Positions 1 through 36,453 of a stretch of DNA of 36,453 bases are shown here, piece by piece. A program made the position numbers and the translations under genes. This DNA comes from Nitrospira sp. (lineage in GTDB: Bacteria > Nitrospirota > Nitrospiria > Nitrospirales > Nitrospiraceae): the NCBI GenBank assembly GCA_005116835.1, contig SWDM01000012.1:1-36453 (forward strand). Reading direction: 5' to 3'. Each line of letters opens with the position of its first letter. The first letter of the stretch is position 1. Under the pieces are notes generated by a model, which saw only the letters and a list, made by a program, of their open reading frames with translations, had not been told where the DNA came from and made no database searches.

Positions 1-153
1 CTGAAAGCATCTAAGCGAGAAGCGTGCCTCAAGATAAGCTCTCCCGGGGTGTATGCCCCCTAAAGACCACTTGTAGACTACGAGTTTGATAGGCTGGGTG
101 TGGAAGGCCAGTGATGGCTGTAGCTGACCAGTACTAATCGGTCGTGAGGTTTA
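1..153 (+). rRNA. rrl: 23S ribosomal RNA, 3' end (partial)
   Basis: The sequence ends with the conserved bacterial 23S 3' terminus (GTACTAATCGGTCGTGAGG, about 131-149) and carries the domain VI block beginning CTGAAAGCATCTAAGCG at the window edge. The gene is cut by the window start. The exact 3' end is uncertain by a few bases. No tRNA lies between it and the 5S gene. Confidence 0.95.
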
Positions 154-222
154 ACATCATCATCTTTGCTCCTGATAGACATGGTCTCACACGCGCATAC
201 ACGCGCGAGTGTTGAGTTGAAA

Positions 223-258
223 GTTCTGAGTGCTGAGTGATAACTCACAACCCAGAAC
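223..258. repeat. Inverted repeat in the 23S-5S spacer
   Basis: GTTCTG at 223-228 pairs with CAGAAC at 253-258, and GTGCTGAGT-type words lie between and just after them (also 'actcagtactca' at 264-275). The same CTGAGTGCTGAGT vocabulary recurs before the dehydrogenase near 34.92-34.99 kb, so this is a degenerate dispersed intergenic repeat. It may act in rRNA processing here, but that is inference. Confidence 0.5.
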
Positions 259-283
259 TTCGAACTCAGTACTCAAAGGAAGT

Positions 284-400
<117 letters not shown>

Positions 401-409
401 TTATAAAAG

Positions 410-448
410 GCCGGTCAGGTTGCAAAACCTGACCGGCTTTTTCTTTTC
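410..448 (+). terminator. rRNA operon terminator
   Basis: A perfect 11-bp stem (GCCGGTCAGGT at 410-420 and ACCTGACCGGC at 427-437) with a 6-nt loop is followed at once by a T-rich tract (438-448). It lies 10 bp after the 5S gene. This is a textbook intrinsic terminator. Confidence 0.95.
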
Positions 449-987
449 TAGCAGGCTGCGTGAAATCACGGCATACGCATAAAGTCACGCTGAAGTCTCA
501 CGTCGAGTCTGGCCCGGCACACACCAGATGAGGCCTATGCCGTGATGCTGCAGACGGGTAAGCGGGCCGCGTAAGTAGCAGCCGAGACGCCATTGAACAA
601 TCTTGGGCCGCGGTTCAACCGAATGGGACCACTTCTCATTCTGGTCTGTCGGTCTGTCTCGTCTCTTTCGTTCATCGAATCAACTTAACTGGCTGGATTG
701 AACGAACTAGCCTGCCCAGCTCGCCGCCGCTGGCTTGGCAATATTATCTGATCGAGCTCATGTGATGCCGTTCATAATCCGATTCGGGAATGGTGTCCGA
801 TGTGTATTCGAACAAATCTTTGCGTGAGCTTATAAGGTGTGACACACTAAAACCGTTTTCATGAGCTGTTCATTGAGGTTGTCTGGCCGGAAGATATCGT
901 AACTGAGACATTTTATGGGATTGAACGCTACTTTCCCTGACCCTGCTTAGATCTCCTCACTGCGATCCTATGAAAGGAATGATGACT
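449..987. other. Intergenic stretch before glnA, no gene seen
   Basis: About 540 bp between the rRNA terminator and the glutamine synthetase start. I see no convincing coding frame, tRNA or repeat. I looked for a sigma-54 type -24/-12 element (TGGC...TTGC) and found no good match, so the glnA promoter is not placed. The long leader leaves room for nitrogen-responsive control, but nothing in it proves this. Confidence 0.5.
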
Positions 988-2421
988 ATGTCCAAACCAC
1001 ATGATTTGAAGAGTTTTCTGGAAATTCCGTATGAAGAGCTGGAAGACATGAATCTCAAAGCGGCGCAACGGGCCGAGAAGGCCAGCATCAAAGAGTTGGA
1101 GCAGGAATATACGGCGTGGCTGAAAACGGAGAAACATATCAAGGCGGTGACCCTGTGTTTCTCGGATATCGAAGGCCGGCTCCACATGCTCGATTACGAC
1201 AAGAAGTTCCTCCTGGACTCGCTGGGGAATCTGACGTTTGACGGATCGTCCATCCGCGGGTTCACGCCCCAACATGAGTCGGATCTCCGCCTGGAAGTTG
1301 ACTGGTCGTCCATACGCTACTTTCCGGCCGATGTGATCGGGGCAGGGAAGGTGATTTTCTTTGCCTCCGTGTTAAATGGGGACCGCACCCCCTATCATAG
1401 CGATTTCCGCGGCATGCTGAAATCGTATACGAGAGACCTCAAGAAGAAGCAGGGCATGACCGCATATGCGGCCAGTGAGGTGGAAGGCTTTCTGGTGGCC
1501 GGGCAGAACGCCGAGCAAGCGTATGGGGAGAATGGGTTCAAGCTGATTTCCACTGGTGGGTACTACCACTCGCTCCCCATGGATACGCTTCGACAGTTTA
1601 TCGATACGTCTGCAGAGGCACAGCGGGCGCTGGGTTTCAAAAATGAAAAAGACCATCCGGAAGTCGCGCCCTCGCAATTCGAGATGAACTTTTCTTATGC
1701 GGAAGTGGTCCGCGCGGCAGATAATGTGCAGCTGTACAAGCTGATCTGTCGCCAAGTGGCCCGATCCATGGGGCACACGGCCACGTTCCTTCCGAAGCCA
1801 TTTGTCGGGATCAACGGGTCCGGCATGCATACCAACTTCTCATTGGGCAAGAACGGTAAAAATATTTTCTACGATGCGAAGGGAAAAGATGGTCTGTCGG
1901 ACGTGGCCTGGGACTTCATCCTCAAACTCCTGAACCATGCGCCCGAGATCTGTCTTGTGCTGAACCCGTCGGTGAATGCCTATCGCCGTCTGGATCCGCA
2001 TTTCGAGGCGCCGAACCAGATTAAGGTCTCGGCGATCGATCGCGGGTCGATGATCCGCATTCCGATGGCCAACGAAAAGACCGCGCGCATCGAAGTGCGC
2101 TCAGTCGCTCCCGATGCCAACCCCTACCTCGTGCTGTATACGATGCTGAAAACCGGCTTTGAAGGGCAACGCCTGGAAATAGACGAGACGATGGGCGCCC
2201 GTGTGCGATACCTGCCTTCCTATATCAATGATGCGATCGAGCTGTTTAAATCTTCGAAATTTATTGCGGACATTCTGGGTGAGGACAGCAAGCACAAGTA
2301 TGCGACATTCAAACAGGCGGTGGCGGATCGCTCACCGAAAGAACTGGGGACGGTGGTGAAGGCGTCGGAAGTGCTCTTTCACCACGAAGTCACCAATCAA
2401 CTACTCTGGAATCAGTTCTAG
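988..2421 (+). CDS. glnA: Glutamine synthetase, type I
   Basis: ATP-dependent condensation of glutamate and ammonia to glutamine, in the cytoplasm; in this family it acts as a dodecamer. Visible GS signatures are FDGSSIRGF (N-terminal beta-grasp), the metal-ligand pair in SEVEGFL, PEVAPSQFEMNF with two ligand glutamates, KPFVGINGSGMH with the ligand histidine, NPSVNAYRRL, and RIEVRSVAPDANPYL. In-frame ATGs occur at 970, 979, 982 and 988. AAAGGA at 973-978 sits 9 nt before the ATG at 988, so the last start is preferred (477 aa). The loop that carries the adenylylated tyrosine in enterobacterial GlnA (NLYDLP) is not visible, because the C-terminal region runs straight from the ATP site into short helices. 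Control by adenylylation is therefore doubtful. It is followed by a strong terminator, so it is monocistronic. Confidence 0.93.
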   Translation: MSKPHDLKSFLEIPYEELEDMNLKAAQRAEKASIKELEQEYTAWLKTEKHIKAVTLCFSDIEGRLHMLDYDKKFLLDSLGNLTFDGSSIRGFTPQHESDLRLEVDWSSIRYFPADVIGAGKVIFFASVLNGDRTPYHSDFRGMLKSYTRDLKKKQGMTAYAASEVEGFLVAGQNAEQAYGENGFKLISTGGYYHSLPMDTLRQFIDTSAEAQRALGFKNEKDHPEVAPSQFEMNFSYAEVVRAADNVQLYKLICRQVARSMGHTATFLPKPFVGINGSGMHTNFSLGKNGKNIFYDAKGKDGLSDVAWDFILKLLNHAPEICLVLNPSVNAYRRLDPHFEAPNQIKVSAIDRGSMIRIPMANEKTARIEVRSVAPDANPYLVLYTMLKTGFEGQRLEIDETMGARVRYLPSYINDAIELFKSSKFIADILGEDSKHKYATFKQAVADRSPKELGTVVKASEVLFHHEVTNQLLWNQF

Positions 2422-2448
2422 TCCGGAGCGCAGACGGTCCTTGCAGAG

Positions 2449-2489
2449 ACAAAGAAGGGGAGCAGGTAAATCCTGCTCCCCTTCTTTGT
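2449..2489 (+). terminator. Intrinsic terminator of glnA
   Basis: An 18-bp perfect stem (2449-2466 with 2472-2489; core GGGGAGCAGG/CCTGCTCCCC) and a 5-nt loop TAAAT. The 3' arm ends in TTCTTTGTT. It lies 28 bp after the glnA stop. A-rich 5' and T-rich 3' flanks let it work on both strands. Confidence 0.93.
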
Positions 2490-2653
2490 TCCCTATTGGG
2501 AAGAGATGGCTATTCGTATGCGATCTATCTTGTACCGTTCAAGTCTGAATCATTTATTGACGCCAACGGGTATGACAGGCTGGAGAGACTGGAGTCATTT
2601 TTATAAGATTGAAACTTTTGACTGCCGGGGTGTGCGGTTCGTGGGGCAGGTAG

Positions 2654-2785
2654 TTATGTATCCAGCAAAACATTCTCTTGTTTCTTGGCGTGGGCAGGAC
2701 GGTTGCGGCCGAGGAGGTCCAGCACAATGATCCACATGAGCCCGGCCAGTCCGAGAAGCAATGTTCCGACTATTGCCTGTGTCAT
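2654..2785 (-). CDS. Small single-pass membrane protein (43 aa)
   Basis: I do not recognise the family. The ATG at 2785 is preceded on the minus strand by GGGAG seven bases upstream. The reading frame gives a 43-residue peptide: a short polar N-terminus (MTQAIVG), one hydrophobic helix of about 18 residues (LLLGLAGLMWIIVLDLL), then a basic and polar tail (GRNRPAHAKKQ). The frame is open further upstream, but the ribosome site fixes this start. A cytoplasmic C-terminus is expected from the positive charges. The gene stands alone between glnA and the 3.1 kb gene. Composition and the good ribosome site argue for a real small protein, but nothing shows its role. Confidence 0.5.
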   Translation of the reverse strand: MTQAIVGTLLLGLAGLMWIIVLDLLGRNRPAHAKKQENVLLDT

Positions 2786-3067
2786 GTGGAGTCTCCCTTC
2801 ATTGAAAGATTTGTCGTAGACAGAACCTGTATCCAGCAAGCGACGTACCTAACCTCACAGGCGCTTGCTCCCTGTTAAGCCGTTGATTTTTAAATGAATT
2901 TCAAGATCCAAGATCTTGTATGGAAGTCGAAGCGCCGGCGATTTCACGTAACAAAGGGACAAATATTGACAGTTTCTCTGCTCCCTTCCTGCTTCGGTAT
3001 TTGTCGATTCAACTGGAGTCCGGTAAGAAAGGAGTTGAACATGGTCAGAACCATGGACGGAAACCGT

Positions 3068-3850
3068 TCAGGCCGCTGGAAGAGGCTCGGCTGGTCGTGT
3101 GGCGTTCTTCAGGTGGGACTTCTTGTTCTTCATGAGACTGATCTGTTTCTCCGTGGGTGCATAGGGGCGCGGCGTTCTGTCCCTGTAACGTTTCTCAAAC
3201 TGCTCGATGAGCTGAAGCGCTTCCACCGTGCGCTCCTGCCCGATCATGAGATCTACGAGGCGTAAATACGTCGGCACGAGGAGCGGCATATGCCGAACCT
3301 CCTTGGCATGTTCAAGTGTATGGAGATACTTGTCCATAGCAATGGTTGGGTTTGAGCAATCTCCCAACACCGCTTCCAATATATAGATGCCCAACCGATC
3401 TGTGTTGGCGCTGATGCTCCGTTCCCAGGGACCAAGGACCATCTCCCCTAATTCATCCTGGCTCAACTGTATCGGTTCACGCTTGCGGGATGATTGTAAT
3501 CGTGTGACGATCCGTTCCGCTTCTGGCCACGCGCCGTACAAGCCGACGAGAAAGCCGATGCAGCGCGCAGGCGTGTTACACGTTCCCTTGATCGGTGAGA
3601 ACTGACGCGTCATCACCTCGCTCGGAGGGAATACTGTTGCGTGAGCTGTGCGGCACACCTCGCAGGCCTGTCGATCGTCAGCTACGACATAGACATACAT
3701 ACGGATGCCCGATCGGTCGAAAATATCGATCGCGAGAATTCGTCCCTTCATCGTTTGGATTTGATAGTACTGCCAAAGGACAAGTAGCCCGAAAATTCCC
3801 AGCAAGTAGGGAAGGAAGTCAGGCAGAAGGATGCTGCTTGAGATTTCCAT
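3068..3850 (-). CDS. Membrane-anchored hypothetical protein with CxxC and paired cysteines
   Basis: About 260 aa. One N-terminal membrane helix (LLPDFLPYLLGIFGLLVLWQYY) is followed by a soluble part. The soluble part has a cysteine cluster (CEVCRTAH, then TCNTPARC about 25 residues later) that could bind zinc or form disulfides, then an alpha-helical C-terminal half that looks TPR-like (YLHTLEHAKEV, YLRLVDLMIGQERTVEALQLIEQF). The C-cluster layout (CxxC, a proline-rich loop, then C...C) recalls the small zinc site of Mu F-type domains, but the match is weak. The start is uncertain: an in-frame GTG at 3877 adds nine residues, and neither start has a strong ribosome site. Single gene, no operon partner. 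Confidence 0.7.
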   Translation of the reverse strand: MEISSSILLPDFLPYLLGIFGLLVLWQYYQIQTMKGRILAIDIFDRSGIRMYVYVVADDRQACEVCRTAHATVFPPSEVMTRQFSPIKGTCNTPARCIGFLVGLYGAWPEAERIVTRLQSSRKREPIQLSQDELGEMVLGPWERSISANTDRLGIYILEAVLGDCSNPTIAMDKYLHTLEHAKEVRHMPLLVPTYLRLVDLMIGQERTVEALQLIEQFEKRYRDRTPRPYAPTEKQISLMKNKKSHLKNATRPAEPLPAA

Positions 3851-4028
3851 AGACCTGGCGCGATAAAAAGTCAGCACACTGCGGTTAATTAGGAAAATTA
3901 TAACGAAGAAATCTCAACCAATCTATGAATAGATGGGTTTCTATATCAAAGAGCGATGGCCTGGGCCATGGTTGAGTCGTGTAGAAAGCGAGGTGAGTTG
4001 TATGGCGTGATCATTCTCGCACGGAGAG

Positions 4029-4502
4029 TTAGGGATTTTTGAGTTTCCATTCCCTGGCCCGCTTGTGCGCTTCGGCTATCTGGGCTGGCGTCATCTGTTT
4101 GGCGAGATCATCGCGATAGACCGCTGCGCCGACATGTCCGTTTCCTGCCGCCAGGTTATACCACATATGTGCCTGGACTAAGTCTACTGGGGTTCCTTGG
4201 CCAAAGGCATACTGCATGCCGAGATAGAACTGCGCCCTGTTTTCCTTCTGTGCCGCGGCTTTTTCGTACCACTGGCGCGCTTTTGTATAATCCCGTGGGA
4301 CGTCGTCTCCATTTTCATGTAGCAAACCGATGGAGAACTGCGCTCGTGCATCACCCTGTTCGGCAAGCGGTCGCCACTCACGCAAGGCGGTGGCGTAATC
4401 TCCACGGGTATTGGCATCCAAGCCGGCTTGATAGTCCGCCCATGCGGGCGCGGCAAGGCTGATGATCGACAGCAGGAGGGCGATGGAGTATCGAGATATC
4501 AT
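4029..4502 (-). CDS. Exported Sel1-repeat (SLR) protein
   Basis: A 157-aa protein starting MISRYSIALLLSIISLAAPAWA, a clear Sec signal peptide with an AWA-D cleavage site, so periplasmic. The mature part has about three Sel1-like repeats: YATALREWRPLAEQGDARAQ, then YTKARQWYEKAAAQKENRAQ, then LVQAHMWYNLAAGNGH, with the usual A-x-x-x-LG-x-x-Y-x-x-G spacing. Sel1 proteins are helical-hairpin scaffolds for protein-protein contacts; the partner here is unknown. A GTG at 4529 could add nine residues, but the signal peptide fits the ATG at 4502 better. Apparently monocistronic. Confidence 0.8.
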   Translation of the reverse strand: MISRYSIALLLSIISLAAPAWADYQAGLDANTRGDYATALREWRPLAEQGDARAQFSIGLLHENGDDVPRDYTKARQWYEKAAAQKENRAQFYLGMQYAFGQGTPVDLVQAHMWYNLAAGNGHVGAAVYRDDLAKQMTPAQIAEAHKRAREWKLKNP

Positions 4503-4747
4503 AAAACAAGATCGCAGGGTTCTTGACACTGGAATGGACTGGCGTTGTATGAAACGGCGGAACTCTCAGAGAAACGATGGAATGGGCGAGTCTGGAAAAA
4601 CATGGAAGTTTATTTTAGGAAAGGTCTAGGGAAATCGCAAGGCAGGGCAGGGCCTCCTTCAGTTTCCGCTGGACGCATGCGTTGCGCTGCTAGAGGCAAT
4701 CAGTAGGCCATCCCACTCCCTGACGGTGCCCCATGGATGAGTAGCTG

Positions 4748-4957
4748 CTAGCTCACAACTGCAGTTTGTTTGATGGAGAAGACCCCGACCCCTCTTGTGA
4801 TGACGATCTTTCCTGCCCGGCTTAAGCGAGAGATCTCCTGATAGATATCGCTCGAATTGAACTCCGGAGAACTTGCCACCAAAGCGTCGAACTCACAGGT
4901 CTTGGAGCCTTGGAGTTGTTCGAGGATGCGATCGGTAATGGGCCTCTGCGTTGACAT
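4748..4957 (-). CDS. Small winged-helix-like protein, copy 1
   Basis: 69 aa, starting MSTQRPITDRILEQLQ. The start is set by AAGGAGG a few bases upstream (about 4963-4969 on the minus strand), although the frame stays open for another 59 codons. The layout (helix, CEFDALVASSPEF, a helix SSDIYQEISRLSRAGKI, then a strand pair VITRGVGVFSI) is that of a minimal winged helix: helix-turn-helix plus beta wing. A DNA-binding regulator is plausible. It is about 75% identical (52 of 69 residues) to the gene at 16551-16760. Differences cluster at the surface and the ends. Family name not recognised. Confidence 0.75.
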   Translation of the reverse strand: MSTQRPITDRILEQLQGSKTCEFDALVASSPEFNSSDIYQEISRLSRAGKIVITRGVGVFSIKQTAVVS

Positions 4958-5122
4958 GTGGATTCCTCCTTGCCGCGACGTGATCGTCTGGAAAAATATG
5001 CCGTGTATGCTACCGGCGTTGGAGCGGCGGAGACTGGGGAATCGGTCGCGTTGGGAAGGACATGAAGCGCGAGAGATGAGACAGTCGGCGTGGCTGAAAC
5101 GTCTTAATTGTGATGCTACGCG
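4958..5122 (-). promoter_or_regulatory. Conserved leader of the small winged-helix gene, copy 1
   Basis: The 165 bp upstream of the gene match 16761-16925 with about 17 differences and no gaps (about 90% identity), against about 75% for the encoded proteins. Two blocks are invariant: about 5019-5059 and about 5082-5106. The leader is open in the frame of the gene in both copies. However, the differences change about eight residues and the strong ribosome site is internal, so I read it as promoter/5' UTR. The transcript strand is C-rich with no strong hairpin. Confidence 0.55.
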
Positions 5123-5291
5123 CCCAGCGAGCACTCAGTCAAGGAGTCATCGCGATGCATGCAGCTGTCATCGTGCCAAGCGGGGGGATGCAAAACCAGA
5201 TGAATCGGTTCTCGGTTGTCCACGGCTGAGGGTTTCTCACTCAATTACTGTGGTTCATTGTTATGAACCTGCCCACTCTCGCACCCCTATC

Positions 5292-5315
5292 CCTTCCCCA
5301 TAATGTGGGGGAAGG
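5292..5315. repeat. Small GC hairpin
   Basis: CCTTCCCC (5292-5299) pairs with GGGGAAGG (5308-5315) across an 8-nt loop. The same CTCCCC...GGGG style of hairpin recurs at about 26.56 and 28.5-28.7 kb, so it is probably a dispersed repeat and not a terminator; there is no T tract. Confidence 0.45.
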
Positions 5316-5504
5316 TAAGAGAGAGGGACGAAGAATTGTCATGAATGAAGTGGGCTAGTAGAGAGCGGGCTGGCTGCAGCGGCACTTCTCCAGTTGGTAC
5401 TTCATACACGTCGAGTTTCCATTGCAATGGCATGGGTTATGCGTTAACCGAATTTAAAAAATAAGATGGTTGCGGTTGACATGATCTGTTGAAGAGGAGT
5501 AATG

Positions 5505-5618
5505 ATGAAACTGTTCGCACACTGGTTGACGTATCGTGTTTGGCAGAGTGTGCGACTCTCCGCATCGTCCCATCGAATCACTCCGAACCAAGGAGGAGGT
5601 GTAGATGGCAGACCTTAG
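5505..5618 (+). CDS. Possible 37-aa peptide
   Basis: The ATG at 5505 (or 5502) follows AGGAG at 5495-5499. It encodes MKLFAHWLTYRVWQ... ending at TAG 5616-5618. The peptide is basic with a hydrophobic start. Support is only the ribosome site. It overlaps the next tiny frame, so at most one may matter. Confidence 0.25.
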   Translation: MKLFAHWLTYRVWQSVRLSASSHRITPNQGGGVDGRP

Positions 5619-5649
5619 TCCACCGGATCACAACCGCCCGTCGAGTTAA
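5605..5649 (+). CDS. Possible 14-aa peptide behind a strong ribosome site
   Basis: AAGGAGGAGG at 5590-5599 stands five bases before the ATG at 5605. The frame is 14 codons (MADLSPPDHNRPSS) ending in TAA at 5647-5649. It could be a true micro-ORF, a leader peptide with nothing behind it, or the ribosome site of a decayed gene. Confidence 0.2.
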   Translation: MADLSPPDHNRPSS

Positions 5650-5877
5650 GAGCGAGGCTCCTCGTCGGTCACGCTAAGTGCTTCTCCATCGGCTGTCGCC
5701 TTCCCGCGTATGGGAATACATACTGATGAGCCATTGTGGAGAAGCAGAGTAGGCGTGAAAAGCATAGGCGTCTGGGACTAATCGCATCATCCCGACGAGC
5801 CGCCTTTCAACTCATCCCTCGCACGGGTATTCTGGATCAGCGCACGATAGATTTTTCTGGCGTCATAAGCGCCACAT

Positions 5878-5913
5878 ACGGGTGACCTTTCACATGAGTG
5901 ATTGGTCACCCGT
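5878..5913. repeat. Perfect 10-bp inverted repeat
   Basis: ACGGGTGACC (5878-5887) and GGTCACCCGT (5904-5913) with a 16-nt loop. No run of T follows on either strand, so a terminator is unlikely. It could be an operator or an RNA hairpin. It stands in a gene-free region with no obvious target. Confidence 0.45.
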
Positions 5914-6110
5914 GCTGTTTCAAGACGTAAGGCAAGAGGTTTTCTTGAAGCTCCTGATCTGAGTGTGGCGTCGTGTGTTTCGTACATCGAATCAGAAGGC
6001 TGAAATATAGTACAGAAGCCAGACGAACCTGTTTTCAGCCACGATCGAGATGTGGGGCAATGACGGACGAGTGAAGTGAAGATGAGGAGTCAGGGGGACT
6101 CCCATGCCTG

Positions 6111-7166
6111 TCAGTGGCCCAGCCTAATCTGGGTGAAAACACCACTATGGTCGGACACAGCTGGTTCTGCAGGACTAATAGGACCAGTCATCGCGTTGCC
6201 TGGGTTGAAGACAACGTTACTCCTGTCCACGGTGTTCGCGCCACGGAGGAACAGATAGTCCACTCTGGTCGGCTTTGAGAAGTCTGCTCCTGTTTGCCTA
6301 TCGATCAGACCTTGTAAGGGGCTGACTCCGTCCGTGCAGTGGATGTCCGGTACTCCATTTCTGCAGAGGGTTCCTGGCTCCTCGGAAAACTTGGCTTTCC
6401 GATACTCTGCGTAACTGTCTCGAAAGCCACCGTTCATGATGGTTTCATAGACGGATTGCTCCGCTGGTCCTTTCACGGAGTCGAGATTAAAGTCTCCCCC
6501 AATGACAGCATGACTGCTAGAGGCCACTGCTTCGACCTGTTGTACGAAACCCAAGAGCCCATCCACTTGCCGTCGGAGTGCTTCGACTGAACAGGCGGAA
6601 CAGAGATGGGTGTTATAGAAGTGGAGAATCCCGTATCCCGGGACGTTGATGTGAGCCGCCTGCACATTGCGGGTAATCTTCAAGTTAATTCCTTCGAAAA
6701 CCATCTCGGATTCGATCGGCAGGAATGTTGAGAAGTGTCGCGTGACGTGGCAGCGACTCAAGATCGCATTGGCGGTGGTCAGCACCAGGGGCACCCCCGT
6801 TTCCCACGCCACGTGGAGTTCGTACGGATCGGTGCTACGTTCATTTAGTACCAATTGCAAATCTCGAGCGCTATCAGAGGTGCCCAGCAGCGTGCGAATG
6901 CGATCGACATCGGTCATCACGGCTTCCTGCAACAAGAGCACGTGGACATTGTTCGTCACGGCAAACTGTGCGATATCGGCCCAGCTTTTCCTCCTCTCAG
7001 CAGCCGGAGTATCAAACGGCTGATTGAGCGTGAGGACGTTGAGCTGTCCGGTTAAAGCAATGTCTGCACATTCAGCAGAAAGGGCTGGCGGTCGCTTGGA
7101 GGCGCAGCCAGGAATGAACAATATCAACGACAGAAATATCCCAAGGTGACTCATACGAATACTCAT
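6111..7166 (-). CDS. Endonuclease/exonuclease/phosphatase (EEP) family lipoprotein
   Basis: 351 aa. An N-terminal signal with lipobox (LILFIPGC) predicts a lipoprotein outside the cytoplasm. The whole EEP active site is visible: LNVLTLN (metal-site Asn), LLLQEAV (Glu), HFYNTHL (His), VIGGDFNLDS (Asp and Asn), RVDYLFLRG (Asp), and AVSDHSGVF (general-base Asp-His). It should hydrolyse phosphodiester or phosphoester bonds with Mg2+. The substrate is unknown: extracellular nucleic acid, phospholipid (sphingomyelinase-like members exist) or inositol phosphates. The start at 7166 follows AAGGGGGAAACC; an earlier in-frame GTG at 7181 lies inside that ribosome site. Four or five cysteines in the mature part are typical of exported members. 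Confidence 0.85.
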   Translation of the reverse strand: MSIRMSHLGIFLSLILFIPGCASKRPPALSAECADIALTGQLNVLTLNQPFDTPAAERRKSWADIAQFAVTNNVHVLLLQEAVMTDVDRIRTLLGTSDSARDLQLVLNERSTDPYELHVAWETGVPLVLTTANAILSRCHVTRHFSTFLPIESEMVFEGINLKITRNVQAAHINVPGYGILHFYNTHLCSACSVEALRRQVDGLLGFVQQVEAVASSSHAVIGGDFNLDSVKGPAEQSVYETIMNGGFRDSYAEYRKAKFSEEPGTLCRNGVPDIHCTDGVSPLQGLIDRQTGADFSKPTRVDYLFLRGANTVDRSNVVFNPGNAMTGPISPAEPAVSDHSGVFTQIRLGH

Positions 7167-7279
7167 GGTTTCCCCCTTCACCTTTTCTCAAGTCGCCTGT
7201 GCTCCACTCCTTGAGGTGTCTGCGAACGTGGAATGATGTGATCTTTCCCCCTATGAACAGGCGGCGGGGGATAGGCTAC

Positions 7280-8005
7280 TCAACGTCGTCCATCGTACCA
7301 AACCGATAACTGCTTTTTGTCTTGTAATGTCCGGCGTGGGTGCAACAGGACTCGTAGGATCTGAGCGGTGATCTCCCGTGCGGAGTAGAGTGTCACTTTG
7401 CGTGCTGATGTCTCAAGTGGATGTTTTCTCAATATGATGAATTGAAGGCCGCGCTCTCGCCCCCATCGCTTGAGTTGCTTACTCAAACGTATTTCCTCGG
7501 CAGCGTAGAGCTCCTGGGTGAAACCACCGACGTCGCGAAAGGCATCGCTGCGACAAACCAGCAGGGCACCAGATGCCCAGTGAAACAGAATCGACGCTCC
7601 CATCCACAGCTGCAAGATCGAGTTTGCCCACCATGGGATTCCCTGCATGCGAAGTGTACAGCCACAACCCACGCTCCTCCCGTCTTCAATCGCCCGCAAG
7701 ATATCGGCAAGCAACCCAGGATTTAAGACACTGTCGGCGTCCAGAAACAGCAACCAATCTCCTGTCGCCTGAGCTGCGCCGGTATTGCGCGCTCGACCGA
7801 TCTGATTGATCGGTTCAAACACAACCTGGGCCCCTGCCTGCCTTGCGAGATGGGCCGTGTTGTCGGTTGAATTGTTGTCGACCACGATAATCTCTGAAGT
7901 GGAACCAGCCGCGCGGTTGGCGGCGAGTGATACGGAAATCGACCGCAGACAGCGTTCAATTAGACGCTCTTCATTGAACGCTGGAATAATTATCGAGAGA
8001 TGCAT
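7280..8005 (-). CDS. Glycosyltransferase, GT2 family
   Basis: 241 aa. Starts MHLSIIIPAFNEERLIERCL, the classic GT-A opening. EIIVVDNNSTDNT binds the nucleotide sugar, and LLFLDADS is the DxD-type metal site. IGRARNTGAAQATGDW and a later GGFTQELYAAEEIRL (acceptor-side ED-type motif) complete the fold. It transfers a sugar from an activated donor to an unknown acceptor. One hydrophobic stretch (ILQLWMGASILFHWASGALLV) may dip into the membrane. It is flanked by unrelated genes, so it gives no hint of a polysaccharide cluster. Confidence 0.85.
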   Translation of the reverse strand: MHLSIIIPAFNEERLIERCLRSISVSLAANRAAGSTSEIIVVDNNSTDNTAHLARQAGAQVVFEPINQIGRARNTGAAQATGDWLLFLDADSVLNPGLLADILRAIEDGRSVGCGCTLRMQGIPWWANSILQLWMGASILFHWASGALLVCRSDAFRDVGGFTQELYAAEEIRLSKQLKRWGRERGLQFIILRKHPLETSARKVTLYSAREITAQILRVLLHPRRTLQDKKQLSVWYDGRR

Positions 8006-8267
8006 GAGAAAAATAGATTCTGGTTTGTGTATGGAGTCGAAACTGGCATGTAGTGACGGCGGATGTGTTCACTCCCTCGTTACTTGAACTCCTCAATAGG
8101 ATAGACCAGATAGATCAAAGAAACCAGCTATGCCGATACGAGCCATGAAGGGCCATGGGAAGCGAGGGTTGCAGCGGAAGGAAGAGAGGGTGAGGAGGCG
8201 GATGGACATTGCACATCGGATCGGTATCTGTTGCGAGCGGTTCGACAGAGTTCGTTTGCGGTTGGGG

Positions 8268-8534
8268 TTAGAACGAGGCAGCCAATGCTTGGGCAAGACA
8301 AAACAGACTCATTGCGAAAGAGCCGTAGGCTGTCACATAGGCAAAGCTACGAACATGCTTGGGCCCCCAAATCATCTTGACCACTGTGGGAAAGTAAATC
8401 ACCGATGTCCATTCCGGTGGATCGGTGATCCAGTGCCATTGCTGTCTGATGCCGTATGCCAAGACTGCGCCATACACGACGCCGCCTGCGCAGACTAGGA
8501 CTTCCATAATTTCGACGGAGCGAGCTTCGTCCAT
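8268..8534 (-). CDS. Hypothetical membrane protein (88 aa)
   Basis: Not recognised. Two likely membrane helices: one near the start (VLVCAGGVVYGAVLAYGI) and one near the end (FAYVTAYGSFAMSLFCLAQALA). They are separated by a tryptophan-rich loop (RQQWHWITDPPEWTSVIYF) and a basic segment. The ATG at 8534 follows GAGGGA. The first 18 codons and about 60 bp upstream recur at 14429-14570, where the rest of the gene is gone. Small family with a decayed paralogue in the same window; function unknown. Confidence 0.65.
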   Translation of the reverse strand: MDEARSVEIMEVLVCAGGVVYGAVLAYGIRQQWHWITDPPEWTSVIYFPTVVKMIWGPKHVRSFAYVTAYGSFAMSLFCLAQALAASF

Positions 8535-8665
8535 CCAGATTTCCCTCTCATTGACGAAACCAGCTCATTCTACGTTTTCCGGCTTGGCGGGTCTATGGCT
8601 ACTTGAGTGCAATGCGCCGTGCATCGTGAGCATCACAATATCCACGGTTCCCTTTGGTTGGTCAT

Positions 8666-9100
8666 TCAAACAAACCGCGTGCGTTCCTTGGGGGTGGGGA
8701 CGCGGCATGTTTCGGCTTTGCCCATCCATTTGTACCGGTGGCGCGCCACGAAATCGTAGACGGCATCACGAAGGGGGAGTGGAACTACAATGAGAAGGTA
8801 GAATAGTGGCCAGATACCAGAAAAGTGTCTCACGATTCTCAGAACAGCCGTTGATTTGGTGAAGATGCTGGTTCGCTCCAGGAGAAGAAAGGTCTCAAAG
8901 TTATCGGGAGCCAGTTGAAGCTCTTGCAGTATCTGTTTCGCGTTTTGAGACTGAAGCGTTCCGAACTTAAACTTTCCATGGGGATCATGATCGATCGTGA
9001 AATTCACCCAGGCGTTACACCAATTGCAGACTCCATCGAAAACAATGACCCGCTCATGCCTGCTCCACTCATGGGATCTGGGATCAAGTTCGTACTTCAT
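8666..9100 (-). CDS. Thiol-disulfide oxidoreductase-like protein, DCC family (DUF393)
   Basis: 144 aa. The family signature DxxCxxC is present in VIVFDGVCNWCNAWVNFTI (Cys25 and Cys28), followed by the usual KFGTLQSQNAKQIL, a strand FLLLERTSIFTKSTAVLRIVRHF and the C-terminal YDFVARHRYKWMG. DCC proteins have a thioredoxin-like fold; most are uncharacterised, and redox or detoxification roles are assumed. Cytoplasmic, possibly membrane-associated through ILWPLFYLLIVVPL-type hydrophobic residues. Single gene. Confidence 0.85.
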   Translation of the reverse strand: MKYELDPRSHEWSRHERVIVFDGVCNWCNAWVNFTIDHDPHGKFKFGTLQSQNAKQILQELQLAPDNFETFLLLERTSIFTKSTAVLRIVRHFSGIWPLFYLLIVVPLPLRDAVYDFVARHRYKWMGKAETCRVPTPKERTRFV

Positions 9101-9300
9101 TGGCCATGTCTCTTGAGCCGTCCATTGGAACCAACTGTATCAGATGACACGATGTGGAGATATTGTACTGAGTTTAAACGAGGTTGGTCTATGGCAGTCT
9201 GGCGTAGCGAGATTCAGGGACGAGCGGGGCGCCGGACTGCTATGCGGCGGGAATGGAGTTGGGGCCGGAATATCTTGAGTGTAAAATGAGTCACGAAATC

Positions 9301-10065
9301 TTACAGTGCGGTTTGTGGCTTCGTTACCGAAAACCGTAAGCGAACGTAATCAGCGTGCCAATTGCCAGTGGCATCGTAGAGCACAGGGCGCAATGCTGTG
9401 ACGATCTGAGAAATACAGCGCGGTCTTTCGATTGCGGGCAAAGCAGACGTGTAAGGCTGGGCGAACGTCTGAAGCCAGCCTCCTATATCTCCAGGCAACG
9501 GAGTTGGGCGAGGAAGGAGAGTCAAATGCTCTACTGAAAAACCCACGGCTTCAAGAAGCGCTCTGTATTCTTCCGGGCGTGGAAAGAACCAAGGGCTGGC
9601 GACCGTCACGCGTCGCGAGAAAAGTGAAGCCTCGATGGCAGTAATAATGGCATCGACATTGCCGTAACCGCCGAACTCACCAACGAATCGTCCGCCGGGT
9701 TTAAGCGCACGCCAGACACCGGCAATGACATCCTTGGGGCGTGTCATCCAGTGCAGTGCTGCGTTGGAAAATACCGCATCGAATTCATTGATGAAGGTGA
9801 GTGTCTGTCCATCCATCACCTGAGCAGTCAGACCCAGTGCGTTGGACGCCGCAACCATCTCTGGACTTGCATCGACACCGACTACCCTGCAGCCAAGTTG
9901 TGAGAGCTTGAGGGTGAGCGCGCCATCACCGCAACCCAGATCGAGGATATCTTCGCCTGGCCTCGGAGACAGTAATTCCACAACGGGCATGCCGAGATCG
10001 GAGACGAACCGGGCATGCTCGGCATACTGAGCTGGATCCCAATGTTGTGGGTGTGGCGAAGACAT
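9301..10065 (-). CDS. SAM-dependent methyltransferase, trans-aconitate methyltransferase-like
   Basis: 254 aa class I methyltransferase. Motif I is DILDLGCGDGALTLKL (about 39-54), followed by VVGVDASPEMV (acidic ribose ligand), then AVFSNAALHWM, which carries the W/NAALHW segment typical of Tam-like enzymes, and ALKPGGRFVGEFGG (post-motif). The C-terminal half has the aromatic PWFFPRPEEYRALLEAVGF found in Tam homologues. It probably methylates a small carboxylate, but the substrate cannot be read from sequence. Start ATG at 10065 with a weak ribosome site. No operon partner. Confidence 0.82.
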   Translation of the reverse strand: MSSPHPQHWDPAQYAEHARFVSDLGMPVVELLSPRPGEDILDLGCGDGALTLKLSQLGCRVVGVDASPEMVAASNALGLTAQVMDGQTLTFINEFDAVFSNAALHWMTRPKDVIAGVWRALKPGGRFVGEFGGYGNVDAIITAIEASLFSRRVTVASPWFFPRPEEYRALLEAVGFSVEHLTLLPRPTPLPGDIGGWLQTFAQPYTSALPAIERPRCISQIVTALRPVLYDATGNWHADYVRLRFSVTKPQTAL

Positions 10066-10236
10066 AGGGCAGCGGACCTGTGAATGAAATCTGTTGCAGT
10101 CAAGTCTAACGTAAAGTCGGAGGGGGATCCATTACCCCGGATGCGATGGGGGGTGTTTGAGGGAGGCACGGCAAGAACGCCCCGGACCGTCACGCGCCGG
10201 GACATTCAGAATGTCCATAGTTTCTTATCGTTCTTA

Positions 10237-11196
10237 TCATTTCGCCGTTCTGATGATCGATGTGGTGTCAACTTGGGCGCGTGTGCCGAAATTTACAGAC
10301 CTTGCATGTTTGAGAGTCTTGACCCATCCCGTGGCGACATCGACAACCATTTCAGCATGGTCTTCCATGGAAACTGCTTTCGGAAACTCCTTCTCCAGCG
10401 GTTCTCTTCCCAAACGTGCCCGCATCTCTTTGATCATTGAATCAAGAATCCGTGCGACCTGCGTGGGATCAGCTGTTTGGCTCCACGTAATCACAGCTTG
10501 GCCCGCCTGCTGATCGAACGCTTTCAATGCCATGCTTACATGGGTCGGGAAGGCCTCGCCGCCGAGGGGATTTGAGAACAGATCTTCGTACTCAAAAGGT
10601 TCGTTGTGGGTATATCCTCTCCCGAGAACCTTAAAATATACCTGCGCTTCGCGTGTGCACAGCTCTTCGACCTGCGCTTTGGTTTCGAGCATGGATATCC
10701 ATTGTGCTCGCAAGTTGGACATGAATGCCTTGTCATGTTTCTCATTCTGTAAGTCTTCCGTAGCAGCTAGGGCATCCAGCACTTTCAGCGCTCCGGCTTT
10801 GAGTTCCTGCCAGTTCCGGACGCCTCGAATCGTTCCACGCGAATCGATTTCGAGAACAATCTGCCGCCCATTCATGAGATTGACGACCTGTCCGAGGAAG
10901 GAATGTTCAGCCTGAGAAGGAGAGTCGAACCTGGTCTTGCCTGCGGTCCAGCCCACAAGGTATCCGCTATCATTGGTGTTGAGCACCTCAATCCTAAATT
11001 CAGTGTGAGTCTTCCCCGTGATCGTAGACTTGCCATCGGCCGACTTCACCCGTGCCCGCGTGATTTCGAGATGAACGATGTCTCCTTTTGTCCAGTGAGG
11101 CAAGACCTCGATGGAGTGGCTCTGGACATCGGTGAGCCCCAGGAGTGTCAAGCTGATAAGAAGAAGAATTATCGAGCGAATTGTCGCAGCGCGCAT
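10237..11196 (-). CDS. Exported hypothetical protein (319 aa)
   Basis: Not recognised. N-terminal signal peptide (IRSIILLLISLTLLGLTDVQS), so periplasmic or outer. The mature part begins with a beta-rich segment (WTKGDIVHLEITRARVK, FRIEVLNTNDSGYLVGWTAGKTRF) that resembles proteins measuring K-G-D-x-x-x-L type repeats (DUF6263-like), then a helical middle and a final beta part (AEMVVDVATGWVKTLKHAR). The start ATG follows TAGGAGGTT with close spacing. It lies upstream of the methyltransferase with a 170-bp gap and is probably independent. Confidence 0.65.
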   Translation of the reverse strand: MRAATIRSIILLLISLTLLGLTDVQSHSIEVLPHWTKGDIVHLEITRARVKSADGKSTITGKTHTEFRIEVLNTNDSGYLVGWTAGKTRFDSPSQAEHSFLGQVVNLMNGRQIVLEIDSRGTIRGVRNWQELKAGALKVLDALAATEDLQNEKHDKAFMSNLRAQWISMLETKAQVEELCTREAQVYFKVLGRGYTHNEPFEYEDLFSNPLGGEAFPTHVSMALKAFDQQAGQAVITWSQTADPTQVARILDSMIKEMRARLGREPLEKEFPKAVSMEDHAEMVVDVATGWVKTLKHARSVNFGTRAQVDTTSIIRTAK

Positions 11197-11540
11197 AACC
11201 TCCTAACACATGTAAGGAATCTCTGCGGACATTCTACCTTCCCACGTCAGTCTGGTCTATTACTGAGAGGGGTGTTATGGATTCGGGGACAGCACACCTT
11301 AACCCGCCACGGTTTCTCTCTGCCAACGTCTGCTTTTCGCAACCCGCAGTCGCTTGAATATAAAGTGTTCATCATCGGGTGCTCGGTACCGTTCCCTATT
11401 TTCGATGAGTGGAGTCAGGCCGAGCGTCGCGCGAGGGAAATGGTTCACAACACAAAGATTCTCGGCCTGTTCTGGCCCGCAATAAATTAATAGGCATGCC
11501 TGATCCTCAGCCTTTTTCGAGACATGCGTTCTTTCAGCCC
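11197..11540. other. Intergenic stretch with REP-like debris
   Basis: 344 bp without a supported gene. Its left part has 'ggggacagcacacctt' (about 11285-11300). Its right part ends in AATAGGCATGCCTGATCCTC (about 11490-11509), which nearly repeats AATAGTCATGCCTGACCCT at about 14411. Words of the type GGGGACAG and CCTGACCC flank Y1/REP-associated transposase relics elsewhere in this window, so this is likely old mobile debris. Confidence 0.4.
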
Positions 11541-12524
11541 TTACTGTATGTGATGGGTTCCGATGAATTCCTGCAACAACAAGTGCTGGTCTGATTCCAG
11601 TCCTTGCAGGGAGAGGGGTGGAACGATTCGCACCGATTCTTGAAGCCAGGTGTCGATCCAGAGCAGCACGCGAGGCCGGCGTGTGATCCTCACTTCTTCG
11701 ACGAGATACAGTCCTCGCTCATAAAGGACCTTTCCCGGGCAGTGAATGCCCAGTGCTCGCTGGGTTAACTCAAGACTCAACGAGACTGCCCCGCCTTCGG
11801 CAGCATCGGGAACGAGACGAAATCCTGCATCGGCAAGTTGGCGCACAGCGTTGGACTTAAGCGCGGAAGACCATCGTTCCGCCAGCACCGACAGGCTCAC
11901 AGCAGAGATGGCCTGGAGACTTCGATCTCCAGGCCGATCATCAAGATCAGGTGCCAGGGACAGGCTTTGCGAATCGTCCACGTCCGGTGTCGCAGGCTTA
12001 TCCTGCGACCGACCCAGGGGATTGGCAGCCTTGTAGTCTGTAATGAATTGGTTGATGAGGCCATCCAAATCCGCCTCGATCTGTTCGGCTGTGATCGGTT
12101 CACGGACCTGCCGAGTAGTTTCAAACAGCCATGTAGAGTCCTGGATGACGGTACTGGTCCGCAGGATGGTCACCGGTTCGGTGAGTGCCAAGGCCGGAGC
12201 ATACAACACTTTGCCTGGACAGATGTCCGTGAGCGGCTGGGGGTTGAGCGTAAGCGTCAGAGTAGCGAGACGAGGAGCCTGTGACGAACCGGAATCAGGA
12301 AGAGAAAGTCCGGCGGATTTGAAGAGAGCCAATGCTCGATTATGCAGCGCTTCTTTCAATTCTGTCGAGGCCACCACGACCAAATGAATGCCGCTAAGAT
12401 CAAGCTGTTCGGTGGTGCTCCGATACGCCGTCGTCGCAGCCATGCCGGTGGTGCATAAAAAGAGGGCCGTAAGCGTGATGTAATGAAGCAGCGTACGGAG
12501 AAGAGGAGAGCGGCGAGCCTTCAT
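11541..12524 (-). CDS. Exported protein with a duplicated domain
   Basis: About 327 aa from the ATG at 12524 (an ATG at 12566 adds 14 residues). An N-terminal signal (LLHYITLTALFLCTTGMAA) predicts export. The mature protein has two copies of the same unit. Each has a helical start (ELKEALHNRALALFKSAGL; SSALKSNAVRQLADAGF), a strand with LTLTL/LSLEL, then CPGKVLY, then a strand and W-[LI]-x-T/E segment (TWLFETTRQVREPI; TWLQESVRIVPPL) and a closing helix (LINQFITDYK; HLLLQEFIGTHH). The single Cys in each CPGKVLY could form an inter-domain disulfide. The linker is acidic. Family not recognised. Confidence 0.65.
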   Translation of the reverse strand: MKARRSPLLRTLLHYITLTALFLCTTGMAATTAYRSTTEQLDLSGIHLVVVASTELKEALHNRALALFKSAGLSLPDSGSSQAPRLATLTLTLNPQPLTDICPGKVLYAPALALTEPVTILRTSTVIQDSTWLFETTRQVREPITAEQIEADLDGLINQFITDYKAANPLGRSQDKPATPDVDDSQSLSLAPDLDDRPGDRSLQAISAVSLSVLAERWSSALKSNAVRQLADAGFRLVPDAAEGGAVSLSLELTQRALGIHCPGKVLYERGLYLVEEVRITRRPRVLLWIDTWLQESVRIVPPLSLQGLESDQHLLLQEFIGTHHIQ

Positions 12525-12646
12525 ACGGAGCGAGACTATCATGCTCCAGGCGATTGGTCGCCTCATTCATGTATTTCGCCGTCTGATAAGCTTAAAGACG
12601 AGGGTCGATAAGTGAGTGGAGAATAGGAAGGCAGCGCGTAGTTCAC

Positions 12647-12940
12647 ATGAATTTACATGGCACATGTCCCCACTGTGGAGCACGGATTCGTGCTCTCGGT
12701 GTACTACGAGTTAGTCGACAGAAGCCATATCAATGTTCCATATGTAGTAATGCGTCCACCATTGCTCCGAGCAGTGGCATGCGCATCGTGCTCGGCTGGG
12801 TGGTAGCGGTTGGGGTCCCTGCAGCCGTGCTAGACTATTTACAGTCGCCACGAGTTATTCTGTTTCTTTTTTGTGCAGGCGCAGCGGCTATGTTCCCGCT
12901 AATCTTCGCTCGGTTCTGCCGGTTCGAACCGAAAACATAG
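12647..12940 (+). CDS. Zinc-ribbon membrane protein (97 aa)
   Basis: Begins MNLHGTCPHCGARI. CPHC at residues 7-10 and CSIC at 30-33 form a four-cysteine zinc ribbon. Two membrane helices follow (GMRIVLGWVVAVGVPAAVLDYL; ILFLFCAGAAAMFPLIFARF). This layout, a cytoplasmic zinc ribbon plus a two-helix hairpin, is common in small uncharacterised membrane proteins. Weak ribosome site. Divergent from the gene at 11541-12524 and likely transcribed alone. Confidence 0.7.
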   Translation: MNLHGTCPHCGARIRALGVLRVSRQKPYQCSICSNASTIAPSSGMRIVLGWVVAVGVPAAVLDYLQSPRVILFLFCAGAAAMFPLIFARFCRFEPKT

Positions 12941-13182
12941 ATCGATCGCGTTGAAAGAACGCTGACGTGGAGCGTGCCAGAACTTGGTTCGACGTTCTCA
13001 CGACATGACACAAGGAAATAGGGGCAGGCTTGAATATAGACTTGTTTGGTGAGTTGTTGGAAGACACCTGATAAGGGCTTGATTGTCCACATGTCGTCCA
13101 GACGGTTCCGCGCTTTCAGTACTCATATTAGTCAATACTCCGCCCCACAAATCATCAATTCATCGACTCTTATCATCAGGCC

Positions 13183-13640
13183 GGCTGGTGTGGTCTCCAC
13201 TGCGCGCGTCTAACAAAGAGAGTCCGCGACCGCGTGTTGCACGAGCACAGAAGATCATCAGGCTCCATCCCTCCTCGACTGTTCTGCGAGCAAGGAGGGT
13301 ATCTGGCCACTTCCTTCCGCATTTGAATCTCAATAATACGGTGAAATTCTACGGGTGTTGCAGCGACCTGGCAGGTCAGCGACCGGCTCGTGCCGCAACG
13401 GCGAAGTGGAGGAAGTAGCGGTCCAGGCTGGCTAGATCGTTGTTGTATGCGGAGCCCCCCCCCATATCGCAGAACTGCTGATTCGCCATGTCATTCAGCT
13501 TGCGCCGGGTCACAGCATCTCGAATGATTATGATGTCCATTCTCTCGGTCTCTCCGCGTTGAGGGAGTCACCAGGGACGATTGCGGATTGTACCAAGCCC
13601 TGTCAGTTAGAAATTTCTGTTGCCCCTGTTCGCGATGTTT
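13183..13640. repeat. Decayed second copy of the 27.5-28.5 kb module
   Basis: This block follows 27515-27781 and then 28302-28478 almost base for base, with about 520 bp missing between. Shared landmarks: 'gatcatcaggctccatcc', 'gcgagcaaggagggtatc', 'aagtggaggaagtagcgg', 'cgggtcacagcatctcgaa' and 'gacgattgcggattgt' (with small changes). It shows that the two-gene module plus its flanks was duplicated and that one copy lost its middle. Confidence 0.85.
13376..13540 (-). pseudogene. In-frame fusion remnant of DUF5674 start and helical-protein end
   Basis: A 54-codon frame. The first part (MDIIIIRDAVTRRKLNDMA, then NQQFCDM) is the start of the DUF5674 protein at 28033-28380. The last part (GSAYNNDLASLDRYFLHF, then AVAARAGR) is the end of the protein at 27698-28027. 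A run of nine C (about 13456-13464) marks the deletion joint and gives GGG. The frame is kept only with exactly nine C, a homopolymer prone to error. The original ribosome site (GGAGAG) and ATG are still there. It may be expressed as a micro-protein, but loss of both cores makes it a relic. Confidence 0.75.
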
Positions 13641-13765
13641 TTAGCCGGCAACCAATGTGATAAAATGAAAACTCCCCAATGATGGAAGGTGCTATCTGGT
13701 GGTCTTTACCTATAGCAGGGTTTTAATGGATGTCTTTTCACGTCTTTTGAGAAGGGAGAATGCCG

Positions 13766-14149
13766 ATGAGACGATCTACCACGCAACTAGCTGTCACGCT
13801 GGCCGGAGTCCTAGCCGTAGTCGCTACCACAGTGCTGCCGTTGCAACCGGTATTCGGCGAGGGCGGGGCGCGGCGTGACGTTGTGCGTCAAGAAGAGCAG
13901 AACCTCAAGGACGCCCTTGAACACGCGAAAGAAGCGGTGGAACATGGTAAACAGGGTCATGCTGAGGCACTCCTGGAACATGCGGAAGCCGCGCTGCAGC
14001 ATGCCCTGAATGGAGGCAAAGATCATCCGCATGTGGGCGAAGGGATCACACATCTGAAAGAAGTCATTGAACATGGGAAAGCGAGCCATACCGACGTAGC
14101 CACGAAACACGCTGAAATTGCTGTCATGCACCTGTCTCAGGGAAAGTAA
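13766..14149 (+). CDS. smbP: Small histidine-rich periplasmic metal-binding protein, SmbP-like
   Basis: 127 aa from the second of two nearby ATGs (13760 and 13766); GGGAG at 13754-13758 is well spaced only for the second. Signal peptide (TTQLAVTLAGVLAVVATTVLPLQPVFG). The mature protein is a run of amphipathic helices with regularly spaced histidines and acids: LKDALEHAKEAVEHGKQGH, AEALLEHAEAALQHAL, HVGEGITHLKEVIEHG, TDVATKHAEIAVMHL. This matches SmbP, first described in Nitrosomonas europaea as a periplasmic four-helix protein binding Cu2+ and other divalent metals. Likely role: copper buffering. Stands alone, with no metal sensor adjacent. Confidence 0.8.
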   Translation: MRRSTTQLAVTLAGVLAVVATTVLPLQPVFGEGGARRDVVRQEEQNLKDALEHAKEAVEHGKQGHAEALLEHAEAALQHALNGGKDHPHVGEGITHLKEVIEHGKASHTDVATKHAEIAVMHLSQGK

Positions 14150-14868
14150 GAGAGCAAGGCAAAGAGGGTAGGTGAAGAAAAGGGAGTTATCAACAGTGGA
14201 ATCTCGTGTCTGGCGACGGTCAGACGCTGCTTGCAGCAGCGCCGAGTCGGCCGAGGTGAGCGGAGAGGGCGATTGTCGTCCTTTAGAAACGTGAAGCCTA
14301 TCTTGCCAACGAAGACGCCCTTTGTTTACGAATGACGGGCGACGTATCAAACTGAGGGACAGCTACGCGCCGCGAAATGGTTTTGGAACTTTCCCATCTC
14401 CCTAATAAGTCAATAGTCATGCCTGACCCTAAATCGTGACCCTAAATCGTCTGAAAATCTCCATCATTTCGACGGAACGAGCTTCTTTCATCCTTCCTCT
14501 CCCACTGTGACGAAACCAGCGCATTCTACGTTTTCTGGCCTGGCGGGTCTATGGCTGCGCCATGGAGTGAGAGGTGATTTATAGAGAAGGTCTGATAGTC
14601 CCGTTTGTACACATTGTCTGCAACAGCCCACGTAGGCATTTGGAACCTCACAATTTCACGCACGTAATCTTCACATGGGTCGTTCCAGACACTTCCAGTT
14701 AATTCACGGCGTTACGGCTCCGCTCCGTATCGGCATGCCTGTTGCCTAATGTCTGGGCAATGCGATTGGGATTGCGTTCTGTGTGAGTCGACGCACACTG
14801 ACGGCAACTCAGAATTCCCAGAAGGCACATTGAGACTGACAAGGCAACAACCGGAGAGGAGTTTTATC
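14150..14868. other. Intergenic stretch with gene and REP relics
   Basis: About 720 bp. Holds a REP-like word (ATGCCTGACCCTAAATCG, about 14418-14435, with the tail CGTGACCCTAAATCGT repeated directly after), the stub of a paralogue of the 8.3 kb gene (14429-14570, listed separately) and the leader of the peroxidase. No other gene seen. Confidence 0.45.
14429..14491 (-). pseudogene. 5' stub of a second copy of the 8.3 kb membrane-protein gene
   Basis: The ATG at 14491 opens a frame MKEARSVEMMEIF that parallels MDEARSVEIMEVL of the gene at 8268-8534 and then runs into unrelated sequence and a stop at 14429. The upstream side matches too: about 14492-14570 against about 8535-8603, including GACGAAACCAGC and CATTCTACGTTTT, with few differences. 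Only the promoter side and the first 11-12 codons survive. The break falls exactly at the CCTAAATCGT REP-like words. Confidence 0.7.
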
Positions 14869-16437
14869 ATGCGCAAGGTATTCACCAATTGGCAAGCTTT
14901 CCTGCATCCAACGCCCATGCTGCTCGCGGTCCTACTAACGGCACTCCCTTTGGCTCCGTCGTCCGCATCCGCAGGCGAGGCGAAGTCGGACAAGCCGAAG
15001 TTCATGTTCGGGCGGATGTTCCCAGACCTATCGCCCTACATTGCGCCCAACGACGCAGCGCTGGACGCACTTACTTGCGGCCAGGATACAAATCCACCGT
15101 CGCCGCTATGTACTTTGCAGATGCTAGTGCCAGGAAACGCACTACCGGTGGGACCACTGTTCGATGTAAATATTTCTGAGCCAGTACCCGGAAATGACGA
15201 CAACCCGACCAACGTGACGTCGTTCTTCACCTATTACGGGCAGTTCCTCGATCATGACATGACGTTGGACACGCTTCCGCTGCCGACGGAGTTCGTGGAC
15301 CCCACGACTATCCCCAATAACCGGGACCCGCGGCTGAACCTTGACACTGTGTATCGCGGTGGTCCGGATGCGAACCCTGAATTGTACGAGGCGGACGGCA
15401 AGCATCTTAAGGTCAATGGCCGCGACCTCCCGCGCGATCCTTCCTGTGTAGTTCCAACTCCTGCTGTTTCCTCCAATACACCCTGCGCTGCGATCATCGG
15501 GGACGGACGCAACGACGAGAATCAGGTGATAGCACAGGTCCATGTTGCGTTTCTGCGGGCCCATAACCAATTGATCGATCAGGGCTACAAGTTTGAACAG
15601 GCGCGCGAGCTGATGAGGTGGCGACACCAGTGGATCGTCGTCCACGAGTTTCTGCCTGAAGTGCTCGACCCAGGTGTGTATGCAGACGTGTTCCGCCCCG
15701 ATGGGAAAATTCAGACCAAGTTCTACGATCCGAAGAACGCGAACAAGGCAGATATGCCGGTCGAGTTTTCAGTTGCAGCATACCGCTTCGGCCATTCCCA
15801 AGTACGTAGGGCCTACAATATTATTAAGGGTGGGGGTCGGGTGCAGGTGTTCAACGGTACAGCTGGCGACCTCCATGGCGGGCGGCAGATCGCGACGGAC
15901 CACACCATCTTCTGGCCGAATTTCCTCAGAGTTGATGGCCAGCCAACGACCGGCCAGCCAAACACCACTCAGCCGGTAGCGAACATCAGCCGCAAAATCG
16001 ACTCGATGCTGTCGAGCGGCCTCTTCTTGCTGCCAATTCCAGGTGCGGCGACAGAGGGGTCTGCAATCCTCGCGAAGCGCAACATTCAGCGGGCGCGTGG
16101 GTACGGGCTGCCGAGCGGCCAGGCGGTTGCAGCTCGTTTGGGAATCCCTGTTCTGTCGAATGCCGAGATTGCTACGGACAATAATATTCCGAGGTTGCGG
16201 CTCGCTTTAAACGACCCAGCTTACCAAGGCGAGATGCCGCTGTGGCTCTACATATTGGCCGAGTCGCAGATCGTCCACAAAGGCGCGAAGTTGGGCCCAG
16301 TCGGCAGCCGTATTGTGGCTGAGGTAATCGGCGGGCTGCTGGCGGCAGACAACAGATCCTATTACCGGAAACACTGGACGCCCGAGGGTGGTGTGTTTCG
16401 TGCGCAGGATCTGTTGAGAGAAGCTGGCGTATTGTGA
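14869..16437 (+). CDS. Animal-type haem peroxidase (peroxidasin/myeloperoxidase superfamily), exported
   Basis: 522 aa. Start at 14869 is set by GGAGAGGAG eight bases upstream. Signal peptide with SSASA cleavage, so periplasmic or secreted. The haem-peroxidase core is complete: distal site YYGQFLDHDMT (His129, with Asp128/130 for the Ca2+ and ester-link region), GDGRNDENQVIAQVHVAF with catalytic Arg214 and Glu217, LRAHN, and the proximal site AAYRFGHSQVR (His309). These proteins use H2O2 to oxidise halides or organic substrates. Bacterial members are often secreted, and a role in oxidative chemistry or competition has been proposed. Length is normal for single-domain bacterial members. A strong terminator follows; monocistronic. 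Confidence 0.9.
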   Translation: MRKVFTNWQAFLHPTPMLLAVLLTALPLAPSSASAGEAKSDKPKFMFGRMFPDLSPYIAPNDAALDALTCGQDTNPPSPLCTLQMLVPGNALPVGPLFDVNISEPVPGNDDNPTNVTSFFTYYGQFLDHDMTLDTLPLPTEFVDPTTIPNNRDPRLNLDTVYRGGPDANPELYEADGKHLKVNGRDLPRDPSCVVPTPAVSSNTPCAAIIGDGRNDENQVIAQVHVAFLRAHNQLIDQGYKFEQARELMRWRHQWIVVHEFLPEVLDPGVYADVFRPDGKIQTKFYDPKNANKADMPVEFSVAAYRFGHSQVRRAYNIIKGGGRVQVFNGTAGDLHGGRQIATDHTIFWPNFLRVDGQPTTGQPNTTQPVANISRKIDSMLSSGLFLLPIPGAATEGSAILAKRNIQRARGYGLPSGQAVAARLGIPVLSNAEIATDNNIPRLRLALNDPAYQGEMPLWLYILAESQIVHKGAKLGPVGSRIVAEVIGGLLAADNRSYYRKHWTPEGGVFRAQDLLREAGVL

Positions 16438-16465
16438 GCTATCACAGTCACTGACGTTCGCTGTG

Positions 16466-16494
16466 AAATCCCTCCCTCTCAGAGGGAGGGATTT
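16466..16494. terminator. Terminator after the haem peroxidase
   Basis: A nearly perfect palindrome AAATCCCTCCCTCT-C-AGAGGGAGGGATTT, 29 bp after the stop. The stem is GC-rich in the middle, with A and T flanks that can serve both strands, so it may also end transcription from the convergent 16.6 kb gene. Confidence 0.85.
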
Positions 16495-16550
16495 CCGTCT
16501 GTTCTGTCGCAGGTTTTCTATTGGAGTCGTGTTGGCTATGCTCCCGGCGC

Positions 16551-16760
16551 TTAGCGGACGACTGCAGCTTGTCTGATGGTGAAGGTTCCCACGCCCCTTG
16601 TGATGATCACCTTTCCCTCCCGGCCTAAGCGAGAGATCTCCTGATAGATATCGCTGACGTTAAATTCAGGAGCGCGGGCCACTAAGGCATCGAATTCGCA
16701 CTCCTTGGAGTCTTGGAGTAGCTCGAGGATACGGATGGAAATGGGCCTCTGCGTTGACAT
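16551..16760 (-). CDS. Small winged-helix-like protein, copy 2
   Basis: 69 aa, paralogue of the 4748-4957 gene (52 of 69 residues identical). Starts MSTQRPISIRILELLQ. The DALVARAPEFNVSDIYQEI helix pair and the wing (VIITRGVGTFTIRQ) are conserved. AGGGAGG-type ribosome site (minus strand of 16766-16772). The most constant part is the putative recognition helix and wing (SDIYQEISRL, ITRGVG), so both copies may bind the same DNA. Convergent with the haem peroxidase gene. Function unknown. Confidence 0.75.
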   Translation of the reverse strand: MSTQRPISIRILELLQDSKECEFDALVARAPEFNVSDIYQEISRLGREGKVIITRGVGTFTIRQAAVVR

Positions 16761-16925
16761 GTGGATCCCTCCTTGCCGCGATGTGACCGTCCGGGGAAAT
16801 ATGCCGAGTGTGCTACCGTCGTTGGAGCGGCGGAGACTGGGGAATCGGTCGCGTTGGGAAGGGTAAGACGCGCGCGAGATGAGACAGTCGGCGTGGCTGA
16901 AACGTCTTGGCTGTGATGCTACGCG
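16761..16925 (-). promoter_or_regulatory. Conserved leader of the small winged-helix gene, copy 2
   Basis: Matches 4958-5122 without gaps at about 90% identity, including long invariant blocks (about 16822-16862 and about 16885-16909). Homology stops abruptly after ACGCGC at about 16925, giving the outer edge of the duplicated unit. A candidate shared promoter or autoregulatory site. Confidence 0.55.
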
Positions 16926-17015
16926 CAAGAGACTGCTCAGTCAGGACCAAGCACGTCGCGACTGCCTGCCATTTCTTGTCCTCTTATCTTACTTGAGGCC
17001 GTTCTAAGTTGCCTG

Positions 17016-17654
17016 CTAGTTCACCCGTTGGCGGACCATTTTTTGCCGGAAGTCTTCGGTCAGGTGAAACATGAGCGCTGGCACCATGTCTTTCCTGGGA
17101 TTTGAATCTCCAATGGTTGTACTGACGCCTCGCTTTGGTGACACACTCACCCCGCCGATCTGCCGTTTGGCCCAAGCGGAACTGCTCCACACGCTGGCTC
17201 CCACTTGTGTCTCCATCAGCTTGCCGGATACATCGCCTCTGATCTCGGTGCGCATGGTGCCATTCAGTTTGGTGATATCCGCGATCCTGATGTCGGTTTT
17301 CGGGTCGGAATAGACGATCTCGCCAATAAAGACGGCGGACACGCCGTACTTCTTCCCGATCTTCGTCATGGTCTCGGCGTCGAAGGTCGTCCCGCCGACG
17401 GCCGCCAGCACAGCGTCTTTGCTCCCGAGTTCAAGAATGGGCGTTCCCGGGTTGGCTCCCTGCACATGTTCTTGAAACTGCTGTGTCGCGAACGCATTCA
17501 TCGTGGAGTCGGAGTTCGTCGTGAATTGGATCAGTCCGATGGTGCCATACTGTTTGAGATCCATGCGCGGTGGGACAGGCACCAATATCGTGTTAGAGCA
17601 GCCCCACAACAGTGTCAGAAGCCATAAGGCCATGAGTTTGCCATACGGTCGCAT
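17016..17654 (-). CDS. Lipoprotein of unknown function (212 aa)
   Basis: Signal peptide II with lipobox LLWGC (MRPYGKLMALWLLTLLWGCS). The ATG follows GGGAGGGAA. The mature part has an alpha/beta order recalling CsgG/DUF799-type domains: YGTIGLIQFTT, a helix (MNAFATQQFQEHVQ), TPILELGS, a helix, AETMTKIGKKYGVSAVFIGEIVYS, and a final beta region with RGDVSGKLMETQVGASVWSSSA followed by a C-terminal helix. Such domains occur in outer-membrane secretion or assembly lipoproteins, but no curli genes are nearby and the link is tentative. Confidence 0.65.
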   Translation of the reverse strand: MRPYGKLMALWLLTLLWGCSNTILVPVPPRMDLKQYGTIGLIQFTTNSDSTMNAFATQQFQEHVQGANPGTPILELGSKDAVLAAVGGTTFDAETMTKIGKKYGVSAVFIGEIVYSDPKTDIRIADITKLNGTMRTEIRGDVSGKLMETQVGASVWSSSAWAKRQIGGVSVSPKRGVSTTIGDSNPRKDMVPALMFHLTEDFRQKMVRQRVN

Positions 17655-17779
17655 GAGATGTTCCCTCCCATTTACAACAGACAGCGTCTCTCAAGTATAG
17701 CTGAGTGCTTTTGCAGGCCAATGGCGGGGAAACGAGGTTCGTGGCTGCCTTGAGGCGCGCAACGGAGAAGAAAGTGGTG

Positions 17780-17913
17780 TCAGGAACCATTGTTTGAAGT
17801 ACATTTTGAGCGCGGAGGTTCATGGAGAGGAAGACCGTTGCGTCCCACGTCAGCGGATGGAGTGTCTCACGTGCTCAGTCTCACGACCGCGCATGGTCAA
17901 CAATGGTTCCTGA
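17780..17913. mobile_element. MITE-like element, copy 1
   Basis: Terminal inverted repeats TCAGGAACCATTGTT (17780-17794) and AACAATGGTTCCTGA (17899-17913) are perfect over 15 bp. The 134-bp element is about 80% or more identical to 19987-20124 through its interior (AGGTTCATGGAG, AGACCGTTGCGTCCCACGTCA, CTCACGTGCTCAGTC). No complete protein is encoded, so it must have been moved in trans. Confidence 0.75.
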
Positions 17914-17975
17914 GAACTTTTCCCTCCCTTCAGCAAATACGTTGCTCAGGCCAGACCCTGAAACGTTAAGAGAGA

Positions 17976-18437
17976 GTGGCGGAGCGTTCTCCGTCGCGCG
18001 TACAATCTGCTCTGATCACTGTCTCCTGTTGGATTCTTCGTATCCTCATCGCTGGTGTTGTGTTGGCCTCGGCGTTGGGGAAGTCGCTCGACCTTGCGGG
18101 CTTTGTCGCGGTGCTCACGACTTATGACGCCGTTCCTCTCGAGTGGCTCTGGCCGCTGGCATGGTCGGTGATCGTCGTCGAATGGGCGCTCGCAATGTGG
18201 CTATTGTCGGGCTGGAATATCAGAATCGGAGCCCTGGCTTGCGCGGCACTCAATCTCGGCTATGCAGTGTGGATGACGGCATCGTTGCTGCGCGGGCTTG
18301 ATATTCCAAACTGCGGGTGCTTCGGTCGTTTCTTTCCTCAGCCGCTGCGCTGGTACTCTCCGCTTGAAGACATCGTACTTGTCGGCATGTCGTATGCTCT
18401 ATGGCGCTGCATAACAAACTCGTCGCGCACCCAGTAA
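17976..18437 (+). CDS. MauE/DoxX-like integral membrane protein
   Basis: 153 aa with four predicted membrane helices (IAGVVLASALGKSL; WLWPLAWSVIVVEWALAMWLL; IGALACAALNLGYAVWMTASL; DIVLVGMSYALWR). The loop NCGCFGRFF after helix 3 is the cysteine motif typical of MauE-type proteins, which are linked to disulfide formation or maturation of periplasmic enzymes (named from methylamine dehydrogenase biogenesis). The start GTG at 17976 follows AGAGAG. There is no methylamine gene near; the MauE fold is widely reused. Its 5' end lies only 60 bp from the MITE copy. Confidence 0.78.
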   Translation: MAERSPSRVQSALITVSCWILRILIAGVVLASALGKSLDLAGFVAVLTTYDAVPLEWLWPLAWSVIVVEWALAMWLLSGWNIRIGALACAALNLGYAVWMTASLLRGLDIPNCGCFGRFFPQPLRWYSPLEDIVLVGMSYALWRCITNSSRTQ

Positions 18438-19052
18438 CCTGCCATTTCTTTCCTTAGAACCGATCGAGATCGTTCTTTCCGAGAGTCTTGGTCGAACTAA
18501 AGGGGGCAGCTCATCACGACCCCTTTGATTTCCTTCCGAGCAACGGGTTTAACGGTGTCCGCAAAAACCTGGGAAGTCCAACCTGACCCCAAATCTTCAG
18601 AGGCGTGGCAGGCGAGGATCGCGGCGGCCTTGGGGTTAGAATCGACGCTCAGAAGGCGAGGGCGTCAGTTGAAGGCGTCAGAAAAGTAGCCTGTCCCACT
18701 TTCTCTCCTTCGGGAAATTCAGAATATCCCCGTTTTCTTCACGCAGGAAGAGTCAATTGGGCGGGTCGTCGTGTAACGGCTTCCGGGAAAACTGGAGGAA
18801 GGTTGGAAAGGAAAATCGATGCGCGCGCAGGGAAATAAGGCCGGAGGGTGGGGTGTTGGCGGGCAAGACCTGACCTGGCTTAGATCGGCAAACAAAGGCT
18901 CCCAACCCCTTTTCTTGTCCGACTCTCTCGACTCTATTGCTTGCAGCCCTGACGCAATAGCACTCCACTCGCCAGGATAGAAATCCCGGGATTGTCTTAC
19001 ATCTTATTATTCAAGTAGGATGCCCATCCCTTACTGATGTGGGAGATATAGC
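18438..19052. other. Intergenic stretch with transposase scrap
   Basis: About 615 bp. Contains AACCTGACCCCAAATC (about 18581-18596), the transposase C-terminal scrap (18597-18689), AAAAGTAGCCTGTCCC (18682-18697) and GGCAAGACCTGACC (about 18862-18875). No gene is supported; 18.9-19.05 kb is the leader of the next gene. Confidence 0.45.
18597..18689 (+). pseudogene. C-terminal scrap of a REP-associated (Y1) transposase, copy 1
   Basis: In the frame ending at TAG 18687-18689 the sequence reads EAWQARIAAALGLESTLRRRG then RQLKASEK. The E-x-W-Q-x-R-I-x-x-A-L-G-L motif followed by a basic RRRGR tail is what I know from C-termini of REP-associated tyrosine transposases. The catalytic domain (HUH) is absent. 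It is directly followed by AAAAGTAGCCTGTCCC, shared with the second copy. Confidence 0.55.
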
Positions 19053-19835
19053 ATGCGTCAGACAGTTATTCTTTTGCTGGGTGGATGCGTTCTCTCAGTG
19101 CTTCTTCTGTCTGTCCCTTCTCACAAGGCTTTGGCCGTAGACGAATGCTGCGCGACGGAGGTGACAGCCAAGATCGCTGCCAAGCCCGCTGCGGCGCTCG
19201 TTGACCGTCCTGAATATCTGGGCTGGAAGAACTTCAGACCTGGTGCGAAGGTTGTGTACGCCGCTCGGTACTGGAATCTGACCGTCTCGAACAAATTCGT
19301 GGCCGGTCCGACCACTTCTCTCTATGCCTATCAGTTGCGGGTCATCAACGCTGAGGGCGTCAGGCTGTGGTTCAGCCAAGCTCCCACTGATCGGTATGGG
19401 AGGCCCATGCCTCCGAATGAATGGGAAGAGACCTTCGCCGCTCAGTATGATCCCACTATCGACCCGTCGGCGAATCAATCCCGTTATGTCCAACTGCTGA
19501 CGGTCTTCCGGCAAGCCGGCAATCTTGCGATGGGTGTTCAACTAAAGCCCCGACCAATTGAAACCGGTGAAGAGACGATCGAGCTCAACGGCGCGCGGAT
19601 TGCGACGCAGTGGGAGTCTGCGACGTATGAGTATGACATGTCGGTGTGGCCGACCTTCAAAAATTGTCGCCTGGTCATCAAGCTCTGGACCAGCGCCGCC
19701 GTTCCGACGGGGTTGGTTCGCAAGACCGAAGATAGAACCTGCCCGCTGGGCGGAGATCAGTTGGCGCGAGTCATGGTTGAAACGTATCTCCAGTCATTCG
19801 AGGGGTTTACGCTGACGGCGAGCACGTTGCGCTGA
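19053..19835 (+). CDS. Exported hypothetical protein (260 aa)
   Basis: Not recognised. Signal peptide (TVILLLGGCVLSVLLLSVPSHKALA, cleavage ALA-VDE), then a mature part with a CC pair near its start (DECCATEV). Mostly beta: KVVYAARYWNLTVSNKF, SLYAYQLRVINAEGVRLWF, QSRYVQLLTVFRQAGNLAMGVQL, ATQWESATYEYDMSVW. One more Cys pair (KNCRLVI; EDRTCPL) may form disulfides. The start ATG at 19053 follows GGGAG. It stands alone between two repeat-rich spacers. The periplasm is the likely site. Confidence 0.68.
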   Translation: MRQTVILLLGGCVLSVLLLSVPSHKALAVDECCATEVTAKIAAKPAAALVDRPEYLGWKNFRPGAKVVYAARYWNLTVSNKFVAGPTTSLYAYQLRVINAEGVRLWFSQAPTDRYGRPMPPNEWEETFAAQYDPTIDPSANQSRYVQLLTVFRQAGNLAMGVQLKPRPIETGEETIELNGARIATQWESATYEYDMSVWPTFKNCRLVIKLWTSAAVPTGLVRKTEDRTCPLGGDQLARVMVETYLQSFEGFTLTASTLR

Positions 19836-19986
19836 TGCTTTGCCTGCGACGAGCTAAGGGGTAGGCATCAGTATTGACTTATCGTCAAACAGATCGCCAC
19901 ACACCAACAGACGCCTGACAGTGTGAAGCATGTTGCCGCATTCGTCCGCTCCATAGTGTCAAAAAAGTATCGGAGTGAAGAAAGGA

Positions 19987-20124
19987 TGTCAGGAACCATT
20001 GTTTGAAGTACAAGTTGTACGCTGAGGTTCATGGAGGGGGAGACCGTTGCGTCCCACGTCAGGGGATGGAGTATCTCACGTGCTCAGTCGCATGAACGCG
20101 CGTGGCGAACAGTGGTTCCTGACA
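19987..20124. mobile_element. MITE-like element, copy 2
   Basis: TGTCAGGAACCATTGTT (19987-20003) and AACAGTGGTTCCTGACA (20108-20124) form 17-bp terminal inverted repeats with one mismatch. The interior matches the 17.8 kb copy. The right end continues CCTTTTT, and 20 bp further comes GTCAGAAAAGTAGCCTGTCC, the motif also found after both transposase scraps. Confidence 0.75.
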
Positions 20125-20252
20125 CCTTTTTCTGTCACCGTCAGAAAAGTAGCCTGTCCTCTTTTCTTCTTCCAGAATGTCCCCGTTTTCTTTTCTCAAC
20201 ACATTTTTGCTCTTCAGTTTCCTTCTTATTCAAGAGGTGCTAGATCAACTCC

Positions 20253-20621
20253 ATGGATTCAGAAACCAGTTTTATCTTACTAGTCGTTGGGATCGTGTTT
20301 GTCACGCTGCTCGTTGTATGGTGGCAGAAAGCTAAGCCACCATCGAGAACGGAGAGACGATCGAGACTAGCCAGACAATCAAAAGAGTCAGTACCTCCCA
20401 TGGGGAGAATAAATGTCCCCTGTGACACCGAGTTACTTGGCGAATACGTCAAGGCCTTGTCTGGAGCGCGCGTATATTTCATGCATCCTTGCGAACCAGA
20501 GGAATCTATTGCCCATCCCTATAGGGGTTACCAAAACAGATGCTTTATTTTGGTCGCCGAAGAAGACTTCCAGCGTGCCGAGCAGATTATCGCCGAGGTT
20601 GACCGGAAGTTTTATCTCTAG
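20253..20621 (+). CDS. Membrane-anchored protein with a DUF2007-like C-terminus
   Basis: 122 aa. One N-terminal membrane helix (SFILLVVGIVFVTLLVVWW), a basic linker (KPPSRTERRSRLARQ), then a soluble domain whose end, CFILVAEEDFQRAEQIIAEVD, resembles the 'signal transducing' DUF2007 fold (typically L-x-V-P-x-E-D-x-x-x-A-x-x-I-L). The segment TELLGEYVKALSGARVYF fits the first helix and strand of that fold. No strong ribosome site. Role unknown. Confidence 0.6.
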   Translation: MDSETSFILLVVGIVFVTLLVVWWQKAKPPSRTERRSRLARQSKESVPPMGRINVPCDTELLGEYVKALSGARVYFMHPCEPEESIAHPYRGYQNRCFILVAEEDFQRAEQIIAEVDRKFYL

Positions 20622-20734
20622 AGGGGCGATGGTAGGAAGGTGTGGCGCCGAATGCCGTGAAAAGGGGCCTGAGGGCGTGGCGGCTGCTGGGATGTCGGAT
20701 TGCAAGACCTGACCCTCCTCATCGTGCAGGAGCT

Positions 20735-20806
20735 GAGGAGTGGCAGGCGAGGATCGCGGCGGCATTGGGGTTAGAATCGACGCTCAGGAGGCGAGGGCGT
20801 CCGTAG
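20735..20806 (+). pseudogene. C-terminal scrap of a REP-associated (Y1) transposase, copy 2
   Basis: Reads EEWQARIAAALGLESTLRRRG then RP and a stop at 20804-20806. It is nearly identical in DNA to 18606-18690 for about 85 bp. GCAAGACCTGACCC lies just upstream (20702-20715), and AAAAGTAGCCTGTCCCCTTTT just downstream (about 20817-20837). The catalytic part is missing. Confidence 0.55.
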
Positions 20807-21045
20807 AAGGCGTCAGAAAAGTAGCCTGTCCCCTTTTCTTGTCGCGGCGGTTCTGTGACGTCGGGAGAGCGCCCAAGGTCGCCCTAGTGGCCTGCATGCG
20901 GATGCTCCTGACAATTCTCAACGCCATGAGGAAACAAAAGTGTCTGTGGCGTCTTGCGGCGGACGCAGAGGCTTGACAGTCAAGACAGCTTCTTTTCTTT
21001 TCCTTTACAATGGCGAGTGAACGTCGCTGAAAAAAAAGGAGAGTC

Positions 21046-21663
21046 ATGCCACAAATTGATGACTATGATCTGCCGAACAACGAGAGGCCAGACCTGACGC
21101 CTTATCTGATTCACTTGACCAAAGGGAACGACAAACATACTGGCTTTGAAATTCTCCAAAGGATCTTGCGAGGCGGTGTTATTACAGGGACGGACAGCTA
21201 TATTAAAGGCAATCGGGAAGCAGCATGTTTCATGGATATTCCATTTGCCTCGTTAAAATATGTCTGTTCCGAGAACAATAAGAGGCGCTATGAACCCTAT
21301 GGAGTCATCGTTAAAAAAACAACTGCATATGATAGAGGCGCTCGTCCTGTTCTCTACTTGTCGAGTAGCGAATGCCAAGATATGGGAATTACAAAGAGTA
21401 AGTGTCCAAATGATTTGTGGCGGGTAGTTTCGCTGAAGGGTTCAAATAAGCGAGGGATTTGGGGCGTAAATTGGATGCATGAACGAGAATGGCGATGCCC
21501 AGATGAGTTCGAGTTGCCCTCTGAGGTTCTCGCCGTACTCGTGAAATCATCGAGCGAGGCAGAAGAGTTATCTCATAAGATTGCACGGAGGCCTTCACAA
21601 TATAAATGTCGCCCCAAGACCGTCATCCCACTAAATATCATTTGCCAAGGATTGGTTTATTAA
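21046..21663 (+). CDS. AbiGi-like protein (putative abortive-infection component)
   Basis: 205 aa. The layout follows the AbiGi family as I know it: an opening LTPYLIHLTKGNDKHTGFE, then ILQRILRGGVITG, IKGNREAACFMDIPFASLKY, YEPYGVIVKKTTAYDRGARPV, LYLS, and the W-x-x-EREWR motif (NWMHEREWRCPDEF). AbiGi is described as the antitoxin-side partner of a lactococcal phage-abortive pair; the biochemistry is unclear, and the fold hints at an ADP-ribosyltransferase-like core. GGAGAG gives a clear ribosome site for 21046. No AbiGii-like toxin gene is next to it. It converges on the SIR2 operon, and the sequence is noticeably more A/T-rich than the genes before it. Confidence 0.6.
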   Translation: MPQIDDYDLPNNERPDLTPYLIHLTKGNDKHTGFEILQRILRGGVITGTDSYIKGNREAACFMDIPFASLKYVCSENNKRRYEPYGVIVKKTTAYDRGARPVLYLSSSECQDMGITKSKCPNDLWRVVSLKGSNKRGIWGVNWMHEREWRCPDEFELPSEVLAVLVKSSSEAEELSHKIARRPSQYKCRPKTVIPLNIICQGLVY

Positions 21664-21724
21664 GGACGTCGTGTATCATTTAAAGAAATGAGAGAATGTA
21701 GTGGGAATCCCTTCCTGATCGGTT

Positions 21725-22402
21725 CTATCCACTTGCCGAGTGGGTGTCTTTCCAGAGACTAGGAGGACCTTCCTCCCTTAGAAACTTCAAAAATGCCAAC
21801 ATGGCCTTTGCTGATTGGGATAGTTTCATAATCTTATACTTCAGGCCGAGGTCTGGATCTTCCACGATCTCCGCATAAGTTTTTGTCCCTGGTTTACCTG
21901 AGGAATCATCGGGGATAAAAACAGTATCCCAGTAGAACTCTCTCGCCCCGCGAGGGTGCTCTGCCAGTGTCCCTTTTGTTTCTCCTGTAAAGGTCCGAAC
22001 GCTCTTGCCATCACAATAGGCTACTACGGCTCTGGCCGTAGCACGTCGGCCGGACGAATGGGTCTCCTCAATGAATTTTTCGCCGAGTGCATTCCACATG
22101 GGTTTTGTTAATCCACCTGGGTATGACATGTCCGTGTAATCCTGAAAAATTAATCCAGCGTGCTCAACAATACAGGGCACTTTTATTTGGCTATATGCGT
22201 TGGTGACTTCGGCCTGGACCATTACGTGAAGATCGACCTCAAGCATCTCCGTTATAGGAACCTTTCGAATGTCAAATTCAAAGAGGTCCTTAACGGGGGT
22301 ACCGTTAGCCAGCTTGCAGTTGGCTACAAATACCTTGTTCTCTTCTTCCTTGAATCGGCTCGATGTCACATAGACTATCTTCGTTCTTTTCTGAACGCTC
22401 AT
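21725..22402 (-). CDS. HAM1/ITPase-like protein, catalytic residues altered (KomB-like)
   Basis: 225 aa of the non-canonical purine NTP pyrophosphatase fold. Recognisable family segments are IVYVTSSRFKEEE (usual T-x-N-x-x-K-x-x-E), VEHAGLIFQDY (usual E-D-S-G-L), SYPGGLTKPMW, RTFTGETKGTLAEHPRG, FYWDTVFIPDD, KTYAEI and KLSQSAKAM (usual SHR-x-x-A). Three hallmark positions are changed: Asn to Ser in the first motif, the catalytic Asp to His (H81), and the His-Arg of SHR to Gln-Ser. It may therefore bind an inosine- or xanthosine-type nucleotide without cleaving it. Last gene of a five-gene operon, with a 3-bp gap after the SIR2 gene. In Kongming, the HAM1 protein KomB forms a complex with the SIR2 effector KomC, so a sensor role is likely here (inference). 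Confidence 0.8.
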   Translation of the reverse strand: MSVQKRTKIVYVTSSRFKEEENKVFVANCKLANGTPVKDLFEFDIRKVPITEMLEVDLHVMVQAEVTNAYSQIKVPCIVEHAGLIFQDYTDMSYPGGLTKPMWNALGEKFIEETHSSGRRATARAVVAYCDGKSVRTFTGETKGTLAEHPRGAREFYWDTVFIPDDSSGKPGTKTYAEIVEDPDLGLKYKIMKLSQSAKAMLAFLKFLREEGPPSLWKDTHSASG

Positions 22403-22405
22403 AGC

Positions 22406-23239
22406 TCAGCCTCTCAGTGCTTTTAATAGATCCGCGACATTTTGGGTCTGGTTCAGGCTGCTTACAGGAATGACTGCAATGTTTCTGGCCCCAAATAGTT
22501 CAATCTCAAAGTCAGATGGCTCGGGGACCACTATGTATGCTCGGCGTCCGCTTTGTGCCCCTAGCAATGACTTAAACTGATCGGTGATAAGTCGAAACAA
22601 ATACGAGACGTTGACGTCGCGAAAACTGTATCCCATAAAGAGCAATACACGGCCGAGTATATCTCCTCTCAACCGATAGTCCATTGCACTGGATAAGGAC
22701 AATCTTCTTTCGTAGTCTGATTCTGAAAGCACCATTTCGCTTGGATGATTGAGGTCACCGTGGAACTTTATAATTTCACAAATACTTCTTTCATTGCCCA
22801 TATCAGACTCGACAGCCACCGAGCGATATCGTCTACGGTGAATATCAAATGCGCGCTCTATGAGATCGTCAAAATTCGTCGTGTAGAACAAATTGCACTT
22901 CTTGAGCTTTGCCAGCTCGCGATGAATTGGAGACAGACGTAACGCTTTGTCGGGTGGCTGCATTGATCTTAGTAGCCAGTTCTTCAGGAGTTGGGTCTCA
23001 CCAGCCTTCTTGATCTTGAAGTACTCTAAGATCTGAATATCTGTTCCGCGCACTCTCAGTAGATCGGGTATGCCAAAGCCCAATTCCCGAGCTGCCTGAT
23101 TCACGAGTTCTTCCCAAGATGGCCCTCTCTTGCTTTCAGAACCTACCTTCCATTCCACCGACATAGAAACGCCGGCGCCGATGAATGGAATTAGTCGACA
23201 CTCCTTATAGTGTTTTCTTAGCTCCTCAATGTCACTCAT
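22406..23239 (-). CDS. SIR2-like NADase effector (KomC-like)
   Basis: 277 aa of SIR2 fold. RLIPFIGAGVS (Gly-Ala-Gly at 21-23) binds NAD. LFYTTNFDDLIE carries the T-x-N (N122) and D of the active site. IIKFHGDLNHP has the catalytic histidine (H160). LFMGYSFRDVNV is the G-x-S NAD-ribose motif. All catalytic positions are intact, and there is no zinc-cysteine cluster, as in defence-type SIR2 proteins that degrade NAD+ rather than deacetylate. The start ATG shares its A with the stop of the methyltransferase gene (TAATG). With the HAM1 partner next door, the expected role is NAD+ depletion when the partner senses a signal nucleotide during phage infection. Confidence 0.85.
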   Translation of the reverse strand: MSDIEELRKHYKECRLIPFIGAGVSMSVEWKVGSESKRGPSWEELVNQAARELGFGIPDLLRVRGTDIQILEYFKIKKAGETQLLKNWLLRSMQPPDKALRLSPIHRELAKLKKCNLFYTTNFDDLIERAFDIHRRRYRSVAVESDMGNERSICEIIKFHGDLNHPSEMVLSESDYERRLSLSSAMDYRLRGDILGRVLLFMGYSFRDVNVSYLFRLITDQFKSLLGAQSGRRAYIVVPEPSDFEIELFGARNIAVIPVSSLNQTQNVADLLKALRG

Positions 23240-23856
23240 TAACTACCTGGCTTCCGTGCAAGTATTCGAGTGAGGGAGTGGGTGTGTTTTATATTGTTGT
23301 GTGGATGAACTTCTTCAAGATCGTTATCCGTTGCTTCCAAAATGGACCAATGAGAATAAAGTTCCAGATAGAACTCGTGTGGAACAAGACAGGGGATAAG
23401 ACCGGGGTGGGCAGAAAGATCTTGCGCCCTACTATTGAAGGAGCAAATAGCATGATATCCACCCATTTTTGTAGCTCTCTGTAGTTTTGTGAAGATCAAC
23501 TTGATTTCTTGAGGACTTAATAGACAATGAGCAAGACCATAGGCAACCACGATATCATAAGTTTCATCTGGAAATTGAGTGGTTCGAATATCTGCCTGCT
23601 CCCATGTAATCCTCGTAACATTCTTCCATGCAAGTCGAGCATTGGCCAGGGCCAACTCTGAAACATCTATTGCCCGAACCAATGCACCTCCTTCAGCAAG
23701 ATATGTGGCGTTCTTTCCCTCGCCACAGCCAACATCGAGAACACCAAGTCCGCTCAAATTCCCAATGTGACGAACGAGACGTTTGACCATGCTCCCAGGC
23801 TCTCTTCCCCAGAAGCATGGACACGATTTGTAGCCGATGTCGTATCCGCCATCCAC
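23239..23856 (-). CDS. Small class I SAM methyltransferase of the defence operon
   Basis: 205 aa. Motif I GVLDVGCGEGKNATYLAEGG (about 38-57), VRAIDVSELALANAR (acidic ribose ligand), WEQADIRTTQF (motif III) and YDIVVAYGLAHCLL (motif IV position, no N/D-PP-Y). This is the TehB/UbiE-like small-molecule type, not a base methyltransferase. GTG start at 23856. It lies 20 bp after the HARE-Nudix-kinase gene and overlaps the SIR2 gene by one base. The N-terminus has a cysteine pair (SCPCFW). Possible substrate: a nucleotide or other metabolite made or sensed by the operon. This is a guess from context. Confidence 0.78.
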   Translation of the reverse strand: MDGGYDIGYKSCPCFWGREPGSMVKRLVRHIGNLSGLGVLDVGCGEGKNATYLAEGGALVRAIDVSELALANARLAWKNVTRITWEQADIRTTQFPDETYDIVVAYGLAHCLLSPQEIKLIFTKLQRATKMGGYHAICSFNSRAQDLSAHPGLIPCLVPHEFYLELYSHWSILEATDNDLEEVHPHNNIKHTHSLTRILARKPGS

Positions 23857-23876
23857 GGTTTCTTCGCCAAACAGCT

Positions 23877-25400
23877 TTAACGTTGAACGATTCTAGAGAA
23901 AAGCGCACGAATTGCCATTCGATAACTCTCCCGGCCAGCCCAGTTATATAGAACGGCATCGCTAATATCTATGAATTCTTCGACCTCTCCCTCCACAGGA
24001 GCCTCTCTGATTCTGAGAAAGTCGTGGATAGTTGTGTCTGAAATAGCCCGTTTCGAGTAAAACTTATAGGCAACATCTGGTGGAGTATGTACAAACAGCA
24101 GGCCCAGTGGCGTTGGATTAGCGAGCTTCTTTAGGTGTTCCAGTGTACTTTTTTGGCGAATTCCATCTATAAGAATTTTGGGGCATGACAGCGCTGTTGC
24201 CTCTTCCCACATGGCTTCTGCAAGAAGTCGTGGTCCATTTTCTGTGTTGATGAAATCCCATGCAAGATCCTGAAATTCTTCTCGTGGAGTCCTGGGGACC
24301 GGTGGCACTCCCAATATTCTGGCTAGCACTTTCCCGCTATTGACCTCCTGGTACCCGAAGTCTCTCTTGAGGACATTTGTTGTTTCAGACTTCCCGCTGC
24401 TGACTCTTCCAAGCACACACAAGATATGAGGTGGATTCAGGGGATTTCTCCGCCTAATGACATAAGCAGGTAGTGTGCGAACTTGTCTCGGGAAAAACTC
24501 GCGCAAGCACAGTTGCGACCAATATTCATAGTCCCATAATGACAGTTCTGAGGGTTTTACCCATCTGAGGCGGGTGATAGACTTTTCACCTCGTAGAGGC
24601 CGTTGCCATGCTGGGTCATTGCTAGTCTCGTAAATGATGATAAAGGCAAAATGTCTTCTCCCCGCAGGAGATGAGTCATCATTTAATAACCCAACAATTC
24701 TCAAGCCATGGCGAGTGCGAAGACGTGCAATATCCTTTTCTGGAAGTTTAATTTCTTCCGAGAGTTCACGAACGGCATTGTCGATCAATCCCAAGTCACG
24801 AATGCTAAAAAGCGTCCGATCTACCTCTGCCACGTGACCGCCAAACCCTACACATTCACTACCACGAAGAAAATCTTCTACTCTGTTGTAGGTTCCTCGC
24901 TTGAAAGCCAACAGTCGGCTTTTTCGTGACACCATAATGTAGGTAAGGATTTGCTTATGTTCATTATCTCCTTCTGCTTGAAGTCTTGGGACGTGATTGC
25001 AAACATCTGTATGCAAGAGGTCACGAGCTGTCTGTTTCCACTGCTTCCGAATGCCCTGGAATCGACCTCGCTTGTCAAGCCAAGTCGAGGGAAAAACTAA
25101 CACTCTTTCAGAGGTTTTAGGTGGTTGAAGTGGTGGCGCATCGTAAATCGTTTGTGGACCATCAAGTAGATGCCGAAGATAGAAGAGGCCGGGTCCTGTG
25201 CGAATAAAAATGGATTTCTCACCAGATGCTCTAATATGCACACTCAACTTAGACTTCATCGTCTGATAGGGTGTTTTGCCAGCGATTTTGTCTGAGAAGA
25301 GTTTTTGCTTTAGTGCAAGATTGACTAGCTGCCTTGCCGATAGCGGGCGCATTTCGGCTTCGAGCAGTTTCCTTGCCACTATTAAGAACTCGCTTTTCAT
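23877..25400 (-). CDS. Three-domain protein: HARE-HTH + Nudix (COG4112-like) + P-loop kinase
   Basis: 507 aa. Residues 1-78 are a HARE-HTH domain (LSARQLVNLALKQKLF, GKTPYQTMKSKLSVHIRASG, FIRTGPGLFYLR), the winged helix found in RNA polymerase delta, restriction enzymes and chromatin proteins. Residues about 145-290 resemble the predicted NUDIX phosphoesterases of COG4112: HKQILTYIMVSR, VGFGGHVAEVD, AVRELSEEIKL (Nudix-type REL-x-EE, lacking the last Gly) and VGLLNDDSSPAGRRHFAF. Residues about 322-507 are a P-loop kinase: ILCVLGRVSSGKSETT (331-338), KILIDGIRQKSTLEHL and LLFVHTPPDVAYKFYSKR, similar in order to dephospho-CoA and deoxynucleotide monophosphate kinases. The start overlaps the adenine methyltransferase stop (ATGA). 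The domains suggest making, checking or phosphorylating a modified nucleotide. Confidence 0.8.
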   Translation of the reverse strand: MKSEFLIVARKLLEAEMRPLSARQLVNLALKQKLFSDKIAGKTPYQTMKSKLSVHIRASGEKSIFIRTGPGLFYLRHLLDGPQTIYDAPPLQPPKTSERVLVFPSTWLDKRGRFQGIRKQWKQTARDLLHTDVCNHVPRLQAEGDNEHKQILTYIMVSRKSRLLAFKRGTYNRVEDFLRGSECVGFGGHVAEVDRTLFSIRDLGLIDNAVRELSEEIKLPEKDIARLRTRHGLRIVGLLNDDSSPAGRRHFAFIIIYETSNDPAWQRPLRGEKSITRLRWVKPSELSLWDYEYWSQLCLREFFPRQVRTLPAYVIRRRNPLNPPHILCVLGRVSSGKSETTNVLKRDFGYQEVNSGKVLARILGVPPVPRTPREEFQDLAWDFINTENGPRLLAEAMWEEATALSCPKILIDGIRQKSTLEHLKKLANPTPLGLLFVHTPPDVAYKFYSKRAISDTTIHDFLRIREAPVEGEVEEFIDISDAVLYNWAGRESYRMAIRALFSRIVQR

Positions 25401-26227
25401 TTTTGCGGATCGAGGATCAGGAGGTATTCGTGAACAGTCCTGCGCGCATCAGCGGATGCGCTTACTAAACTCTTTCTCGTGAACCGCCTTGCGGTGAATT
25501 CACTGTACAGCTTGCGAATGCTTGGATGATAGGCATTACTAACAATGACCAGAGCACCGCGCTTGTATGCCCGAAGCGCAGCGGCTGCCAATCGCTCTTG
25601 ATCTGACCAGGAAAAATTCCTCTCATTGTATCGAACGAATCCATTATTCTCGTGTGCAACAGTATAAGTTGGATCGCAATAAACTGCATCGCCTTTGACT
25701 GCCATATCTACCATAGGCTCGAAGTCTGATATCTTGAGTGCCACACCTTGCAGAGTTTTTGAGCCGGAAGTAATCAGGTTGTCTCTCCATAAGGGGGTGG
25801 GCGTTCTGTCACCGCCACCATATGGAACGTTGAATTGTCCCTCTTTGTTCAATCGATAAATTCCACCAAATGCGGTTCGGTTAAGATAAAGGAACTGAGC
25901 AGCTTGCTTGATTTTACATGCCGGATTGCTCGTTCGAACCGAGTAATATTCTTTTGAAGTAACCGGGATCCTCTTGAGATGAGCTAGGACTTTAACTGGC
26001 TGATCTCTAACTCGGCGATAAACATTAACTAGATCAGAGTTGATGTCAGACAGGGTTGCACGTGTGGGATGTAGTGCGAAGAAGACCGCACCACCTCCCA
26101 AGAAAGGTTCAAAGTATTGGCCTTGCAGTCGAGGCTGCAAGAATTTAGCTATTGTCTGTGCAAGCCAACGTTTCCCTCCAGGCCATTTCAAAAATGGCTT
26201 TGTGACAGCTTCATCTATTTTTTGCAT
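25397..26227 (-). CDS. DNA adenine methyltransferase, D12 class (Dam-like)
   Basis: 276 aa. KPFLKWPGGKRWL (11-22) is the SAM-binding motif X/I region. YFEPFLGGGAVFFAL (39-52) is motif I. SDINSDLVNVY is motif II. FLYLNRTAFGGIYR is the D12 hallmark. AVYCDPTY (181-188) is motif IV, in the DPTY form instead of DPPY. N6-adenine methylation, often of GATC, is expected; the target is not readable. First gene of the five-gene operon, with a 4-bp overlap to the next. No restriction endonuclease gene is seen. It may mark self-DNA, or act on DNA or nucleotides inside the defence system. Confidence 0.88.
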   Translation of the reverse strand: MQKIDEAVTKPFLKWPGGKRWLAQTIAKFLQPRLQGQYFEPFLGGGAVFFALHPTRATLSDINSDLVNVYRRVRDQPVKVLAHLKRIPVTSKEYYSVRTSNPACKIKQAAQFLYLNRTAFGGIYRLNKEGQFNVPYGGGDRTPTPLWRDNLITSGSKTLQGVALKISDFEPMVDMAVKGDAVYCDPTYTVAHENNGFVRYNERNFSWSDQERLAAAALRAYKRGALVIVSNAYHPSIRKLYSEFTARRFTRKSLVSASADARRTVHEYLLILDPQK

Positions 26228-26991
26228 ATGTCATATCTCTTCTTCATTCAAGGGAACTCTTCCGGATCACAGAAATAGGGGCATTGTACTTATTAAAGAC
26301 CTTCCTGGCTACGACACTACCTGCGTCGACCGAGCTATGCTCCCTGTCTTTCCCTCGGCATTTGAGGAGAGGTCTGGTAAGGTCCCATACTGCTTTCTCC
26401 ATTGTTTTCCTTCATTGTGCGAGGAAGCTATTCTCGTATCAAGACACCCATGTTGCTCCAATTGTGGCCTTCGAACGAGTCCATTCTGAGGGCGCGCGCT
26501 CTGGGAGCTCTGGTGCAGCCTGGGTGTCCTGTCACTCCTTCTTATTCTCTCTGCTCCCCCTAGTATTGAAGGGGGTGGCCAAGGTTGCCCTCTACTGCGC
26601 GCATCGGACGAGCACATTCTTATCGTGCGCGTTCTGCGAGCAAGGAGGGTACCTGGCCGCTCCCTATCCCACTCTTGCATCTCCTTCTCCACCCCCCGTA
26701 CGATACAAATTCCTTGTAACCCCTTGGCTTTCTAACAGTTTCTTGTCATCCGCGGCATCGCAAAGGACACGGTCTGAAAGCGGATTGAGTTCTCGAAGGG
26801 CGAACGGGCCTCCAACGCTTTTTTCGAGCTCGATTCAGCGGAAGAATCCAAGTTGCTCGCCGTGATGGCTGAGGCTGAGCGGGGAGAGACGACCATCGCA
26901 GCGGACTTCTTGAAACAGATTCGCCGGTCCTGAGCGGTCCGTTCCCTCTCTCCGCTTCCCAGACCTTCAGAGTCCGGCTATAATACCGACC
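26228..26991. repeat. Repeat-rich spacer right of the defence operon
   Basis: About 760 bp with no intact gene. From about 26430 to 26820 it is built of pieces also present at 28500-29077, among them 'acacccatgttgctccaa', 'agtattgaagggggtg', 'gccaaggttgccctc', 'gcgagcaaggagggta' and 'gtaaccccttggctttct'. Two CCCC...GGGG hairpins are included. The left 200 bp (26228-26430) should carry the operon promoter; no clear -35/-10 pair was fixed. Confidence 0.6.
26778..26933 (+). pseudogene. Remnant of a small KGERAS-type gene, start lost
   Basis: A frame of 51 codons, KRIEFSKGERASNAFFELDS then AEESKLLAVMAEAERGETTI and AADFLKQIRRS, ends at TGA 26931-26933. A TGA directly precedes it and the expected start ATG reads AAG, so it has no start before an internal GTG/ATG. 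The first 12 codons match MRIEYSKGERAS at 29042-29077, which lies in the same repeat context and does have an ATG. The family is unknown to me. It resembles small antitoxin-like acidic helical proteins. Confidence 0.5.
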
Positions 26992-27183
26992 ATGGAATCC
27001 ATCAAATATATCTACTGGCAGGATCAAGACCATTGGCTTGGCTACTTGCAGGACTACCCCGATTACTGGACGCAAGGGGAGTCGCTTGAAGACCTGCAAA
27101 CCCATCTTCGCGATCTCTACCTTGACCTCATCAGCGGCAAAGTCCCCGAAGTGCGGAAGCTTGCTGAGCTGACACTCCAGTAA
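26992..27183 (+). CDS. hicB: HicB-family antitoxin
   Basis: 63 aa: IKYIYWQDQDHWLGYLQDYP then DYWTQGESLEDLQTHLRDLY, the short HicB form with its partial RNase H-like fold (three strands and a helix). HicB binds and silences the HicA mRNA interferase. A hicA-like frame follows directly but is broken (next entry). Weak ribosome site. In many genomes this short HicB type stands immediately before a HicA of about 60 aa, as here. Confidence 0.8.
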   Translation: MESIKYIYWQDQDHWLGYLQDYPDYWTQGESLEDLQTHLRDLYLDLISGKVPEVRKLAELTLQ

Positions 27184-27358
27184 AGCGCAAAACCTCATCT
27201 GGCAACTTGAAGCCAACGGTTACGTGCTTGTTCGCCACGGTGGAAAGCACGATTGGTATCACAATCCCGTCACGAATGTTTCCCAGCCGGTACCTCGTCA
27301 CACCGAGATCAATGAACACCTTGCAAAGTGCATTCTCAAGATACTGAGCAATCCCTAA
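27182..27358 (+). pseudogene. hicA: HicA-family toxin, frameshifted at its start
   Basis: From 27194 the frame reads LIWQLEANGYVLVRHGGKHD then WYHNP...SQPVPRHTEINEHL and AKCILKILSNP, ending at TAA 27356-27358. This is a clean HicA: the double-stranded RNA-binding-like fold with the catalytic histidine region G-G-K-H-D. The expected start, K-R-K-D-L-I, lies in another frame: AAGCGCAAA is followed by ACCTC where GACCTC is expected, so one base is missing near 27191. In the readable frame a stop lies at 27170-27172 and no start codon follows until an internal GTG. Either true decay or a sequencing error in a run of A. Confidence 0.75.
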
Positions 27359-27697
27359 TCTGCACGACGCGACGGTCGAATTCTCGACCGAGCATTCTAT
27401 GCTCCCCTCTATCCTGTATTAGGAAAGAGGCTGGGCGTTTTCCCAATATGCGCGCAACTTTCCTACCTGCCAACCCACTGGCACGTCGAGACGTGCATGA
27501 CCCCAGGCGAGGGGAGTCCGTGACCGCGCGCGTCCAACGAGGGCCTTCTGAGGCCGCGCATTGCGCGAGCACATAAGATCATCAGGCTCCATCCCCTCTA
27601 CTGCTCTGCGAGCAAGGAGGGTATCTGGCCACTTGCTTCCCGCTCTTACATCCCAATATAAACGGTGAAACTCTCGGGTGTTGCTGCGACTAGCAGG
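27359..27697. repeat. Spacer with dispersed-repeat copy
   Basis: No gene. From about 27515 it matches 13183-13375, and in part the repeat units at 26.58-26.67 and 28.62-28.68 kb (GCGCGCGTCCAACGAG, GCGAGCAAGGAGGGTA). The block is always attached downstream of the helical-protein gene or its relic. Confidence 0.6.
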
Positions 27698-28027
27698 TCA
27701 GCGTCCGGCTCGTGCTGCGACGGCGAAGTGGAGGAAGTAGCGGTCCAGGCTGGCCAGATCGCTATTGTATGCGGAGCCCCCTGTCATCGCATCACACAGC
27801 AACTCGCGCACACGGGTGAGTTCTTTCCTGCGCCCTTTCCAGCGGGCATCCCCGATCGTCAGGTCAAGCAGCTCTAATGCGCGGATAAAGGCCTTTTCAG
27901 ATAGAGAGGCATCTTTCCCCTGCCAACGATGTGCGCGTGCCACATCGCTCCCGACATTCGCCAGCTGTTCCACGAGCGGCAAGGTCTGCCATCGACCGGC
28001 CGCGAGATTCGCATGAACCTGTGACAT
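27698..28027 (-). CDS. Small helical protein paired with DUF5674
   Basis: 109 aa, nearly all helix: LPLVEQLANVGSDVARAHRW, SLSEKAFIRALELLDLTIGD, RRKELTRVRELLCDAM, LASLDRYFLHFAVAAR. I have seen this type next to DUF5674 proteins, but I know of no assigned function. The four-helix outline resembles HEPN/MNT partner proteins; no R-x4-6-H ribonuclease motif is evident. GAGGGG precedes the ATG at 28027, 5 bp after the DUF5674 stop, so the two are cotranscribed and coupled. A decayed copy of both genes is at 13.4 kb. Confidence 0.72.
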   Translation of the reverse strand: MSQVHANLAAGRWQTLPLVEQLANVGSDVARAHRWQGKDASLSEKAFIRALELLDLTIGDARWKGRRKELTRVRELLCDAMTGGSAYNSDLASLDRYFLHFAVAARAGR

Positions 28028-28032
28028 GCCGG

Positions 28033-28380
28033 TTACCCCTCGACCAATCGATTGACGATTATGGTGATGGTGTTACGGATCTCGGTATTTTCGACGTATC
28101 GAGAACGGTTCCCACCAGACGGGCGCACATTGATCATAGAATCGAACTCGATCCATTCGGGAAGCGGACGTTCCGGATAGAGGTTGATTCCCCACAAGTT
28201 CTTTTGGACTGACCCCTGATCGAGGAGCATGGCCTCTTCGTCAGAATGGAGTTCTCCGCCGATCGCCATAATACCCTGATCTACATCGACGACCGCCTTG
28301 ACCATATCTCCAAACTGCTGCTTCGCCATGTCGTTCAGCTCGCGCCGGGTCACAGCATCTCGAATGATTCTGATGTCCAT
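28033..28380 (-). CDS. DUF5674 family protein
   Basis: 115 aa. Typical for the family: MDIRIIRDAVTRRELNDMA at the start, VKAVVDVDQGIMAIGGELHS then DEEAMLLDQGS, NLWGINLYPE, EWIEFDSMINVRPSGGNRSR, and a final helix NTITIIVNRLVEG. Function unknown. The invariant D, E, H and R residues and the small size suggest an enzyme or RNA-binding protein, and the pairing with a small helical protein looks like a toxin-antitoxin arrangement (inference). The ATG follows GGAGAG by nine bases. First gene of the pair. Confidence 0.8.
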   Translation of the reverse strand: MDIRIIRDAVTRRELNDMAKQQFGDMVKAVVDVDQGIMAIGGELHSDEEAMLLDQGSVQKNLWGINLYPERPLPEWIEFDSMINVRPSGGNRSRYVENTEIRNTITIIVNRLVEG

Positions 28381-29089
28381 TCTGTCGGTCTCTCCGCGTT
28401 GGAGGAATCAGCAGGCACGATTGCGGATTGTGCCCAGCCCTGTCAATAAGAAACTTCCGTCGCGTCTGTTCGCGATAATCTCATCGGATGGCTACCTGTC
28501 CTTCTCCATCTATTCCTTTTCCCCAGTATTGAAGGGGGGTGCCAAGGTTGCCCTCGACTGCGTACTCCACCTCCCGCTCAGTATTTGGAGGGAGGGCACC
28601 CATGTTGTTCCAACTGCGCGCGTCCAACGAGGCCCTTCTCAGGGCGCACGTTCCACGAGCAATGAGGGCACCTGGCCTCTCCTTTTCTTCTTTCTCTCCC
28701 CCTCCACATTGTAGGGGGACAGCCTGGCTGCTTGAGCGGGCATCAGGGACTTGTTGAGTCCGCCGTTGCCGAACGGTAGCGGCCTGCCATCGGCAGGTGG
28801 TGGCGCTGTTCGCCGTTCCATTCAAGCGTCGCTTGGAATGGAACAAGTTGCGCTGCCAAGCGGCAGTGAGGCTTACGGCGGCCAACAAGGCCCTGGCTTT
28901 AAGCGAAAGTAGCCAGGCTGTCCCTTGCCTCACACTCTTGCTTCTGCTTCTCCCTGCCTCGTACAATGCCCCCGTAACCCCTTGGCTTTCTGACTGTTTC
29001 GGGTCACTTTCGCGTTCGAGCGATAGAAGGAACAGATCTACATGCGGATCGAGTATTCCAAGGGCGAACGGGCTTCAAAGGAGCTGATT
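28381..29089. repeat. Repeat-rich spacer before the radical SAM genes
   Basis: About 700 bp. 28381-28478 is the shared promoter side of the DUF5674 module (also at 13541-13640). 28500-28740 and 28940-29077 repeat the 26430-26820 block. It contains hairpins CCTGCC-ATC-GGCAGG (about 28784-28799) and GTTCCATTCAAGCG...CGCTTGGAATGGAAC (about 28814-28842, one bulge). 29042-29077 keeps the first 12 codons of the KGERAS small gene, here fused by chance in frame to the radical SAM gene. Confidence 0.55.
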
Positions 29090-30940
29090 ATGCTCCAACG
29101 TGAAGCCTCCGAAGCCACCAGTGGCCGGAAGATGAAGGTGCTGCTCATCTACCCGCCTGACTGGTTCCCCTCCGAACCCTATTTGAGCCTTCCCTCCCTC
29201 ACCGCCGTCCTCCGCCAGGCCGGCCATACCGTCATCCAAAAAGACATCAACCTTGAGATGTGGGACTGGTACTTCAGCGAGGACTTTTTGAAGAAAGTCC
29301 TGCGCCGTGTACCGCCGCAACTCGACCGGCTCAGGAAGCTGTCGAAGAAGCGTGATTTGAGCGCTGAGGAGATGGATTTGCAACTGTCCCTCTGCGACCT
29401 GACCAGGCAGCGGATCGACGAGTTGATTAAGAAAGCGGAGATGGCAAAGGCGATCATCCGTGGAGAAACATTCTACGATATCGACAGGTTAGAGTGGGCG
29501 ATTCAAGTCTTCCGCGAAGTTACTTCGGTGATCTCGATGGTCTATGCCCCGGCCAGGATCTGTATGCCGCCGATGGAGACGGATCTATCCTATAAAGTCT
29601 TCGTGTCGTCCGAAGTCATGGAGGCGGTGAACGATACCCAGGTGAATGTCTACCGAGACGTGTTCGAGCATCTGGTGAAGCCGGTGATTGAGCAGGAACA
29701 ACCAGATGTGGTTGGCATCTCCATAGTCTTGCAGCAGCAGATGTTTTCCTCCATGACCTTCTGTGCTCTCATCAAGCAACACTTCCCCCACATTCACGTC
29801 ACGATCGGTGGGAACACGGTGACACGCCTGCGCGATGTGCTGCCTCAGTCGCCCCTGTTCCAATATTTCGACAGCGCCGTGGTTTATGAAGGGGAGACGG
29901 CCTTTGTACAGCTGGTCTCTGCGGTGGGGGCGAAGCGGAGTCTCTCGGACGTGCCCAACACCATCTATAAAGACGCCACCGGCGTCCATACCTCGGCAAC
30001 CAGCTATGCAGAAGATCTGGCGACGCTGCCGCCGCCGGATTTCGACGGCTTGCCGCTCGATAAATATTTCGTGCCGACGAAAATTCTTCCCTATTTGGCG
30101 ACCCGAGGGTGCTACTGGGGCCGCTGCGAGTTCTGCGACCATGGCGAGGGCTATACGGCAGGCTACCGGTCGAAGAAGATCCAGGACATTCTGGCCGACA
30201 TCACCTATCTCCGTGACAAATACGGGGCGAAGCAATTCCACTTCACGGATGAGTCTTACCCGCCGGCACTCTTCCGCAAGTTGGCGCGCGGTTTAATTGA
30301 GAGCCAGATGGGCATCGTCTGGACGACGCATATGCGGTTCGAGAAGAGCCTACTGGACGATCAAGTCTGGCAGGATGCGAAGGAGTCCGGCTGCAAGTAT
30401 CTCCACTTTGGCTATGAGTCGGGGAACGAGCGCGTCTTGAAGCTGATGGACAAGGCGACGACGACAGAGATCATGACGAAACATTTGCAGCTGACGGCTG
30501 ACGCGGGCATTTGGAACCACTGCATGGGCTTCTTCGGTTTCCCTGGCGAGACGAAGGAGGAGGCCTGGCAGTCGGTGCAATTCCTGGAGCAGAACAAGGA
30601 CTATGTGCATTCGCTGGGCTTCGGCACGTTCGACCTGGGCCGGCATAACCCCGTGGCGAAGCATCCGGACAAGTGGGGCGTGACCGCCTACAAGAACCCC
30701 GAGTGGGATTTGGCGCTCGACTACTACTATACGGTGAAGGATGGGATGAGCATCGAAGAGGCGGAGCGGGTGTTCCAGGAATTCGAACGGAAGCACAACC
30801 CTGGCTGGGACCTGCGCCTGTTCATCCGTGAATACATTTTTCTCTACATCGCACGGTTCGGGCTGCAGAAGTTGCCGGACCTACAATATCAGGCGGCGAA
30901 GATTGTGGGCGCGGCGCCGTCGCTGGCAGGGAAGATGTAA
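29090..30940 (+). CDS. B12-binding-type radical SAM protein A
   Basis: 616 aa from the ATG at 29090. AAAGGAG at 29078-29084 fixes this start, although the frame is open from an ATG at 29042. The N-terminus MKVLLIYPPDWFPSEPYLSL then PSLTAVLRQAGHTV is the opening of a cobalamin-binding Rossmann domain. It resumes after a helical insert at DVVGISIVLQQQMF...HVTIGGNTVTRL; the DxHxxG cobalamin ligand is not seen. The radical SAM site is RGCYWGRCEFC (C341, C346, C349; C-x4-C-x2-C spacing), with DESYP, HFGYESGNERVL and FFGFPGETKEEA following. The substrate is unknown. Paralogue of the next gene, with 93 bp between. Confidence 0.85.
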   Translation: MLQREASEATSGRKMKVLLIYPPDWFPSEPYLSLPSLTAVLRQAGHTVIQKDINLEMWDWYFSEDFLKKVLRRVPPQLDRLRKLSKKRDLSAEEMDLQLSLCDLTRQRIDELIKKAEMAKAIIRGETFYDIDRLEWAIQVFREVTSVISMVYAPARICMPPMETDLSYKVFVSSEVMEAVNDTQVNVYRDVFEHLVKPVIEQEQPDVVGISIVLQQQMFSSMTFCALIKQHFPHIHVTIGGNTVTRLRDVLPQSPLFQYFDSAVVYEGETAFVQLVSAVGAKRSLSDVPNTIYKDATGVHTSATSYAEDLATLPPPDFDGLPLDKYFVPTKILPYLATRGCYWGRCEFCDHGEGYTAGYRSKKIQDILADITYLRDKYGAKQFHFTDESYPPALFRKLARGLIESQMGIVWTTHMRFEKSLLDDQVWQDAKESGCKYLHFGYESGNERVLKLMDKATTTEIMTKHLQLTADAGIWNHCMGFFGFPGETKEEAWQSVQFLEQNKDYVHSLGFGTFDLGRHNPVAKHPDKWGVTAYKNPEWDLALDYYYTVKDGMSIEEAERVFQEFERKHNPGWDLRLFIREYIFLYIARFGLQKLPDLQYQAAKIVGAAPSLAGKM

Positions 30941-30962
30941 TGGATACCGTAAGGGGTAAGGG

Positions 30963-31028
30963 GTTAGGCGTAAGGGGTGAGGATGTGATTCCGGAATCGC
31001 GCCTGACGCCTCACGTTTCACGCCTAAC
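30963..31028. repeat. Inverted repeat between the radical SAM genes
   Basis: GTTAGGCGT (30963-30971) pairs with ACGCCTAAC (31020-31028), and GTGAGG pairs with CCTCAC inside. The words (GTAAGGGGT, GCCTCACGTTTCACGCC) belong to the same degenerate family as 33364-33483. There is no T tract, so a REP-like element is more likely than a terminator. Confidence 0.55.
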
Positions 31029-31033
31029 GAACG

Positions 31034-32770
31034 ATGACTGAACTAGTTCAAATAGGCGGTCTGGCCCCATTGGCCAAGGGGGAACGGAAGACCAGCAAGG
31101 TCATGCTGCTCTTTCCGCCTGAATGGGTGCCAACCGCGCCCTATCTCGCCTTGCCCTCGTTGACTGCCGTGCTGCGAGAGGCAGGCCATACAGTCATCCA
31201 GCGCGACATCAATATCGGGATGTGGGATCACTTCTTCAGCATGGAGTTCCTGATCTGGGTGAAGGCCCGGTTGGGGATGCAGCTGAAGCCACTCCAAGAT
31301 AAGGAGAAGGTGGGAACGCTGACGGAACAGGAAGCGGATCATAAGGCGGTAGTAGAGAAGGCCTATGTCGTCGATGTATTCGATCTGGCGGATCGGGCCG
31401 AGGATGCCAAGCTGATCGTGCGTGGCGAGCGTTTTTACCAGGCCGAGATACTGGAAGGCGCGTTGAACTGCTTCCGTGAAGCGATGGCCTACATTTCCGC
31501 AGCCTATTATCCCGCGTCGCTTGTCTTCTATCCGATGGAAAGCAATCTGGGCTATCGGCCCGGCGTATCCAAAGAAGTGCTGGCCTGTTTAGACGATGAG
31601 CAGGTGAACGTCTATCGGGACCTCTGCAATCAGCTGGTCATGCCGGCGGTGGCGAAAGAAATGCCGGACGTCGTCGGGGTCTCCATCGGCACGCAGATGC
31701 AGCTGCTTGCAGGCCTGACCTTTTGCAAGATGATCAAAGAGACCTTCCCGCATATTCATGTGGTGGTGGGAGGGAACGTCATCACGCGCCTTCAAGAAGA
31801 TCTCGCCAAGCAGGAGCAGTTCTTCACGGACGTGTTCGACTCGGCGATCCTCTACGAGGGCGAGCATGCGCTGCTCTGGCTCATCGAATCATTGAATGGC
31901 GAGCGGCCCATCGCATCCGTGCCCAACTTGATCTATCGCGATGCCTCAGGCATTCACCGGAACTCCGAAGTTTACACCGAAAAGACGACTGCGCTGCCTT
32001 TGCCGGATTTCGACGGGCTGCCGCTAGACCGCTACTTTGTACCGGAGCTGATCATTCCCTACCTGGCAACGCGCGGCTGCTATTGGGGCCGCTGCACGTT
32101 CTGCGACCATGGCCAGGGTTACTTCGATCAATATCGAGGCGTGCCGGTGCAACAGGTCGTCGAACAGATTAAGGCGCTGCGGGACAAGTATCAGTGCCGC
32201 CATTTTCTCTTCTCCGACGAATCCTATCCGCCGGCGCTGTTTAAGAAGGTGTCGCAGATGCTGGTCGATCAAAATGTCGGGATCAAGTGGACGACGTTGA
32301 TCCGGTTTGAAGAAACGCTCCAAGACCAGGAGACCTGGGATCTCGCGGCGAAGGCCGGCTGTTGCACCCTCTATTATGGGATGGAGTCGGCGAGCGAGCG
32401 GGTGCTGACTCTCATGGACAAGCATGCCAAGAAGAGCGTGATCCAACGCAACCTCCAGATGGCGGCGAAGTCGGGGATATGGAACCATGTGATGGCGTTC
32501 TATGGATTCCCCGGCGAAACGCTCGATGAAGCGTTGGAAACTCGCCAGTTCGTCCTTGAGAACCAGCCGGTGATTCACTCGATGGAGCTGTTCTACTTTG
32601 TGGCCTATCGCCATACGCCGATGGTGCGCAACCCGGAGAAGTTCGGGATTACGATCCACAAGCAAGAGGAGTACGATCTACCCCTGGACTATTACTACAC
32701 GTTGAACCTGGGATCTCGCGGCGAAGGCCGGCTGTTGCACCCTCTATTATGGAATGGAGTCGGCGAATGA
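31034..32770 (+). pseudogene. B12-binding-type radical SAM protein B, ended by a frameshifting repeat
   Basis: 578 codons. Same layout as protein A: KVMLLFPPEWVPTAPYLALP then SLTAVLREAGHTVIQRDINI, DVVGVSIGTQMQLL...HVVVGGNVITRL, and the cluster RGCYWGRCTFC (C349, C354, C357), DESYPPALF, YYGMESASERVL and FYGFPGETLDEA. It is intact to YYYTLN (32706). Then it jumps back to a second copy of the WDLAAKAGC segment in the wrong frame and ends with NLGSRGEGRLLHPLLWNGVG at 32770. The usual C-terminal helices are therefore missing here and lie in the next frame. Start ATG at 31034 has no clear ribosome site; an ATG at 31103 (MLLFPP) is possible. It may still make a truncated protein with a whole radical SAM core. 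Confidence 0.75.
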
Positions 32771-33080
32771 GCGGGTGCTGAGCCTCATGGACAAGCATGC
32801 CAAGAAGAGCGTGATCCAACGCAATCTCCAGATGGCGGCGAAGTCGGGGATTTGGAACCATGTGATGGCCTTCTATGGGTTCCCCGGTGAAACACTTGAT
32901 GAAGCGTTGGAAACCCGCCAGTTTGTCCTCGAGAACCAACCGGTGATTCACTCGATGGAGCTGTTCTACTTCGTGGCCTATCGCCATACGCCGATGGTGC
33001 GCAACCCGGAGAAGTTTGGGATTACGATCCACAAGCAAGAGGAGTACGATCTCCCCCTGGACTATTACTACACGTTGAAC
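32341..33080 (+). repeat. 373-bp imperfect tandem repeat inside the radical SAM genes
   Basis: The segment from CCTGGGATCTCGCGG (32334) recurs 373 bp later (32707). Over about 367 bp the two copies differ at 19 places without gaps (about 95% identity). Fifteen changes are silent third-position changes; only two residues differ (Ser/Asn and Thr/Ser). 373 is not a multiple of three, hence the frameshift. Confidence 0.9.
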
Positions 33081-33362
33081 GATCCCAGCACCCTCTCCTG
33101 CCTGGACGCGATGCAGATGTGCGAAGAGTTCTACAAGAACGATTTTCACCCCTGGGCCGTGCGCGTGAACTCGCGGGAACATGTCTTCCTCTATATCTCG
33201 AAGTTCGGGACGAATCAGTTGCCGCAGATCTATGCGCAGCAGACGCAGGCTATCGGATCGCCGGCTGGAGTCTCGGGATTGATCACCTGGCCGGTCGCGA
33301 AGAACGGGAGCGAAGATGGAGCGGAGGGGATGAGTCGGGTGGTGAGCCACGGGGTTTCGTAA
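32754..33362 (+). pseudogene. C-terminal part of a third radical SAM paralogue (C)
   Basis: A 202-codon frame from an internal ATG (MESANERVLSLMDKHAKKS). It holds the second half of a radical SAM domain (NLQMAAKSGIWNHVMAFYGF, PGETLDEALETRQF), then YYYTLNDPSTLSCLDAMQMC and the C-terminal SREHVFLYISKFGTNQLPQI found also at the end of protein A (REYIFLYIARFGLQKLPDL). It lacks the B12 domain and the iron-sulfur cysteines, so it cannot act alone. It belongs either to the broken gene before it or to a neighbour paralogue joined by deletion. Confidence 0.75.
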
Positions 33363-33363
33363 A

Positions 33364-33483
33364 ACGTGAAAGGTGAAACGTTAAACGTGGGGTCGTGTGA
33401 GGAGTAAGACGTGAAAAGCGAGCGGGCCTAGTTCAGTCTTGGCATCGAATTTACCTTTCACCTTTTACGTCTCACGTTTCACG
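33364..33483. repeat. Degenerate GTGAAACG inverted repeat
   Basis: ACGTGAAAGGTGAAACG (33364-33380) faces CCTTTCACCTTTTACGT and CTCACGTTTCACG (33454-33483), both made of the same 6-7-base words. The right arm runs into the last codons of the J-like gene. Shared with the 31.0 kb spacer (CTCACGTTTCACGCC). Confidence 0.6.
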
Positions 33484-33736
33484 CTTCGGACTCATCCGGA
33501 ACGAGGACGGCGGAGAGTAGGGCATAGGCGGCTTCGACAAGCTTGGTCATCTCTTCTGCCTTTTTATAGGCCTCCATGTACTTCTTGGGGTTGTTCGTGA
33601 GATTTGAGTAACGGGCAGGGTCCCAGGTATAGAGCAGTACTCGCCTGGTCCTGTCGAGGGTTTCGGGGGTGACGGGAAGGGTGAGTCCCAGTACCTCCAG
33701 TGCATGGATGACGTCTTCTTGGTTTACATCGGTCAT
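33479..33736 (-). CDS. J-domain-like protein without the HPD motif
   Basis: 85 aa. HALEVLGLTLPVTPETLDRT then RRVLLYTWDPARYSNLTNNP, KKYMEAYKKAEEMTKLVEAA and YALLS follow the DnaJ J-domain helix pattern (LGL, helix II with RR, a loop, long helix III, then AY-x-LLS). The HPD tripeptide needed to stimulate Hsp70 ATPase is replaced by WDP. It probably uses the fold for binding only. Weak ribosome site. Lies between the radical SAM region and the PhzF gene, divergent from the latter. Confidence 0.65.
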   Translation of the reverse strand: MTDVNQEDVIHALEVLGLTLPVTPETLDRTRRVLLYTWDPARYSNLTNNPKKYMEAYKKAEEMTKLVEAAYALLSAVLVPDESEA

Positions 33737-33848
33737 GGGGTGAGTCTGCCAAACGGGAGCAAGCCTGTCAAACCATGCCGACAGATCAGACGATCCTTCA
33801 GCCGATTTATACCATCACAAAGCAGGACTGTTCTCATAGGGAGAGCCC

Positions 33849-34778
33849 ATGCCTGATCCGCGTTCGCTGAAGTTCTATCAAGCCGACGTTTTTACGGGGC
33901 AGCCGTTCGGTGGGAACCCGGTTGCGGTGTTTCCCGAAGCGCTCGGGCTCACCGACGATCAATTGCAACGGATCGCCCGGGAGATGAACCTCTCCGAGAC
34001 CGTGTTTGTGCTGCCTCCGACCGATGGGGCAGCAGTCGTTCGCCTTAGGATTTTTACCCCAACGCAGGAGCTTCCATTTGCCGGGCATCCGGTGCTGGGA
34101 ACGTTTTATGTGTTGGCTGAGATCGGTATGATTGCCGCTACCGATGGCATTACCCGGGTGATGCAGGAGTGCAACATCGGCCTCTTCCCGGTCGAACTCC
34201 ATGCGCAAGATGGCCAGGTGACGCAGGTGGTGATGACACAGCCGAAACCTGAGTTTCTCGGTCCGGTGGACAAGGTTGAAAATCTGTATGCGATCGCCAA
34301 TGCGTTGGGGGTGCCAAAGTATGTCATCTCGGATATGAAGTGGCCGATCGAAGTGGTTTCCACCGGGTTTCCAGTGTTGATCGTGCCCGTTCGGACTCTG
34401 ACAGCTGTGCGCTCGATCAGACCCGACGCATCTGCCATCATGGAGCTCTGCGATCGGTTCGGGGCGAATGGCATCATGACATTCACGACTGTGACCGTAG
34501 AACCCTCTGCGACGGTTCATGCCCGCATGTTCGCCCCCTCGGTCGGGATTCTTGAAGATCCTGCAACCGGCAGCGCGAGTGGGGCGTTGGGCGCCTACCT
34601 GGTGCAAAACGGAGTGGTCGCGGTCGCTCCCACGACAGACATCGTCGTTGAGCAGGGCTATGAGATCGAGCGTCCATCACAAATTCTCGTGCGGATCGAG
34701 TCGGATGACGATATGATCCAATCGGTCAAGGTGGGAGGCCAGTGCGTCATGGTGGTCGAAGGAACGTTAACCTTCTAG
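33849..34778 (+). CDS. PhzF-family isomerase/epimerase-like protein
   Basis: 309 aa. The family shows [20 protein letters not shown] then [20 protein letters not shown] and NLSETVFVL, with the catalytic glutamate in [25 protein letters not shown] marks the repeat-domain joint, and [20 protein letters not shown] is the second-domain signature. PhzF proteins are two-domain folds like diaminopimelate epimerase. The phenazine enzyme isomerises trans-2,3-dihydro-3-hydroxyanthranilate, but most members act on unknown small molecules, and there is no phenazine cluster here. ATAGGGAGAG gives the ribosome site. A palindromic repeat follows the stop directly. Confidence 0.88.
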
Positions 34779-34779
34779 C

Positions 34780-34903
34780 AGGATGTTGAAAACGGCTTCC
34801 AGCTTCGTTCTCAGTCGCATGTCTCCCTGCGACGTACCCCAGAGGGTACGCCTCAGTCGCCATGCTCCCTGCGGCCTTGCTGGAAATCCGTTTTGAACAT
34901 CCT
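34780..34903. mobile_element. Palindromic dispersed element, copy 1
   Basis: AGGATGTTGAAAACGG (34780-34795) and CCGTTTTGAACATCCT (34888-34903) form 16-bp ends, with one mismatch, of a 124-bp element that starts one base after the PhzF stop. The interior has its own hairpin (GCGTACC...GGTACGC type, GTACCCCAGAGGGTAC, about 34833-34848). It folds as one long stem, so it may also stop transcription. Seen again at 36030. Confidence 0.75.
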
Positions 34904-34918
34904 GTGAAGATTAGGAAG

Positions 34919-34991
34919 TGCTGAATTCTGAGCGTAAAATCAGAATAAACGGCTCTTATACTCAGCACTCACGTCTCAGCACTCAGCACAG
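34919..34991. repeat. CTCAGCACT-type intergenic repeat
   Basis: GTGCTGAATTCTGAGCG (34919-34935) faces CTCAGCACTC (34961-34970) and CTCAGCACTCAGCAC (34975-34989). The second word ends just before the ribosome site of the dehydrogenase (GAGGAG, about 34991-34996). Related to the repeat in the 23S-5S spacer. Confidence 0.55.
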
Positions 34992-35000
34992 AGGAGATCG

Positions 35001-36029
35001 ATGAAGGCTGTACTCTTCCGTCAACATGGTGGACCGGACAAACTGTCGTATGAAGATATGCCTATCCCGACGATTGGGCTAGATGACGTCTTGGTTCGCG
35101 TGAAGGCCTGCGCGTTGAATCATCTTGATCTTTGGGTCAGGCAGGGGAATCCCGCCTATCCGATGCCGTTGCCCCATGTCTTGGGGTCGGATGTCGCTGG
35201 AATCGTCGAGCAAGTCGGCTCGAATGTCGATAGTGTCATGGTCGGGCAGCGCGTCTTCGTGTCGCCTGGAATCAGCTGTTGGAAGTGTGAGTATTGTCTG
35301 GCAGGGAGAGACAACTTCTGCCGCTCGTATAGCCTGCTCGGGGCGATGATGCACGGCGGCTATGCCGAGTATGTGAAAGTGCCATTCCGCAATGTGCTGC
35401 CGATTCCGGAGAATCTCTCGTTCGAACAGGCGGCGGCGTTTCCACTCGTGTCGGTCACCGCATCGCATATGCTGTTTGCCTTGGCAGGACTTCAACATGG
35501 AGAGACAGTTCTAATCATGGGGGCGGGGAGTGGGGTCGGAATGATGGCAGTCCAAATGGCGAAACTTGCCGGAGCCCGAGTGTTGACCACGGTCGGATCC
35601 GACGACAAGATTCCTAAAGCGGTGCTTCTAGGGGCTGATGCTGTGATCAATCATGCGAAGGAGAAGGTGGCTGATCGTGTAAAGCTGTTGACCGAAGGAC
35701 GAGGCGTCGATGTTGTGATTGAGCATATTGGCCCTGAAGTTTGGGATAGTTCACTGGAATCTCTGGCCAAGGGCGGGCGCTTGATTACATGTGGCGCGAC
35801 AACCGGGGGCGACGTGAAGCTGAATCTTCGCTATGTTTTTTCACGCCAGCTGACGATCAAGGGTTCTTACATGGGCACGCGCGCAGAATTGGTGAAAGCG
35901 GCCGACATGATGGGGCAGGGTCGATTGATTTCGGTGATCGATCGGACGTTCCCACTTCAGCAGGCTCGTGCAGCGCAAGAACTCATGGAAAGTCGAAAGT
36001 TTTTCGGCAAGATCGTCCTGACAGTTTGA
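35001..36029 (+). CDS. Zinc-type medium-chain dehydrogenase/reductase (MDR)
   Basis: 342 aa. N-terminal GroES-like domain (DDVLVRVKACALNHLDLWVR; PHVLGSDVAGIVEQVG). The structural-zinc lobe CWKCEYCLAGRDNFC has four cysteines. The Rossmann domain (VLIMGAGSGVGMMAVQMAKLAGA) binds NAD(P)H. The usual first catalytic-zinc Cys is Asn here (ALNHLDL), as in quinone oxidoreductase-like members, so it may lack catalytic zinc while keeping the structural one. It oxidises an alcohol or reduces an enone or quinone; substrate unknown. GAGGAG sits 4-9 bases before the ATG. A palindromic element follows the stop directly. Confidence 0.9.
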   Translation: MKAVLFRQHGGPDKLSYEDMPIPTIGLDDVLVRVKACALNHLDLWVRQGNPAYPMPLPHVLGSDVAGIVEQVGSNVDSVMVGQRVFVSPGISCWKCEYCLAGRDNFCRSYSLLGAMMHGGYAEYVKVPFRNVLPIPENLSFEQAAAFPLVSVTASHMLFALAGLQHGETVLIMGAGSGVGMMAVQMAKLAGARVLTTVGSDDKIPKAVLLGADAVINHAKEKVADRVKLLTEGRGVDVVIEHIGPEVWDSSLESLAKGGRLITCGATTGGDVKLNLRYVFSRQLTIKGSYMGTRAELVKAADMMGQGRLISVIDRTFPLQQARAAQELMESRKFFGKIVLTV

Positions 36030-36110
36030 AGGATGTTGAAAACGGCCACCAACTGCGTTCTCAGTCGTCATGCTTCCTGTGGTCTCGTTGGCTGATCGTT
36101 TTAAGCCTCC
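36030..36110. mobile_element. Palindromic dispersed element, copy 2 (shorter)
   Basis: AGGATGTTGAAAACGG (36030-36045) is identical to the left end at 34780. GTTCTCAGTCG and CATGCTTCCTG in the interior match too. The right end (GATCGTTTTAAGCCTCC) is degraded and about 40 bp of the middle is missing. It begins right after the dehydrogenase stop, as copy 1 does after phzF. Confidence 0.7.
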
Positions 36111-36179
36111 GTATTCTGATTGAGTGAGGGTGGCGGGCGTATGTATGTCTAGTCAGTAAACAATAGAATGGGAGGGGAT

Positions 36180-36453
36180 ATGTCTACTGTAGCGATGATT
36201 ATGAGTAAGAAACCCAAGACCGTGGGGCCTTCCCTATCGGTGGTGGGCGCGGCTAAGAAAATGAAGACAGCACGGGTGGGGTCGCTGTTCGTGAAAAAAG
36301 GGAAGAAGCTGATTGGGATTGTTACCGATACAGATATTGTGCGACGCGCCGTTTCAGCCAATAAGCCGCTTGGCAAGATGACCGTCGAGAAGATCATGAC
36401 CACTCCCATATGCACGATTGAGGGGAGCCAGTCTGTCGATGATGCACAAGATA
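36180..36453 (+). CDS. CBS-domain protein (partial, runs off the window)
   Basis: Start ATG at 36180, after GGAGGGG (36171-36177). Encodes MSTVAMIMSKKPKTVGPSLS then VVGAAKKMKTARVGSLFVKK, GKKLIGIVTDTDIVRRAVSA, NKPLGKMTVEKIMTTPICTI and EGSQSVDDAQD, where the window ends. It shows a CBS domain (V-G-S-L-F-V...L-I-G-I-V-T-D-T-D-I-V-R-R) and the start of a second (V-E-K-I-M-T-T-P). Paired CBS domains bind adenosyl nucleotides and usually sense energy state. Two CBS domains alone or with a further C-terminal domain are both possible. Confidence 0.88.
   Translation, partial: MSTVAMIMSKKPKTVGPSLSVVGAAKKMKTARVGSLFVKKGKKLIGIVTDTDIVRRAVSANKPLGKMTVEKIMTTPICTIEGSQSVDDAQD

Follow-up and report, generated by a model that had tools for sequence, protein, structure and literature searches.

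Divergent tandem copies within a radical SAM gene of a draft Nitrospira genome are probably an assembly chimera of two orthologues

A cobalamin-binding radical SAM gene (gene B) in a draft Nitrospira genome is broken by an out-of-frame tandem repeat of 373 bp, and this structure is likely to be an assembly chimera of two B orthologues from co-occurring Nitrospira lineages. We favor this interpretation because the two repeat copies show between-species divergence with strong constraint on the protein, because B is single and intact wherever it is uninterrupted in relatives, because the genome's own assembly carries a de Bruijn signature, because the assemblies of two congeners (G017 and G002) hold non-identical, overlapping pieces of B, and because B breaks in most of the nearest species' assemblies. 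We infer that this particular join is artificial; the structure as a whole probably does not reflect the true genome. In this report, we use the term window for the whole stretch of DNA that was analysed (36,453 nt, contig SWDM01000012.1), and coordinates refer to it unless another contig is named.

The repeat consists of two direct copies (Table 1) with 375 matched bases (94.9% identity) and a start-to-start distance of 373 in the given sequence. Of the 19 differences between the copies, 15 are silent third-position changes, while the remaining four fall within two codons, which differ as serine/asparagine (AGC/AAT) and threonine/serine (ACT/AGC); the repeat as remeasured here is accurately described by the sequence-only reading (373 bp, 19 differences, 15 silent). 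If 19 changes are placed at random, approximately five are expected to be silent (mean 4.9), and at least 15 silent changes occurred in 0 of 20,000 draws. Values of dS and dN between copies are 0.257 and 0.007, respectively (dN/dS ~0.03). Differences that are so strongly silent indicate that divergence took place while both copies still belonged to intact, working genes, before the frame was broken, which bears out the earlier claim that both had been under selection; most simply, they would have diverged under purifying selection in separate lineages. Since 373 equals 3 × 124 + 1, the repeat breaks the frame of B.

The two copies meet at 32707/32708, where they share 2 bp (AC). A pattern search for the junction across 175 genomes of the family gave only the own genome, apart from one chance-like match with three mismatches. 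The first eight bases after the join (CTGGGATC), which are also the start of the unit, have their exact reverse complement (GATCCCAG) directly after the unit. This 8-bp inverted match abuts both unit breakpoints exactly, an arrangement seen for 12 of 400,000 random pairs.

Table 1. Positions of the genes, repeat copies and junction within the window.
Feature	Position	Strand	Basis or remark
Gene A, B12-binding radical SAM protein, 632 aa, intact	29042-30940	+	Pfam PF02310 and PF04055
Gene B as present, 578 aa (~558 native residues followed by a brief out-of-frame end)	31034-32770	+	ORF, domains, relatives
Repeat copy 1 (373-bp unit plus 2-bp overlap)	32333-32707	+	in frame with 5' part of B
CTGGGATC at unit start, with reverse complement GATCCCAG at 33081-33088	32335-32342	+	sequence match
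Repeat copy 2	32706-33080	+	in frame with 3' part of B
Junction TTGAAC/CTGGGATC, AC overlap	32706-32708	.	absent from the other 174 family genomes apart from the chance-like match
3' part of a B gene, read from an internal ATG (202 aa; radical SAM domain end and C-terminal tail)	32754-33362	+	ORF, domains, relatives

Gene A is a tandem paralogue of B (~49% amino acid identity). The ORF for the first part of B includes the B12-binding and radical SAM domains, traverses copy 1 and stops shortly past the junction, and the remainder of B is read in a different frame. Judged by its domains, B is a member of the broad cobalamin-binding radical SAM class, and it falls below every curated NCBIfam cut-off. 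Among NCBIfam models, A and B score highest against those for PhpK-family (TIGR04479) and RiPP-maturation (TIGR03975) enzymes, which have B12-binding and radical SAM domains, as do A and B. However, TIGR04479 gives 149 bits for B and 131 bits for A versus a curated cut-off of 600, and TIGR03975 gives 109 bits for B versus 282; with B so far under the cut-offs, assignment of A and B to either family was rejected. Both genes have the cysteine motif CYWGRC-x-F-C (C-x4-C-x2-C; 30109-30135 in A and 32077-32103 in B) in place of the C-x3-C-x2-C that is usual in radical SAM proteins. Programmed frameshifting was also rejected, because it would insert a second 124-residue copy into a radical SAM protein, an architecture seen in no relative.

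The repeat unit was compared with its counterpart in each of five near relatives within Nitrospira (G031, G017, G004, G009 and G015). Against these, dS is 0.155-0.394 for copy 1 and 0.206-0.334 for copy 2, and the numbers of base differences for copy 1 and copy 2, respectively, are 16 and 15 with G031, 16 and 21 with G017, and 20 and 19 with G004, compared to 19 between the copies themselves. These distances place the divergence of the repeat copies at the level seen between orthologues in different species. In a tree of the 373-bp unit the copies are not paired, although pairing is not rejected (AU p 0.20), and neither the tree nor the AU tests assign the copies to particular lineages. Segment identities place the left and right flanks in the same nearest species group, a comparison in which sister species are indistinguishable. 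Relatives of B are present in all 32 of the genus genomes searched, with several having distant ones only, and we added 80 B loci taken from public genomes together with flanks of as much as 6 kb per side. In relatives, uninterrupted B is a single frame of ~650 aa beside its partner A, and the flanks of the loci examined (genus genomes and the 80 public loci) contain no second B-like gene at 60% identity or more. The sequence-only reading had proposed a comparison with relatives having two or three tandem copies; among the loci examined none such was found, with B being single where uninterrupted.

The genome itself is a bin of 24 contigs (99.3% complete, 0.69% contamination). On either side of a 100-N gap (L133), it has the same 126 bp without a mismatch, an overlap of the kind that a k=127 de Bruijn assembly leaves, which marks it as a scaffolded draft. 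Similar trouble at B is found in congeners. In G017, two contig ends overlap inside B by 135 bp at 94% identity, and in G002 (RSF10) pieces of B at contig ends overlap by 163 bp at 94.5% identity, while in G031 B is divided between pieces that share an exact overlap of 149 bp. RSF10 also has a 5-kb contig (L042, G002:C4) with a blunt join at position 2400 that leads from the interior of B to the middle of ADH with a 2-bp overlap; a second ADH, 90% identical, is on the larger RSF10 contig G002:C20. Breaks inside B occur in four of the assemblies of the six genome-wide nearest species, where 0.68 would be expected (P 0.005), a count that is supportive only, being post hoc (the pattern had already been noticed) and based on rounded contig numbers. 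Among 18 other assemblies there is one such break (expected 2.3). The caveat of the sequence-only reading, that an assembly error would give the same picture, still stands.

Several other features were observed in these genomes. An intergenic repeat of ~125 bp at 34777-34905 has approximately 40 copies across the genome, and shorter repeats at 33360-33490 also recur. A 316-bp piece at 3559-3874 of another locus (L031, G003:C2), beside N runs in a scaffold, is 97% identical to positions 19640-19954 of the window, which is far above the usual level between these genomes. The genome also encodes a member of the ammonia monooxygenase subunit A family (G000:C16:398023-398727; PF02461, 307 bits), and on the basis of this match it may be a comammox Nitrospira.

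The central part of B differs from its surroundings in how it compares between species. Over this core (~31.37-33.07 kb), dS among near species is 0.26-0.34, versus ~0.55-1.1 around it, both in A, PhzF and ADH and in B itself at its 5' end and tail, and identity between species is ~91-96%, versus mostly 79-82% for the same species over an unrelated 8-kb region (genome ~80%). Toward outsiders, dS of the core is not reduced, save for a mild dip at 32.37-33.03 kb. This pattern suggests exchange of the B core between species, or its lateral homogenisation, and since G015, one of the species compared, was picked by its similarity in B, such exchange is to be taken as a lead. The right edge of the core (33069-33128) is close to the right end of the repeat unit (33080).

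As an assembly chimera, the structure would have arisen as follows. Two Nitrospira lineages in one sample would each have contributed an allele of B, the first supplying the left part (31034-32707) and the second the right part (beginning at 32708). The assembler, or a later scaffolding or gap-closing step, would have put the two end to end at 32707/32708 and left the 373 bp by which they overlap uncollapsed. Because the B core is so unusually alike between species of ~80% identity, short-read graphs of mixed samples would fork and contigs would end there. In the cell, B would presumably be an ordinary intact gene of ~650 aa. This resembles chimeric metagenome contigs of related, co-occurring lineages, in which one bin holds overlapping, non-identical orthologous pieces of one gene, and here, too, there is a draft assembly with a k-mer overlap at a gap and a gene that is intact in relatives. 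It differs in that the join has neither an N run nor a long exact overlap; with 2 bp of overlap only, it is not an obvious product of de Bruijn joining. Also counting against a chimera are the cleanness of the bin, the shared nearest species group of the two flanks, the inverted match at the breakpoints, for which a chimera does not account, and the finding that no other divergent, out-of-frame tandem repeat stood out in the ~0.83 Mb scanned (the window and stretches of the own genome).

A real join is the main, though clearly less probable, alternative: DNA of another Nitrospira species would have recombined into B by homology on one side and by an illegitimate, microhomology-sized join on the other, the outcome being two alleles partly duplicated in tandem and a gene disrupted not long ago. 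Homology-facilitated illegitimate recombination and merodiploids are known from transformable bacteria (De Vries and Wackernagel 2002, as cited in PMC3784515), and the former would yield one homologous and one microhomology junction together with two divergent tandem alleles. A single event of this kind covers the between-species divergence, the 2-bp overlap and the absence of further decay, and the apparently homogenised core, with its edge near the unit end, fits as well. Partial duplications via transformation have been described in other bacteria (PMC3784515), but the merodiploids there are large duplications between repeats, and for Nitrospira the process is a candidate. The intactness of B in relatives wherever it is uninterrupted and the assembly trouble at B in congeners argue against a real join, as does the report of low homologous recombination in the coexisting Nitrospira species of waterworks filters (PMC8751384). 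The fuller claim, that the junction is a genuine and very recent product of illegitimate recombination between species, in a Nitrospira carrying an AMO-family gene and at a radical SAM gene with a repeatedly exchanged core, is a shade more doubtful still.

The explanation preferred by the sequence-only reading, in which a deletion starting at the end of B and reaching into a full neighbouring paralogue C left B frameshifted and C headless, accommodates the silent divergence between copies, and the A/B pair does attest to a tandem duplication in the distant past. We nevertheless consider it very improbable: a tandem pair of B-like genes is found in no relative among the loci examined, the copies diverge at the between-species level, and they are not clearly sisters. 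The proposed C is best read, from its distance to B, as the B of another lineage. Fresh in-place tandem duplication of 373 bp has in its favor the form of the unit and junction, including the 2-bp microhomology, and yet is scarcely credible. Differences arising after the break should be ~26% silent, which is incompatible with 15 of 19, and a foreign allele would have to have replaced one copy afterward. In its simple form this duplication is refuted by the silent excess, just as the sequence-only reading had argued.

If the structure is an assembly chimera, a broken and seemingly duplicated enzyme in a high-quality bin would be mis-scored as gene loss or gene birth, and silent divergence of between-species size within a tandem repeat provides a sign by which such cases can be recognized in other metagenome-assembled genomes. 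If instead the junction is genuine, it would be a lateral replacement of a gene core caught in the act, breaking the gene. The core of B, whose similarity between species far exceeds that of the remaining genome, is also relevant to the reports of little recombination in these Nitrospira.
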